Shown: piece after piece, positions 1 through 64,000 of the stretch | Numbering within the stretch: position 1 is the stretch's first letter | Layout: every line of letters starts with the position of its first letter | DNA from: Mycobacterium barrassiae | GTDB lineage: Bacteria > Actinomycetota > Actinomycetes > Mycobacteriales > Mycobacteriaceae | NCBI RefSeq assembly: GCF_025822765.1 | Contig: NZ_JACKUK010000014.1 | Location: forward strand, 124,001-188,000 | Length of the DNA stretch: 64,000 nt | Reading direction: 5' to 3' | Notes under the pieces: generated by a model | The model's database searches: none | The model's input: only the letters and a program-made list of their open reading frames with translations | Told to the model about the DNA's origin: nothing | Program-made: the position numbers and the translations under genes

Positions 1-214
1 CCGCCATCCGTTCGGCGTCCTCGCGTGCCAACTCGAAGAACAGCGTGTCCTTATCGCGAAAGTGATGAAAGATGGCGCCGCGCGACAGCCCGATAGTCTG
101 CTCGAGCCGTCGCACGGTCGCCTTGTCGTAGCCGTACTCCGCGAAACACCGCCGGGCACCGTCAAGAATCTGCCGGCGCCGCGCCGCCAAATGGTCGTCG
201 GTGACCCGGGGCAT
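1..214 (-). CDS. acnR: TetR-family regulator, AcnR-like (3' part outside window)
   Basis: Only the N-terminal 71 codons are present, starting at ATG 214; the gene runs off the left edge. They form a standard TetR DNA-binding domain: a helix beginning RRRQILDGARRCFAEYGYDKA, then the recognition region IGLSRGAIFHHFRDKDTLFF. The gene starts 2 bp after the aconitase stop, so the two are co-transcribed. In Corynebacterium glutamicum the TetR gene directly downstream of acn is AcnR, the acn repressor, and M. tuberculosis has Rv1474c in this place. The AcnR assignment rests on position plus the operator-like site upstream of acn. The ligand-binding domain cannot be checked. Confidence 0.85.
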   Translation of the reverse strand, partial: MPRVTDDHLAARRRQILDGARRCFAEYGYDKATVRRLEQTIGLSRGAIFHHFRDKDTLFFELAREDAERMA

Positions 215-216
215 GC

Positions 217-3021
217 CTACGACCGCAGCATGTTGCGCAGGACGTACTGCAGAATGCCGCCGTTGCGGTAGTAGTCGGCCTCGCCGGGTGTGTCGATACG
301 CACCACGGCGTCGAACTCGACCTTGCCGCCATCCTCTTTCGTCGCCGTCACCTTCACGGTCTTGGGTGTCTTGCCGTCGTTGAGCGCCTCGATGCCCGTG
401 ATGTCGAACGTCTCGGTGCCGTCGAGCTTCAGCGACGCCGCCGACTCGCCCTCCGGGAACTGCAACGGGATGACACCCATCCCGATGAGGTTGCTGCGGT
501 GGATGCGCTCGAACGATTCGGTGATCACCGCGCGCACACCCAACAGGCTGGTGCCCTTGGCCGCCCAGTCACGCGAGCTGCCCGATCCGTACTCCTTGCC
601 GCCGAGCACGACCAGCGGGATGTTCTTCTCCGCGTAGTTCTGTGCGGCGTCGTAGATGAACGCCTGCTCGCCGCCCTTGGTGAAGTCGCGGGTGTATCCG
701 CCGGACACGTCGTCGAGCAACTGGTTGCGCAACCGGATGTTGGCGAACGTGCCGCGGATCATCACCTCGTGGTTGCCGCGGCGCGAACCGTAGGAGTTGT
801 AGTCCTTCTTGTCGACACCGTGGGAATCGAGATACTGCGCGGCCGGGGTGCCCGGCTTGATGCTGCCCGCGGGGGAGATGTGGTCGGTGGTCACCGAATC
901 ACCAAGCAGGGCCAGCACTCTGGCGCCCTTGATGTCGGTCACGGGCTCGGGCTCGGCGGGCATCCCGTCGAAGTACGGTGGCTTGCGCACGTACGTCGAC
1001 TTGCCGTCCCACTCGAAGGTGTTGCCGCTGGGCGTCGGGAGGTTGCGCCAGCGCTCGTCACCCTTGAACACGTCGGCGTAGTTCTTCCGGAACATCTCGG
1101 TGTTGATCGCGGAGGCGATGGTGTCGTCGATGTCCTTCTGCGACGGCCAGATGTCCTTGAGGAACACATCGTTGCCGTCGTTGTCCTTGCCCAGCGGCTC
1201 GGACTCGAAATCGAAGTCCATGGTTCCCGCGAGCGCGTAGGCGATGACCAGAGGCGGGGATGCCAGGTAGTTCATCTTCACATCGGGATTGATACGTCCC
1301 TCGAAATTGCGGTTACCCGACAGCACGGCGGTGACCGACAGGTCGGCGTCGTTGATCGCCTTGCTGATGTCCTCGGGCAGCGGACCCGAGTTACCGATGC
1401 ACGTCGTGCATCCGTAGCCGACGAGGTAGAAGCCGAGCTTCTCCAGATACGGCCAAAGGCCGGCCTTGTCGTAGTAGTCGGTTACGACCTGGGAGCCCGG
1501 CGCCATCGTGGTCTTGACCCAGGGCTTGGTGGCCAGGCCCTTCTCGACCGCGTTCTTCGCGAGCAGGGCGGCGCCGAGCATCACCTCGGGGTTGGAGGTG
1601 TTGGTGCACGACGTGATCGCCGCGATCACCACGGCGCCGTGGTCGATGATGCAGTCGCCGCGCTCGGAGTTCTTGATCTCCACCGGGTTGCTCGGCCTGC
1701 CGTTGGAGCCGACCGCCGCCGACGGAACGACGGCATCCTCGTCGGCGAAGGACAGCGACACCGGGTCGCTGGCCGGGAACGATTCCTCAACGGCCTCATC
1801 GACCTTGGTGTGCTCGACGGGCAGGTTTTCCTCCACGTAGTTGTGGATGTCCTTGCGGAATGCGTTCTTCGCATCGGTCAGCTCGATACGGTCCTGCGGA
1901 CGCTTGGGGCCGGCGATCGACGGCACCACGTCGGACAGATCCAGCTCGATGTACTCGGAGAACTTCGGCTCGCGCGACGGGTCGTGCCACAAGCCCTGCT
2001 CCTTGGCGTACGCCTCGACGAGCGCGAGCTGCTCCTCACTGCGGCCGGTCAACTTCAGGTAGTCGATCGTGACCTCGTCGATCGGGAAGATCGCTGCGGT
2101 GGAACCGAATTCGGGGCTCATGTTGCCCAGCGTCGCGCGGTTGGCCAGCGGCACCTCGGCAACGCCTTCGCCGTAGAACTCGACGAACTTGCCGACCACC
2201 CCGTGCTTGCGCAGCATGTCGGTGACGGTCAGCACGACGTCGGTGGCGGTCACGCCGGGGCGGCGCTCACCGGACAGCTTGAAGCCCACGACGCGCGGGA
2301 TCAGCATCGACACCGGCTGGCCGAGCATGGCGGCCTCGGCCTCGATACCGCCGACGCCCCAGCCCAGGACGCCCAGCCCGTTCTCCATCGTGGTGTGGCT
2401 GTCGGTGCCGACGCAGGTGTCGGGATAGGCGACACCGTCGCGCGACATCACAACGCTGGCCAGGTACTCGATGTTGACCTGGTGCACGATGCCGGTGCCC
2501 GGCGGCACGACCTTGAAGTCGTTGAAAGCGCCTTGGCCCCAACGCAGGAACTGGTAGCGCTCACCGTTGCGCTCGTACTCGATCTCGACGTTGCGCTCAA
2601 AGGCGTTGGCGGTACCGAACAGATCGGCGATCACCGAGTGGTCGATCACCAGGTCGGCGGGCGCCAGCGGGTTGACCTTGTCCGGGTCACCGCCGAGCTC
2701 GGCAACGGCCTCACGCATGGTGGCGAGGTCGACGATGCAGGGCACACCGGTGAAGTCCTGCATGATCACCCGGGCGGGGGTGAACTGGATCTCCACGCTG
2801 GGATCGGCGGACGGGTCCCAGTTCGCGATCGCCTCGATGTGGTCCTTGGTGATGTTGGCGCCGTCCTCGGTGCGCAGCAGGTTCTCGGCGAGCACCTTGA
2901 GGCTGTAGGGAAGTTTCTCGGTGCCGGGCACGGCGTCCAGGCGATAGATCTCGTAGCTATTGTCCCCAACCTTCAGCGTGTCGCGGGCTCCGAACGAATT
3001 AACCGAATCTTTGCTGCTCAC
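217..3021 (-). CDS. acn: Aconitate hydratase A
   Basis: Aconitase of the AcnA/IRP type, 934 aa, converting citrate to isocitrate in the TCA cycle. The three cluster-ligating cysteines are visible: one in [14 protein letters not shown] and two in [14 protein letters not shown]. The C-terminal swivel domain carries [13 protein letters not shown] and the substrate-binding [14 protein letters not shown]. Length is close to M. tuberculosis Acn (943 aa). The start is GTG 3021, preceded by GGGAG at a 5-nt spacing. A charged linker around residues 385-440 ([20 protein letters not shown]) is typical of mycobacterial forms. It is followed by a TetR gene after 2 bp, and an AcnR-like operator lies 60 bp upstream, which suggests autoregulated control. 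Confidence 0.97.
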
Positions 3022-3080
3022 ATCAACTCCCGGCTAGATATCGCCGCGACGGGCTGTGTCGGCGGCGCTCTCGACTCTAA

Positions 3081-3096
3081 CAGTACGCTTGTCCTG
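3081..3096. promoter_or_regulatory. Probable AcnR operator upstream of acn
   Basis: CAGTACGCTTGTCCTG is an imperfect inverted repeat (CAGTAC / GTcCTG, one mismatch). It fits the corynebacterial AcnR motif CAGNACnnncGTACTG as I remember it. It lies 60 bp upstream of the acn start, between a TTTACA-like -35 (3100-3095) and a TAGAGT-like -10 on the minus strand. Binding is inferred. Confidence 0.55.
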
Positions 3097-3168
3097 TAAA
3101 TAACCCCAGGGCGCTCCTAGTCTTCTCCTCGTGCGCGCGTGCTGCCACCCACGCGTATACCCATCACG

Positions 3169-3174
3169 TACGGT
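3169..3174 (+). promoter_or_regulatory. -10 element, leaderless start of the Rv1476-like gene
   Basis: TACGGT ends 6 nt before GTG 3181, and no Shine-Dalgarno sequence is present. This is the spacing expected when transcription starts at the start codon. Confidence 0.5.
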
Positions 3175-3180
3175 TCTCGT

Positions 3181-3732
3181 GTGATCGGACCGCATGTTAT
3201 TCCGTTCCCGCCGACGTACATCCCCACCGATGTGTGCGGACCGGTCGGCAAGGATCCCGCGACGACTCCGGTCGACGAGTGCATGAACCTCGTTATCGCC
3301 GACATCAGGGACGACGGCGTGAGCGCCTCGCCGACTCCGGAGAACGCCGGCCTGGCCGACGTCGTCGCCGAGGCCAAGCAGAAGGGCATCGACCTCAAGA
3401 TCGTCGTGGTCGATCAGAACCCGCCCATCGACACCCCACTGCGTGATGTCGCCACCGAGGTGGGGGAGGCGTACCCGGGGTCGACGGTGTTGGTGCTCAG
3501 CCCGACGGAGTCCGGCACCTTCAGCACCACCTATGACCGGGTGACGTTGGAAGCCGGCCAGGACGTCGCGGAGGGCCGCGGTGCGGTACAGGGATCGAAG
3601 AATTTCGTCAGCGAGTTGACGACGCAACATTTCCCGTGGACGACATTCACGATTGTGGTCGTTTTGGCAGTGATTGGCGCGGTGGTGGCAACGCGAATGT
3701 TGCAAAACCGCGCCAAACGACAGAAGGCATAG
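3181..3732 (+). CDS. Conserved mycobacterial membrane protein (Rv1476-like)
   Basis: 183 aa, close to the roughly 186 aa of M. tuberculosis Rv1476. Residues 1-150 form a globular region with a repeating alpha/beta look (GIDLKIVVVDQ, STVLVLSPTES). One transmembrane helix near the C-terminus (WTTFTIVVVLAVIGAVVATRML) is followed by a basic tail (QNRAKRQKA), suggesting a tail-anchored protein with its bulk outside or inside depending on topology. There is no N-terminal signal peptide. I start it at GTG 3181 because a -10 hexamer sits 6 nt upstream; an in-frame GTG at 3139 would add 14 residues ahead of that promoter. It lies between acn and ripA as in M. tuberculosis. Function is unknown. Confidence 0.85.
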   Translation: MIGPHVIPFPPTYIPTDVCGPVGKDPATTPVDECMNLVIADIRDDGVSASPTPENAGLADVVAEAKQKGIDLKIVVVDQNPPIDTPLRDVATEVGEAYPGSTVLVLSPTESGTFSTTYDRVTLEAGQDVAEGRGAVQGSKNFVSELTTQHFPWTTFTIVVVLAVIGAVVATRMLQNRAKRQKA

Positions 3733-3741
3733 CGATAGCCG

Positions 3742-3766
3742 AAAAGCCCCGTGGCGCTGGGCTTTT
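3742..3766 (+). terminator. Intrinsic terminator after the Rv1476-like gene
   Basis: Perfect 8-bp inverted repeat AAAAGCCC (3742-3749) and GGGCTTTT (3759-3766) with a 9-nt loop, 10 bp after the stop. The T-rich descending arm makes it terminator-like and separates this gene from ripA. Confidence 0.7.
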
Positions 3767-3831
3767 GCGCGACTCCAGGGAACCGAATATCACGGCCCGA
3801 TAACGCTATTCGCAATTACAAACTTGTAGTT

Positions 3832-3913
3832 TGTGACTAAAGTTTCCTTGGCGTCAGTTGTGACGTACGGTGCATTCTATAGCTGATGTTGCAGATGTGA
3901 CTTCTGTGACTTC
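3832..3913 (+). promoter_or_regulatory. ripA control region with MtrA-like direct repeats
   Basis: The 174-bp gap before ripA holds four copies of TGTGAC (3832, 3859, 3896, 3905). The last two form an exact tandem repeat, TGTGACTTC twice (3896-3913). On the minus strand this reads as GTCACA repeated at 9-bp spacing, the pattern described for MtrA boxes; ripA belongs to the known MtrA regulon in M. tuberculosis. A TATAGC -10 candidate lies at 3879-3884. An unrelated inverted repeat, ACAAAC / GTTTGT, is at 3818-3834. Confidence 0.55.
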
Positions 3914-3940
3914 GCGTTGAGCCATAGGAGACCTTGTCCA

Positions 3941-5362
3941 ATGAGACGCACCTCTAGCGCCTCTGCTGCGCAGCTATGCGGGCGGGTCTGCGCGATTCCC
4001 CTCACTGCCGGCATGCTGTTTGTCACACCGGGATTGGCCGTGCCGCCACCCGCCGCGGCGGACACCATCGGATCGCTTGTCGCCGAGGTCGCCAACGTCA
4101 ACCAGAAGCTGGAGGACCTCGGCGCCGCGATCCTGCAGAAGCAGGAAAGCGTCAACAAGGCGATCGTCGACGTGCAGACCGCACGTGAGAACGCCGCCGC
4201 CGCGCAGCGCGAGCTCGATGCCGCCGCGCAGCGCGTGAAGGACGCCGACATCGCGATCGAGTCCGCGCAGCAGCGGTTCGACACGTTCGCAGCCGCGACC
4301 TACATCAACGGGCCGTCGAGTTCGTATCTGACCGCGTCCGACCCGAGCGACATCCTCAAGACCGCGGCGACCGGACAGACCCTGGCGGTCAGCACCCAGC
4401 GGGTGATCGCCGACCTCCAGCGCGCGCGCACCGAGCAGGTGAACAAGGAGTCGGCCGCGCGACTGGCCAAGCAGAACGCCGACCAGGCGGTCATCGACGC
4501 GGAGGCCAGTCAGCAGACCGCAGTGGACGCGCTGACGGAGGCGCAGGAGACCTTCCGCGCTCAGCAGGTCGAATTGGATCGGCTGAAGGCTGAACGCGCC
4601 GCCGCCCAGGCCAAGCTCGACGAGGCCCGCAAGTGGGCGGCACCGGCAGCGAACGCTCCCGCCCAGCCGGCCTCTGCCGCGACGGGGCCGTCGAACCCCG
4701 GCGCGGACTGGGACCGCGCCCCGCAGAAGGTCGACCCGGCCACGGGCAACTGGGATACGCCGTGGGATCCGTTCCTGCCCGCGATCCCCAGCGCCTTCGT
4801 CAGCGGCGACCCGATCGCGATCATCAACCAGATCCTCGGCTATGCGGCCACCTCGGCACAGGTGACGCAGGACCTCGGGCGCAGCTTCCTGCAGAAGCTG
4901 GGCCTGTTGCCCACGCCCACCGGCTACACCAACAACGGTGCGATTCCGCATGTCTACGGCAGGCAGGCCACCGAATACGTGATCAACCGCGCCATGTCGC
5001 AGCTCGGCGTGCCGTATTCATGGGGTGGCGGCAACGCTGCGGGTAAGAGCCGGGGCATCGATTCCGGTGCCAACACAGTCGGTTTCGACTGCTCGGGGCT
5101 GATGCTCTACGCCTTCGCGGGTGTCGGCATCAAGCTGGACCACTACTCGGGCTCGCAGTACAACGCGGGCCGCAAGGTGCCGTCCGCGGAGGCGCGCCGC
5201 GGCGACATGCTCTTCTGGGGGCCCAACGCCAGTCAGCACGTCGCCCTGTACCTCGGCGACGGAAAGATGATCGAGGCCCCGTACACCGGCTCGGTGGTGA
5301 AGATCTCGCCAGTGCGCACCAGCGGTATGACCCCGTACGCGACACGTCTCATCGAATGGTGA
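3941..5362 (+). CDS. ripA: Peptidoglycan endopeptidase RipA (NlpC/P60)
   Basis: Secreted D,L-endopeptidase that cleaves peptide stems of peptidoglycan at division septa and cooperates with RpfB in M. tuberculosis. 473 aa versus 472 in M. tuberculosis. Order: signal peptide to about residue 40; a long Ala/Gln/Glu-rich coiled coil (about 45-235) that blocks the active site in family members; a Pro/Ala linker; a C-terminal NlpC/P60 domain. The catalytic Cys is residue 384 in FDCSGLML, and the catalytic His lies in SQHVALYL. The start is ATG 3941, with AGGAG 10 nt upstream. It overlaps ripB by 7 bp, so the two are translationally coupled. MtrA-like repeats lie just upstream. Confidence 0.96.
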   Translation: MRRTSSASAAQLCGRVCAIPLTAGMLFVTPGLAVPPPAAADTIGSLVAEVANVNQKLEDLGAAILQKQESVNKAIVDVQTARENAAAAQRELDAAAQRVKDADIAIESAQQRFDTFAAATYINGPSSSYLTASDPSDILKTAATGQTLAVSTQRVIADLQRARTEQVNKESAARLAKQNADQAVIDAEASQQTAVDALTEAQETFRAQQVELDRLKAERAAAQAKLDEARKWAAPAANAPAQPASAATGPSNPGADWDRAPQKVDPATGNWDTPWDPFLPAIPSAFVSGDPIAIINQILGYAATSAQVTQDLGRSFLQKLGLLPTPTGYTNNGAIPHVYGRQATEYVINRAMSQLGVPYSWGGGNAAGKSRGIDSGANTVGFDCSGLMLYAFAGVGIKLDHYSGSQYNAGRKVPSAEARRGDMLFWGPNASQHVALYLGDGKMIEAPYTGSVVKISPVRTSGMTPYATRLIEW

Positions 5363-6078
5363 CGAGAAGGATCGTTTTGCATTTCAGCCGTTTTCGGTTC
5401 CTGTCCGGCGTTCTGATGGTGGTCGCAGCGGCCGCTGTCGCCATCGGCGCAGCGCTGCCCGCCGCAGCGGCTCCCGATGACGGCCAGTGGGATCCCACGC
5501 TGCCGAAAATTCTGAGCGCCGGCGCGCCAGGGGACCCGCTGTCCATCGCCAACGCGTCACTGGCGGCGACGGCACAGGCCACCGAGGCTACGATGGATCT
5601 CGGCCGTAAGTTCCTCGCCACACTCGGCTTCGGACCGCCGGCCTCGGCCAGCGTCGCACCCGGCCGGGTGCGGGGGCCGCAGGCCGTCGAGTACGTCATC
5701 CGGCGCGGCGCCTCCCAGATCGGCACCCCCTACTCCTGGGGCGGAGGCAAGCCCACCGGGCCGAGCACCGGGGTCGAGTCCGGGGCCAACACCGTCGGCT
5801 ACGACTGCTCGGGGTTCACCCAATTCTCGTTCGCCGGCGTGGGTGTGCTGATCCCGAAGTACTCGGGCGATCAGTACAACACCGGCCGCAAGGTTCCACT
5901 CAACCAGGCCAAGCGCGGCGATCTGCTGTTCTGGGGCCCCGGTGGGAGCCAGCACGTCGCGATCTACCTCGGCGGCGACAAGATGCTGGAGTCCGGGGGC
6001 ACCGCGGGCGGCGTCGGGGTGAGTCAGGTGCGCCGGGCCGGTCTGCAGCCCTATGCGGCGCGAATTATCGAAACCTGA
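5356..6078 (+). CDS. ripB: Peptidoglycan endopeptidase RipB (NlpC/P60)
   Basis: Smaller paralogue of RipA without the coiled coil, 240 aa (241 in M. tuberculosis). The signal peptide (hydrophobic FLSGVLMVVAAAAVAIGAAL) is followed by a short DGQWDPTLPKI segment that resembles the region before the RipA catalytic domain. The NlpC/P60 domain has Cys 151 in YDCSGFTQ and the His in SQHVAIYL. The ATG start overlaps the ripA stop. A TTG at 5377, preceded by AGAAGG, is a possible alternative that would shorten the signal peptide by 7 residues. The next 175 bp before moxR1 hold only weak promoter-like sequence (TATACC near 6231). Confidence 0.94.
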   Translation: MVTRRIVLHFSRFRFLSGVLMVVAAAAVAIGAALPAAAAPDDGQWDPTLPKILSAGAPGDPLSIANASLAATAQATEATMDLGRKFLATLGFGPPASASVAPGRVRGPQAVEYVIRRGASQIGTPYSWGGGKPTGPSTGVESGANTVGYDCSGFTQFSFAGVGVLIPKYSGDQYNTGRKVPLNQAKRGDLLFWGPGGSQHVAIYLGGDKMLESGGTAGGVGVSQVRRAGLQPYAARIIET

Positions 6079-6253
6079 GCGACAGCTGAGCAAATACTGA
6101 GCTGCCGCTAGCAATGCTGCTCATGTGGGCGCCACGCGGCCGGGCAACGTCGACGGATGCCGACCTGCCTGGAATAGTTGACGACGAGCATGCGGCGGAC
6201 CAGGTGCCGCCGAGGCCGGAGACCGGCCATATACCGATGTGGGAGGACCGTTG

Positions 6254-7398
<1,145 letters not shown>

Positions 7399-7402
<4 letters not shown>

Positions 7403-8343
7403 CCAGCTCCCGACGTACGGTCGATCTGCCGTCGCTCAAGCGCGGGGAGATCCGTGATCCCGCGCTGACGGCGGCGCTGCGCAAGCTCGAGTTGACCGTG
7501 CGCCGCAAGCTCGACGGCGTGCTGCACGGCGACCACCTCGGCCTGCTGCCGGGACCGGGGTCGGAACCCGGCGAATCGCGGCTGTACCAACCCGGCGACG
7601 ACGTGCGCCGGATGGACTGGTCGGTGACGGCGCGCACCACCCATCCGCATGTGCGCCAGATGATCGCCGACCGTGAACTCGAAACCTGGCTTGTCGTCGA
7701 CGTTTCGGCGAGCCTGGACTTCGGCACCGTGGGCTGCGAGAAGCGCGACCTGGCCGTCGCCGCGGCGGCCGCGATCACCTTCCTCAACAGCGGCGGCGGC
7801 AACCGGATCGGCGCCATCATCGCCAACGGCGACACGATGCGCCGGGTGCCCGCGCTGTCGGGCCGGATGCACGAGCAGGAGGTGCTGCGGGCCATCGCGA
7901 CGATGCCGAAGGCGCCTCCCGGTGTGCGCGGCGATCTGGCCGCGGCCATCGACGCCCTGCGCAGGCCGGAGCGCCGCCGCGGGATGGCGGTCATCATCAG
8001 CGACTTCCTCGGCCCGATCAACTGGATGCGCCCGCTGCGCGCCATCGCCGGTAGGCACGAGGTGCTGGGTATCGAGGTGCTCGATCCGCGCGACGTCGAA
8101 CTGCCGCCCGTCGGTGACGTCATCCTGCAGGACACCGAGACCGGCCGGACCCGTGAGTTCACCATCGATCCGCAGCTGCGCGACGACTTCGCGAAGGCGG
8201 CGGCGGCGCACCGGGCCGAGGTGGCGCGGACACTGCGACGCTGCGATGCACCGCTGCTGTCGCTGCGCACCGACAGGGACTGGATCGCCGACGTGGTCCG
8301 GTTCGTCGCCACCCGGCGCCTGGCCCTGGCTGGCCGCGCCTGA
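7399..8343 (+). CDS. DUF58 protein of the MoxR operon (Rv1480-like)
   Basis: 314-aa cytoplasmic protein starting at GTG 7399 and overlapping moxR1 by 4 bp (GTGA). The DUF58 signature is visible as [20 protein letters not shown] (about residues 55-74). A VWA-like fold follows, in which the metal-site motif appears as [11 protein letters not shown] and ISDFLGP. It has no membrane helices. Such proteins are thought to be partners or substrates of MoxR and to bridge to membrane-bound VWA proteins; that role is inferred from the family. The 28 bp before the next gene hold no obvious ribosome site. Confidence 0.92.
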
Positions 8344-8371
8344 GGGCACGACGTGGAATGCTAAGGCGTAC

Positions 8372-9379
8372 ATGACATTACCGATCCTTGGACCGATAAC
8401 ACTTTCGGGTTTCGAGCACGCGTGGTTCTTCCTGTTCCTGTTGGTCGTGCTCGGTGTCATCGCGCTCTACATCGTGGTGCAGCTGGCCAGGCACCGGCAG
8501 ATGCTGCGGTTCGCCAACATGGAGTTGCTGGAAAGCGTTGCGCCCAAACGGCCGACGCGACGGCGCCACCTGCCCGCGATCCTGCTCGTCATCGCGTTGG
8601 TCTTCCTCACGGTGGCCATGGCGGGCCCGACGCACGACGTCCGTATTCCACGTAACCGCGCTGTGGTCATGCTCGTCATGGACGTGTCGCAGTCGATGCG
8701 GGCCACCGACGTCTCACCCAATCGCATGGCCGCCGCGCAGGAGGCGTCCAAGCAGTTCGCCGACGAGCTCACTCCGGGCATCAACCTCGGGCTGATCGCG
8801 TATGCGGGCACGGCGACGGTGCTCGTCTCACCGACCACCGGCCGCGAGGCGACCAAGGCCGCGATCGACAAACTGCAGTTCGCCGACCGCACCGCCACCG
8901 GTGAGGGCATCTTCACCGCGTTGCAGGCGATCGCCACCGTCGGCGCGGTGATCGGTGGCGGTGACGAGCCACCGCCGGCACGCATCGTGCTGTTCTCCGA
9001 CGGTAAGGAGACGGTGCCGTCGAACCCCGACAACCCCAAGGGCGCGTTCACCGCGGCGCGCACCGCCAAGGACCAGGGAGTGCCCATCTCGACCATCTCG
9101 TTCGGCACCCCGTACGGCTACGTCGAGATCAATGACCAACGTCAGCCGGTGCCCGTCGACGACGAAATGCTCAAGGAGATCGCCGATCTGTCCGGCGGCG
9201 AGGCGTTCACCGCCTCCAGCCTCGAACAGCTGCGTCAGGTGTACGCCAACCTCCAGCAGCAGATCGGCTACGAGACGATCAGGGGCGACGCGAGTATCGG
9301 CTGGCTGCGCCTGGGTGCGCTGGCGCTGGCGCTCGCGGCGCTGTCGGCTTTGTTCATCAACCGTCGTCTGCCGAACTAG
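8372..9379 (+). CDS. VWA-domain membrane protein, first tandem copy (Rv1481-like)
   Basis: 335 aa, the same length as M. tuberculosis Rv1481, and BatA-like in layout. An N-terminal helix ([21 protein letters not shown]) and a second helix ([17 protein letters not shown]) precede a VWA domain with an intact MIDAS motif, [12 protein letters not shown], plus the downstream Thr and Asp ([17 protein letters not shown]). A C-terminal helix follows ([16 protein letters not shown]). The domain would face outside the membrane. The start is ATG 8372: the frame is open far upstream, but that region encodes DUF58. The next gene is a close paralogue 15 bp away. Confidence 0.92.
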
Positions 9380-9394
9380 GGATGACGATCTGAT

Positions 9395-10405
9395 ATGACG
9401 CTTCCGCTCCTGGGCCCGGTCTCACTCACCGGATTCACTCACGTCTGGTGGCTGTTGTTCTTCCTTGTCATCTTGGCGGTTCTGGTGGGGCTTTATGTGG
9501 CCGCACAGATCGCCAGGCGCAGGCGACTGCAGCAGTTCGCGAACACCGAACTACTCGACAGCGTGGCACCCAAACGCCCGAGTCCGTGGCGGCACGTACC
9601 GGCGGCACTGCTGGGGATCTCGTTGTTGCTGTGCACAATTGCGCTCGCCGGCCCCACCTACGATCAGCGGCTGCCACGCAACCGTGCCGTGGTGATGATG
9701 GCGATCGACGTGTCACAGTCGATGCGGGCCACCGACGTGGAACCCGACCGACTCACCGCCGCCAAGGAAGCGTCCAAGCGGTTCGTCGACGAGCTCACCC
9801 CCGGCATCAACCTCGGCGTGATCGCCTATGCGGGCACCGCCACGGTGCTGGTCTCGCCGACCACGAACCGGGACGCCAGCAGGCGCGCCATCGACAACCT
9901 GCAGGTGGCCGACCGCACCGCCACCGGTGAAGCGATCTTCACCGCACTGTCGTCGATCTCCACAGTCGGGGCCGTCATCGGCGGCGGGGACACGCCCCCG
10001 CCCGCGCACATAGTGCTGTTCTCCGACGGCAAGGAGACAGTCCCGAACAACCCCGACAATCCGAAGGGCGCGTTCACCGCCGCGCGCACCGCCAAGGACC
10101 AGGGCGTGCCGATTTCGACCATCTCCTTCGGCACCAAGCACGGCGAGGTCGAGGTCAACGGCGAGAAGGTGCCGGTGCCCGTCGACGACGCGATGATGAA
10201 GAAGATCGCCCAGCTCTCCGGCGGTGAGTCCTACACCGCGTCGAATCTCGAGGAGCTCAACAAGGTCTACTCCACGCTGCAGGATCAGATCGGCTACGAG
10301 ACCGTGCGCGGTGAGGCGACCACCGGCTGGCTACGCCTCGGGGCCCTGATGGCCGCCGTGGCGGCGGTGGCGGCCCTGCTGATCAACCGTCGCCTGCCAT
10401 TCTGA
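9395..10405 (+). CDS. VWA-domain membrane protein, second tandem copy (Rv1481-like)
   Basis: 336-aa paralogue of the preceding protein, alignable end to end. It starts [14 protein letters not shown] (first copy [14 protein letters not shown]) and ends INRRLPF (first copy INRRLPN). The MIDAS motif [18 protein letters not shown] and LFSDGKET are intact, as are the three hydrophobic segments. The membrane segments and the loop around [15 protein letters not shown] have drifted most, while the VWA core is nearly identical. This is a tandem duplication of a gene that is single in M. tuberculosis. The 43 bp after it carry the fabG1 promoter. Confidence 0.92.
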
Positions 10406-10418
10406 GGCGATTTCTTAA

Positions 10419-11165
<747 letters not shown>

Positions 11166-11181
11166 AAAGGAAAACCACGAC

Positions 11182-11991
11182 ATGGCAGGACTTCTGGAAG
11201 GCAAGCGGATCCTCGTCACGGGGATCATCACCGACTCGTCGATCGCGTTTCACATCGCCAAGGTGGCGCAGGAGGCGGGCGCCCAGCTGGTGTTGACCGG
11301 GTTCGACCGGCTGAAGCTGATCCAGCGCATCGCCGACCGGCTTCCGGAAAAGGCGCCGCTGCTCGAATTGGATGTGCAGAACGAGAAGCACCTCGACACG
11401 CTCGCCGAACGCATCACCGAGGTGATCGGTGAAGGCAACAAGCTCGACGGCGCGGTGCACTCGATCGGCTTCATGCCGCAGACCGGAATGGGCATCAACC
11501 CGTTCTTCGACGCCCCGTACGAGGACGTCTCGAAGGGCATCCACATCTCCGCGTACTCGTATGCCTCGCTAGCCAAAGCGGTGCTGCCCGTCATGAATCC
11601 GGGCGGCTCGATCGTCGGCATGGACTTCGACCCGACCCGCGCGATGCCCGCCTACAACTGGATGACGGTCGCCAAGAGTGCGCTGGAATCGGTGAACCGC
11701 TTCGTGGCTCGCGAGGCGGGTCCGCACGGTGTGCGATCGAATCTCGTTGCCGCGGGGCCGATTCGCACGCTGGCGATGAGCGCCATCGTCGGCGGTGCGC
11801 TCGGCGAGGAGGCCGGTGCCCAGATGAAGCTGCTCGAAGAGGGCTGGGACCAGCGGGCGCCGATCGGCTGGAACATGAAGGACCCGACGCCGGTCGCCAA
11901 GACCGTGTGCGCTCTGCTGTCGGATTGGCTGCCCGCCACGACCGGGACCGTCATCTACGCCGACGGCGGCGCCAGCACACAGCTGCTGTAG
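11182..11991 (+). CDS. inhA: Enoyl-ACP reductase InhA
   Basis: NADH-dependent trans-2-enoyl-ACP reductase of FAS-II and the target of activated isoniazid and ethionamide. 269 aa, the same length as in M. tuberculosis, so numbering transfers directly: Ser94 (HSIGF), Tyr158 and Lys165 (YNWMTVAK) are present, and Ile16 and Ile21 in the NAD-binding [10 protein letters not shown] are the wild-type residues. No known target-site resistance change is visible. The start is ATG 11182, with AGAAAGGA upstream. Second gene of the fabG1 operon. Confidence 0.97.
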
Positions 11992-12000
11992 CGCGACACG

Positions 12001-13014
12001 ATGAGCGGTCGCGCGGAGAGCACTGACATCGACGCCGTCCTGCTGCTGTCGTTCGGCGGCCCGGAGGGGCCGGACCAGGTGATGCCGTTCCTCGAGAACG
12101 TCACCAGAGGACGGGGGATTCCGCGCGAGCGGCTCGCGTCCGTCGCCGAGCACTACCTGCACTTCGGCGGCGTGTCCCCGATCAACGGCATCAATCGCGC
12201 GCTCATCGACCAGTTGCGTGGCCTCATCGACATCCCGGTGTACTTCGGCAACCGCAACTGGGAGCCGTACGTCGAGGATGCGGTCGGCGACATGGCCCGC
12301 GACGGGATTCGCCGCGCCGCGGTTTTCAGCACGTCGGCGTGGGGCGGTTACTCGGGCTGCGCGCAGTACGTCGAGGACATCGCCAGGGCCAGGCGCGCCG
12401 TCGGCGACGCCGCGCCGCAGCTGGTGAAACTTCGGCAGTTCTACGACCATCCGCTGTTCGTGCAGATGTTCAGCGATGCGATCACCGCGGCCGCGCAGAC
12501 CGTGCCCGACGATGCACGGTTGGTGTTCACGGCACACTCCATTCCGCTGTCGGCCCGATCCCGTTGTGGCACAGACCTGTACGAGCGCCAGGTGGCCTAC
12601 GCCGCCAAACTCGCCGCCGCCGCGGCAGGGTACGACGATTACGACCAGGTCTGGCAGTCGCGCTCCGGGCCCCCGCAGGTGCCGTGGCTGGAGCCCGACG
12701 TCGCCGATCACCTCGGAGCTCTCGCGGCGGCGGGCACCCGCGCGGTGGTCGTCTGCCCGATCGGTTTCGTGGCCGACCACATCGAGGTGGTGTGGGACCT
12801 CGACAACGAGCTCAAGGGTGAGGCAGAGCGGTACGGCATGGCGTTCGCGCGGGCCGCGACGCCCAACGCCGACCTCGCGCGCGTGGTCGCCGACCTGCTC
12901 GACGAACTACGCCACGGCCGCGACCCGGTTCGCGTCGCCGGTGCGGAACCTCCACCGCTACAGGGCTTCTCGATCGACGGGGTGTACTGCACACCTGCGT
13001 GCGATACCAGGTAG
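12001..13014 (+). CDS. hemH: Coproporphyrin ferrochelatase
   Basis: 337-aa ferrochelatase, orthologue of M. tuberculosis HemZ (CpfC). In actinobacteria it inserts iron into coproporphyrin III in the coproporphyrin-dependent heme route. Seen: N-terminal [37 protein letters not shown] with the catalytic His, and [18 protein letters not shown] with the conserved Glu. The C-terminus carries Cys330 and Cys334 ([10 protein letters not shown]), which fit the [2Fe-2S] ligands known in actinobacterial ferrochelatases. It starts 9 bp after inhA with no clear ribosome site, so it is probably read with inhA. Confidence 0.94.
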
Positions 13015-13113
13015 CCGGGGGAACGTCTTGGGTGGCTCCCGCAACGACACGGCAGGGTGTGCGCGCAACTCTGGAAGTGCAGCAGAAACATAGATATTCG
13101 AAGGAGTTTCGCG

Positions 13114-13404
13114 ATGCGACCAGGGTTGAAGCAGATTTTGGCGGCGATGATGACAGGCGCGGCAGTGGTGACCATTGCGGCGGCTCCGGTCGCGGCGGCG
13201 GACACCGTACCGACCTCACCAGCTGTGGTGTCGACCGCACATCCTGGGGCGGACCTGACCGTCATTCCGGCCGGCCACGGCTACGGCGGTCACGGATACG
13301 GCCACATCGGCCACTACGGATTCCATGGCTATGGCGGTCCGGGCTTTGTCGGTCCGGACTATGGGTTCGGCTACTACCGGCACTGGTGGCCTTGGCGTTG
13401 GTGA
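13114..13404 (+). CDS. Small exported Gly/His/Tyr-rich protein
   Basis: 96 aa, starting at ATG 13114 with AAGGAG 7 nt upstream. A clear Sec signal peptide ends near AAAPVAAAD (about residue 29). The mature part is a Thr/Val-rich stretch, then an aromatic tail built from Gly, His and Tyr (HGYGGHGYGHIGHYGFHGYG) that ends in WWPWRW. There are no cysteines and no domain I recognise. The His/Tyr content would suit metal binding or a surface/adhesive role, but this is speculation. The upstream 99 bp hold no clear promoter. It is convergent with the next minus-strand gene, 8 bp apart. Confidence 0.8.
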   Translation: MRPGLKQILAAMMTGAAVVTIAAAPVAAADTVPTSPAVVSTAHPGADLTVIPAGHGYGGHGYGHIGHYGFHGYGGPGFVGPDYGFGYYRHWWPWRW

Positions 13405-13412
13405 GGTGAAAG

Positions 13413-14270
13413 TCAGTGCTTCCAGGCGGAATGCAGGATCGCGCTGACCGCGGCCAGCCGCGCCGACCGCACGACGCCGTTGAGCGGACGTAGTGCTTCG
13501 CTGGCGGTCTGCACGTCCGCGGAGCTGTTCAGCCCGATCGGGATCAGCCCCGAGCTCACGGTGATGATCGCGTCGATGTACGCCGCGTTGTCCAGTACCC
13601 GCAGGGCGCGGGTTGGGGCGTGATCCGGAATGCTGTGTTGCCGTTCGGATTCCACCACTTGCTCGACGAGGCTGCGGGGGTCCTCGATGTCGCTGCCCGC
13701 CGCCTCGGCGTGCAGGGCGCCGAGCGCGTCGGCGGCGGAGCGGACGGCCGACCGCATGGCGTACTCCGCTTCGCCGAGGTCCAGACCCTCCATCGGCTTC
13801 GCTCCGGGCACCGAGTACACCGTCCACGACATGCCGCACGGATCGGGTGCGGCGTCGGGGTCATCGCTGTCGTCGAGGTCGGGGTAGTCGTAGTCGGGCA
13901 CCAAGCCGATGGCCTCGGCGGGGTCACTCGCGACGATGAGTGCCTCGCCCGCGGTCACCGCGTCGCGCTGGAACTGGGTCCCCGCAGGCAGCCCGCGGAC
14001 GTCCCCGGGCACCGGCAGGACGACGCCCATCGCGGGAGACGAACCCCCGCGGCCGGCACCGGTGCGCAGCGTCTGCAGCAACGAAACGGCGCCAGAGTCG
14101 GTCAGATCCGGCCAGGGCAGCCCGGTACGCCCGGCTGCCACCGAGTCGTATGCGGTGACGGAATGTCTTGGCGCCCACAGCGATAAGGCATCCAGCACAT
14201 CGTCAGGCGCGGCGGCGCCGGCCAGCCAGGCATTGGCCCACACCGACAGCGACACACTCGGACACCACAT
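13413..14270 (-). CDS. Conserved hypothetical protein (Rv1486c-like)
   Basis: 285 aa (about 288 for M. tuberculosis Rv1486c). It has no signal peptide or membrane helix. An Asp/Pro-rich acidic stretch (about residues 127-145, [18 protein letters not shown]) divides an N-terminal part with [12 protein letters not shown] from a helical C-terminal part. I recognise no catalytic motif. It starts at ATG 14270, with TACACT 9 nt upstream and no ribosome site, so it may be leaderless. It diverges from the NfeD gene. Function unknown; conserved in mycobacteria by synteny. Confidence 0.85.
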
Positions 14271-14317
14271 AGTTTTCGCAGTGTAGTTGTTAGCGGCTCA
14301 ATGGGTCGGCTACGCGC

Positions 14318-14323
14318 TAGGCT
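14318..14323 (+). promoter_or_regulatory. -10 element of the nfeD-SPFH operon
   Basis: TAGGCT, 6 nt before ATG 14330, with no Shine-Dalgarno sequence: a leaderless-type start. Confidence 0.5.
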
Positions 14324-14329
14324 GGCGGC

Positions 14330-14761
14330 ATGCCTGCTGCGTTGATCTGGCTAGTCGCCGCACTGGCCCTGGCCGGGGCCGAGGCGCTGACGGGCGATCT
14401 GTTCCTGCTGATGCTCGGCGGCGGGGCTCTTGCGGCCGCGGGGTCAAGCCTCATCTTCGATGACGTGTGGGTGCACGGAGCGGTGTTCGCCGTCGTGTCG
14501 GTGCTCCTGCTGGTGCTGGTGCGGCCCGCTCTGCGCAAGCATTTCCAGTCGGGTAAAGGGCTGCCCGAGCCCGCCAAGGCGCTGGAGGGCAAGAGCGCGC
14601 TGGTGCTGGACCGGGTCGGGCGCCACGAAGGCCAGGTGAAACTCGAGGGAGAGGTGTGGACCGCGCGCCCTCTGAACGAAAACGACGTGTACGAGCCGGG
14701 TGACCATGTGACCGTCGTGCAGATCGACGGCGCGACGGCGGTCGTCCAGAAAGTCGTCTAG
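14330..14761 (+). CDS. NfeD-family membrane protein (Rv1487-like)
   Basis: 143 aa. Two or three transmembrane helices (LIWLVAALALAGAEAL, LFLLMLGGGALAAAGSSLIF, VHGAVFAVVSVLLLVLVRP) are followed by a cytoplasmic or periplasmic OB-fold domain (about residues 80-143) with the NfeD pattern GKSALVLDRVGRHEGQVKLEG and YEPGDHVTVVQIDG. This is the short NfeD form, without the Clp-type protease domain. NfeD proteins pair with SPFH proteins, and such a gene follows after 36 bp, so the two probably form one membrane complex. No enzymatic activity is expected. Confidence 0.92.
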   Translation: MPAALIWLVAALALAGAEALTGDLFLLMLGGGALAAAGSSLIFDDVWVHGAVFAVVSVLLLVLVRPALRKHFQSGKGLPEPAKALEGKSALVLDRVGRHEGQVKLEGEVWTARPLNENDVYEPGDHVTVVQIDGATAVVQKVV

Positions 14762-14797
14762 AGAACTGGACCAGAGAACACCGAGGAAGGAACGTTC

Positions 14798-16030
14798 ATG
14801 GATGGTGCGGTAGCCGGCCTGGTGCTCCTGGTCGTGTTGGTGGTGTTCGCCGCCATCATCGTGGCCAAGTCCGTCGCATTGATCCCACAGGCCGAAGCCG
14901 CGGTGATCGAACGCCTCGGCCGCTACAGCAAGACGGTCTCGGGACAGCTGACTCTGCTGTTGCCGTTCATCGACAAGATCCGGGCCCGCGTCGACCTCCG
15001 CGAGCGCGTCGTGTCCTTCCCGCCCCAGCCGGTCATCACCGAGGACAACCTGACCGTCAACATCGACACCGTCGTCTACTTCCAGGTCACCAATCCGCAG
15101 GCCGCCGTCTACCAGATCAGCAACTACATCGTCGGCGTCGAGCAGCTGACCACCACCACGCTGCGCAACGTGGTCGGCGGTATGACGCTGGAACAGACGC
15201 TCACCTCACGTGACTCGATCAACGGCCAGCTGCGAGGGGTGCTCGACGAGGCCACCGGCCGCTGGGGTCTGCGCGTCGCGCGCGTCGAACTGCGCAGCAT
15301 CGACCCGCCGCCGTCGATCCAGGATTCAATGGAGAAGCAGATGCGCGCCGACCGTGAGAAGCGCGCCATGATCCTGACGGCGGAAGGCAACCGCGAGGCG
15401 TCGATCAAACAGGCCGAGGGGCAGAAGCAAGCGCAGATCCTCGCGGCCGAGGGCGCCAAACAGGCCGCCATCCTGGCAGCCGAGGCGGACCGGCAGTCCC
15501 GCATCCTGCGCGCACAGGGTGAACGAGCCGCGTCCTATCTGCAGGCCCAAGGCCAGGCCAAGGCCATCGAGAAGACATTCGCCGCGATCAAGGCCGGCCG
15601 TCCGACGCCCGAGATGCTGGCCTACCAATATCTGCAGACCCTGCCGCAGATGGCCAAGGGCGAAGCCAACAAGGTGTGGCTCGTGCCCAGCGACTTCGGC
15701 TCCGCGCTGCAGGGGTTCACGAAGCTACTCGGGGCGCCTGGCGAAGACGGCGTGTTCCGTTATCAGCCGTCCCCGGTCGAGGAGGATCTGCCCAAGCCCG
15801 AGGACGATTCGGACGAGGTGGCCGAATGGTTCAACACGCAGACCGACCCCGAGATTGCGCAGGCCGTCGCGCAGGCGGTGGCGGAGGCGCGCACTCCGGT
15901 CGACAGTCCGGGGTCGATCGAACCGCCGAAGCAGTACCCGCCGCTGTCCCAACAACAGCAGCCGCCCTCGGCCTACACTCCGCCGCCTGCGCCGGGACCG
16001 CGCGGCGACGGGGGAGCGCACTCCCTCTGA
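14798..16030 (+). CDS. SPFH/band-7 (stomatin-like) protein (Rv1488-like)
   Basis: 410 aa (381 in M. tuberculosis). One N-terminal membrane helix (VLLVVLVVFAAIIVAKSVAL) is followed by the SPFH domain (ERLGRYSKTVSGQLTLLLPF through VELRSIDPPPSIQDSM, about residues 30-185). A long Ala/Glu/Gln coiled coil comes next (about 185-255, AEGNREASIKQAEGQKQAQI), then a flexible Pro/Gln-rich tail (QQQQPPSAYTPPPAPGPRG) that explains the extra length. These paraslipin-type proteins form oligomeric membrane microdomain scaffolds. AGGAAGGA lies before ATG 14798. Operon partner of NfeD. Confidence 0.93.
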   Translation: MDGAVAGLVLLVVLVVFAAIIVAKSVALIPQAEAAVIERLGRYSKTVSGQLTLLLPFIDKIRARVDLRERVVSFPPQPVITEDNLTVNIDTVVYFQVTNPQAAVYQISNYIVGVEQLTTTTLRNVVGGMTLEQTLTSRDSINGQLRGVLDEATGRWGLRVARVELRSIDPPPSIQDSMEKQMRADREKRAMILTAEGNREASIKQAEGQKQAQILAAEGAKQAAILAAEADRQSRILRAQGERAASYLQAQGQAKAIEKTFAAIKAGRPTPEMLAYQYLQTLPQMAKGEANKVWLVPSDFGSALQGFTKLLGAPGEDGVFRYQPSPVEEDLPKPEDDSDEVAEWFNTQTDPEIAQAVAQAVAEARTPVDSPGSIEPPKQYPPLSQQQQPPSAYTPPPAPGPRGDGGAHSL

Positions 16031-16036
16031 GGCTGA

Positions 16037-16780
16037 TTACCTGACCGCCGGCTCGGAACTTTCCTCCGCGTCGGCCAGGCGCTCGCGGTGATGGCGCCGG
16101 TGGGCGCGGATCTCGTAGACGAGCCCGGTCGCGCCGACGCACGCGGTGCAGAACGAGATCAAGAACAGCAGCGGGCTGACGTTCCCGGTCAGCGCGTCAC
16201 CGAGGATCACCACCGCCGCGGTGCCGGGCACCAGCCCGACCAGCGTGGCGAACGTATAGGGAAGCACCCGCACCGCTGACGCCCCGGCCGCGTAGTTCAG
16301 CACCGAGAACGGCACCGCGGGGATCAGTCGCATCGACACGATGGCTGGCCACCCCCGTTCACGCAGCCGGGCGTCCAGGGAGTCGATGCGGGGGTGTCGC
16401 ACCAGCTTGTTGAGCTGCCATCCGGCCGCGCGCACCAGCAGCAGGGCGATGACGGCGCTGATGGTGGCCGCCCCAACCGCCAGCGGCACACCGAGGACCG
16501 GCCCGAACAGCAGCCCTGCGGCCAGGGTGAACGCGGTACGCGGGAACGGAAACACCGTCACCACGATGTGGGCGCCGAGGAATGCCAACGGGAACCACGG
16601 GCCGACGGACGTGGCCCAGTCGCGCAGCTGCACCGCGGTCGGCAGAGGCACCAGCAGCGCGATTGCGACGAGAATCACAATCGCGGAAAGGATGGTGAAC
16701 ACGCGCCTGCGGGGCAGTGCCGACGCCGTCGCAATCACCGACGCACGAATGGCGCGCAGCGTGCTGACGACGGTATTCAC
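16037..16780 (-). CDS. TVP38/TMEM64 (DedA-like) membrane protein (Rv1491c-like)
   Basis: 247 aa with about six hydrophobic segments. The VTT-domain core reads FPRTAFTLAAGLLFGPVLG (about residues 75-95), with the second conserved part RLIPAVPFSVLNYAAGAS (about 150-170) and GLVPGTAAVVILGDAL. Family members are linked to lipid scrambling or transport; the substrate here is unknown. I start it at GTG 16780 because TAGGGT lies 8 nt upstream on the minus strand; a TTG at 16789 would overlap that hexamer. Its C-terminus is 6 bp from the end of the SPFH gene, so the two are convergent. Confidence 0.88.
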   Translation of the reverse strand: MNTVVSTLRAIRASVIATASALPRRRVFTILSAIVILVAIALLVPLPTAVQLRDWATSVGPWFPLAFLGAHIVVTVFPFPRTAFTLAAGLLFGPVLGVPLAVGAATISAVIALLLVRAAGWQLNKLVRHPRIDSLDARLRERGWPAIVSMRLIPAVPFSVLNYAAGASAVRVLPYTFATLVGLVPGTAAVVILGDALTGNVSPLLFLISFCTACVGATGLVYEIRAHRRHHRERLADAEESSEPAVR

Positions 16781-16872
16781 GCCTACCAACCCTACGTGGC
16801 GTCGGCCGGTAAGACCGGACGGCGCGAGCGTGAGTCCGCCGACCGGCCGTCAACACCGTGACAGCGATCATT

Positions 16873-16878
16873 TAGCCT
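16873..16878 (+). promoter_or_regulatory. -10 candidate upstream of mutA
   Basis: TAGCCT about 60 bp before the mutA start, in the 153-bp gap between divergent genes. mutA has its own ribosome site, so this would give a leadered mRNA. Confidence 0.35.
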
Positions 16879-16933
16879 GGTGAACGGTCGTGTTAGACAC
16901 AGAGGTCACACGTTTCGACAACAGGAGATGCCG

Positions 16934-18784
16934 GTGTCGGTAGGTACGCCCGTGGGATCGGAATCGGATCGCGAGCAATGGCGCGCGGCCGTCGCCGCGG
17001 TGCTCGCCAAGAGCAGCCGCAAGGATCCAGCGGAGCTCGGCGAAGCGCCTGAGCACCTGCTCGACTCGCCCACGTATGAGGGCTTCCCGATCCGCCCGCT
17101 GTACACCATCCTCGATTCCCAGCCCGAGCCGCCGCTGCCGGGACGCTGGCCGTACACCCGCGGTTCCGATGGGCTGCGCGACGTCAAATCCGGCTGGAAG
17201 GTCGCCGAGACTTTTCCCGCGCCCGGCCAGGTTTCGGTAGCGGACGGAAACGGCGCCGTGCTCGCCGCGCTCACCGAGGGGGCCAGTGCGCTGATCCTCG
17301 ACATCGGCCCCAACGGGGTCGGCGCCGACGAGCTCGACCGGCTTCTCGAAGGTGTGTTCCTCGAACTCGTGCCCGTGGTTCTGGACGCGGGCCAGGACTT
17401 CACCGCCGCCGCCGACGCGGTGCTGGCTCTGGTGGCCGACCTGGATGACGAACGGCGCGAGCGCCTTTCGATCGATCTCGGCGCCGACCCGTTGACCGCC
17501 GCTCTCAGCGGCCGCGGCGCGCCGACGACCGACCAAGTGGCGGCCACCGCCGCCAAGACGATCGGCTACGGCGGTGGCGTCCGTGCCATCACCGTCGACG
17601 GGCCGGCGTTCCATGACCGTGGCGCCAACGCGTCGTTGGAGCTGGCGGGCGCGATTGCTGCGGGGGTCAGCTATCTGCGGCTTCTTTCCGAGCACGGCAT
17701 CTCGGTGCCGGACGCGTTGCGGCAGATCAGCTTCCGGCTCGCCGCCGACGACGACCAGTTCATGACCATCGCCAAACTGCGTGCCGCGCGGCAGCTTTGG
17801 GCGCGGGTGGCCGAGGTGGCCGGTGCGCCCGACGCCGGCGCAGTGACCGTGCACGCGGTGACGTCCAAACCCATGATGGCGCAGCGTGATCCGTGGGTGA
17901 ACATGCTCCGCACCACCGTCGCCGCCTTCGCCGCGGGTGTCGGGGGAGCAGACACGGTCGCGGTCCACCCGTTCGACAGCGCCATCCCCGGCGGATGGCC
18001 CGGCACCGCAGCCAGTTTCGCGCGCCGGATTGCCCGAAACACCCAGCTGCTGCTGTTGGAGGAGTCGCACCTCGGCCGAGTGCTCGACCCCGGCGGCGGT
18101 TCGTGGTACATCGAAGACCTCACCCGGGAGCTCGCCGAACACGCGTGGAAACACTTCCAGGACATCGAATCCCGCGGCGGCTTCGCGGCAGCAGGCGATT
18201 ATCTGTCCGAGCGGATCGCGCAGGTGAGCGACACGCGCCAAGACGACATCGCCCACAGGCGGACGGCGCTCACCGGTATCAACGAGTATCCGAATCTGGC
18301 GGAAATACCGCTGCCCCATGCTGATCCGGATCCCGCCGTGCAGCGTTACGCGGCCGGTTTCGAGGCGCTGCGCGACCGATCGGATGCATACTTGGCCGAG
18401 CACGGCGCCAGGCCGCAGGCGCTGCTCCTTCCGCTCGGTCCGCTGGCCGAACACAACATCCGCACGACGTTCGCGGCGAACCTGCTGGCATCCGGCGGGA
18501 TCGAGGCCGTCAACCCGGGTCCGCTCGACGCCGCCGGGGTTGCGAAGGCGGTGTCGGACGCGGGCGGCGCCGTCGCTGCCGTGATCTGCGGTACCGACGC
18601 CCGGTACGCGGACGAGGTCTCCGACGTCGTCGAGGCGGCGCGGACGGCAGGGGTTTCGCACGTGTATCTCGCCGGGCCGGAGAAAGCGGTCGCCGAGGCG
18701 GCCAGCAAGCCGGACGAGTATCTGACCGCCAAAATTGACGCGATCGCCGCCCTGTCGGCGCTGCTCACCCGATTGGGGGCGTGA
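16934..18784 (+). CDS. mutA: Methylmalonyl-CoA mutase small subunit
   Basis: Non-catalytic beta subunit of the heterodimeric mutase, 616 aa (615 in M. tuberculosis). A TIM-barrel-like N-terminal region carries [23 protein letters not shown]. The mutase signature is degenerate ([23 protein letters not shown]). [27 protein letters not shown] is shared with MutB. The C-terminal domain lacks the B12-ligating DxHxxG motif, as expected for this subunit. The start is GTG 16934, with AGGAG 6 nt upstream; ATG 16928 directly abuts that site. mutB starts 1 bp after the stop. Confidence 0.95.
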
Positions 18785-18785
18785 C

Positions 18786-21071
<2,286 letters not shown>

Positions 21072-21082
21072 CCCGGGGGTAG

Positions 21083-22060
21083 ATGAACGCCATCGAGGAC
21101 TTGGCCGCCGCGGTGCGCAACGGCGACCGTGCGGCGCTGCCCAAGGCCATCACGCTCGTCGAGTCCACCCGGGCCGACCATCGCGAACAGGCGCAGCAAC
21201 TGCTGCTGGACCTGATGCCCGACGCGGGCAGCGCCATGCGCGTGGGGATCACCGGGGTGCCCGGCGTCGGCAAGTCCACGACCATCGAAGCGCTCGGCAT
21301 GTACCTGATCGAGCAGGGGCACCGCGTCGCGGTACTGGCGGTCGACCCGTCCTCGACGCGCACCGGGGGATCGATCCTCGGGGACAAGACGCGGATGGCG
21401 AAACTGGCGGTGCACCCCGACGCCTACATCCGGCCGTCGCCGACCTCGGGCACCCTTGGCGGCGTCGCGCGGGCCACCCGCGAAACGATCGTGCTTCTGG
21501 AAGCGGCCGGGTACGACGTCATCCTGGTCGAGACGGTTGGCGTCGGGCAGTCCGAGGTGACCGTTTCCAACATGGTCGACACCTTCGTGTTCCTGACGCT
21601 GGCGCGCACCGGCGATCAGCTGCAGGGCATCAAGAAGGGTGTGCTGGAACTGGCCGACATCGTCGTGGTGAACAAGGCCGACGGTGAGCATGCGGTGGAG
21701 GCCAAGGCGGCGGCCCGTGAACTGACCGGCGCGATCCGACTGATCTATCCCCGCGAAACACTTTGGCGCCCACCGGTTCTCACGATGAGTGCGCTGACCG
21801 GCGACGGTCTGGTGGAGCTGTGGGAGACGGTGCTCAAACATCGCGAGGTGCTCACCGAGGCCGGCGAGTTCGAGGCGCGGCGGCGCACGCAGCAGGTCGA
21901 GTGGACCTGGTCGATGGTCCGCGACGCGGTGCTGGATCGTGTGCTGTCGCATCCTTCGGTTAAGAAGATCCGGGCCGACGTCGAGCGCCAGGTGCGGGAC
22001 GGAAAATTGACGCCCGCGCTTGCTGCACAACGCATCCTGGAAGCATCCGACCTGCAGTAA
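21083..22060 (+). CDS. meaB: MeaB-type G3E GTPase, mutase chaperone
   Basis: 325 aa, orthologue of M. tuberculosis Rv1496 (formerly annotated argK). Walker A GVPGVGKS (residues 58-65), Walker B region ILVETVGVGQSE and NKAD base-recognition motif (VVVNKADGEH) are intact. MeaB gates adenosylcobalamin loading and protects methylmalonyl-CoA mutase from inactivation; position right after mutB supports this. A C-terminal dimerisation helix (RRRTQQVEWTWSMVRDAVLD) is present. In M. tuberculosis a mazEF-type pair separates mutB from this gene; here the gap is only 11 bp. Confidence 0.95.
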   Translation: MNAIEDLAAAVRNGDRAALPKAITLVESTRADHREQAQQLLLDLMPDAGSAMRVGITGVPGVGKSTTIEALGMYLIEQGHRVAVLAVDPSSTRTGGSILGDKTRMAKLAVHPDAYIRPSPTSGTLGGVARATRETIVLLEAAGYDVILVETVGVGQSEVTVSNMVDTFVFLTLARTGDQLQGIKKGVLELADIVVVNKADGEHAVEAKAAARELTGAIRLIYPRETLWRPPVLTMSALTGDGLVELWETVLKHREVLTEAGEFEARRRTQQVEWTWSMVRDAVLDRVLSHPSVKKIRADVERQVRDGKLTPALAAQRILEASDLQ

Positions 22061-22104
22061 CTTAACTTTTCGGTAACGCTTCGTTTATTTGCCGGGGGGC
22101 CGGG

Positions 22105-22110
22105 TAAATT
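22105..22110 (+). promoter_or_regulatory. -10 candidate for lipL
   Basis: TAAATT 9 nt before GTG 22120 in an AT-rich patch, with no Shine-Dalgarno sequence. Probably a leaderless start. Confidence 0.4.
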
Positions 22111-22119
22111 TAATTCATT

Positions 22120-23391
22120 GTGACGGGTGTCAAATCCGTGGAGCGCAGCGCGGCGCTCCCACGAGGGATTCAGGGCGCAGCGGACTCGAACTTTGCCTGC
22201 ACCCTGTGCGCGTTCTCGAACCTGTTCCCCGGCCGCCGGTTCGGCGGTGGCGCCCTGTGCGTCTATCTCCACGGTGAACCCGTCGTCGATGTGTGGACCG
22301 GCTACGCCGACCGCCGCGGCACCGAATTCTGGACGGCCGACACCGGCGCCATGGTCTTCTCGGTCACCAAGGGTCTCGCGTCGACGGTGATCCATCGGCT
22401 CGCCGACCGCGGCCTGCTCGACTACGACACTCCGGTCAGCGAGTACTGGCCCGAGTTCGGGGCCAACGGCAAGTCCCACATCACGGTCCGCGACGTCATG
22501 CGGCATCGCGCCGGGCTGTCCCAGCTCAACGGTGTCAGCAAGTCCGAGCTGCTGGACCACCTCGCGATGGAGCAGCGGATCGCCGCCGCGCCGGTCAACC
22601 GCCTGCTGTACGGCCACCAGGCCTATCACGCTTTGACGTATGGCTGGCTGATGTCGGGGCTGGGTCGAGCCATCACCGGCAAGGGTATGCGCGACCTGAT
22701 CCGCGAGGAGCTGGCCGAACCGTTGGACACCGATGGACTGCACCTGGGTCGTCCGCCCGCCTCGTCGCCGACTCGTCCCGCCCAAATCCTCGCTCCGCAG
22801 GGCACATTGGCCAATCCGATATTCAACTTCGTGGCGCCCCGGGTGGCCGCGCTCGGCGTGTCCGGGGTCTTCGGTTCGATGTACTTCCCCGGGATGAAGT
22901 CCGTTGTGCAGGGGGATACGCCGTTTCTGGACGCCGAGATTCCGGCGGCCAACGGAGTGACCACCGCGCGGGCGCTGGCAAAGATGTACGGGGCGATCGC
23001 CAACGGCGGACGGGTCAACGGCACACAGTTGCTGTCCCCGGAGCGGGTCGAGGGCCTGACCGGCGAGCGGAGCTTCGCGCCAGACCGCAACCTCTTCGTG
23101 CCGCTGTCCTTCCACCTCGGATACCACTCCGTGCCGATCCCCGGTGTGATGCCAGGTTTCGGGCACGCGGGGCTGGCCGGCTCGGTGGGATGGGCCGACC
23201 CGGAATCGGGGATGGCCTTCGGCTTCGTGCACAACCGGTTGCTGACGCGCATGGTGCTCGATCAGGCGACGTTCGCCGGCCTGCAGACCTTGATTCGCCG
23301 CGACGCCGCCCGCGCGCGCAGGCGGGGATACGACACGGTGCCCGCACTGGGAGCGCCCTACAAGAAGGTCACCCGGCCCGTCGCAGGTTAG
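22120..23391 (+). CDS. lipL: Serine beta-lactamase-family esterase LipL
   Basis: 423 aa (429 in M. tuberculosis LipL). Class C beta-lactamase fold with the SxxK nucleophile motif in FSVTKGLAST (about residue 87) and the Tyr motif in YGHQAYHALTYGWL. The C-terminal HxG-like motif is in GFGHAGLAGSVGWADPESG. No signal peptide is apparent; the N-terminus has a CTLC pair. In M. tuberculosis it hydrolyses short-chain esters; its natural substrate here is unknown. The start GTG has no ribosome site. It is convergent with the next minus-strand gene, 13 bp apart, at the border of the accessory island. Confidence 0.92.
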   Translation: MTGVKSVERSAALPRGIQGAADSNFACTLCAFSNLFPGRRFGGGALCVYLHGEPVVDVWTGYADRRGTEFWTADTGAMVFSVTKGLASTVIHRLADRGLLDYDTPVSEYWPEFGANGKSHITVRDVMRHRAGLSQLNGVSKSELLDHLAMEQRIAAAPVNRLLYGHQAYHALTYGWLMSGLGRAITGKGMRDLIREELAEPLDTDGLHLGRPPASSPTRPAQILAPQGTLANPIFNFVAPRVAALGVSGVFGSMYFPGMKSVVQGDTPFLDAEIPAANGVTTARALAKMYGAIANGGRVNGTQLLSPERVEGLTGERSFAPDRNLFVPLSFHLGYHSVPIPGVMPGFGHAGLAGSVGWADPESGMAFGFVHNRLLTRMVLDQATFAGLQTLIRRDAARARRRGYDTVPALGAPYKKVTRPVAG

Positions 23392-23404
23392 ATCAGCAGG
23401 TTAG

Positions 23405-24142
23405 TCAGCGGTCGGCCGTTGAGAACCATTTGGTCTTCTTGCGCCACGATTCCGCCGACGTGATGGCGAACCCGGCCCCGCACATGCACGCGAAGATCCA
23501 CACCAGCGTGGAGCCGGCGTCCAAAGCCTGGAGCTGCGGAATGAAGGCGGTGGCCAGCCGGGTCAGGCAGGCAGCGATGCCCGCGGCCGACGAGACCAGG
23601 TAGATGTTGGCGACGGTGCGAGAGCGCGGATCCTGGCGCAGCACCAGCAGCGCTCGCGAGCCGTAGCCGAGCAGATAGATGAGGGTTCCGCACAACAGCA
23701 GCCAATAGATGTTCAGCCAGAAGTCTGTCGGCACCTGGAAGAAGTCGGCCTTGTAGATCTTGGCGCCGTTGCCCAGGGTGAACGCGACAAGGAGCAGCGG
23801 TATACACAACGTCGCGGGGTACTCGACGTACTGCTTGAACGACAGCCGGAGATCGTGGTCCTGCTGTAACCGGCCGAGCGCGTTGTAGACCACCGCGGAC
23901 GCCGCGACGATGTAGAGGTCGTGGCCGATATAGTCCTCGAGGTTCCATTTACCGGTGAGGGAGTGCAGGAATACGCCGAGCGTTTCCGAGGCCCACGGCG
24001 ACATGAGAAGTACGGCGCCGCCCTGCAAGGCGATGTTCAACGTTGCCGCGAACTCCCAACGGGAGGACCACGTGACGCGCCTAATCCACAGGCTCCATGC
24101 GATACAGCAAAGCGTTATCGCGATCAGAGAAGTGAGAGCCAT
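23405..24142 (-). CDS. Seven-helix membrane protein of unknown function
   Basis: 245 aa and almost entirely hydrophobic. Seven likely helices begin near residues 3, 32, 75, 111, 143, 173 and 215 (for example LIAITLCCIAWSLWI, FWLNIYWLLLCGTLIYLLGY). Conserved-looking polar patches lie between them: LEDYIGHDLYIVAASAVVYN, DHDLRLSFKQYVEYP, YGSRALLVLRQDPRSRT. There is no signal peptide, nucleotide-binding or transporter motif that I recognise. The layout recalls the membrane part of actinobacterial MAB_1171c-type proteins, which often sit beside HTH regulators, but that link is tentative. It lies 43 bp downstream of the HTH gene; a TATACT hexamer at 24181-24176 could give it its own promoter. Confidence 0.75.
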   Translation of the reverse strand: MALTSLIAITLCCIAWSLWIRRVTWSSRWEFAATLNIALQGGAVLLMSPWASETLGVFLHSLTGKWNLEDYIGHDLYIVAASAVVYNALGRLQQDHDLRLSFKQYVEYPATLCIPLLLVAFTLGNGAKIYKADFFQVPTDFWLNIYWLLLCGTLIYLLGYGSRALLVLRQDPRSRTVANIYLVSSAAGIAACLTRLATAFIPQLQALDAGSTLVWIFACMCGAGFAITSAESWRKKTKWFSTADR

Positions 24143-24185
24143 AAGTGTCGCTTTCGAGCCGCAATGTACTCAGCAAAGTATAGGG

Positions 24186-24557
24186 CTACAGGGGCGGTGC
24201 GTCACTGCGCGGCTTGAGCTCGGACAGCTTCGGGGCGCGAGTCCGTTGGGTGGTGCGGGTGGCGGTGGCCTCGCGCAGTGCGGTGGGCGCGAAGGGTGAG
24301 GACTCGAGGTAGCTCCACACCTCCTGCTCGCTCATCAGGCCGAACCGAATCTGCAGGTCGGGGTAGCTGAGGCCGAATCTATCGGCTACGCGGCGCAATT
24401 CCTCGGCGTCGGGATAGTCGCTTTCTTTGATACGCCGGTAGTACGTACTGCTCGATGTGCCGAGCGCGTCGTAAATATCCTTGGCGTCAATATCGCCGTC
24501 CAGGAGATAGTCGAGCAGGGCTTTTAGCTGTCGGCCGTTCTCGTCTGTTCGGGGCAC
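24186..24557 (-). CDS. Small HTH regulator, phage-immunity-repressor-like
   Basis: 123 aa. The DNA-binding part (about residues 13-70) reads ALLDYLLDGDIDAKDIYDAL, then SSSTYYRRIKESDYPDAEEL and RRVADRFGLSYPDLQIRFGL. The TYYRR...DYPDAEELRRVADRFGLS arrangement resembles mycobacterial and mycobacteriophage (L5/Bxb1 cluster) immunity-repressor-type proteins as I remember them. The tail is basic and Pro-rich without a known domain. GTG 24557 is chosen because TATCGT (24570-24565) lies 7 nt upstream; a GTG at 24566 would overlap that hexamer. It shares a divergent control region with the orphan domain gene and precedes the membrane protein. Confidence 0.75.
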   Translation of the reverse strand: MPRTDENGRQLKALLDYLLDGDIDAKDIYDALGTSSSTYYRRIKESDYPDAEELRRVADRFGLSYPDLQIRFGLMSEQEVWSYLESSPFAPTALREATATRTTQRTRAPKLSELKPRSDAPPL

Positions 24558-24694
24558 CTTACCCACGATAAAGCAATTTCCGACGAATGGGCAGGGGCAG
24601 CCGCAAACTGGAAGGCTTTGCCTTAATTGACACTGGCGTCACAGTTTCGGGAGCACTATCCCAAATATGGGACACCTGAGCTATCGTTGGCATT
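24558..24694. promoter_or_regulatory. Divergent control region of the accessory island
   Basis: TATCGT -10 hexamers face both ways, at 24682-24687 (plus) and 24570-24565 (minus), each 7 nt from a start codon. A TTGACA box lies at 24627-24632. Perfect inverted repeat TCCCA-AATA-TGGGA is at 24659-24672, just before the plus-strand -10. TGAC(N6)GTCA lies at 24628-24641. These are plausible binding sites for the HTH protein; none is proven. Confidence 0.5.
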
Positions 24695-25360
24695 ATGGTT
24701 GCTCCCCAGTTGCCGACAACGGCCAACGAGGTTTTCGAGGCTGTTTCCGACGCCGTTTCCGAACGTGCAATTCCAGCGATCCACATCGTGGATTACGACA
24801 CTCCGGATGGTTCACGTCCCGCGGGCATGGCGCGGGTGTCGACGACGGATACCGAAGAACTCACCGCAGAACTGGACGGGGCCATCGAGTGGCTGGGCGT
24901 CGCTTCCGACGAGATTCTTCTCGCGGCCCTGGCCCGCACGATCGCCAGGACGCTAGGCGAGGGCACCGTCGCCGTCGATATCGCCAGTCAGCGCGGCAGC
25001 ATGCTCGACGCGGTGCCGCTGACCTGTGCCACCGCCCGGCAGGTCGACGCCACCGAAATGCTGCGCAGCGTGTCGGCCATCCTCGCCTCGGCCACGGAGA
25101 GCGCTGCCGACGGGATGTCGGAGATGTACTTCAACTACCTGGGTGAGGTCCCCGAAGATGCGGTGCCGGTGCCGGTGCAGGAGACGCCGCCCGGGCTGGG
25201 CCACGCGCTGGAGATGCGGGTCTACCGCACCGGCGGCCTGGTGCACGTCGACTGGTGGTACGACACGAGCCAGTTCGAGCCCTACACCATCGAAGAGCTG
25301 GCCGAGCAGTTCCCGCGCGCGTTCTACGAAATGACCACGGACGCGCTGCCTGCCGGATAA
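24695..25360 (+). CDS. Orphan C-terminal half of an NRPS epimerization/condensation domain
   Basis: 221 aa. Residues about 60-215 match the second half of an NRPS epimerization-type condensation domain: DEILLAALARTIARTLGEG, VAVDIASQRGS, the epimerization-type motif YFNYLGEVPED, GHALEMRVYRTGGLVHVDWW and YTIEELAEQFPRA. The N-terminal half with the catalytic HHxxxD motif is absent, so it cannot be a normal condensation or epimerization enzyme. The upstream DNA does not encode a lost half, because the gene begins at a promoter-like start and the region upstream is the divergent control region. No adenylation or carrier domain is nearby. It is probably a small binding or partner protein; function unknown. 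Confidence 0.7.
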   Translation: MVAPQLPTTANEVFEAVSDAVSERAIPAIHIVDYDTPDGSRPAGMARVSTTDTEELTAELDGAIEWLGVASDEILLAALARTIARTLGEGTVAVDIASQRGSMLDAVPLTCATARQVDATEMLRSVSAILASATESAADGMSEMYFNYLGEVPEDAVPVPVQETPPGLGHALEMRVYRTGGLVHVDWWYDTSQFEPYTIEELAEQFPRAFYEMTTDALPAG

Positions 25361-25401
25361 GCGCTGGCGACCGCGCATTTCGTAGGATTTGCGCTCGTCA
25401 T

Positions 25402-25407
25402 TAGAAT
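25402..25407 (+). promoter_or_regulatory. -10 candidate for the ileS T-box transcript
   Basis: TAGAAT in an AT-rich patch; transcription would begin near 25415, just before the T-box stem I region. Confidence 0.4.
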
Positions 25408-25414
25408 CGACCAC

Positions 25415-25640
25415 ACGGCGTTGATCCGGCTATCACCGGGGAGCCTTCGGAAGAACGGCTGTTTTGGCTCAGTAGAACCGAACGGGTGGGCCCGTCATCG
25501 CCCGAAGTGAGCGGCGCACGTCGTCGATGTGCGCAAGCGGGGTGGTACCGCGGCGCTCGCGCACCGCGCGAGGTCGTCCCCGTGCCTTAGATGTGATGGG
25601 GCCTCCGAAGGCGGAGGCCGCAGATTGGGCACAGGAGACA
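25415..25640 (+). promoter_or_regulatory. T-box riboswitch, ileS leader (translational type)
   Basis: Most of the 281-bp gap before ileS is a T-box leader. The specifier hairpin CCGG-CTATCA-CCGG (25426-25439) shows the isoleucine codon ATC (25432-25434) in its loop: a short stem I, as in actinobacterial ileS leaders. The stem II region AGTAGAACCGAACGGG follows near 25471. The T-box sequence GGGGTGGTACCGCG (25539-25552) has TGGT at 25543-25546, able to pair with the ACCA end of tRNA-Ile. A perfect 8-bp hairpin, GGCCTCCG-AAGG-CGGAGGCC (25600-25619), has no T-run after it. The ileS ribosome site AGGAG is 25633-25637, and GTGCC (25581-25585) could pair with GGCAC next to it. Control is therefore probably of translation initiation. 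Confidence 0.9.
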
Positions 25641-25641
25641 C

Positions 25642-28600
25642 GTGACCGCCTACCCGAAGCCGGCCGCCGGGGCACCCCACTTCCCGGCGCTGGAGGCCGA
25701 CGTCCTGAACTACTGGGAGTCCGACGACACGTTCCGCGCCAGCATCGCGCGCCGCGAGGGATCGCCGGAGTACGTGTTCTACGACGGTCCGCCCTTCGCC
25801 AACGGCCTCCCGCACTACGGCCACCTGCTGACCGGCTATGTGAAGGACATCGTGCCGCGCTACCGCACCATGCGCGGCTACAAGGTGGACCGCCGCTTCG
25901 GCTGGGACACCCACGGCCTGCCCGCCGAACTTGAGGTCCAGCGCCAACTCGCGATCACCGACAAGGCGCAGATCGAGGAGATGGGCATCGAGAAGTTCAA
26001 CGCGGCCTGCCGCGCGTCGGTGCTCAAGTACACCAACGAATGGCAGGCCTACGTCACGCGGCAGGCCCGCTGGGTGGACTTCGAAAACGATTACAAGACA
26101 CTGGATCCCGGCTTCATGGAGTCGGTGATCTGGGCATTCAAACAACTGTGGGACAAGGGCCTGGCGTATGAGGGCAACCGGGTCCTCCCGTACTGCTGGA
26201 ACGACGAGACGCCGCTGTCCAGCCATGAGCTGCGCATGGACGACGACGTCTACCAGAGCCGCCAGGATCCGGCGATCACCGTCGGTTTCCAGGTCAGCAC
26301 AGGCGATTTGGCTGGCGCTTACCTGCTGATCTGGACGACGACGCCGTGGACGCTGCCGTCCAACCAGGCCGTCGCGGTGCACCCCGACGTGACCTACGTC
26401 GTCGTGGCGGGCCCCGACGGGAACCGCTACGTGCTGGCCGAGGCCCGGCTGGCGGCCTATGCGCGCGAACTCGGCGACGAGCCGGAGATCCTCGGCACCT
26501 ACAGCGGCAGCGATCTGCTCGGTGTGCAGTATCTGCCGCCGTTCCCGTACTTCATGGACGCGCCGAACTCATTTCGGGTGTTGCCCGCCGACTTCGTCAG
26601 CACCGAGGACGGCACCGGCATCGTGCACATGTCGCCCGCGTACGGCGAGGACGACATGGCCACCGCATCGGCGGCCGACATCGTCGCCGTCACCCCGGTC
26701 GACTCCAAGGGCCGGTTCGACGCGACCGTGCCCGAGTACGCGGGCCAGCACGTCTTCGACGCCAACCCGCAGATCATCCGCGACCTGAAGAACCAGAGCC
26801 GCGCCGCTGCCGCGAACGGGGCGGTGCTACTGCGGCACGAGACCTACGAACACTCGTACCCGCACTGCTGGCGGTGCCGGAACCCGTTGATCTACCGGGC
26901 CGTATCGTCGTGGTTCATCAAGGTCACCGAATTCCGTGATCGGATGGTCGAGCTCAATCAGGAAATCACCTGGTATCCCGAGCACGTCAAGGACGGTCAG
27001 TTCGGCAAGTGGCTGCAGGGCGCCCGCGACTGGTCGATCTCTCGAAACCGCTACTGGGGCAGCCCCATTCCGGTCTGGAAGTCCGACGACCCGGCGTATC
27101 CACGCATCGACGTGTACGGCAGTCTCGACGAGCTCGAGCGCGACTTCGGCGTGCGCCCGACGGATCTGCACCGGCCCTTCATCGACGAACTGACCCGGCC
27201 CAACCCCGACGACCCGACCGGCCGGTCGACGATGCGGCGCATCGAGGACGTGTTCGACGTGTGGTTCGACTCCGGTTCGATGCCCTACGCCCAGGTGCAC
27301 TATCCGTTCGAGAATGCGGATTGGTTCGACACCCACTTCCCGGGCGACTTCATCGTCGAGTACATCGGCCAGACCCGCGGCTGGTTCTACACGATGCACA
27401 TCCTGGCGACCGCGCTGTTCGACCGTCCCGCGTTCAAAACCTGTGTCGCACACGGCATCGTGCTCGGTAACGACGGGCAGAAGATGAGCAAGTCGCTGCG
27501 CAACTACCCCGACGTCACCGAGGTGTTCGACCGCGACGGCTCCGACGCGATGCGCTGGTTCTTGATGGCATCGCCGATCCTTCGTGGCGGCAACCTGATC
27601 GTCACCGAACAGGGCATCCGCGAAGGCGTCCGCCAGGTACAGCTGCCGCTGTGGAACGCCTACACGTTCCTGGCGCTCTACGCCCCGAAGAAGGGGACGT
27701 GGCGCACCGACTCCACCCACGTGTTGGATCGCTACATCCTGGCCAAGCTCGCCGAGCTGCGTGACAGCCTCACCGAGTCGCTGGACGTCTGCGATATCTC
27801 GGGCGCCTGTGACCAGTTGCGCCAGTTCACCGATGCGTTGACGAATTGGTATGTGCGACGGTCACGTTCGCGGTTCTGGGAAGAGGATCCCGACGCCATC
27901 GACACACTGCACACCGTGCTCGAGGTGACGTGCAGGCTTGCCGCGCCGCTGCTTCCGCTCGTCACCGAGATCATCTGGCGCGGGGTGACCGGTGAACGCT
28001 CGGTGCATCTGACCGACTGGCCGGAAGCAGACCTCCTGCCGAAGGACCCGCAGTTGGTGGCCGATATGGACCTGGTCCGGGTGGTCGCCTCGGCGGGTTC
28101 GTCGCTGCGCAAGGCCAAGAAGCTGCGGGTGCGGTTGCCCTTGCCGAAACTCACGGTGGCCGTTGATGATCCGCGACGGCTCGAGCCGTACCGCGACATC
28201 ATCGCCGACGAGCTCAACGTCAAGACGGTCGAGCTCACCGACGACATCGCCACCTACGGCCGTTTCGAGTTGACCGTCAACGCCAAGGTGGCCGGCCCTC
28301 GGTTGGGCCGCGACGTGCAGGCCGCCATCAAGGCCGTGAAGGCCGGCGAGGCCGTCGCCAACGACGACGGAACGCTGACCGCGGGACCGGCGGTGCTGCA
28401 GCCCGACGAGTACAGCTCCCGGCTGGTGGCCGCCGACCCCGAGTACACCGCGGCGCTGCCTGACGGCGCCGGACTGGTGGTGCTCGACGGCACGGTCACC
28501 GAGGAGCTCGAGGCCGAGGGCTGGGCCAAGGACCGCATCCGGGAACTGCAGGAGCTGCGGAAGTCGACGGGGCTGGACGTCTCGGATCGCATCTCCGTGG

Positions 28601-28755
28601 TGATGTCGGTGCCGCCCGCCCATCAGGACTGGGCGCGCACCCACAGCGAGCTCATCGCGCGCGAAATCCTCGCCACCAGCTTCGAATTCGGTGATCCGGA
28701 GGACGGCAGCGAGATCGGCGACGGCGTCTCGGTGGCCATCGCGAAGGTCAACTGA
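25642..28755 (+). CDS. ileS: Isoleucyl-tRNA synthetase (eukaryote-like type)
   Basis: 1037 aa (1041 in M. tuberculosis), GTG start with AGGAG 4 nt upstream. Class I motifs: HIGH as HYGH (residues 58-61, in [17 protein letters not shown]) and KMSKS (614-618). The editing (CP1) domain lies between, with [17 protein letters not shown]. Zinc-type cysteines HCWRCRNPL are present. The [13 protein letters not shown] form belongs to the eukaryote-like class that underlies natural mupirocin resistance in mycobacteria. Its leader is a T-box responding to uncharged tRNA-Ile. The 3' end overlaps a minus-strand S4 gene by 8 bp. Confidence 0.97.
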
Positions 28756-28963
28756 CCCGAGCGCGACGGCCTTCGAACTCCACGATGTCGCCCGATCGCA
28801 GCTGTCGACCTCTGCGGCGCTCGACTAGTTCGTTGACGATAACCAGCCCGTCCGCGATTGCCGCCTTGGCGTCGGCTCCGCTGTCGATCAGCCCCGCCAG
28901 TTTCAAGAACTGGCCCAAGCGGATCGTCTCGTCGCGGATCGGCACATCGTTCACGCCGGTCAC
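28748..28963 (-). CDS. Small S4-domain RNA-binding protein
   Basis: 71 aa, essentially one S4 domain: [52 protein letters not shown]. It resembles the YbcJ/YaaA-type small S4 proteins linked to ribosome or tRNA quality control. The GTG start overlaps the stop of the LLM oxidoreductase gene by 4 bp, so it is the last gene of a three-gene minus-strand operon. The 3' end overlaps ileS by 8 bp. The specific RNA target is unknown. Confidence 0.88.
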
Positions 28964-30012
28964 GTCGCCGACCGTCCGGTGACCCTGCCCGGGATCGCCT
29001 TGATGCGCCTGACCATCGCGGCGAATTCGTCGTCATCGTCCGGGTTGGGCGGCGTGTCGAGTGCGATCCCGTCGCAGACGCCGTCGTACCAGGACGCCAG
29101 CACGTCGGGTAGCTCGGCGTAAGTGCCCTGCGGGACGAGTCGGTCCATCACGTCGTCGGAGAGGACACCGGCCAGCGTCGACCATTCCTTGCGCCGGGTG
29201 TGCTCGCTGAGGCGGGCGGCGACGTCGTGCAACCCGAACAGCTCGAGCGTGCGTTGATAGGCCGGCGTGGAGTAGAGGAACGCCAGTTCCGCGCGCAGAT
29301 CGTCGCGTGCGGCGGCGACGGCCGCCCGGTCACGTCCGGCGATCACCCGCGGCACCACCACCAGCTGCGGTCCGCCGTCGGTGCGGCCCTCCTTGGCCGC
29401 ACCGGCGGCCAGTGCGGGCAGCACGTATTCGCGCAGCACCGCCGGGTGCGAACTGGTGGTGTGGGCGACGAAACCGTCGGCCACGGCGCCGGCAAGCGTG
29501 CACATCCTGCGGTTGACGCCGCCGGTCCAGATCGGCGGGGGAACCGTGCCGATCGGCCCGGGGTTGAAGTACGGCTGCAGGCGGGTGAACGTGTAGTGGC
29601 TGCCGTGGTAGTCCAGATTCCCGCCCTCGGCGAAGGCGGTGAAGATCGCGCGCAGCGACGCGACATAGTCGCGCAGCTGCGCGGCGGGGTCACTCCAGGG
29701 CATCGAGAAACGTCCGACGATGTTGCCCCGCACCTGCGTGGCGATTCCGAGCTGAAAGCGGCCCCCCGAGTAGCGGGCCAGCTCCCACGCAGCGCAGGCG
29801 GTGACCATCGGGCTGCGCGCGAAGGCGACGATCATGCTGGTTCGCACCACCAGCGTCGTGCTGTGCTCCAGGGCGAGCGTGCACACGGCGAACGGATCGC
29901 GCACCGTCTCGGAGATGTGAACACCGTCGAAGCCCATGTCCTCGATGCGCTGCACCTCGTCGGCCACCTCGCTCAGGTGCATGCTGGCCGGAAGTGACGT
30001 GACTACGTCCAC
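28960..30012 (-). CDS. LLM-class (probably F420-dependent) oxidoreductase
   Basis: 350 aa of the luciferase-like monooxygenase TIM-barrel family. Visible: [20 protein letters not shown] at the N-terminus, [37 protein letters not shown] and the cofactor-loop region [20 protein letters not shown], then [12 protein letters not shown]. In mycobacteria most of this group use F420; the substrate is unknown. GTG 30012 is chosen because GGAGG lies 8 nt upstream; the frame stays open for 53 further codons with shadow-like Arg-rich sequence. It overlaps the ferritin-like gene by 10 bp and the S4 gene by 4 bp. Confidence 0.88.
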
Positions 30013-30758
30013 GACGCCCACCTCCGGCGGGACATCACGGCCGCGGTCAAACGGGCGAAATCGCCGAGCACGTCGCGGACGAACCCGGTGCGGCGATAAC
30101 CGATCGCGTCGAGCGCGCCCCGGTGATCGAACGCGACCACCACGGTCGCGCCCACGGCGACCAGCCACCACAGGCCGAGAGCCAGGGCGCGCAGCGGCGC
30201 AGGCGAATCGGCGAAACCGTCGCGCAGGCGGTCTCGCTGAAACCGCACGTGGGCGTGTTCGTCGTCGACGATGCGCGCCGCCACGGCACGGGTGACCGGG
30301 TCGGGGCCTGCCGACGCGAGGCCGCCGTAGTACGACAGCGCGACGACCTCGGCGACGGTCAACACCATCAACTCGGTACGCAACCCCATCAGCCGGCGCA
30401 GGCGCACGAACACCGCGTCCGACCAGTGCCTGCTCATGGGGGTGCCGCCGAGGTAGCCGAGCAGTCGCAACAGGAGCGCGGCGTGCTGCTGTTCCTCGGC
30501 GACGAAAAGGCCGATGGCGCGCACATATTCGGGGTCGCCGGCCCGCTGCGCGTTACGCAGCAACTGGCGCCCGTCGCCGCTTTCACCGAGCTGGAACCGC
30601 CGCACCGATTCGATCAGCGGACGCCGTACGGGCTCGGGGACGTCGCAGTCGGCGTCGAAGTCGATGGCAGCGTCCACCTCGGCGTGCACGGCTTCATTCG
30701 CCTCGAAGTGGTCGACCCATCGGCCGAAGGTGCTGAGCCGACCGACAGGTTGCGTCAT
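30003..30758 (-). CDS. Ferritin-like diiron-type protein with membrane segment
   Basis: 251 aa. A four-helix-bundle pattern with two ExxH motifs, [12 protein letters not shown] (about residue 92) and [12 protein letters not shown] (about 168), suggests a carboxylate-bridged diiron site. A hydrophobic segment ([23 protein letters not shown], about 190-212) suggests membrane attachment. Coenzyme-Q7/ferritin-like enzymes share this look, but the reaction is unknown. ATG 30758 has TAGCCT 7 nt upstream, so it is probably leaderless and divergent from dinX with only 33 bp between start codons. First gene of the ferritin-like/LLM/S4 operon. Confidence 0.78.
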
Positions 30759-30791
30759 GGACGCCAGGCTAGCGAAATAGCATCGGCGGAT

Positions 30792-32156
30792 GTGGACGGT
30801 CGATGGGTACTGCATCTCGACATGGACGCGTTCTTCGCGTCCGTCGAGCAGCTGACCCGTCCCACCCTTCGTGGCCGGCCGGTCCTGGTCGGCGGGCTGG
30901 GCGGCCGCGGTGTGGTCGCGGGCGCCAGCTACGAGTCCAGGGTGTTCGGCGCCCGGTCCGCGATGCCCATGCACCAGGCCCGCCGGATGGTGGGCGCCGC
31001 CGCCGTCGTGCTGCCCCCACGCGGTGTCGTCTACGGCGTCGCCAGTCGCCGGGTGTTCGACACCGTGCGCAGCTTCGTGCCGGTGCTGGAACAGCTCTCG
31101 TTCGACGAGGCGTTCGCAGAGCCCGCCGAACTCGCCGGTGCATCGGAGGATGACGTCGAAGCGTTCTGCCGGATCGTGAAGTCGCGGGTGCTCGACGAGA
31201 CCGGATTGATCGCGTCCGTGGGCGCCGGATCGGGTAAGCAGGTCGCCAAGATCGCCTCGGACCTCGCCAAACCCGACGGCGTGCGGGTGGTGGCCCGCAG
31301 CGAGGAGCGCACGCTGCTCAACGGGTTGCCCGTGCGCAGGCTGTGGGGCATCGGACCGGTCGCCGAGGAGAAATTGCACCGGCTCGGCATCGACACCATC
31401 GGCGCCTTCGCGGCGCTGAGCGATGCCGAGGCCGCCGACATCCTCGGCGGCGCCGTCGGCGCGGCGCTGCACCGGCTGGCGCAGGGAATCGACGACCGGC
31501 CCGTCGCCGAGAACTCGCCCGCCAAGCAGATCAGCGCGGAATCGACGTTCCCCGAGGACCTCACCACGCTCGATCAGCTCCGTGAAGCGGTGGCGCGCAT
31601 CGGCGAACACGCGCACACCCGGCTGCAGAAGGACGGTCGCGGCGCCCGCACCATCACCGTCAAACTCAAGAAATCCGACATGAGCATCCTCACCCGGTCG
31701 GCCACCCTGCCGTACGCGACCACCGATGCCCCCACCCTGATCGCCACCGCGCGCCGACTGCTGCTGGACCCCATCGAGGTCGGCCCTATTCGCCTTGTCG
31801 GCGTTGGCTTTTCGGGCCTGTCAGAGGTGCAGCAGGAATCGCTGTTCCCGGATCTGGAGTTGGTGGCAGAGGAGGTCTCCAGCACCGGCCTGCCGCCGAC
31901 GCTGACCGAAGCCGCCGCGACACCCCCGGCGTGGCGAGTCGGCGACGACGTCGCCCACAGCACTCACGGGCACGGCTGGGTGCAGGGCGCCGGCCACGGC
32001 GTGATGACCGTGCGTTTCGAGACCCGCAGCACCGGGCCAGGACCGGTGCGCACACTTCCGCACGACGATCCCGACGTCGTCCGGGCCAATCCCGTCGACA
32101 GCCTGGACTGGCCGGCCTACGTCGACGAGCTCAGCCGCTACCAGAGCTCGCCGTAG
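30792..32156 (+). CDS. dinX: Y-family DNA polymerase IV (DinX)
   Basis: 454 aa (458 in M. tuberculosis DinX/DinB1). Translesion polymerase. Palm motifs: [17 protein letters not shown] near the N-terminus (first metal Asp) and [10 protein letters not shown] (catalytic Asp-Glu). The helix-hairpin-helix part has [22 protein letters not shown] beta-clamp-binding motif QESLF sits at residues 348-352, and a C-terminal extension of about 100 residues ([19 protein letters not shown]) is typical of mycobacterial DinX. The frame is open far upstream, but that part is antisense to the ferritin-like gene. GTG 30792 has TAGCAT (30778-30783) 8 nt upstream. Confidence 0.93.
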
Positions 32157-32596
32157 CCGGTGGCCAGGAGGAACCCGTGGTTGTCGTAGGTCTCGCAGCG
32201 CACGACGTCGTCGTCGTCGACCGCGCAGCTGGCGCCCCAGTTCTCCAGCCGGTGCCCGGCGGGTAGGACGTCGACGTCGCGGGTGAAGGTGGCGGTGTCG
32301 GAGTGGAGGTACTCTGCCGGGCCCCAACTGTTGACGACCGTCTGGTTGGTGCCTGCAGGCGCATCGGCGGGGACGGCGTCGCAGCCGACCGGACCGCCGT
32401 TGGGGCCGATGCCGCACGACCGGCCGTCGGGGGTCTTGAAGTACACGTAGTAGAAGTCCTGGGCGGTGGTGTATCGACCCTGGGCCACGGGGTAGTCGCG
32501 GATGTCGTCGTCGGGGGCCGGCTGGGCACCCGCGCTCGGCGCGGCCGTCAGGGCGAGGCCGACGATCCCGGCGGCGGCGACGTACGCAGCGTTCAC
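32138..32596 (-). CDS. Secreted hypothetical protein
   Basis: 152 aa, GTG start directly after GGAGG. A Sec signal peptide ([22 protein letters not shown], cleaved near residue 24) is followed by an acidic, Cys-containing mature domain with about four cysteines ([27 protein letters not shown]) that could form two disulphides. It resembles the small secreted proteins of mycobacteria with a GIGPxGxxxGCD motif. Function unknown. The 3' end overlaps dinX by 19 bp on the other strand; ansA ends 12 bp upstream, so it may be the second gene of an ansA operon. Confidence 0.82.
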
Positions 32597-32608
32597 CCCT
32601 CCTGCATA

Positions 32609-33529
32609 TCAGCCCCAGCGGGCGAGCACATCGCCGAGCGGCGATCCGGCCGCCAGGGCGGCCATCAGCAGGACGCGGGCCTGCGGGGGACGTAGCCGCG
32701 GCACGAAAACCGCTCCGGCATCGGCGAGTTCGCGACCTGGCCCATATCCGGGACTGACCCGCCCCCCGGGCACCCGCGTCGACACCGCGACCGTCACACC
32801 GTTGCGGCAGTGCCGCCGCACGCCGTCGATCACCGCCGCGCCCGCATTGCCCGATCCCAGCGCCTCCAACACCAGACCCCGCGCACCGGCATCGACACAT
32901 GCGTCCATCGCCGCGGTGTCACCGCCCGGATACACCGCGACGGTGTCGACCCGCGGCGCATCGGCCGCCCGGCCCGCCGCCAGTGACGGACGATTCTTCG
33001 GCGCGTCTGCGGTGAACGTCTCCGACACCGAGCCGACCGCGGTGCCGCGGAAGCTCTGTAGATCGTCCGTCGCCACCTTGTTCAGACCAAGCGGCTGCCA
33101 TACCGTGCCCGCGAAACTGACGAGCACTCCGAGCCCCCGGGCCTGCGGGCTCGCCGCGACCGTCAACGCGTCGCGAAGGTTGCGGGGCCCGTCGGCATCG
33201 GGTGCGTCGGCGCTGCGCTGCGCACCGGTGAGCACCACGGGCATCTGACCGCCGTACGTCAGCTCCAGCCACAGCGCGGTTTCCTCCATGGTGTCGGTGC
33301 CGTGGGTGATCACCACGCCGTCGGCGTCGCGCAATTCGCCAACCGCCGCACCGATCCGATCCCAGTCGGCGGGTGTCAGCATCGAGCTGTCCACCGCCAT
33401 CAGGTCGACGACCTGCACGTCGAGCCCCGCAGTGAGATCGGCTCCCGTGCGTGACGGACGTTTCACCCCGTCGTCGTCGGCGCTGGTGGCGATGGTGCCG
33501 CCGGTGGTGACGACGACGAGTCGAGTCAT
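32609..33529 (-). CDS. ansA: L-asparaginase
   Basis: 306 aa, type I/II asparaginase fold releasing ammonia from asparagine; in M. tuberculosis AnsA supports nitrogen assimilation and acid resistance. The two catalytic threonines are seen in [14 protein letters not shown] (N-terminus) and [19 protein letters not shown], with the Lys motif in [19 protein letters not shown] (the expected Lys or substituting Arg region). There is no signal peptide, so it is cytoplasmic. It diverges from lspA with a 42-bp gap. Confidence 0.94.
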
Positions 33530-33571
33530 GGGTGGAATTGTCGTTCATTGTGGCTTTGGAATGATGGGGGA

Positions 33572-34183
33572 GTGACTGATGAATCCCCGGCGCCGGACGA
33601 GCCGCTGACGGGCGCCGGGGCACCGGCCGCCGTGGAAGCGCCTGCGCCGAGGCGTCGACTGCGCATGCTGCTGACCGTGGCCGGGTTGGTGCTGGTGGCC
33701 GACATCGTCACCAAGGTGCTCGCCGTCAAACTGCTGACCCCCGGACAACCGGTGTCGATCATCGGCGACACCGTGACCTGGACGCTGGTCCGCAATTCGG
33801 GTGCCGCGTTCTCGATGGCCACCGGCTACACCTGGGTGCTGACGCTGATCGCGACCGCGGTCGTCATCGGCATCATCTGGATGGGCCGAAGGCTGGTGTC
33901 GCCGTGGTGGGCGCTGGGATTGGGCATGATTCTCGGCGGGGCGATGGGCAACCTGGTCGATCGGTTCTTCCGGTCGCCCGGCCCGTTGCGCGGCCACGTC
34001 GTCGACTTCTTCTCGGTCGGATGGTGGCCGGTGTTCAACGTCGCCGACCCGTCAGTGGTCGGTGGGGCGATCCTGCTCGTCGCGCTTTCGGTGTTCGGGT
34101 TCGACTTCGACACGGTCGGAAGGCGTACGAACAAGCCTGAGACGGCCGACGCCGACGGCGCTGGGGACGGTGGCGGGGGCTGA
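33572..34183 (+). CDS. lspA: Lipoprotein signal peptidase
   Basis: 203 aa (202 in M. tuberculosis). Aspartyl protease that removes lipoprotein signal peptides in the membrane. Both catalytic aspartates are visible: [12 protein letters not shown] and [11 protein letters not shown]. Conserved [11 protein letters not shown] is present. Four transmembrane helices follow a disordered Pro/Ala-rich N-terminus (about 30 residues), as in M. tuberculosis. The start is GTG 33572 with GGGGGA directly before it. The stop overlaps the pseudouridine-synthase start (TGATG). Confidence 0.95.
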
Positions 34184-35112
34184 TGACCACCCGCTCGATG
34201 CCGGTCCCCGAGGGGCTGGCGGGTATGCGCGTCGACGCAGGTCTGGCGCGGCTGCTCGGGCTGTCACGCACCGCCGCCGCAGCCATTGCCGAAGACGGCG
34301 GTGTCGAGGTCGACGGCGCCCCGGCGGGCAAGTCCGACAAGCTGACCGCGGGCGCCTGGCTGGAGGTCCGGCTGCCGGAACCGCCTGCGCCGGTGGAGAA
34401 CACGCCCGTCGAAATCGAAGGCATGTCGATCCTGTACTCGGATGCCGACATCGTCGCGGTCGACAAACCGCCCGGTGTCGCGGCGCATGCCACCGTCGGG
34501 TGGAGCGGGCCGACCGTGCTCGGTGGGCTGGCGGCGGCCGGGTTTCGCATCAGCACGTCGGGAATCCATGAGCGCCAGGGGATTGTGCATCGCCTCGACG
34601 TGGGTACGTCGGGTGTCATGGTGGTGGCACTGTCGGAGCGCGCGTACACGGTGCTCAAGCGTGCGTTCAAGCAGCGCACCGTCGAGAAGCGTTACCACGC
34701 ACTGGTTCAGGGCCATCCCGATCCGTCCAGCGGAACCATCGACGCGCCGATCGGGCGGCACCGCGGCCACGACTGGAAGTTCGCCGTCACCGAGGGCGGC
34801 AGGCACAGCATCACTCACTACGACACGCTCGAGGCCCACCGGGCCGCAAGTCTGCTCGACGTCGAGCTGGAAACGGGCCGCACGCATCAGATCCGGGTGC
34901 ACTTCGCCGCGCTGCACCACCCCTGCGCCGGTGACCTGACCTACGGTGCCGACCCCACGCTGGCGCGCAAGCTCGGGCTCGAGCGCCAATGGCTCCACGC
35001 GCGATCGCTGGCCTTCGCGCATCCCGCCGACGGTCGGCGCGTCGAGATCACCAGTCCCTATCCGGCGGACCTGCAGCACGCGCTCGATGTGCTGCGGAAT
35101 CACGAACTGTGA
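34183..35112 (+). CDS. RluA-family 23S rRNA pseudouridine synthase (Rv1540-like)
   Basis: 309 aa. An N-terminal S4 RNA-binding domain ([37 protein letters not shown]) is followed by the catalytic domain with the RluA motif [18 protein letters not shown] (catalytic Asp). [27 protein letters not shown] and GDLTYGAD follow. RluC/RluD-like, so it probably modifies helix 69 or nearby 23S rRNA; the exact position is not readable. It overlaps lspA by 1 bp and rarD by 4 bp. Confidence 0.93.
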
Positions 35113-35996
35113 GGACGTCCGGACTCCTCTTCGGCATCGGCGCCTACGCGATGTGGGGTGTGTTCCCCGCATTCTTCCCGCTGTTGGAACCGGCGAACGC
35201 GCTCGAGATCCTCGCCCACCGCATCGTGTGGACGTGCCTGCTGATGGTCGTCGTCATCGCGGCGGCCAGGCGGATGCGCGATCTCCGTGCGATCTCCGGC
35301 CGGGTGTGGCTGCTGCTGATCGCCGCGTCGGCGCTGATCTCCATCAACTGGGGTATCTACATCTACGCCGTCAACAACGGCCACGTCGTCGACGCCGCGC
35401 TGGGCTACTTCATCAACCCACTGGTCACTGTGGCGTTGGGGCTCTTGATCTTTCGCGAACGTCTCAACAGTGCTCAGTTCGCCGCGCTGGCCATCGCGCT
35501 GGTCGCCGTCGTGGTGTTCACCGTCGAGGTCGGCACACCGCCCGTGATCGGGCTCGGGCTCGCGTTGTCGTTCGGCCTCTACGGTGCGGTGAAGAAGGTG
35601 GTGCCCACCGATCCGCGGGTCAGTGTCGGGGTGGAAGCCGCAGTCGCTGCGCCGTTCGCGTTGGCCTACATCGCGGTGCTGGAGGGCGGCGGGCCGGGAA
35701 CGTTCACCGATTTCGGTGCCGGCCACATCGCGTTGCTCATTCTGTCGGGTGTCGTGACGGCGCTGCCGTTGCTGCTGTTCGCCGCCGCGGCCCAGCGGCT
35801 GCCGCTGGTGACGATGGGGCTGATGTTCTACCTGACTCCTGCGATGCAGCTGACCTGGGGAGTGCTCGTCGGCCATGAACCGATGCCGCCCGCGCGCTGG
35901 TTCGGTTTCGGGCTCATCTGGCTGGCGCTCGTGGTGTTCAGCGCCGACGCCCTGTGGCGGGCGCGGGTCGGCCGCGCGGCACCCGACGCGATATAG
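35109..35996 (+). CDS. EamA/RarD-family permease
   Basis: 295 aa with about ten transmembrane helices in two repeated EamA halves. RarD-type features: [20 protein letters not shown] at the N-terminus, [30 protein letters not shown] and [13 protein letters not shown] in the first half; [20 protein letters not shown] in the second. Known relatives are annotated as chloramphenicol-sensitive protein RarD; the substrate is unknown. GTG 35109 overlaps the pseudouridine-synthase stop. In M. tuberculosis the lprI-glbN region follows Rv1540, so this gene marks a synteny difference. Confidence 0.9.
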
Positions 35997-36042
35997 GGAA
36001 ACACCCGATTCCTCATCGTCTCGTGCGCCCTAGCGTGGAGGT

Positions 36043-36225
36043 ATGAACGGGGTCTGGTTCGCGGCGATGGTCGCGGTCCTCGTGGGGGCTGGCGTCGTCG
36101 CCCAGCTGGGCTGGCAGCTGCCCGAAAAAGCAGAGGTCAAGCGGGTCTTCCGGCTGCACCGGCCGCGGTCGGGTCAGCTGCGGGCCGCGGCGTCCACGGC
36201 TGCTGCGTCCGCCGAGCCGCGGTAA
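36043..36225 (+). CDS. Small single-helix membrane protein
   Basis: 60 aa. One hydrophobic segment (VWFAAMVAVLVGAGVVAQLGW) is followed by a basic region (KAEVKRVFRLHRPRSGQLRA) and an Ala/Ser tail. ATG 36043 follows GTGGAGGT; TAGCGT at 36031-36036 could give a leaderless transcript. No family recognised. The 73 bp to dnaE1 hold that gene's promoter. Confidence 0.65.
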   Translation: MNGVWFAAMVAVLVGAGVVAQLGWQLPEKAEVKRVFRLHRPRSGQLRAAASTAAASAEPR

Positions 36226-36283
36226 CCGACATCCCGGTAAGGACACGCACCGCGACACGCCGAGATCTGTCGGGGCACGGCAA

Positions 36284-36289
36284 TAGACT
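36284..36289 (+). promoter_or_regulatory. -10 candidate for dnaE1
   Basis: TAGACT 9 nt before ATG 36299, with no Shine-Dalgarno sequence. Confidence 0.45.
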
Positions 36290-36298
36290 GACGACCCT

Positions 36299-39200
36299 AT
36301 GAACTCCCAGTCCTTCGTGCACCTGCACAACCACACCGAATATTCGATGCTGGACGGTGCCGCGAAGGTCAAGCCGATGCTGGCGGAGGCGCAGCGGCTC
36401 GAGATGACCGCGATCGGTATGACCGACCACGGAAACATGTTCGGCGCCAGCGAGTTCTACAACGCGGCGACAGAGGCGGGCATCAAGCCGATCATCGGTG
36501 TCGAGGCGTACATCGCACCGGGCTCGAGGTTCGAAACCAAGCGCATCCTGTGGGGTGACCCGTCCCAGAAGTCCGACGACGTCTCGGGCAGCGGGTCCTA
36601 CACGCACATGACGATGGTCGCCGAGAACGCGACGGGGCTGCGCAACCTGTTCAAGCTGTCGTCGTTGGCGTCGTTCGAAGGTCAGCTCGGCAAATGGTCC
36701 CGCATGGACGCCGAACTGATCGCCGAGCATTCGGCGGGCATCATCGCCACGACCGGGTGTCCGTCGGGTGAGGTGCAGACCCGCCTGCGCCTGGGGCACG
36801 ACCGCGAGGCGCTCGAGGCGGCCGCGAAGTGGCGCGAGATCTTCGGGCCGGAGAACTTCTTCCTCGAGCTGATGGACCACGGACTCGACATCGAGCGCCG
36901 CGTCCGCGAGGGGCTGCTCGAGATCGGCCAGAAGCTGGGTATTCCGCCGCTCGCCACCAACGACTGTCACTACGTCACGCGCGACGCCGCCCGTAACCAC
37001 GAGGCGCTGCTGTGTGTGCAGACCGGTAAGACCCTGTCGGACCCGAACCGGTTCAAGTTCGACGGCGACGGCTACTACCTGAAGTCGGCCGCCGAGATGC
37101 GTGCGCTGTGGGACGGGGAGATCCCGGGCGCCTGCGACTCCACCCTGCTGATCGCCGAGCGGGTCCAGAGCTACGCGGAGGTCTGGACCCCGAAGGACCG
37201 GATGCCGATCTTTCCGGTGCCCGAGGGTCATGACCCCGATTCGTGGCTGCGACACGAGGTCGACGCCGGCCTGCGGCGGCGCTTCCCCGATTCGGAGGTG
37301 CCCGCCGAGTACCGCGACCGGGCCGACTACGAGATCAAGGTCATCTGCGAGAAGGGTTACCCGTCCTACTTCCTGATCGTCGCGGACCTGATCAACTACG
37401 CGCGCTCGGTGGACATCCGGGTGGGTCCCGGCCGCGGTTCGGCGGCGGGGTCGCTGGTCGCCTACGCGCTCGGCATCACCAATATCGACCCGATCCCGTA
37501 CGGGCTGCTGTTCGAGCGGTTCCTCAACCCCGAACGCGTGTCGATGCCCGATATCGACATCGACTTCGACGACCGCCGCCGCGGCGAGATGCTGCGCTAT
37601 GCCGCCAACAAATGGGGCAGCGACCGGGTCGCCCAGGTCATCACCTTCGGCACCATCAAAACCAAAGCAGCGCTCAAGGATTCGGCCCGCGTCAACTACG
37701 GCCAGCCCGGCTTCGCCATCGCGGACCGGATCACCAAGGCGCTACCTCCGCCGATCATGGCCAAGGATATTCCGCTCTCGGGTATCACCGACCCCTCCCA
37801 TGAGCGGTACAAGGAGGCCGCCGAGGTTCGCGGCCTGATCGACACCGACCCCGACGTGCGCACCATCTACGAGACCGCCCGCGGCCTCGAGGGGCTGGTG
37901 CGCAACGCGGGTGTGCACGCCTGCGCGGTGATCATGAGCAGCGAGCCGTTGGTCGACGCGATTCCGCTGTGGAAGCGGCCGCAGGACGGCGCCATCATCA
38001 CCGGCTGGGACTATCCGGCGTGCGAGGCCATCGGCCTGCTGAAGATGGACTTCCTCGGCCTGCGCAACCTCACCATCATCGGCGATGCCATCGAGAACAT
38101 CCGGATCAACCGGGGCATCGACCTCGACCTCGAGTCGGTGCCGCTCGATGACGGGCCCACGTATGAACTGCTGGGCCGCGGTGACACGCTCGGGGTGTTC
38201 CAGCTCGACGGCGGCCCGATGCGCGACCTGCTGCGCCGCATGCAGCCGACGGAGTTCGAGGACGTCGTCGCCGTCATCGCGCTGTACCGGCCCGGACCCA
38301 TGGGCATGAACGCCCACAACGACTACGCCGACCGCAAGAACGGCCGTCAGCCCATCAAGCCGATCCACCCCGAGCTGGAAGAGCCGCTGCGCGAGATCCT
38401 CGCCGAGACCTACGGCCTGATCGTCTACCAAGAGCAGATCATGCGCATCGCGCAGAAAGTGGCCAGCTACTCGCTGGCCCGAGCAGACATTCTGCGCAAG
38501 GCGATGGGCAAGAAGAAGCGCGAGGTCCTGGAGAAGGAGTTCGAAGGCTTCTCGGAAGGCATGAAAGCCAACGGCTTTTCGGCGGCGGCCATCAAGGCGC
38601 TGTGGGACACGGTGTTGCCGTTTGCCGACTACGCGTTCAACAAGTCGCACGCCGCGGGTTATGGGCTGGTGTCGTACTGGACGGCGTATCTGAAGGCCAA
38701 CTACCCGGCCGAGTACATGGCAGGCCTGCTGACGTCGGTGGGCGACGACAAGGACAAGGCCGCCGTCTACCTCGCCGACTGCCGCAGGCTCGGCATCACC
38801 GTGCTGCCGCCCGATGTCAACGAGTCGAGCCTGAACTTCGCCTCGGTCGGCGAGGACATCCGCTACGGCCTGGGTGCGGTGCGCAACGTGGGCGCCAATG
38901 TGGTGGCCTCACTGATCAATTCGCGCACCGACAAGGGCAAGTTCATCGACTTCTCCGACTACCTCAACAAGATCGACATCGCGGCCTGCAACAAGAAGGT
39001 CACGGAATCGCTGATCAAGGCGGGTGCGTTCGACTCGCTGGGACATCCGCGTAAGGGACTGTTCCTCATTCACACCGATGCGGTCGATTCGGTGCTCGGC
39101 ACGAAGAAGGCCGAGGCGATGGGACAGTTCGACCTGTTCGGTGGCGCGGATACGGCCACCGACGCGGTGTTCAGCATCAAGGTGCCCGAGGAGGAGTGGG

Positions 39201-39832
39201 AGGACAAGCACAAACTCGCGCTGGAGCGCGAGATGCTCGGCCTCTACGTGTCCGGGCATCCGCTCAACGGCATCGCCCATCTGTTGTCGGCGCAGGTCGA
39301 CACGGCCATCCCGGCGATCCTCGACGGCGACATCGCCAACGACACGCAGGTGCGGATCGGCGGCATCCTGGCCTCGGTGAACAGGCGGGTCAACAAGAAC
39401 GGGTTACCTTGGGCGTCAGCGCAGTTGGAAGACCTCACGGGTGGCATCGAGGTGTTGTTCTTCCCGCAGACGTATTCCACGTTCGGCGCCGAGATCGCCG
39501 ACGACGCGGTGGTCCTGATCGGCGCCAAGGTCGCGATCCGTGACGACCGGATCTCGGTGATCGCCAACGACCTTGTGGTACCGGACTTTTCGAGCGCGCA
39601 GATCGATCGCCCGCTGGCGGTCACGCTGCCGACGCGGCAATGCACGGTCGACAAGGTCACCGCGCTGAAGCAGGTTCTCGCGCGTCATCCCGGCACGTCG
39701 CAGGTGCACCTGCGGTTGATCAGCGGCGAGCGCATCACCACGCTGGAACTGGATGCATCCCTGAGGGTGACGGCGTCGTCGGCGTTGATGGGCGATCTGA
39801 AAGCGCTGCTGGGCCCCGGCTGCCTGGGCTGA
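36299..39832 (+). CDS. dnaE1: DNA polymerase III alpha subunit, replicative
   Basis: 1177 aa. An N-terminal PHP domain opens with [19 protein letters not shown] and has the metal-binding His/Asp pattern ([18 protein letters not shown]) intact; in mycobacteria this domain provides proofreading. Polymerase catalytic aspartates lie in [17 protein letters not shown] (about residues 415-430), with [17 protein letters not shown] before. Later come an HhH and an OB-fold ([18 protein letters not shown]). It has the DnaE1 rather than DnaE2 layout. A PEP-mutase-family gene overlaps the stop by 1 bp. Confidence 0.97.
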
Positions 39833-40641
39833 TGTCTTTTCGCGAACTGCACGAGCAGGGCTGTTTCGTCATTCCGAATCCGTGGGATCGGGGCACGGCG
39901 ATCGCGTTGGCGGCCATGGGGTTTCCGGCGCTGGCCACCACCAGTGCGGGCGCGTGCTTCGCGCAGGGACTGCCGGACACGCCGAGCGCGCTCGGCGTCG
40001 ACGCGGCACTGCACAACATCGAAGAGATCGTGCGTGCGGTCGACCTGCCGGTCAACGCCGACTTCCAGGCGGGCTACGCCGACGATCTGGATGGTCTCGC
40101 CGCCAACGTCAGGCGATGCGTGGCAACCGGGGTCGCCGGCCTGTCCATCGAGGACGCGAGGGGCGGTGCCCAGGATCCCCTGTACCCGTTGCCCGAGGCG
40201 GTGGAACGGATCCGCGTCGCGCACGCGGCGATCGACGGGGCCGACGTGCTGCTGACTGCTCGTGCCGAATGCTTCCTGTACGGTCACCCGGATCCGCTGC
40301 GGGAGGCGATCGCCCGGCTGCAGGCGTACGCCGAGGCGGGTGCGGAGGTGTTGTACGCGCCGGGTGTGCGGACCAGGGAGGACATCGCCGCGATCGTCGA
40401 CGCGCTGCGACCGTCGCCGGTCAACGTGTTGATGTCGTCGGACACCGGGCTGACGGTGAACGACCTGGCGCAACTCGGTGTGCGCCGGATCAGCGTCGGG
40501 TCCGCGTTGACGCGCGTCGCGTGGGGTGCGTTCCTGTCGGCCGCCCGCAAGATCGTGCACGACGGCTCCTTAGCGGGGCTGGCCGATGCCGCCGACTTCG
40601 GCGAACTGAACAGCCTGTTCGAGGCGTACCGCTTGCGCTAG
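39832..40641 (+). CDS. Isocitrate lyase/PEP mutase-family protein
   Basis: 269 aa. TIM barrel of the ICL/PEPM superfamily: FVIPNPWDRGTAIALAAMG, NADFQAGYADDLDGLAANV (the metal-binding Asp region), GLSIEDARGG, LTARAECFLYG and NVLMSSDTGLTVNDLAQLGV. The catalytic KKCGH loop of isocitrate and methylisocitrate lyases is missing, so it is one of the many short PEP-mutase-like lyases (oxaloacetate or phosphonopyruvate hydrolase-like) of unknown substrate. ATG 39832 overlaps the dnaE1 stop. The stop overlaps the convergent methyltransferase by 4 bp. Confidence 0.88.
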   Translation: MSFRELHEQGCFVIPNPWDRGTAIALAAMGFPALATTSAGACFAQGLPDTPSALGVDAALHNIEEIVRAVDLPVNADFQAGYADDLDGLAANVRRCVATGVAGLSIEDARGGAQDPLYPLPEAVERIRVAHAAIDGADVLLTARAECFLYGHPDPLREAIARLQAYAEAGAEVLYAPGVRTREDIAAIVDALRPSPVNVLMSSDTGLTVNDLAQLGVRRISVGSALTRVAWGAFLSAARKIVHDGSLAGLADAADFGELNSLFEAYRLR

Positions 40642-41471
40642 AACGTGTAGCGCAGGATGCGCGCCTTGCGGGCGCCGGCTTTCGTCCTGCCCATCAACTT
40701 CGTCGGGATCCGAATCCAGGGTGGAAACAGCTCGACCTCCGGCTCGCCCGTCAGGCTGGCCTCCTCCACCAGCGTCATTCGTGGGTTCCACGTCTGCGGA
40801 TAGTGCGCATCCTTGAAACCGGCGTAGCCCCACTGGCTTTCGACGTCCTTGAACATCTTCTGCGGGGTCAGCTTCACCGCGATGCGGCTGACCAGGCCGA
40901 TGCGGCCGTAGTCGTTGAATGCCAGTTCACCGGAGGCGAAGTGGTCGGTGATGCGGCGGAAGATCCCGGCGATCTGCGACTCGGACAGGAAGGCGAACAG
41001 TCCGTCGGCGATCAGTATGGTCGGCCGGTCGGCCGGGATGGCGTCGGGCCAGTGCGCGTCGGCAAGCGATACGGGCACGGAGTGCGAGTGCGCATCGGCG
41101 GGGAGGACGTGGTCGCGTAGCGCCATGGTTCCGGGGAGGTCGACGCTGTACCAGTCGACCGACGGCGGCGGGCTGACGCCATAGAACCCGCTGTCGAGCC
41201 CGGCGCCGAGATCGACGACGACCGCGTCGGTATGATCGGCGACGAACATCCGCACCCGGTCGTCGAGCATCTTGGCGCGCAGCGCTGTCTGGCACACGAC
41301 GCTGGTCTGCACGCCCAGCCCGGCGAAGTCGTAGTCGATCTTGCCGACGACGTCGTATGCCAGCCGATCGCCCAGGATGGGGCGCGGCCATTGGCTGTCC
41401 AGCGCGCGGGCGTACTCGGTGAGAAAGGCGGTCTGCTCAATCGGCGACAGTTCCGCGGTGGCGAGGCCCAT
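40638..41471 (-). CDS. SAM-dependent O-methyltransferase, leucine carboxyl methyltransferase family
   Basis: 277 aa with the Tcmp/LCM (PF04072-type) layout seen in many mycobacterial putative methyltransferases. N-terminal DRLAYDVVGKIDYDF, the SAM-binding VVVDLGAGLDSGFYG, VDWYSVDLPGTMALR, then ILIADGLFAFLSESQIAGI and ELAFNDYGRIG. The substrate is unknown; relatives act on polyketides or carboxylates. ATG 41471 has TACGGT (41484-41479) 7 nt upstream, so it is probably leaderless. Confidence 0.87.
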   Translation of the reverse strand: MGLATAELSPIEQTAFLTEYARALDSQWPRPILGDRLAYDVVGKIDYDFAGLGVQTSVVCQTALRAKMLDDRVRMFVADHTDAVVVDLGAGLDSGFYGVSPPPSVDWYSVDLPGTMALRDHVLPADAHSHSVPVSLADAHWPDAIPADRPTILIADGLFAFLSESQIAGIFRRITDHFASGELAFNDYGRIGLVSRIAVKLTPQKMFKDVESQWGYAGFKDAHYPQTWNPRMTLVEEASLTGEPEVELFPPWIRIPTKLMGRTKAGARKARILRYTF

Positions 41472-41506
41472 GACTGCGACCGTACTCCGGTTTCGACGCT
41501 GAACGT

Positions 41507-42247
41507 TCAGCCCAAAACGTTCACCGCTCTTGCGATTACGAGCCCCAACGTGGTGAACGAGATGACCGCCTGCCCCGTCATCAACATCTTTGCCCGCCGG
41601 GTCATCGGCATGGTGTCGGTCGGTGAGAACGCCACCACGTTGGTGATGCTGACGTACAGGTAGTCGAAGAACTCCGGTCGCCAGTTCGGCGGCGCCAGTT
41701 CAGGTTCCGTCATCTGCGGGAACATGAAGTCGGGATAGGGCTTGCGCCCCTCGCGTCGTGCGAACGGCCCGCCGCGGTCCAGCTCCCAGTACCAGATCCC
41801 GAACGCGATGACTGTGGTGACGTATATCGCGCCGCCGCTTCCGAGCAGTACCGCGGCGTTATTGCTCACGTCGCCGGTGAGGATGCGGATGTTCAGGAAC
41901 AGCGCGGACAGCGAGTTGTCCAGCGTGATGGCCGCCAACAGCAGATAGCTGGCCCACTGGCCGGACCTGGTGCGCCTCGACAACCGAAGCGGGTTCAGCC
42001 CGACAAGCACGACGACCAGCAGTATCTCGAGGACGATGAGCGGCCACCGCGGCACCACCGTGTAACTCCTCGGAATGGCGAGCTGCAGGCCGATGGCCAC
42101 GAGCAGGGCGATCAACACCGGTATTCGGTTCTCGGGGTCACCGGAACGCAACCACGAGGGAACGCGTTCGTCGGCCCCGGAGGCCAGGCGCTCGGCGCGA
42201 CGGACGAATTCCTCGACTGGATTCGAAGGTTCGGGGGTCGTGTCCAC
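41507..42247 (-). CDS. DUF1345 membrane protein
   Basis: 246 aa. A soluble N-terminal segment (about 40 residues) precedes about five transmembrane helices. The C-terminal signature FDYLYVSITNVVAFSPTDTMPMTRRAKMLM followed by a last helix is the DUF1345 hallmark. An amphipathic charged loop (RREGRKPYPDFMFPQMTEPE) lies between helices. Function unknown. It starts at GTG 42247 and diverges from the SRPBCC gene; 29 bp separate the start codons. Confidence 0.87.
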   Translation of the reverse strand: MDTTPEPSNPVEEFVRRAERLASGADERVPSWLRSGDPENRIPVLIALLVAIGLQLAIPRSYTVVPRWPLIVLEILLVVVLVGLNPLRLSRRTRSGQWASYLLLAAITLDNSLSALFLNIRILTGDVSNNAAVLLGSGGAIYVTTVIAFGIWYWELDRGGPFARREGRKPYPDFMFPQMTEPELAPPNWRPEFFDYLYVSITNVVAFSPTDTMPMTRRAKMLMTGQAVISFTTLGLVIARAVNVLG

Positions 42248-42276
42248 CAGGAAAGTGTGTGCGCCACCATGAAGGT

Positions 42277-42678
42277 ATGCAGTCGCGACACGTCAGTATT
42301 TGGATCGACGTTGCACCAGAGGTGGTCTACGAGTTCGCCGCGGATCCGCAGACCTGGCCGCAATGGGCTGCCGGGCTGGCCGAGGGCGGTTTACGCCAGG
42401 AAGCCGATGGTTGGGTCGCGGATTCGCCGATGGGCACCGTGACGGTGGAGTTCTCACCACCGAACACGTTCGGTGTGCTGGACCACGTGGTCGGGTTGCC
42501 GACGGGGGACAAGGTGTACAACCCGATGCGCGTCGTCCCCGGTGGGGTGAATGAGGAGCGGTGTGAGGTGACGTTCGCCGTGCGGCAGCGCGAGGGGATG
42601 ACCGACGAGCAGTTCGATGCCGATGCTCAGGCGGTCGCCGCGGACCTGACGACGTTGAAGCGTCTGGTGGAGGCATAG
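42277..42678 (+). CDS. SRPBCC (polyketide cyclase/START-like) protein
   Basis: 133 aa. Helix-grip fold pattern: SIWIDVAPEVVYEFAADPQT, WPQWAAGLAEG, then strands and a long C-terminal helix (FDADAQAVAADLTTLKRLVEA). Probably binds a small hydrophobic ligand; no catalytic residues can be assigned. ATG 42277 is preceded by GAAGG; GTG 42259, preceded by AGGAAA, would add six residues and is a fair alternative. A strong terminator follows 7 bp after the stop. Confidence 0.8.
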   Translation: MQSRHVSIWIDVAPEVVYEFAADPQTWPQWAAGLAEGGLRQEADGWVADSPMGTVTVEFSPPNTFGVLDHVVGLPTGDKVYNPMRVVPGGVNEERCEVTFAVRQREGMTDEQFDADAQAVAADLTTLKRLVEA

Positions 42679-42685
42679 AACGCGA

Positions 42686-42710
42686 CAGGCCCTCCCGACG
42701 GGAGGGCCTG
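42686..42710. terminator. Strong hairpin terminator between convergent genes
   Basis: Perfect 11-bp stem CAGGCCCTCCC / GGGAGGGCCTG with a GAC loop, extended by flanking CGACA / TGTCG. The T-run is weak (CTTGTCGTT). It lies between the SRPBCC gene and the minus-strand small membrane gene and can serve both. Confidence 0.75.
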
Positions 42711-42724
42711 CTTGTCGTTACTTG

Positions 42725-42919
42725 TCACTCAGTCGATTGAAAGGCGCCAAGGCCCAGCCACACGACCGTGCCTGCAGCAGCGGCTGCGAGCACGGCCGGC
42801 GCTGCACTCGTTGTCGCGACGGCCACGATGACTGCGACGATGGCCGCCACCGCGAGCGCAAGCACCTTGTACACCGGCCAGGGCACCCCGGCGATGCTGA
42901 CTTGGTCGCGTACGGTCAT
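42725..42919 (-). CDS. Small two-helix membrane protein
   Basis: 64 aa from ATG 42919. A short polar start (TVRDQVSIAGVPWPVYK) is followed by two hydrophobic helices (VLALAVAAIVAVIVAVATT, PAVLAAAAAGTVVWLGLGAF). No recognised family. TATCGT (42931-42926) lies 6 nt upstream within the 10-mer GAGCTATCGT, which is also found before the orphan NRPS-domain gene, so the start is probably leaderless. The 156 bp between it and ilvA hold this promoter; nothing else clear was seen. Confidence 0.7.
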   Translation of the reverse strand: MTVRDQVSIAGVPWPVYKVLALAVAAIVAVIVAVATTSAAPAVLAAAAAGTVVWLGLGAFQSTE

Positions 42920-43075
42920 GGTTTGACGATAGCTCGTAAGCAAGTTTTCGGGCAACCGAAACACCGGATGAGGGCGATCAATTTCCCTAGTCAGGCTATG
43001 AATCGGGCCCGTGGGCGGGTCGGCGCCTGACGGCCCCATTTAAGAAAAAGGCCGGGTTGGTGGCACCATTGATCG

Positions 43076-44356
43076 GTGACCGCTGAACTGAGCCAGAGCC
43101 CGAGAACGTCGCCGCTGTCCGCGGCCGACATCGACGAGGCTGCTCAGCGAATTTCCGGCGTGGTGATGCGCAGCCCGCTGCAGTACAGCGAGCGGCTGTC
43201 GGAGGTCACCGGCGCGAACGTCTACCTCAAGCGTGAAGACCAGCAGGCCGTGCGGTCCTACAAGCTGCGCGGCGCCCACAACCTGCTGATGCAGCTGTCC
43301 GCCGAGGAGATCGCCGCCGGCGTGGTGTGCTCGTCGGCGGGTAACCACGCGCAGGGGTTCGCGATGGCCTGCCGGTCGATGGGTATCCACGGCCGGGTCT
43401 ACGTGCCGGGCAAGACCCCGAAGCAGAAGCGCGACCGCATCCGGTACCACGGCCGTGAGTTCATCGAGCTGATCATGGTCGGCCACACGTATGACGAGGC
43501 CGCGGCGGCCGCGCTCGAGGATGTCGCCCGCACGGGTGCCACCCTGGTTCCGCCCTACGACGATCTGCGCACGATCGCGGGGCAGGGCACGATCGCCGCA
43601 GAGATCCTCGACCAACTCGACGCTGAACCGGACCTGGTGATCGTCCCCGTCGGCGGCGGCGGATGCATCGCAGGAATCACGACCTATCTCGCCGAACGCA
43701 CCAACAACACGTCGGTGCTCGGGGTCGAGCCCGCGGGGGCGGCGGCGATGATCGCGGCGTTGGCCGCGGGGGAGCCGGTGACCCTGGACGACGTCGACCA
43801 GTTCGTGGACGGTGCCGCGGTGAACCGCGCGGGCGATCTGACCTTCGCCGCACTCGCAGCGGCGGGCGACATGGTGTCGATCACCACGGTGGCCGAGGGC
43901 GCGGTGTGCACCGCGATGCTCGACCTCTACCAGAACGAGGGCATCATCGCCGAACCCGCGGGCGCGCTGTCGGTAGCGGCGCTGATGGAGGCGCAGCTCG
44001 AACCGGGATCGACCGTGGTGTGCGTGATCTCGGGCGGCAACAACGATGTCTCCCGCTACGGCGAGGTGCTCGAGCGCTCGCTGGTGCACCTCGGGCTTAA
44101 GAAGTACTTCCTAGTGGATTTCCCGCAGGAGCCCGGTGCGCTGCGGCGGTTCCTCGACGAGGTGCTCGGCCCCAACGACGACATCACGCTGTTCGAGTAC
44201 GTCAAGCGCAACAACCGCGAAACCGGTGAGGCTCTGGTCGGCATCGAACTCGGCTCGGCCAGCGACTTCGACGGCCTGATGGCGAGGATGCAGGCGTCCC
44301 ACATTCACGTCGAGGCGCTGGAACCGGGCTCGCCCGCGTACCGCTACCTGCTCTGA
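43076..44356 (+). CDS. ilvA: Threonine dehydratase (biosynthetic)
   Basis: 426 aa (429 in M. tuberculosis). PLP enzyme converting threonine to 2-oxobutanoate, the first step to isoleucine. The PLP lysine is in VRSYKLRGAHN (about residue 61), the phosphate-binding Gly loop is VPVGGGGCIAG, and SSAGNHAQGFA is present. A single C-terminal ACT-like regulatory domain (KKYFLVDFPQEPGALRRFL) would bind isoleucine or valine, the short-form architecture. GTG start; a ribosome site is not clear. Confidence 0.95.
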   Translation: MTAELSQSPRTSPLSAADIDEAAQRISGVVMRSPLQYSERLSEVTGANVYLKREDQQAVRSYKLRGAHNLLMQLSAEEIAAGVVCSSAGNHAQGFAMACRSMGIHGRVYVPGKTPKQKRDRIRYHGREFIELIMVGHTYDEAAAAALEDVARTGATLVPPYDDLRTIAGQGTIAAEILDQLDAEPDLVIVPVGGGGCIAGITTYLAERTNNTSVLGVEPAGAAAMIAALAAGEPVTLDDVDQFVDGAAVNRAGDLTFAALAAAGDMVSITTVAEGAVCTAMLDLYQNEGIIAEPAGALSVAALMEAQLEPGSTVVCVISGGNNDVSRYGEVLERSLVHLGLKKYFLVDFPQEPGALRRFLDEVLGPNDDITLFEYVKRNNRETGEALVGIELGSASDFDGLMARMQASHIHVEALEPGSPAYRYLL

Positions 44357-44372
44357 GATCCGCTGTAAAGCT

Positions 44373-46097
44373 TCAGTTTCGGCGGAGAACGGCGACCGAG
44401 TGACCCGGTATCCGGGTGGTTGAGGTGCCGGCCGTCGGTTCGTCCCAGGTCAGCACCACGTCGCCGCTGACCGGTAGATCGACGGGTTCCGCACCGAGAT
44501 TGCACGCGATCGCCAACGCGCCGCGGTGCATGACGAACCATCGGGCGTCTTCGTCGTAGTCGATCCGCAGATCGTCCAGCCACGGGTCGGCCAGATCGGG
44601 TTCGGTGCACCGCAGCGCGAGAAGTCCGCGGTAGAAGTGCAGCAACCGGGCGTGTTCATCGTCGCCGCGCTCGTCCCACTTCAGCTTGGATCGTTCGTAG
44701 GTCTGCGGGTCCTGCGGGTCGGGGATCTCGTCGGCGTCCCAGCCGTGTTCGGCGAACTCGCGTTTGCGGCCCTCGGCGGTGGCTCTGGCCAGTTCGGGCT
44801 CGGGATGTGAGGTGAAGAACTGGAACGGGGACGACGATCCCCATTCCTCGCCCATGAAAAGCATTGCGGTATAGGGTGATCCGATCGCTAGCGCCGCTTT
44901 GACCGCCAACTGGCCGAACGTCAGGTTCTGCGACGGTCGATCACCGCAGGCTCGATTGCCCACCTGGTCGTGGGTGAGTGTGTAGGCCAGCAGTCGGGTG
45001 GCGGGAATGGTCGCCGTGTCCAGTGGCCGCCCGTGTCTGCGGTGCCGGAACGACGAGTACGTACCCGCGTGGAAGTACCCGTGCTTCAACGTCGACGCCA
45101 GCGCCTCCAGCGAACCGAAATCCGAGTAGTAGCCCTGGCGTTCACCCGATACCGCGGCGTGGATGGCGTGGTGAATGTCGTCGTCCCATTGTGCGGTCAT
45201 CCCGAGGCCGCCGCGGTCGCGCGGCGTGATGAGCCGCGGATCGTTGAGGTCGCTTTCGGCGATCAGTGAAAGGGGTCTGCCCAATTCCTCGGCCAGCGCG
45301 TCGGTTTCGGCCGCCAATTCCTCGAGAATGTGGATCGCCGTGGTGTCGACGAGGGCGTGTACCGCGTCCAGGCGCAGGCCGTCGGCGTGGAAGTCGCGCA
45401 TCCACCGCAGTGCGCAGTCGAGGATGTAGCGCCGCACCTCGTCGGCGTCGGGACCCGAGATGTTGATCGACTCGCCCCACGGATTGCTGCCCGACGACAG
45501 GTAGGGACCGAACCGCGGCAGGTAGTTCCCCGACGGGCCGAGGTGGTTGAACACCGCGTCGATCAGCACGCCGAGGCCGCGCCGATGGCACGCGTCGACG
45601 AATCGCACCAACGCGTCAGGCCCGCCGTACGGTTCGTGCACGGCGTACCACAGCACCCCGTCGTAACCCCAGCCGTGCGTACCGCCGAACGCGTTGACGG
45701 GCATCAGTTCGACGAAGTCGACGCCGAGATCGACCAGATAGTCCAGCTTTTCGATCGCCGAGTCGAGCGTCGCGCCCGGGGTGAACGTTCCGATGTGCAG
45801 TTCGTAGATGGCCCTGCCCTCGATCGAGGCGCCGGCCCAGTCGCCGTCGGTCCAGGCGTCGGGATCCGGCTGCCACAGCGCGGACCGCTTGTGAACCCCG
45901 TCGGGTTGGCGCGGCGATCGCGGGTCCGGCAGCACGGTCGGGTCGTCGTCGAGAACGAACCCGTAGCGCGCTCCAGCGGGCGCGTCGACGTCGGTGCGCC
46001 ACCAGCCGTCGTCGGACCTGGTCATCTCGTGCAGCGTGCCGTCCACGTCGACCCGAACCCGGTCGGGAAGGGGCGCCCACACCGAGAACTCAGCCAT
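44373..46097 (-). CDS. treZ: Maltooligosyltrehalose trehalohydrolase
   Basis: 574 aa (580 in M. tuberculosis). GH13 enzyme releasing trehalose from maltooligosyltrehalose, the second step of the TreY-TreZ route. The N-terminal carbohydrate-binding module opens FSVWAPLPDRVRVDVDG. The GH13 barrel has ELHIGTFTPGATLDSAI, VFNHLGPSGNYLPRF, GLRLDAVHALVD (nucleophile Asp) and LIAESDLNDPR (acid/base Glu). It overlaps treY by 8 bp and is the last gene of the sucT-treX-treY-treZ operon. Confidence 0.95.
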   Translation of the reverse strand: MAEFSVWAPLPDRVRVDVDGTLHEMTRSDDGWWRTDVDAPAGARYGFVLDDDPTVLPDPRSPRQPDGVHKRSALWQPDPDAWTDGDWAGASIEGRAIYELHIGTFTPGATLDSAIEKLDYLVDLGVDFVELMPVNAFGGTHGWGYDGVLWYAVHEPYGGPDALVRFVDACHRRGLGVLIDAVFNHLGPSGNYLPRFGPYLSSGSNPWGESINISGPDADEVRRYILDCALRWMRDFHADGLRLDAVHALVDTTAIHILEELAAETDALAEELGRPLSLIAESDLNDPRLITPRDRGGLGMTAQWDDDIHHAIHAAVSGERQGYYSDFGSLEALASTLKHGYFHAGTYSSFRHRRHGRPLDTATIPATRLLAYTLTHDQVGNRACGDRPSQNLTFGQLAVKAALAIGSPYTAMLFMGEEWGSSSPFQFFTSHPEPELARATAEGRKREFAEHGWDADEIPDPQDPQTYERSKLKWDERGDDEHARLLHFYRGLLALRCTEPDLADPWLDDLRIDYDEDARWFVMHRGALAIACNLGAEPVDLPVSGDVVLTWDEPTAGTSTTRIPGHSVAVLRRN

Positions 46098-48303
46098 CGG
46101 TGCGCTCCAAGAGGGCGACCGGCAGGTCGGCGAACAACTCGGCCGCCAGGGTCCTGCCGCTGAACTCTCGGCCCGAGATGCGGTCGGTCCACCGTCCGTC
46201 CGGTAGCGCCATTGTCGTGTCCCCCCAACCGGTTTCCGACAGCAGCACCGTGTGCCGGCTCACCACGGTCATCACGTCGTCGCCGCGAAGGAACCCCACC
46301 AGATGATCGGCTGCCGGGCCGTCGGCGCGCATCGGTGTGTAACCGCCCTCGGTGAAGCTGGCCGCGCGCTCGCGGCGCAACCGCAGCGCCGCGGCCACCA
46401 CACGGATCTTCGGATGGCGCAACGTCTTGAGCGCCTCCACGCGGGCCGCATAGTCGACAGGACGCCGGTTGTCCGGGTCGACGAGGCTGTCCTCCCACAG
46501 TTCGGTGCCCTGGTATACGTCCGGCACACCTGGCGCGGTGAGCGAGATCAGCTTCTGACCGAGGGCATCGCTACGCGCATGGAGGTCGAGCCGAGCCACG
46601 ACTGCCGCTATCTCTGCGCCGATCGGCCCGTCGAGCACGGTGTCGATCCACCGGTGTACCGCCGACTCGAACTCCTCGTTCGGATCGTTCCAGCTGGTGT
46701 GCAGCGCCGACTCCCGGATCGCCTTCTCGGTGTACGCGTGCAGTCGGTCCCGCAGCGCCGGTGGGATCTCGCCGTCTACCGGCCACACCCCGAACATGTT
46801 CTGCAACAAGAACAGTCCGGTGGCCGGATCAGGGGGCGGGGCGGCCAGCATCCATTTGCCGACGAGCTCGGCCCACAGCGACGGCACCTGCGACAGCACC
46901 CCGATTCGGGCGCGCACATCCTCGCCGCGCTTCGTGTCATGGGTGGACAGGGTGACCATGGCGTGGGGCCACATCGTGGCCCGTACCGACGCGCGGTGGT
47001 GGAACTCGGCGACGCTCACCCCGAACCGACGCGGCTCGCCGCCGACCTCGTTGAGCGAGACCAGCCGCGCATCGCGGTAGAACAGGCAGTCCTCCATCGA
47101 TTTCGCGGTCGCAGCTCCGCACAACTGCTGCAACCGCACGTTGGCTTCCTTGCTGACGGCCAGCGCCGACGCAACGATCGCCAGCGGCGCGGCCAGCTCC
47201 GGCCGCTCGCTGACCGCGGCGGCGATCGCGGTCGGCAGCACCGCCGAAAGTGCCTGGTAATCAGAGCGATAGACCTCGATATGGCTGATCAATGTCGCCA
47301 CGGCCGCGGGGAGGTCGGTGTGGTCGGTACCTGCGGCCGCGATGACCACGCGACACAGCCGCGCCAGTTCGCTCTTGAGAGTTTCGGTGACGGCCTCGGC
47401 CTTGAGCCGGCGTGCGATCTCCGGCATCGAGCTGTAGTCCGAGCCCGCCGAGTCGTAGAGATCGGTGAGAGCCTTCTCGCCGGCAGGATCGATGAACACC
47501 CCGCCGATTTCGCGCAGCGCGTCGTAGCCGGTGGTGCCGGCCACCGGCAGCGTGGGTTCCAGCGCCTCGTCGACGGCGAGGATCTTCTCGATGACGATCC
47601 ATGCCTCCGGTCCGGTCAGTTCACGCAGCCAGCCGAGATAACCTGCCGGGTCCGATAATCCGTCCGGATGGTCGATCCGCACACCGTCCACCAGTCCTTC
47701 GCGGAACCAGCGCTCGACCTCCACATGCGTCGCGTCGAATACGGCGCGATCCTCTTGACGCAGCCCGGCCAGCGAGGTGATCGAGAAGAACCGCCGGTAC
47801 CCGCAGATCCCATTGCGCCAGCCGATGGCCCGATAGTGAGGGCTGTCGGCCGGGTAGCCGGGCGGCGGATCGTCGCCGTCGGCACCGAGGACCGGCAACA
47901 CGATCCGTCCGTCCGGGTCCAGGTCCCAGTCGATGTCGAAATAGGACGCATAGGGCGAGTTCCGGCCGTGCGTCAAGACATCCAGCCACCATTGGTTCTG
48001 CTGCGGATCGTCGACCCCGACGTGGTTGGGCACGATATCAACAACGAGGCCGATACCTCGCGAGCGGGCCGCGGACGACAGCCGGGCCAAACCTTCGGCG
48101 CCGCCCAGTTCGGCCGACACGGTGGTGGCGTCGGTGACGTCGTATCCGTGTGTCGACCCCTGTGCTGCGGTCAGGATCGGGGACAGATACAAGTGCGACA
48201 CCCCGAGTGCGTCGAGGTAGTCGAGGAGGTTTTCGGCGTCGGCAAAGGTGAAGGAGTCTCCGCGCATCTGCAGCCGATACGTTGAAAGCGGTTGAATCGA
48301 CAT
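46090..48303 (-). CDS. treY: Maltooligosyltrehalose synthase
   Basis: 737 aa (765 in M. tuberculosis). GH13 enzyme that rearranges the reducing-end alpha-1,4 bond of glucans into the alpha,alpha-1,1 bond of trehalose. N-terminus STYRLQMRGDSFTFADAENL with SHLYLSPILTAAQGSTHGYD, then VVDIVPNHVGVDDPQQNQWW, GVRIDHPDGLSDP (catalytic Asp region), IVIEKILAVDE (catalytic Glu) and STHDTKRGEDVRARI (transition-state His-Asp). It starts 3 bp after treX and overlaps treZ. Confidence 0.95.
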   Translation of the reverse strand: MSIQPLSTYRLQMRGDSFTFADAENLLDYLDALGVSHLYLSPILTAAQGSTHGYDVTDATTVSAELGGAEGLARLSSAARSRGIGLVVDIVPNHVGVDDPQQNQWWLDVLTHGRNSPYASYFDIDWDLDPDGRIVLPVLGADGDDPPPGYPADSPHYRAIGWRNGICGYRRFFSITSLAGLRQEDRAVFDATHVEVERWFREGLVDGVRIDHPDGLSDPAGYLGWLRELTGPEAWIVIEKILAVDEALEPTLPVAGTTGYDALREIGGVFIDPAGEKALTDLYDSAGSDYSSMPEIARRLKAEAVTETLKSELARLCRVVIAAAGTDHTDLPAAVATLISHIEVYRSDYQALSAVLPTAIAAAVSERPELAAPLAIVASALAVSKEANVRLQQLCGAATAKSMEDCLFYRDARLVSLNEVGGEPRRFGVSVAEFHHRASVRATMWPHAMVTLSTHDTKRGEDVRARIGVLSQVPSLWAELVGKWMLAAPPPDPATGLFLLQNMFGVWPVDGEIPPALRDRLHAYTEKAIRESALHTSWNDPNEEFESAVHRWIDTVLDGPIGAEIAAVVARLDLHARSDALGQKLISLTAPGVPDVYQGTELWEDSLVDPDNRRPVDYAARVEALKTLRHPKIRVVAAALRLRRERAASFTEGGYTPMRADGPAADHLVGFLRGDDVMTVVSRHTVLLSETGWGDTTMALPDGRWTDRISGREFSGRTLAAELFADLPVALLERTDG

Positions 48304-48306
48304 GCG

Positions 48307-50457
48307 CTACGCGGTCTTACGCAGTACCAGCAGGGACCGCGCCGCGAGCGTGAGCTTCTCGCCCGCGGCGACCACCAGATCGGTCTCGCCGGTCGCGTCG
48401 GCGGTGTCGAACGCCGCGGTCCACTGGGCGGCATAACCGATGTCGGGAGCGACGAAGTCCACAGCCTTGCTGTGCGAGTTGAAGCACAGCAGGAATGAGT
48501 CGTCGACGACGCGCTCGCCGCGTTCGTTCGGCGCCGGGATCGCGTCGCCGTTGAGGAATACCGCGACGCATTTGTCGAAGCCCGAATCCCAGTCCTCAGG
48601 GGTCATCTCGCTGCCGGCAGGCGTCAGCCACGCGATATCGCGTACCTGATCGCCGGTGCGGATGGGCGCACCCTCGAAGAACCGACGCCGCCGAAACGCA
48701 GGGTGCCGTTTGCGGAACTCGATGACCTTGCGGGTGAACTCCAGATGGTCGGCATTCTTCTCGCACAGCGACCAATCCATCCAGGAGATCTCAGAGTCCT
48801 GGCAGTACACGTTGTTGTTGCCCGACTGGGTGCGGCCGATCTCGTCGCCGTGGGCGATCATCGGCGTGCCCTGCGACAGCATCAGCGTCGCCATGATGTT
48901 GCGCATCTGCTTACCGCGCAGCGCGAGGATCTCGGGGTCATCGGTTGGCCCTTCGACGCCGCAGTTCCACGACCGGTTGTGGCTCTCGCCGTCGCGGTTG
49001 TCCTCGCCGTTGGCCTCGTTGTGCTTCTCGTTGTACGACACCAGGTCGTTCAACGTGAACCCGTCGTGGCAGGTGACGAAGTTGATGGACGCGCTCGGGC
49101 GCCGCCCGGTGGCCTCGTAGAGATCCGAGGAACCGGTCAGCCGCGAGGCGAACTCGCCGAGTGTTGCGGGCTCTCCCCGCCAGTAATCACGCACAGTGTC
49201 GCGATACTTCCCATTCCACTCGGTCCACAAACCCGGGAAGTTGCCGACCTGATATCCGCCCTCGCCGATGTCCCACGGCTCGGCGATCAGCTTCACCTGG
49301 CTGACCACCGGATCCTGCTGCACCAGGTCGAAGAACGCCGACAGCCGGTCCACGTCATAGAACTCGCGCGCGAGCGTCGCGGCCAGGTCGAAGCGGAATC
49401 CGTCGACGTGCATTTCCAGCACCCAGTACCGCAGCGAATCCATGATCAGCTGCAGCGTGTGCGGGTGCCGGGCGTTCAGACTGTTGCCGGTGCCGGTGAA
49501 GTCCTTGTAGTAGCGCTTGTCCTCGTCGAGCAGCCGGTAGTAGGCGGCGTTGTCGATACCGCGGAAATTGATCGTCGGGCCGAGATGATTGCCCTCGGCA
49601 GTGTGGTTGTAGACCACGTCGAGGATGACCTCGATGCCGGCCTCATGGAACGTGCGCACCATCGTCTTGAACTCCGCGACCGCGCCGCCGGCATGCTTGT
49701 TTGCGGCGTATTGGTAATGCGGTGCGAAGAAGCCAAAGGTGTTGTAACCCCAGTAGTTTCGCAGCCCGAGTTCGAGCAGCCGATGGTCGTGCAGGAACTG
49801 GTGCACCGGCATCAGCTCGATCGCAGTGACGTTGAGCGACTTGAGGTGGTCGATGATCACCGGGTGCGCGAGGCCCGCATAGGTTCCGCGCAGCTCCTCG
49901 GGAATACCGGGATGCGTCTGCGTCATGCCCTTGACGTGCGCCTCGTAGATCACGGTCTCGTGGTACGGCGTACGCGGCGCGCGGTCAGACACCCACTGGA
50001 AGAACGGGTTGATCACGACGCTGGTCATGGTGTGGCCGAGCGAGTCGATCATCGGCGGGGTGCCACCGGTCGCGAGGTCCTCGGCGTTCAGGTCGTAGGA
50101 GAACAGCGCCTGGCTGAAGTCGAAGTCGCCGTGGAAGGACTTCCCGTACGGGTCGAGCAACAGCTTGCTCGGGTCGCAGCGATGGCCCGCGGCCGGCTCC
50201 CACGGTCCGTATACCCGGAACCCGTAGCGCTGCCCGGGGGTGACGGTGGGCAGATAGCAGTGCCAGACGTAACCGTCGACCTCGTCGAGGTTGATCCGCT
50301 CCTCGCTGCCGTCCTTGCCGATGAGGCACAGCTCCACCCGCTCAGCGATCTCGGAAAAGAGCGAGAAGTTGGTGCCCGCTCCGTCGTAGGTGGCGCCGAG
50401 AGGGTAGGGGGTGCCCGGCCAGACGGTGGGTACCGACGCCGGCGCGTCGGACGCCAT
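48307..50457 (-). CDS. treX: Glycogen debranching enzyme (isoamylase-type)
   Basis: 716 aa (721 in M. tuberculosis TreX/GlgX). Hydrolyses alpha-1,6 branches, giving linear glucans for TreY. N-terminal CBM48 (PYPLGATYDGAGTNFSLFSE), then GH13: VIYEAHVKGMTQTHPGIPEE, DVVYNHTAEGNHLGPT, GFRFDLAATLAREF (nucleophile), LIAEPWDIGEGGYQVGNFPG (acid/base) and VTCHDGFTLNDLVSYNEKHN. ATG 50457 overlaps the acyltransferase stop by 1 bp; upstream in-frame sequence lies inside that gene. Confidence 0.96.
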   Translation of the reverse strand: MASDAPASVPTVWPGTPYPLGATYDGAGTNFSLFSEIAERVELCLIGKDGSEERINLDEVDGYVWHCYLPTVTPGQRYGFRVYGPWEPAAGHRCDPSKLLLDPYGKSFHGDFDFSQALFSYDLNAEDLATGGTPPMIDSLGHTMTSVVINPFFQWVSDRAPRTPYHETVIYEAHVKGMTQTHPGIPEELRGTYAGLAHPVIIDHLKSLNVTAIELMPVHQFLHDHRLLELGLRNYWGYNTFGFFAPHYQYAANKHAGGAVAEFKTMVRTFHEAGIEVILDVVYNHTAEGNHLGPTINFRGIDNAAYYRLLDEDKRYYKDFTGTGNSLNARHPHTLQLIMDSLRYWVLEMHVDGFRFDLAATLAREFYDVDRLSAFFDLVQQDPVVSQVKLIAEPWDIGEGGYQVGNFPGLWTEWNGKYRDTVRDYWRGEPATLGEFASRLTGSSDLYEATGRRPSASINFVTCHDGFTLNDLVSYNEKHNEANGEDNRDGESHNRSWNCGVEGPTDDPEILALRGKQMRNIMATLMLSQGTPMIAHGDEIGRTQSGNNNVYCQDSEISWMDWSLCEKNADHLEFTRKVIEFRKRHPAFRRRRFFEGAPIRTGDQVRDIAWLTPAGSEMTPEDWDSGFDKCVAVFLNGDAIPAPNERGERVVDDSFLLCFNSHSKAVDFVAPDIGYAAQWTAAFDTADATGETDLVVAAGEKLTLAARSLLVLRKTA

Positions 50458-52628
50458 CAGTCGACCCACCAACCAGTGATGGCCGCGATCTGTCGCCCGA
50501 GTTCGGGCGTCATCGTGCGCATGTAGGTAGTCGAGATGTGGTGGGCATCGTGATACAGCAAGACATTTCCCTCCACCGCGCGGCAGATGTCCTTGCGGCA
50601 CATCGCATCGCTCATGTCCAGGGGCTTGAGCAACGGGAACCGCTTGACGAAATCGAGTGCGGGGTTATAGGGAGACAGTACGTCGGATCGCTTGACTCCG
50701 CAGGAGATGGCGTTGCCGCCCTCGGCCAGGCAGTCGGCGGGGAAGTACGGCTGTCCGTCGCGCACCAGCCATGGGGTATCGCGCATCGCGAGGATCGGAA
50801 TGTTGTTGTCGGACAACGTCTGCCAGATACCGACGTAGGAGGCGGGCATGACGTCGCCCGGCTTGATGTTCCATGGCCGTGTCGCGGTGGTGAACACGTA
50901 GTCGGGACGGTCGGCGATGATCTTGTCCATCACCCGCTCGTTCCACTCGTGGCACTTCGGGTAGGGACGGTTGTCGCCCATGACCAACGGGACTTCCTCG
51001 GTGGTCAGCGGGCAGCCCATCTTCAGATAGGTGACCACTTTGAAGTGGTGCATCCGGCCAAGAAGGTCCAGCGCGGTGATCCAATGCTCGGCGTGCGAAC
51101 CACCCGCCAAAGCGATGGTGCGGGAGGCGGTTTCGTCACCGTAGTTACAGGTGATGACGCCGACGTTGTCGAAGTCGCTGATGCAGCCGTCCTCGGTGGT
51201 GCGGGGCAGGTCCTTCCTGGCCTCGAGCACCGTCGGGCGCATCGGCAGCTTCGGCACCTTCACCTTGTCGATGAGTGCGCGGGCGCCCGGATAGTCACGC
51301 GAGGAAAGACCGCTCAGCTCTTTTCCGGTCGAGCGTTCGATGATCACGTGCTCGCGCCAGGTGAACGAGGTCGCCGTCAACGCCACCGCCAGCAGCACAA
51401 CCACCGAGCCGAGCGCCATCGTCGGCCTGCGCAATCTGGCCCGCAGCGGGACGGCGGTGGACGAGGCGGGGCGATAGCGCAGCGGGTTCTCGACGAACTT
51501 CGTTGTCAGCCAGGCCAGCATCCCGGACACCACCAAGATGACGGCACCCTCGATGAAGTTGACGCGTCGATGCCCGGTGTAAGAGAGATAGAAGATCAGC
51601 AGCGGCCAGTGCCACAGGTACAGCGAGTACGCCATGGCGCCCAGCGCGACGAACGGCGCCGTCGCCAGCAGCCGGTTGGGGGCGGGCATGTGACCCGCGG
51701 TGTGCGGATCGGCCACCCGGTTCGCGGCGGACAGGATGAACAGCATCGTGGCGCCGACCGGAACCAGCGCCCACGGGCCGGGGAACTCGTGCACGCCGTC
51801 GATCAGGGCGCCACAGGCGAGGATCGCGGCCAGCCCGATCACCGCCGCCGTCGTACGCAACCACATCGGCCAGCGCAGGTTCGTGACCAGCGCGCCGACC
51901 AACGCGCCCAGCAGCAGCTCCCAGGCCCGCGCGAAGCTGTTGTAGTAGGCGGTGGCCTGATCGGTGTTGTGGGCGTGGATCGCGTAGACGAAGGAGGCGA
52001 TGGTCAACGCGCTCAGCAGCACGACGAACGCGATCCGCATGTGGCGGCGGAAGACGCGGCGGAACAGGAGGGTGAACCCGAAAATCAGCGCCAGGAAGGC
52101 GATGTAGAACTGGCCCTGCACCGACATCGACCAGATGTGCTGCAGCGGGCTGACGGCCTCGCCGGCGCGAAGGTAGTCCGAGGCGGTGTGGGCCAATTCC
52201 CAGTTCTGGTAGTAACCCAGACTCGCCAGACTCTGGTCTGCGAATGTCTCCCAACGGGTTTCGGGCTGGATGAGGATCGTCAACACGGCCGCCGCCGCAA
52301 GGACGACGACCAATGCGGGCAGCAGACGTCGAACGAGCCGGGTGACCTCGGGCACCGGCCACAGCGATGCGCCGGGCGTCATCGCGGTGCGCAGAATGCG
52401 TCCGCCGAAGAAGAAGCCCGACAGCGCCAGGAAGACGTCGACCCCACCGGAGACGCGGCCGAACCACACATGGAACACCGCGACGAGGAGGATCGCGATG
52501 CCGCGCAGGCCGTCGAGATCGTGTCGGTAATAGCCCGATGCACGTGCAGGCGTAGCAGCCTTGGCCGCGCGCGACGGAGGTCCCGGGTCGGTTGTTGGTG
52601 CCGGACGGGCAGGGGCGAGGGTCATCAT
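50457..52628 (-). CDS. sucT: Membrane acyltransferase-3/SGNH protein, SucT-like
   Basis: 723 aa (729 in M. tuberculosis Rv1565c). The N-terminal acyltransferase-3 domain (about residues 30-400, ten helices) has [20 protein letters not shown] with the catalytic His and [17 protein letters not shown]. The C-terminal extracytoplasmic SGNH-like domain has [14 protein letters not shown] (block I) and [13 protein letters not shown] (block V Asp-His). The orthologue SucT adds succinyl groups to arabinogalactan and lipoarabinomannan. First gene of the trehalose operon, joined to treX by a 1-bp overlap. Start ATG 52628; 52625 is also possible. Confidence 0.9.
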
Positions 52629-52660
52629 GGTCGACGGATAATCTACCCAAGGTGGCTTCC
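52629..52660. promoter_or_regulatory. Bidirectional promoter, sucT / bioA
   Basis: Only 32 bp separate the two start codons. GATAAT (52637-52642) is a plus-strand -10 candidate for bioA, and AAGGTGG (52649-52655) is its ribosome site. TAGATT on the minus strand could serve sucT. No BioQ box is present here. Confidence 0.4.
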
Positions 52661-53947
52661 ATGACGCCTGCCGAGATCAGCGCCATCGACGCCGCCCACG
52701 TCTGGCATCCCTACAGCACGATCGGCGCGGAAGCGTTCCCGCCGCTGGTTGCCACGGGCGCGCGCGGCGCATGGTTGACGCTGCACCGGGTTGGGCGCGA
52801 CGTGCAGGTTCTCGATGCGATGGCGTCGTGGTGGACCGCGATCCACGGCCACGGTCATCCGGTCCTGGATGCGGCGATCACCGACCAGCTGGCCACCATG
52901 AACCACGTGATGTTCGGCGGGTTGACGCATGAACCCGCGGCACGGCTGGCGCAACTGCTGGTCCAGCTCACGCCCGACGGTCTCGACACCGTCTTCTTCA
53001 GCGATTCGGGTTCCGTCTCGGTGGAGGTCGCGGTCAAGATGGCGCTGCAGTATTGGCGCAGCATCGGCCGCGGGGCGAAGTACCGGCTCATGACCTGGCG
53101 TGGCGGCTACCACGGCGACACGTTCACGCCGATGAGTGTGTGTGACCCGGAGGGCGGGATGCACTCCCTCTGGACCGACATTTTGGCCCAGCAGGTGTTC
53201 GCACCTGCGGTGCCCCGCGAGTACGACGCCGACTATGTGAAGGCATTCGAGAAGCAGCTCGTCGAGCACGTCGACGAGCTGGCCGCCGTCATCGTCGAGC
53301 CAGTCGTGCAGGGGGCGGGCGGCATGCGGTTTCATGATCCGCGCTATCTGCTCGACCTGCGGGAGATGTGCACCCGCCACGGTGTGCTGCTGATCTTCGA
53401 CGAGATCGCCACCGGGTTCGGCCGGACGGGGGAGCTTTTCGCCGCCGACCATGCGGGCGTGACGCCCGACATCATGTGCGTGGGAAAGGCGCTGACCGGC
53501 GGCTACCTCACCCTGGCCGCGACGCTGTGCACCCGCGAGATCGCGGAGACGATCAGCACGCACGAGCCCGGCGCGCTGATGCACGGGCCGACGTTCATGG
53601 CCAACGCGCTGGCGTGCGCGGTCTCGGTGGCATCTGTCGAACTGTTGCTCGCCGGGGACTGGCGGTCGTCGGTGCGGGCAATCGAGGCGGGCCTGCGCGA
53701 CGGTCTTGCGCCCGCCGCCGATCTCGCAGGGGTGGCCGACGTCCGGGTACTCGGCGCGATCGGTGTGATCGAGATGGACCGACCCGTCGACCTGGGCATC
53801 GCGACGCCCGTTGCGCTGGACCACGGGGTCTGGCTGCGGCCGTTTCGCAACCTCGTCTACGTGATGCCGCCGTACATCTGCACGCCGGAGGAGGTCGCCC
53901 AGATCTCGTCGGCGATGGTCGCCGTCGCGCGTGCGCTAACGGGTTGA
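52661..53947 (+). CDS. bioA: DAPA aminotransferase (biotin synthesis)
   Basis: 428 aa (437 in M. tuberculosis). PLP-dependent adenosylmethionine-8-amino-7-oxononanoate aminotransferase. [10 protein letters not shown] at the N-terminus, [69 protein letters not shown] (PLP Asp), [14 protein letters not shown] (Schiff-base Lys) and [17 protein letters not shown] 52661 has AAGGTGG 5 nt upstream; earlier in-frame codons overlap sucT. A 12-bp inverted repeat begins at its last codons. Confidence 0.96.
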
Positions 53948-53981
53948 TCGCCCGCATCTGGTGACGGCAATCAACCCGTTA
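53937..53981. repeat. 12-bp perfect inverted repeat across the bioA stop
   Basis: TAACGGGTTGAT (53937-53948) and ATCAACCCGTTA (53970-53981) with a 21-nt loop; the left arm contains the bioA stop codon. The right arm also forms the palindrome CCGTTAACGG (53976-53985). There is no T-run, so it may be a transcript-end or mRNA-stability hairpin rather than a classical terminator. Confidence 0.65.
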
Positions 53982-54008
53982 ACGGTCTGACCGCGCTCTG
54001 CGTTAGCC

Positions 54009-54021
54009 TGAACACCGTTCA
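54009..54021. promoter_or_regulatory. BioQ box upstream of bioF
   Basis: TGAAC-ACC-GTTCA, the BioQ palindrome, 22 bp before bioF. It overlaps the transcription start expected from the -10 TAGCCT (54004-54009). The 20-mer TAGCCTGAACACCGTTCAAG is identical to the one before bioB. Confidence 0.85.
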
Positions 54022-54043
54022 AGTCGGCTCGCCGGAGGCACAC

Positions 54044-55192
54044 GTGACACCACGCACAGGTCTTTCGCCGCTGGCGTGGCTCGACGACGTCGAGCAGCAG
54101 CGCCGCGCCGCTGGCCTGCGGCGCTCCCTCCACACGCGCCCGCCCGTCGGCGCCGAACTCGACCTGGCCTCCAACGACTACCTCGGCCTGTCTCAGCATC
54201 CCGACGTCATCGAGGGTGGAGTGTCCGCGCTGCGGACCTGGGGCGCAGGCGCGACGGGTTCGCGGCTGGTGACCGGCAACACCGAGATCCACGAGGGTTT
54301 CGAACGGGCGCTCGCCGACTTCGTCGGCGCCGAGTCCGCGCTGGTGTTCTCGTCCGGCTACACCGCGAACCTCGGTGCTGTCGTCTCGCTCTCGGGCGCC
54401 GGCTCGCTGCTGGTGTCTGATGCGCTGACGCACGCCTCCCTGGTCGACGCCTGCCGGCTTTCGCGGGCCCGGGTGGTGGTGACACCGCACCGCGACGTCG
54501 AGGCCGTCGAGGCGGCGCTGGCCGCCCGCGATGAGGAGCGCGCGGTCGTCGTGACCGATGCGGTGTTCTCCGCCGACGGTGTGCTCGCCCCGCTGCGGGC
54601 ACTGCACGATGTGTGTCGCCGCCACGGCGCGCTGCTGGTCGTCGATGAGGCGCACGGGCTCGGCGTGCGGGGGACAGGCGGCCGTGGCCTGGTACACGAG
54701 GTCGGACTTTCGGGTGCTCCGGACGTGGTGGTCACGACGACGATGTCCAAGGCGCTGGGCAGCCAGGGCGGTGTCGTGCTGGGGCCGGCGGCAGTGCGTG
54801 ACCATCTGATCGACGCCGCACGGCCGTTCATTTTCGACACCGGGTTGGCGCCCGCCGCGGTGGGTGCGGCGTGGGCGGCGCTGAACGTCTTGATCGCCGA
54901 GCCGTGGCGTGCGCAGGCGGTGCTGGACAACGCGGCGGAACTCGCCACGGTGTGCGACGTCGCCGAGCGCCCCGACTCCGCGGTGGTGTCGGTGATCCTC
55001 GGTGAGCCGGATGTGGCGCTGGCCGCTGCGGTGGCGTGCCTGGACCGCGGCGTACGGGTCGGCTGCTTCAGGCCTCCGACGGTCGCGCCGGGCACTTCCC
55101 GGCTGCGGCTCACGGCTCGCGCGTCTTTGTCGGAGGATGAGATGGCCCTGGCGCGTGAGGTTCTCACCGACGTGCTCTTTCCCGGCACGTGA
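54044..55192 (+). CDS. bioF: 8-amino-7-oxononanoate synthase
   Basis: 382 aa (386 in M. tuberculosis). PLP enzyme condensing pimeloyl thioester with alanine. [67 protein letters not shown] and the PLP lysine in [16 protein letters not shown] 54044 with GGAGG 5 nt upstream. A BioQ box lies just before it, and it overlaps bioD by 4 bp (GTGA). It probably forms a bioF-bioD-2H-phosphoesterase transcript separate from bioA. Confidence 0.96.
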
Positions 55193-55866
55193 GCACGGTC
55201 GTCATCACCGGGACGAACACCGGCGTCGGCAAGACGGTGGCGACTGCGGCGCTGGCCTGTCATGCCCGGCTCGCGGGCATCGACGTGGCGGTGTGCAAAC
55301 CCGTGCAGACCGGCAGTCCGCAGGACGACGACCTGGCCGACATCGGGCGGCTATCCGGCGTGACCGACCTGCGTGGTTTGTGGCGTTACCCGGAACCGCT
55401 GGCGCCGGTCGCCGCCGCGCAACGGGCGGGCTTGGCGTTGCCGACGCGCACTGAACTCGTCGAATCGGTGCGTGCCGCCGGCGAGGGACCGGCGAAGCTG
55501 GTCTTGGTGGAAGGTGCCGGCGGCCTGCTCGTCGAGCTGGGTGTCGGAGGCGTGACGCTGCGCGACGTCGCGAAGGACCTGGGCGCGCCGGTACTGGTCG
55601 TGGTCGCCGCGGGCCTCGGCACGTTGAACCACACCGCGCTGACGCTGGAATCACTTGCTGCACAGGGTATTCCATGCGCGGGTCTGGTCATCGGTGCGTG
55701 GCCGTCGGAACCCGGTCCGGCCGAGGAGGGCAACCGTGAGGCGCTGAGCAGGCTGGCGCCGCTGCGCGCGGTGCTGTCTGCCGGTCTGGGGGCGGTAAGC
55801 GCGGCCGAGTTCGAGGCCGTGAGCAAGTCGGGGTTCGATCCGGTGTGGGTCGCCAGTCTGGGGTAG
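55189..55866 (+). CDS. bioD: Dethiobiotin synthetase
   Basis: 225 aa (226 in M. tuberculosis). ATP-dependent ring closure of DAPA with CO2. P-loop [18 protein letters not shown] at the N-terminus, [14 protein letters not shown] (substrate-binding Lys/Thr), [12 protein letters not shown] (Mg/DAPA loop), [16 protein letters not shown] and the nucleotide-binding [10 protein letters not shown]. It overlaps bioF by 4 bp; the next gene starts 2 bp after the stop. Confidence 0.95.
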
Positions 55867-55868
55867 CG

Positions 55869-56375
55869 ATGGTCCATTCCGTGGAACTCGTCTTCGACGA
55901 CAACACCGAGGCGGCGGTGCGCCAGATCTGGGATGCGTTGCGCGAGGCCGGAATCCCGAGCCAGGCGCCGGCCAGTCGCCCGCATACCACGTTGACGGTC
56001 GCTGAACGGATCGACGCCGAGGTCGACGCGGTGCTGGCATCGCTGACGGATCGCTTTCCGCTGCCGGGCCGGATCGGGGCGCCGCTGTTTTTCGGCCGGA
56101 CCAAGGCCGTGTTGGCCCGGCTCGTGGTGCCGACCGCGGCCCTGCTCGACTTGCACGCGCAGGTGCACGAACTGTCCCAGGCGTTCCTGCATCCGGGTCC
56201 GATGGCCAACGCGCAGCCGGACGGCTGGACCCCGCACGTGACCATGGCGCGCCGCGTCGTGCCGGCTCAGATGGGCCGTGCCGTGCGGATCGCCGCGAAA
56301 CCGCCGGAGATCGGTGGGGCTGTTACGGGCCTGCGGCGGTGGGACGGCAATTCCAAGCGCGAGTTCCTGATCTAG
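55869..56375 (+). CDS. 2H phosphoesterase (2'-5' RNA ligase-like; Rv1571-like)
   Basis: 168 aa. Two HxT motifs, SRPHTTLTVAERI (about residue 39) and GWTPHVTMARRVV (about 126), define the LigT/2H phosphoesterase fold that acts on 2',3'-cyclic or related phosphodiesters. M. tuberculosis Rv1571 holds the same place after bioD. The link to biotin synthesis, if any, is unknown. ATG 55869 lies 2 bp after the bioD stop, so it is co-transcribed. Confidence 0.88.
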   Translation: MVHSVELVFDDNTEAAVRQIWDALREAGIPSQAPASRPHTTLTVAERIDAEVDAVLASLTDRFPLPGRIGAPLFFGRTKAVLARLVVPTAALLDLHAQVHELSQAFLHPGPMANAQPDGWTPHVTMARRVVPAQMGRAVRIAAKPPEIGGAVTGLRRWDGNSKREFLI

Positions 56376-56378
56376 CCG

Positions 56379-56714
56379 CTACGGGACCGTCGCCGCAACG
56401 CTTTTCGGCACGCACATCCGCCAGCCGTCGATCACCAACTCGCGAAGCTCATCGAGCTCGATGGCATCCAGCTTCACGAGGATCCAGTTGTATCGCATCT
56501 CCGACGTGCGCGGCAGCATGAACTTCTCGGGATGGGCGGCGACCATGGCGGCGCGCTCTTCCTTGGGAAAGCCGACGCCCATCACCGTCTCGTCGCGCGA
56601 GAACGCGGCATAGACCAGCCGGCCGGCCCGAAACCTGATCTCGTCGCGCACCACCCCCTCAGAGGACCGCGGCAGGGTCGCAGCGATGCGCCGCACGTCG
56701 TCGACGGTGATCAC
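56379..56714 (-). CDS. MmcQ/YjbR-family protein
   Basis: 111 aa from GTG 56714. YjbR/CyaY-like fold: ITVDDVRRIAATLPRSSEG, RFRAGRLVYAAFSRDETVMG, EERAAMVAAHPEKFMLPRTS and the C-terminal ELRELVIDGWRMCVPKSVA. Function of the family is unclear; some resemble DNA-binding folds. TACCGT (56727-56722) lies 7 nt upstream of this GTG; a longer TTG start at 56744 lies ahead of that hexamer and is less likely. Confidence 0.82.
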   Translation of the reverse strand: MITVDDVRRIAATLPRSSEGVVRDEIRFRAGRLVYAAFSRDETVMGVGFPKEERAAMVAAHPEKFMLPRTSEMRYNWILVKLDAIELDELRELVIDGWRMCVPKSVAATVP

Positions 56715-56756
56715 GATCCGAACGGTAGTCCGCACCACCGACAATTCGACGGGGCT

Positions 56757-57332
56757 CTACTCGATCGTTTCCGCCATCGCGTGCGTCTGCGCGTGAATGC
56801 CGTCGACGAGCAGTTGGAGACCGAAGCCGAACCGGGCATTGGCGTCGTCGGTGAGCACCGACTGCCACTCGGGGAGCTCGGCGCCTGCGGCGTCCCACTG
56901 CAGACGGGACTGTTCGTCGACCGTGAAGCCCAGCACGTAGTAGACGACCGTGCGAGCGGCCAACTCGGCATGCGCGAAGTCGACGCCGACCTCGGAGACC
57001 GCCTCGGTCAACAGCGCCAGAATCTGCTTCATCGCCGACGACTGCCCGGCCGCAAAGCTGGCCGACACCAACTCGGCGCCGTCGGTATGCGACAGCAGCG
57101 CATCGCGCAACCGATTGCACACCTCCACGACGCCACGTGCCGTGGGGACCCCGTCGAGAATGCGGTCGCTGATCGCGCCCAACAACTCCTGCTTGTTGGC
57201 GAAATGCCAGTACAACGCCCCGGCGGACACGTTGAGTTCACGCGCGAGCCGTCGCATCGTCAGGTCGGCGATGCCGTACTCGTCCAGCAGCGCCGTCGCC
57301 GCCGCGACCACGTCCCGTTTGGTCAGCTGCAC
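56757..57332 (-). CDS. bioQ: TetR-family biotin repressor BioQ
   Basis: 191 aa from GTG 57332. TetR HTH: DVVAAATALLDEYGIADLTM, RRLARELNVSAGALYWHFAN, KQELLGAISDRIL; the rest is a helical ligand domain. In Corynebacterium and M. smegmatis the TetR gene beside bioB is BioQ, which represses bio genes by binding TGAACN3GTTCA palindromes. Such a box lies 15 bp before this gene and another before bioF. ATG 57338 directly abuts the -10 TAGGGT (57344-57339), so the GTG 6 nt after it is preferred. Self-repression is likely. Confidence 0.88.
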   Translation of the reverse strand: MQLTKRDVVAAATALLDEYGIADLTMRRLARELNVSAGALYWHFANKQELLGAISDRILDGVPTARGVVEVCNRLRDALLSHTDGAELVSASFAAGQSSAMKQILALLTEAVSEVGVDFAHAELAARTVVYYVLGFTVDEQSRLQWDAAGAELPEWQSVLTDDANARFGFGLQLLVDGIHAQTHAMAETIE

Positions 57333-57345
57333 GCCCATACCCTAG

Positions 57346-58380
<1,035 letters not shown>

Positions 58381-58392
58381 CACCATCAAGAG

Positions 58393-58584
58393 ATGGCGTT
58401 CAACGTCTACACAGGCGAACCCGACGGCACGGCGATGCCGACGGCGGCCCGCCTCGGCCTCGAGCCGCCGCGGTTCTGCGCGGAATGCGGTCGGAGGATG
58501 ATCGTGCAGGTACGTCCCGACGGCTGGTCGGCCAAGTGCTCACGGCACGGGATCACCGACTCGAAAGATCTTGAGCAACGATGA
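58393..58584 (+). CDS. bsaP: Biotin synthase auxiliary protein BsaP (Rv1590-like)
   Basis: 63 aa. Cys-containing core [20 protein letters not shown] followed by SAKCSRHG: three cysteines (CxxC plus one) and a His, able to hold a small iron-sulphur cluster or metal. The orthologue Rv1590 was recently described as an auxiliary protein that mycobacterial BioB needs for turnover. Position 12 bp after bioB fits. The stop overlaps the next start (ATGA). Confidence 0.85.
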
Positions 58585-59225
58585 CTGACCTAACGGCGAA
58601 TAATCCAGCGCCATCACGTATTTCGCGCGGACGCGCGGCGGTGATCGTGATCGCCGCACTCACGCTCGCCGGCGCAATCGTCGGCGCACTGTGGGCGTGG
58701 CTGGCGCCACCGGTTCATGGCGTGGTGGCATTGACCAAGGGCGGTGAGCGGGTCCGGGCGTACCTGGGCAACGAGGCCGATCACTTCTTCGTCGCGGCCT
58801 TCCTGGTGGTCGGCATGGTGTGTGTGGTGGCCTTTGTCGCGTCGGTGCTGGTGTGGCAGTGGCGTGCGCACCGTGGCCCGGTGATGGTCGCGGCGCTGAG
58901 CATCGGAGCCGCCGCGGCGGCCGGTGCGGCAGCGGGAGTCGGTGCGGTACTGGTGCGTTGGCGGTACGGCACGATCGATGTCGCCAGCGCACCGATTTCA
59001 CCCGAGCATCGAGTGCACTACGTGATCGAGGCGCCTGCGGTGTTCTTCGGGCACTCGCCGCTACTGATCGCGCTGACCATCCTGTTTCCCGCAGCGATCG
59101 CGGCCCTGGTCTATTCGCTCATCGCGGTGTCGATCGCACGTGACGACCTGGGTGGGTGGCCGCCCGCCGAACGTGACGACCTCGATTCCTTTACAGCGGT
59201 GAACGCTCCACCGTCCGGCCAGTGA
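58581..59225 (+). CDS. DUF2567 membrane protein (Rv1591-like)
   Basis: 214 aa with four hydrophobic helices: [60 protein letters not shown] and [20 protein letters not shown]. The first extracytoplasmic loop is [19 protein letters not shown], a DUF2567 hallmark. It overlaps bsaP by 4 bp, so it is probably read with bioB, but no role in biotin metabolism is known. The 3' end overlaps the lipase gene by 35 bp on the other strand. Confidence 0.87.
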
Positions 59226-60528
59226 CCACCTTGGCGACGATCTTCGCAAGCCGTGCCATCCCGACATACGTCATCGGATTCAGCAGCGTCGGCCACTTGG
59301 TCCGAACCATGTGCTCCGACAAGGGCTTTCCGTTGAACCGATCGATCAACCAGCGCAGCGTCATCGGCGCGGACAGCGGGTGCAGCAGCATGTGCTCACT
59401 GAACATGTCCCGGTGGTAGGTCACCGAGGCGCCGCCGGATTTATAGGTGTCGGCGAGTTCATCGATGTCGTGGACGTCGATCAGCAGGTCGTGGACCGCC
59501 TGCACGATGAGCACCGGCGGGGTCGGTACGGTCGCGCCGAGCTTGATCTCGTCGAAGACCCGTTGCACCGCAGGCGTACTGAGAATCTGCTCCAGGGGCG
59601 CGTCGAGCATGTCGCCCATGTCCCGCCGGAAGAGCCGGACGACGGCCTCCACGGTCGTCATGTTGTGCAGCCGATCCAGGAGCGTCCTGCCCTCCTCGGT
59701 GACGTGCTCCTCGATGACCTCGTTCAGGTCGGGGTAGATGTCGGCCAGCGCCGCGACGACGAGGGCGGGCAGGCCCGCCATGTGGCTTCCGTTGAGTCGG
59801 CGGAATGTGTGTCCGAGGTCGCCTACCGGGGATCCGAGCACGGCGCCGACGACGTTGAGTTCCGGCGCGTAGGTACCGCTCACCTCGGCGGCCCAGGCGG
59901 TCGCGAGTCCACCGCCGGAGTAGCCCCAGAGGCCGATCGGCGCATCGAGCGACAACCCCAGCCGCTTCGACGTGAGCGCGGCACGTACGCCGTCGAGAAC
60001 GTGGTAGCCGGGCTCGTACGGAGCGCCCCACATCCCGAGACGGCCCTCATGGTCGGGTACCGACACCGCCCAGCCCTCGGCGAGGCATGCGGCAACCAGC
60101 AGGAACTCGAACTGAGCGATCGAACCCGTCGCGTGCGCATGACGCCGCAGGGCATAGGACGGGAAGCAGCGCGACGTGACCGCATCAATGGCGCACTGGT
60201 AGGAGATCACCGGCGTCACCGCCCCCGGAGCGCGCTCAGCGGGCACGATCACGGTGGTTGCGGCGGCATCGGGTGCGCCGTGCATGTCGGTGCTGCGATA
60301 CAGCAGCTGGGTGGCGCGAACACGCTGCGGAATCAGGCCCATGAACGCCAGCTCGACGTCACGGCTACGCAGGACCGTTCCCGGGGTGGCGTGCTGGAAG
60401 CCGTCCGGAGGGTCGTAGAACGGGTCGTCACACGGCAGCTGGGGGCGGGTACCGCGGACCAGGTCCTCGTGCGGGACTTGCCCGATCCACTCTGCACCCG
60501 CTGCTGGTGCGACGCTGCCCAGATCCAT
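59191..60528 (-). CDS. Secretory-lipase-type alpha/beta hydrolase (Rv1592c-like)
   Basis: 445 aa (446 in M. tuberculosis Rv1592c, an immunogenic lipase). Fungal-type secretory lipase (LIP) family: [20 protein letters not shown] at the N-terminus, nucleophile motif [17 protein letters not shown] (GYSGG), [20 protein letters not shown] (acid) and [19 protein letters not shown] (His). There is no classical signal peptide. ATG 60528; further upstream sequence in this frame is antisense-like and overlaps the Nudix regulator gene. Confidence 0.92.
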
Positions 60529-60571
60529 CCGGCCATTCTTACTTAAGAAAGCGTTAAGAAGCCAGCCCGAC

Positions 60572-61264
60572 TCACCCGGGCGGGCGTAATGCCGCGAATT
60601 CGTCGGTGACCCGATAGTGGGCGTCGGTGAACCGGTACAGCGCGGCCGGGCGGCCGCCGCTGCGGCCTGATCGTGCGGTGGTGCCGGTGCGGGTGATGAC
60701 GTTTCGCCGCTCGAGCACGCGTTGCAGATTGGTCGCGTCCACCGGGTGTCCGAGTGCGGCGCTGTAGATGTCCCGCAGCGAGGACACCGCGAATTCGGTT
60801 GGGGCCAAGGCGAACCCGATGTTCGTGTAGGACAGTTTGGCGACGAGTCGAGCATGCGCGTGTTCGACCATCGGACCGTGGTCGAATGCCATCGGCGGCA
60901 GATCGCTGACTGGATGCCACCGCGTGTCCGAAGGCAGCTCGGGGGTCGCGGGGGAGGGCACCAGCCCGAGGAACGTCGACGCGATGGTGCGGGCGCCCGG
61001 CACCCGTTTCGGGTCCGAGAACACCGCCAGCTGTTCGAGGTGAGCAACCTCACGTAGGTCGACTTTTTCCGCGAGTTGCCGTCGAACGGAGCTGGTCAGA
61101 TCCTCGTCGTCGCGTAGCCGGCCACCCGGGAGCGCCCACCTTCCGGCCTCGGGTTCCAGGGCGCGCTGCCACAACAGCACGTGAAGTGCAGGTTTCGGCG
61201 AGTCGACAGCCCGTACTTGGAACACAGCGGCGAGGACCTCGTGCTCGGTGCTAGTATGAGCCAT
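60572..61264 (-). CDS. nrtR: Nudix-type NAD-biosynthesis repressor (NrtR-like; Rv1593c-like)
   Basis: 230 aa. An N-terminal Nudix-like domain ([40 protein letters not shown]) has a degenerate Nudix box, fitting a sensor rather than a hydrolase. A C-terminal winged helix follows ([44 protein letters not shown]). NrtR/NadR proteins of this kind control nadABC in mycobacteria in response to ADP-ribose or NAD. It diverges from nadA over a perfect palindrome. ATG 61264 has TATAAT 7 nt upstream, so it is a leaderless start. Confidence 0.9.
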
Positions 61265-61287
61265 GTTTTCGATTATAAGTCGAAAAC
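61265..61287. promoter_or_regulatory. NrtR operator with overlapping divergent promoters
   Basis: GTTTTCGA (61265-61272), spacer TTATAAG, TCGAAAAC (61280-61287): a perfect 8-bp inverted repeat. The spacer encodes both -10 elements: TATAAT on the minus strand (nrtR) and TATAAG on the plus strand (61274-61279, nadA). A bound repressor would block both. Confidence 0.8.
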
Positions 61288-61311
61288 CTCGACGGAATGA
61301 AGGAGCCGGCT

Positions 61312-62355
61312 GTGACAGTTTTGGATCGCATGCCCGCTAACGATCTCGCGGACCGCATCACATCCGGTCCCACGGGGTTTTCCGGCGTCGACGGCGACCA
61401 GCGGTGGGCCGACGAGGTGCGTCGGCTGGCCGATCTGCGCGGCGCGACGCTGCTGGCGCACAACTACCAGCTGCCGGCGATTCAGGACGTCGCCGACCAC
61501 GTCGGCGATTCGCTCGCGCTGTCGCGTATCGCTGCTGAGGTGCCCGAGGACACGATCGTGTTCTGCGGCGTGCACTTCATGGCCGAGACCGCGAAGATCC
61601 TGTCCCCGGAGAAAACGGTGTTGATTCCCGACCAGCGTGCGGGCTGCTCGCTGGCCGACTCGATTACCGCCGACGAACTCCGCGCCTGGAAGGCCGAGCA
61701 TCCCGGAGCGGTCGTCGTGTCCTACGTCAACACCACCGCAGCGGTGAAAGCCGAGACCGACATCTGCTGCACGTCGTCGAACGCGGTCGAGGTGGTGGCG
61801 TCCATCCCGGCCGACCGCGAGGTGTTGTTCTGCCCGGATCAGTTCCTCGGCGCTCACGTGCGGCGGGTCACCGGTCGCGAGAACCTTCACGTGTGGGCGG
61901 GAGAGTGCCATGTGCACGCCGGTATCAACGGCGACGAGCTGGCCGACCAGGCCCGCACCCACCCGGACGCGGAACTGTACGTGCATCCCGAATGCGGTTG
62001 CGCCACTTCGGCTCTGTACCTGGCGGGGGAAGGGGCTTTTCCCGAGGACCGGGTCAAGATCCTGTCGACCGGCGGCATGCTCGACGCCGCCCGGGATACC
62101 CGCGCGCGCCAGGTACTGGTGGCCACCGAGGTCGGAATGTTGCACCAGTTGCGCCGTGCCGCACCGGAAGTCGACTTCCGCGCCGTCAACGACCGCGCCT
62201 CGTGCAAGTTCATGAAGATGATCACCCCCGCCGCGCTGCTGCGCTGCCTCGTGGAAGGTAAGGACGAGGTCCACGTCGATCTCGAGACCGCCCGGCTGGC
62301 ACGCGCCAGTGTGCAGCGGATGATCGAGATCGGTCAGCCCGGCGGCGGCGAATGA
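61312..62355 (+). CDS. nadA: Quinolinate synthase
   Basis: 347 aa (349 in M. tuberculosis). [4Fe-4S] enzyme condensing iminoaspartate with dihydroxyacetone phosphate to quinolinate. Conserved cysteines: [28 protein letters not shown] and [31 protein letters not shown] is at the N-terminus. GTG 61312 is preferred, with AAGGAG 6 nt upstream; ATG 61297 precedes that site. It overlaps nadB by 4 bp. Confidence 0.96.
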
Positions 62356-63908
62356 CCGGCCAGATGGCCTGCGGCGGCCGCGGCTACTGGCAGCAGCGCG
62401 CCGATGTCGTCGTGATCGGCACCGGTGTCGCGGGTCTGGTGGCGGCCCTCGCGGCACACCGCCGCGGCCAGAAGGTGATGGTTCTCAGCAAGGCCGGCGA
62501 TACAGCCACCTTCTATGCGCAGGGCGGAATCGCGGTTGTGCTGCCCGATGCCCTACGCGAAGAGGGAGATTCGGTGGACGCGCATGTCGCCGATACGTTG
62601 GCGGCCGGTGCCGGACTGTGCGATCCGGAGGCGGTGCGTTCCATCGTCGCCGACGGCTACCGCGCGGTGCGTGATCTCGTCGACGACGGCGCCCGCTTTG
62701 ATGAAGCCGCCCCGGGACGGTGGTCGCTGACTCGCGAGGGTGGTCATTCGCGGCGTCGGATCATCCATGCCGGAGGCGACGCCACCGGCGCCGAGGTGCA
62801 GCGCGCGCTCGACGTGGCCGCGGCCCGGCTCGACATTCGGCGCAACCACGTCGCGCTCGAGATCCTGCACGACGACGGTGCCGTGACCGGTGTCCTCACG
62901 CTCAACGACGATGGCCTGGGAATCGTCCACGCGCGATCGGTGATCCTGGCGACCGGCGGATTGGGCCATCTGTACTCGGCGACCACCAACCCCGAAGGGT
63001 CGACGGGCGACGGTGTGGCACTGGCGATGTGGGCCGGGCTGCCGGTGGCCGATCTGGAGTTCATCCAGTTCCACCCCACCATGCTGTTCGACGGTGAGAC
63101 AGGCGGTCGGCGACCGCTGATCACCGAGGCCGTACGGGGTGAGGGCGCGGTTCTCGTTGACTCTCAAGGCCGTTCGGTCACCGCCGGTGTGCACCCGATG
63201 GGGGACCTGGCGCCGCGCGACGTCGTTGCCGCAGCCATCGACGCACGGATGACCGCAACGGGTGACCCCTGCGTCTTCCTCGACGCGCGGAGCATCAAGG
63301 GCTTCAAGAAACGCTTTCCCACCGTCACCGCTGCGTGTCGCGCCGCGGGCATCGATCCGACGCGGCAGCCAATCCCCGTCGTTCCCGGTGCGCACTACAG
63401 CTGCGGCGGCGTGGTCACCGATACGAACGGCCGCACCGAAATGGCAGGGCTTTTCGCCGCGGGCGAGGTGGCACGCACCGGGCTGCACGGCGCTAACCGG
63501 TTGGCCTCCAACAGTCTGCTCGAGGGCCTCGTGGTGGGTGGCCGCGCCGGAAGGGCTGCCGCCGCACATGCCGCGGACGCCGGACCGTCGACGGCTCGGC
63601 TGCCGGAGCCCAGCGTGCGACGCGCGCTGCCCCGACCGGTATTGCAGCAGGCGATGAGCCGCTACGCATCGGTGGTGCGCGATGACACCGGCCTGTGCGC
63701 GCTCTCGCAGGCGCTGGAGGCAGCTACTCCGCGGAAGTTCGGCTCGCGCACGGATTTCGAAGACGTCGCACTGACGACGGTGGCGGGCGGTGTGATGGCT
63801 GCCGCGTTGGCGCGGACCGAAACGCGCGGGTGCCATCATCGCGCCGACTACCCGGACACCGATCCGGCGATGGTCCGCACCTTGGAACCGGCGGTGGCGT
63901 GCGTCTGA
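62352..63908 (+). CDS. nadB: L-aspartate oxidase
   Basis: 518 aa (527 in M. tuberculosis). Flavoprotein making iminoaspartate for NadA. FAD-binding [57 protein letters not shown] and [17 protein letters not shown] are seen; [20 protein letters not shown] carries the conserved fumarate-reductase-family end motif. It overlaps nadA by 4 bp and nadC by 1 bp, so the three are translationally coupled. Confidence 0.96.
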
Positions 63909-64000
63909 TGGAACTGACTGCCGACGAACTGACCGAGGCGCGGCGCGTGATCGCTCGCGCGCTCGAGGAGGATCTGCGCTACGGCCCCGACGTCACGACG
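63908..64000 (+). CDS. nadC: Quinolinate phosphoribosyltransferase (5' part)
   Basis: First 31 codons only, [20 protein letters not shown] then EDLRYGPDVTT, cut by the window edge. The DLRYGPDVTT segment is the usual NadC N-terminus. ATG 63908 overlaps the nadB stop (TGATG), completing the nadA-nadB-nadC operon. Confidence 0.9.
   Translation, partial: MELTADELTEARRVIARALEEDLRYGPDVTT

Follow-up and report, generated by a model that had tools for sequence, protein, structure and literature searches.

The closest described systems are the immunity cassettes of temperate mycobacteriophages, which comprise a cro gene, an immunity repressor gene, a gene for a protein with seven transmembrane helices (7-TM) and an integrase gene, e.g. 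Adephagia gp44/43/42/41, ZoeJ gp46/45/44/43 and Gaia gp69/68/67. According to the accessible part of the Adephagia study, gp43 is the superinfection immunity repressor, and no lysogens were detected after its deletion; gp42 has seven predicted transmembrane helices; both are expressed at a low level in the lysogen, and overexpression of either one inhibits growth (PMC11373665). Such toxicity is not general among 7-TM proteins: in the available portion of a Hammy screen, the membrane protein gp44, possibly of another family, had no effect (PMC10700055). In the literature searched, as far as its texts were accessible, we found nothing on the locus analyzed here, and the 7-TM protein is covered there by the Adephagia data alone.

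Our window, a stretch of 64,000 nucleotides from Mycobacterium barrassiae, contains a host locus of related organization. Between lipL (NF052353 match, 743.7 bits against a cut-off of 650) and ileS there are only three ORFs, placed and oriented as in a preliminary description of the sequence. A 245-aa multi-pass membrane protein (TM, 23405..24142) and a 123-aa regulator (HTH, 24186..24557) are encoded on the minus strand; a 221-aa protein (E221, 24695..25360) is encoded on the plus strand, across a shared divergent control region of 137 bp (24558..24694). Neither an integrase nor a phage structural gene was found between lipL and ileS, nor a further synthase ORF or a carrier or adenylation partner for E221, whose lack had been pointed out before. 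The reported AT-richness around 24.0-24.7 kb is also real: four 500-bp windows (23.75-25.0 kb) have a GC content of 0.58-0.61, compared with 0.63-0.72 in the remaining windows between 20 and 29 kb. The dip is deepest in the control region (51% GC), while TM, HTH and E221 have 62%, 63% and 66% GC, respectively. The codon check that had been proposed gave a GC3 of 78-85% for the three genes and 86-90% for four measured neighbours. Further downstream, a T-box leader of ileS is predicted at 25412..25584 on the plus strand (RF00230, 43.6 bits, E 1.4e-8, below the gathering score of 93); it is a neighbour, outside the three-gene system.

HTH had been called phage-repressor-like, and the profile of the PHROG family phrog_1746, an immunity-repressor family, indeed matches the whole protein (E 3.8e-19; residues 3-123 of 123, profile positions 3-128 of 128). 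The Xre antitoxin family PF20432 scores 18.5 bits, under its curated 25.8. The longest HTH ORF begins at 24566; we prefer the GTG at 24557, because the alignments with most homologs start no earlier than residue 2-4 of the longer ORF and because all 64 distinct upstream sequences have a TANNNT box 5-8 nt 5' of this codon. The adjoining TM is matched by phrog_950 with E 2.5e-76 over residues 4-241 of 245. Its earlier designation as a seven-helix protein holds with respect to its multi-pass nature; a crude hydropathy scan yields six segments, and the seventh, near residues 72-90, is our own reading. No solved structure related to TM was found at E<=10. Adephagia gp43 and gp42 fall into the same two families, phrog_1746 and phrog_950, a link to phage immunity modules that the preliminary description missed.

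All phage records with a match to either protein are Mycobacterium phages. TM matches 448 records, 328 of them with a coverage of 80% or more, whereas tblastn with HTH matches 203, just 10 at that coverage, and mostly reaches only its first two thirds. In all 13 phage regions fetched by means of TM, an HTH or repressor gene adjoins the TM gene, and in 11 of them a gene annotated as Cro or HTH lies across a divergent promoter; Phrappuccino gp40 is an HTH of the family with no TM gene after it. Phage cassette and host locus thus have both families in common, repressor and TM are arranged in the same order and direction, and by eye the Gaia repressor, like the host HTH, has a TANNNT box, there 7 nt 5' of the ATG. 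The host locus differs in lacking an integrase and lytic genes, in carrying E221 in the place of cro, in its operator, and in being fixed beside ileS in many species of the genus. Kinship with phage immunity modules explains its layout, and that we are dealing with a phage-type module is, judged by sequence, very probable. Since identity between HTH and phage repressors is only about 23-38%, tblastn coverage is partial and six phage and prophage intergenic regions held no matching operator, the kinship can be at most an old one. A second host module (L122-L127) has a TM of the same family and an adjacent HTH of the cluster K/L type, which belongs to phrog_1746 in the one case checked (L127); it has neither E221 nor the palindrome described below in the fetched stretches.

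The control region is rigid, with operator-like sites between HTH and the divergent gene. On the minus strand, a -10-like TANNNT box of the HTH promoter (24565..24570) is present in 64 of 64 distinct sequences, and the HTH message is predicted to be leaderless. On the plus strand follow a conserved TTGACA-N5-GTCA box (24627..24641), centred near -61 of E221, which may be an activator site or a second operator; a conserved, half-site-like TTTYGGNA (24645..24652); the palindrome TCCCA-N4-TGGGA (24659..24672), the proposed HTH operator, which covers the -35 region of E221 with its centre near -30; and a -10-like box TATCGT (24682..24687), 7 nt 5' of the ATG, from which a leaderless E221 message is predicted. 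In a comparison of 70 distinct control regions the palindrome occurs 70 times, having served as the anchor; TTGAC is found 32 bp 5' of it in 66, and the E221 -10 box (TANNNT) as well as its spacing of 6-7 nt to the ATG in 69. We consider it likely that HTH directly controls E221. Both a repressor and an activator would fit the site positions, the former with the palindrome at -30, the latter with the box near -61. A second palindrome on the HTH side was rejected as weak, as the loose pattern fits only 25 of 70 sequences.

The 16-mer palindrome site has one exact copy in the host's own genome and no other; three further places match with 1-2 mismatches. The nearest of these (L148) lies in no obvious promoter setting. 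Neither the surroundings of host modules that carry the other HTH type (33.8 kb) nor those of paralogues (70.5 kb) contain such a palindrome, and no matching operator was found in six cro-repressor intergenic regions of phages and prophages. A palindrome in phage Lumos was judged to be due to chance. A scan of IMG/VR yielded 11 contigs, a number that by a rough estimate does not exceed chance expectation, and the stretches fetched from them contain no relative of HTH or TM.

E221 had been described as an orphan half of an NRPS domain. It is half a domain, namely the C-lobe, and contains the motif FNYLG; its source is a polyketide synthase. The TIGR01720 match is marginal (E 4.1e-5, residues 133-212; 23.5 bits, under the curated cut-off of 74.2), whereas alignment to the C-lobe of mycobacterial KS-AT-ACP-C synthases covers nearly the whole length with an hhalign probability of 100 and E 2.9e-45. 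The parent is the epimerization-type condensation domain at the end of these polyketide synthases, relatives of which have solved structures in PvdL, bacitracin synthase 3, GrsA and tyrocidine synthetase domains. MbtF, the mycobactin NRPS, was considered as a source and ruled out by Pfam domains. In contrast to the homologous end domain, E221 is a stand-alone protein without the N-lobe, hence without the lobe of the HHxxxDG-type site; the C-lobe core is kept. By eye, an RTVGWFTxxYP-like segment is absent from 22 of 22 aligned rows and a PHYGIGYG-like segment from 21, with L010 retaining a version of it; we take the former to be the E4/E5 motif region and the latter the E6 region. E221 is most probably non-catalytic and, as far as its sequence tells, probably incapable of the old chemistry. 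A possible parallel is offered by the X-domains of NRPSs, inactive condensation-type domains that serve as a binding platform; these have two lobes and are located inside the synthetase, unlike the single-lobe, stand-alone E221.

E221 was found only within the genus, without a second match in its own genome, without phage copies at E<=1, and without plasmid copies of E221 or TM at E<=0.001. The linkage to HTH is tight, in keeping with the earlier view of one system under common control: all 120 fetched loci that have this HTH (>=60% identity; the loci are partly redundant) also have E221, whereas in the 30 E221-like loci without HTH the E221-like part lies inside ORFs of at least 1458 codons. 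Among 57 genomes of the genus in which ileS was found, 30 carry E221 about 230-355 bp upstream of ileS with HTH adjoining, and the gene order looks vertically inherited. In 16 non-carriers, the search for cassette remnants upstream of ileS found none at E<=0.01; G044, one of these genomes, has an empty site, with ileS directly after lipL. The co-occurrence proposed beforehand as a check is therefore widespread, and the initial designation as an accessory island has to be dropped: synteny linked to ileS, together with codons that are nearly as GC-rich as those of the neighbours, rules out a recent island. Overall, the initial observation is confirmed and its interpretation partly supported.

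TM is dispensable, being missing from the locus in one carrier genome (G013) and internally deleted or reduced to a remnant in G002 and G162, where E221 is open. In the same two genomes HTH has nonsense codons (G002) or an altered C-terminus (G162), so E221 can persist without an intact HTH, at least temporarily. E221 is under purifying selection, with a median dN/dS of 0.20 (range 0.085-0.363, 17 pairs); the median is 0.075 for TM (17 pairs) and 0.08 for HTH (13 pairs).

The model that we favor, built on what the sequence itself displays (family membership, layout, HTH-E221 linkage, the E221 clade and its selection, the rigid common promoter), is a chromosomally fixed phage-type immunity switch with the half-domain protein as its regulated output, and we hold it to be rather more probable than its negation. 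According to this model, the locus has retained the repressor (HTH) together with its associated membrane protein (TM), and the arm that holds cro and the lytic genes in phages now holds E221. HTH would bind the palindrome over the -35 region and keep E221 off; a signal, which may pass through TM, would release HTH and allow the E221 message to be made. E221 would then act by binding instead of catalysis, most likely on a carrier- or acyl-bearing partner or on HTH. That TM is the sensing or gating part is a tentative suggestion, and naming any particular partner of E221 would be doubtful at best.

The least plausible alternative is a decaying synthase fragment with unrelated neighbours. The domain is truncated, and only 5 of 22 aligned rows have an exact FNYLG; against decay, no internal stop occurs in the 150 orphan-type places among the matches listed, the dN/dS values are low, and no other synthase ORF lies between lipL and ileS. 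We regard this explanation, one of the two outcomes that the preliminary description had named as refuting it, as very improbable. Because E221 forms one clade in the tree (32 rows against 22; 100/99), is under purifying selection, is linked to HTH and has a rigid control region, the locus is neither a remnant nor a recent island. Far less remote, though still unlikely, is the idea that E221 is a protein partner of HTH in the place of cro, an antirepressor or co-repressor whose pocket senses an acyl or carrier ligand. Its constant company with HTH, whereas TM is sometimes lost, its cro position, and the retention of the C-lobe core without most active-site parts would agree with this; a binding surface gives no direct sign of itself, E221 is more variable than HTH, and it stays open where HTH is broken or altered.

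Slightly better placed, but improbable as well, is an anti-phage device, in which HTH and TM protect the cell, by immunity or exclusion, from phages with a repressor of this family, and infection sets free E221, which alters envelope lipids or poisons a synthase such that phages fail to adsorb or spread. This would fit the membership of HTH in a superinfection-repressor family whose co-expressed 7-TM protein inhibits growth in the accessible Adephagia data, the dN/dS of E221, which exceeds the values of HTH and TM by a factor of about 2.5, and the parent synthase family of E221, in which one gene is followed by that of a PapA5-like acyltransferase. The dN/dS is far below 1, and the locus is syntenic, not scattered; PADLOC models do not match the three proteins at E<=10 (one of 18 TM rows matches a CorA-like model, at 0.0039), and the search for the host operator in phages, with its six empty intergenic regions and chance-level IMG/VR hits, speaks against it too. 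The strongest competitor, which we rate as possible but clearly behind the favored model, reverses the direction of transfer: the repressor and 7-TM module would be a bacterial invention, captured several times by temperate mycobacteriophages, and the host locus ancestral and never a prophage. Synteny of the host copies extends over much of the genus, and copies occur at several chromosomal loci; phage and host rows interleave in the TM tree, with at least two changes forced by well-supported branches, a result that also counts for the favored model; and integrase and phage structural genes are missing between lipL and ileS. Conversely, a divergent output gene, repressor and TM are the usual phage immunity layout, TM occurs in hundreds of phage records, and the second host HTH type groups with phage repressors of the cluster K/L type in one clade (95/97).

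Returning to the immunity switch, many mycobacteria hold at one fixed chromosomal place a regulator of the phage-dormancy type and a membrane protein that face a half-enzyme protein kept by selection. A multi-pass membrane protein beside an immunity repressor recurs in temperate mycobacteriophages, as the phage regions above illustrate. In the host copy the divergent output is one gene and not a lytic operon, which makes the locus a simple model for studying the effect of such a membrane protein on a repressor. Furthermore, the locus shows one lobe of a condensation-type domain turned into a separate, conserved protein, and so provides a test of what such a lobe is capable of when its catalytic partner is missing. 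A bolder scenario, to which we give only a slim chance, starts from a lysogeny switch of phage origin that a mycobacterial ancestor retained in its chromosome and equipped with a different output. This output, one half of a domain of the lipid-synthase type, would sense a ligand or carrier and feed back on the repressor. If true, the genus would possess an epigenetic switch linked to the membrane, inherited vertically and possibly bistable. Instead of the choice between lysis and lysogeny, it would serve to monitor the state of envelope-lipid synthesis or phage attack on it.

The interval between lipL and ileS is occupied by three ORFs: a 245-aa multi-pass membrane protein (TM, 23405-24142, minus strand), a 123-aa repressor-like regulator (HTH, start GTG 24557, minus strand) and, in the opposite direction, a 221-aa stand-alone half domain (E221, 24695-25360, plus strand). 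GTG 24557 seems a better HTH start than that of a longer ORF: relative to the longer ORF, the alignments of most homologs begin only at residue 2-4, and in 64/64 distinct upstream sequences the GTG is preceded, at 5-8 nt, by a TANNNT box. The AT-richer DNA noticed in the preliminary description is confirmed by the computed GC, which falls lowest, to 51%, in the control region of 137 bp; the genes themselves have 62-66% GC and a GC3 of 78-85%, slightly under the four neighbors measured (86-90%).

Among the first 35 loci, 29 contain a stand-alone E221 (orphan type) and six are synthase loci, with an E221-like part inside a long ORF. HTH and ileS flank E221 in all 29 orphan-type loci, in a single order and orientation, and TM is present in 28 of them (L009: part of TM). 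For 57 out of 60 genus genomes drawn, ileS was detected; by coordinates, E221 lies ~230-355 bp upstream of it in 30 of the 57, and HTH adjoins E221 in all 30. In the 16 genomes examined out of the 27 without E221 there, no trace of the three genes was found upstream of ileS at E<=0.01, one of these stretches being just 1.25 kb long; in one of the 16 genomes (G044), lipL directly precedes ileS. Outside the genus, E221-like sequence was found solely inside ORFs of at least 1508 codons (nine matching genomes; family draw of 151, including at least ten of the genus itself). The locus is not the accessory island that had been proposed: its genes are syntenic beside ileS in much of the genus, with a composition near that of their neighbors. 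A T-box leader precedes ileS at 25412-25584 (RF00230, 43.6 bits, E 1.4e-8, far under the gathering score of 93); since E221 stands directly upstream of it, read-through from the E221 promoter may reach ileS.

By its sequence, E221 is half of a polyketide-synthase domain. The 22 relatives examined are ORFs of 1458-1958 aa, and the seven scanned all possess ketoacyl synthase, acyltransferase, carrier and Condensation domains; the parent is hence a polyketide synthase of this composition and not the NRPS first suggested, while the reading as a half domain holds. In a profile-profile comparison, nearly the whole length of E221 aligns to the C-lobe of the last synthase domain (probability 100, E 2.9e-45), and the N-lobe, which carries the histidine site, is missing. 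The nearest solved relatives of the parent domain are domains of PvdL, bacitracin synthase 3, GrsA and tyrocidine synthetase. By eye, an RTVGWFTxxYP-like segment is missing in 22/22 aligned E221 rows and a PHYGIGYG-like segment in 21/22; the version retained in L010 fits descent from the synthase domain. Because the N-lobe and these segments are missing, it is very unlikely that E221 performs the old synthase-domain chemistry. Exact FNYLG occurs in five of the 22 rows, all near relatives of the window. Synthases with an epimerization-type last domain, KS-AT-ACP-C in the seven scanned out of 22, are found in mycobacteria and relatives (L034 2350-8037 and 21 further loci, L035 and L151-L170); the synthase gene of M. 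senuensis (L034) is followed by one for a PapA5-like acyltransferase.

Orphan E221 forms one clade (support 100/99; 32 orphan versus 22 synthase rows). Counting synthases, 296 out of 396 genus genomes match E221 at E<=1e-8; the listed matches include 150 orphan-type rows (149 genomes), as called by an open frame of up to 622 codons, and none of the 150 contains internal stops. In hand-chosen, non-independent pairs, the median dN/dS is 0.20 for E221 (range 0.085-0.363, 17 pairs), 0.08 for HTH (13), 0.075 for TM (17), 0.078 for lipL (11) and 0.069 for ileS (12). E221 is therefore under selection, yet looser than its neighbors.

E221 is present in 120/120 fetched, partly redundant loci with HTH at >=60% identity, and all 30 E221-like loci without HTH lie within ORFs of at least 1458 codons, so that the expected co-occurrence of both genes in other mycobacteria is borne out. 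A strong HTH match (E<=3.5e-46) occurs in 72 out of 148 genomes, all 72 also being, by our reading, among the E221-matching genomes; adjacency itself is established for the fetched loci. The linkage of TM is less strict. The locus of G013 lacks TM, and a TM of the family lies elsewhere in that genome beside the other host HTH type; in G162, just a remnant of TM is left and HTH is altered at its C-terminus; in G002 (L121; 4.0-Mb single-contig genome), two stops interrupt the HTH frame and part of TM is deleted internally, possibly a recent reduction. E221 is open in both G162 and G002.

Control regions from 118 loci (70 distinct) were aligned on the palindrome TCCCA-N4-TGGGA, the proposed HTH operator; its presence in 70/70 is partly by construction, yet no locus was excluded for want of it. 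TTGAC lies 32 bp upstream of the palindrome in 66/70, a TANNNT box 8-10 bp downstream in 69/70, and the E221 ATG 6-7 nt beyond this box in 69/70. Leaderless messages are predicted because of this box-to-start-codon spacing. The palindrome, at -36 to -23 (A of the E221 ATG = +1), is positioned as would suit repression, and TTGACA-N5-GTCA, centered at about -61, would suit an activator. In the M. barrassiae genome, the 16-mer TCCCAWWTWTGGGACA has a single exact site, the HTH-E221 control region. No palindrome was found near the other host HTH type (33.8 kb), paralogs (70.5 kb) or synthases (274 kb); 97 kb of phage DNA contains one. In phage Lumos (L182 1795-1808), TCCCAAAATTGGGA has the host-palindrome form and lies between the repressor-position gene and TM, an estimated ~0.1 chance occurrences being expected in the phage DNA searched. 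The fixed spacing over 70 distinct regions and the HTH-E221 linkage uphold the suggestion of one system with a shared control region, and HTH and E221 accordingly look like one regulatory unit.

HTH and TM very probably constitute an immunity module of the phage type. Profile matches place HTH in phrog_1746 ('transcriptional repressor', E 3.8e-19) and TM in phrog_950 (function unknown, E 2.5e-76). Out of 50,697 phage records, 448 contain TM relatives (328 across >=80% of its length) and 203 HTH relatives (just 10 across >=80%), all from Mycobacterium phages; 29 of the 40 HTH phage matches listed are annotated 'immunity repressor'. Thirteen phage or prophage regions were picked by TM match, partly from the top and partly from a range of lower ranks (Gaia, MalagasyRose, prophiGD03-1, Ukulele, Amelie, Henu3, Juliette, Optimus, Marshawn, Lumos, prophi_GD43-6, DismalFunk, Zavala). 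TM adjoins an HTH/repressor gene in all 13; in Lumos this gene is annotated just hypothetical, yet aligns with the HTH family. In MalagasyRose, prophiGD03-1 and prophi_GD43-6, TM does not lie downstream of the repressor gene but is convergent with it. The gene opposite the divergent promoter is annotated Cro or HTH in 11/13 and hypothetical in Henu3 and Ukulele; repressors divergent from cro-like genes are also described for M. abscessus prophages (PMC8092301). ZoeJ and Adephagia, fetched on other grounds, have the identical gene order, Adephagia gp43 being phrog_1746 (E 2.5e-55) and gp42 phrog_950 (E 3e-94); in Phrappuccino, fetched by its HTH, no TM gene follows.

Phage rows are interleaved with host rows in the 49-row TM tree; the best tree has five changes, of which well-supported branches force at least two. 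The 47-row HTH tree contains a second host HTH type that accompanies TM without E221 and falls in one clade (95/97) with cluster K/L-type repressors. Several rows of these trees are on long branches. L123 and L124 have, near lipL, a TM of the family in convergent orientation to a cluster K/L-like HTH, and no E221; this looks like an exchange of the repressor type or a replacement of the module. L131 (2191-4779) and L132 (2595-5439), from genomes of 5.0 and 4.3 Mb, contain one HTH followed by three tandem diverged TM copies with 33-38% identity to the window TM, and matches in several other genomes suggest an identical arrangement there.

Based on layout and family, the locus is most likely a repressor/divergent-output switch. 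Starting from its observed anatomy, we infer repression, sensing and binding: HTH on the -35 region of the E221 promoter would keep E221 off, and its release would allow the message to be produced; E221 would then act through binding. TM, made together with HTH, might be a membrane part that gates or senses, a role we propose only tentatively. In the open-access literature searched, we found neither this locus nor any chromosomal repressor/7-TM module described, and no role for the 7-TM protein beyond an Adephagia screen. We take the locus to be a phage-type immunity module that has become a fixed part of the chromosome and whose output gene is unexpected.
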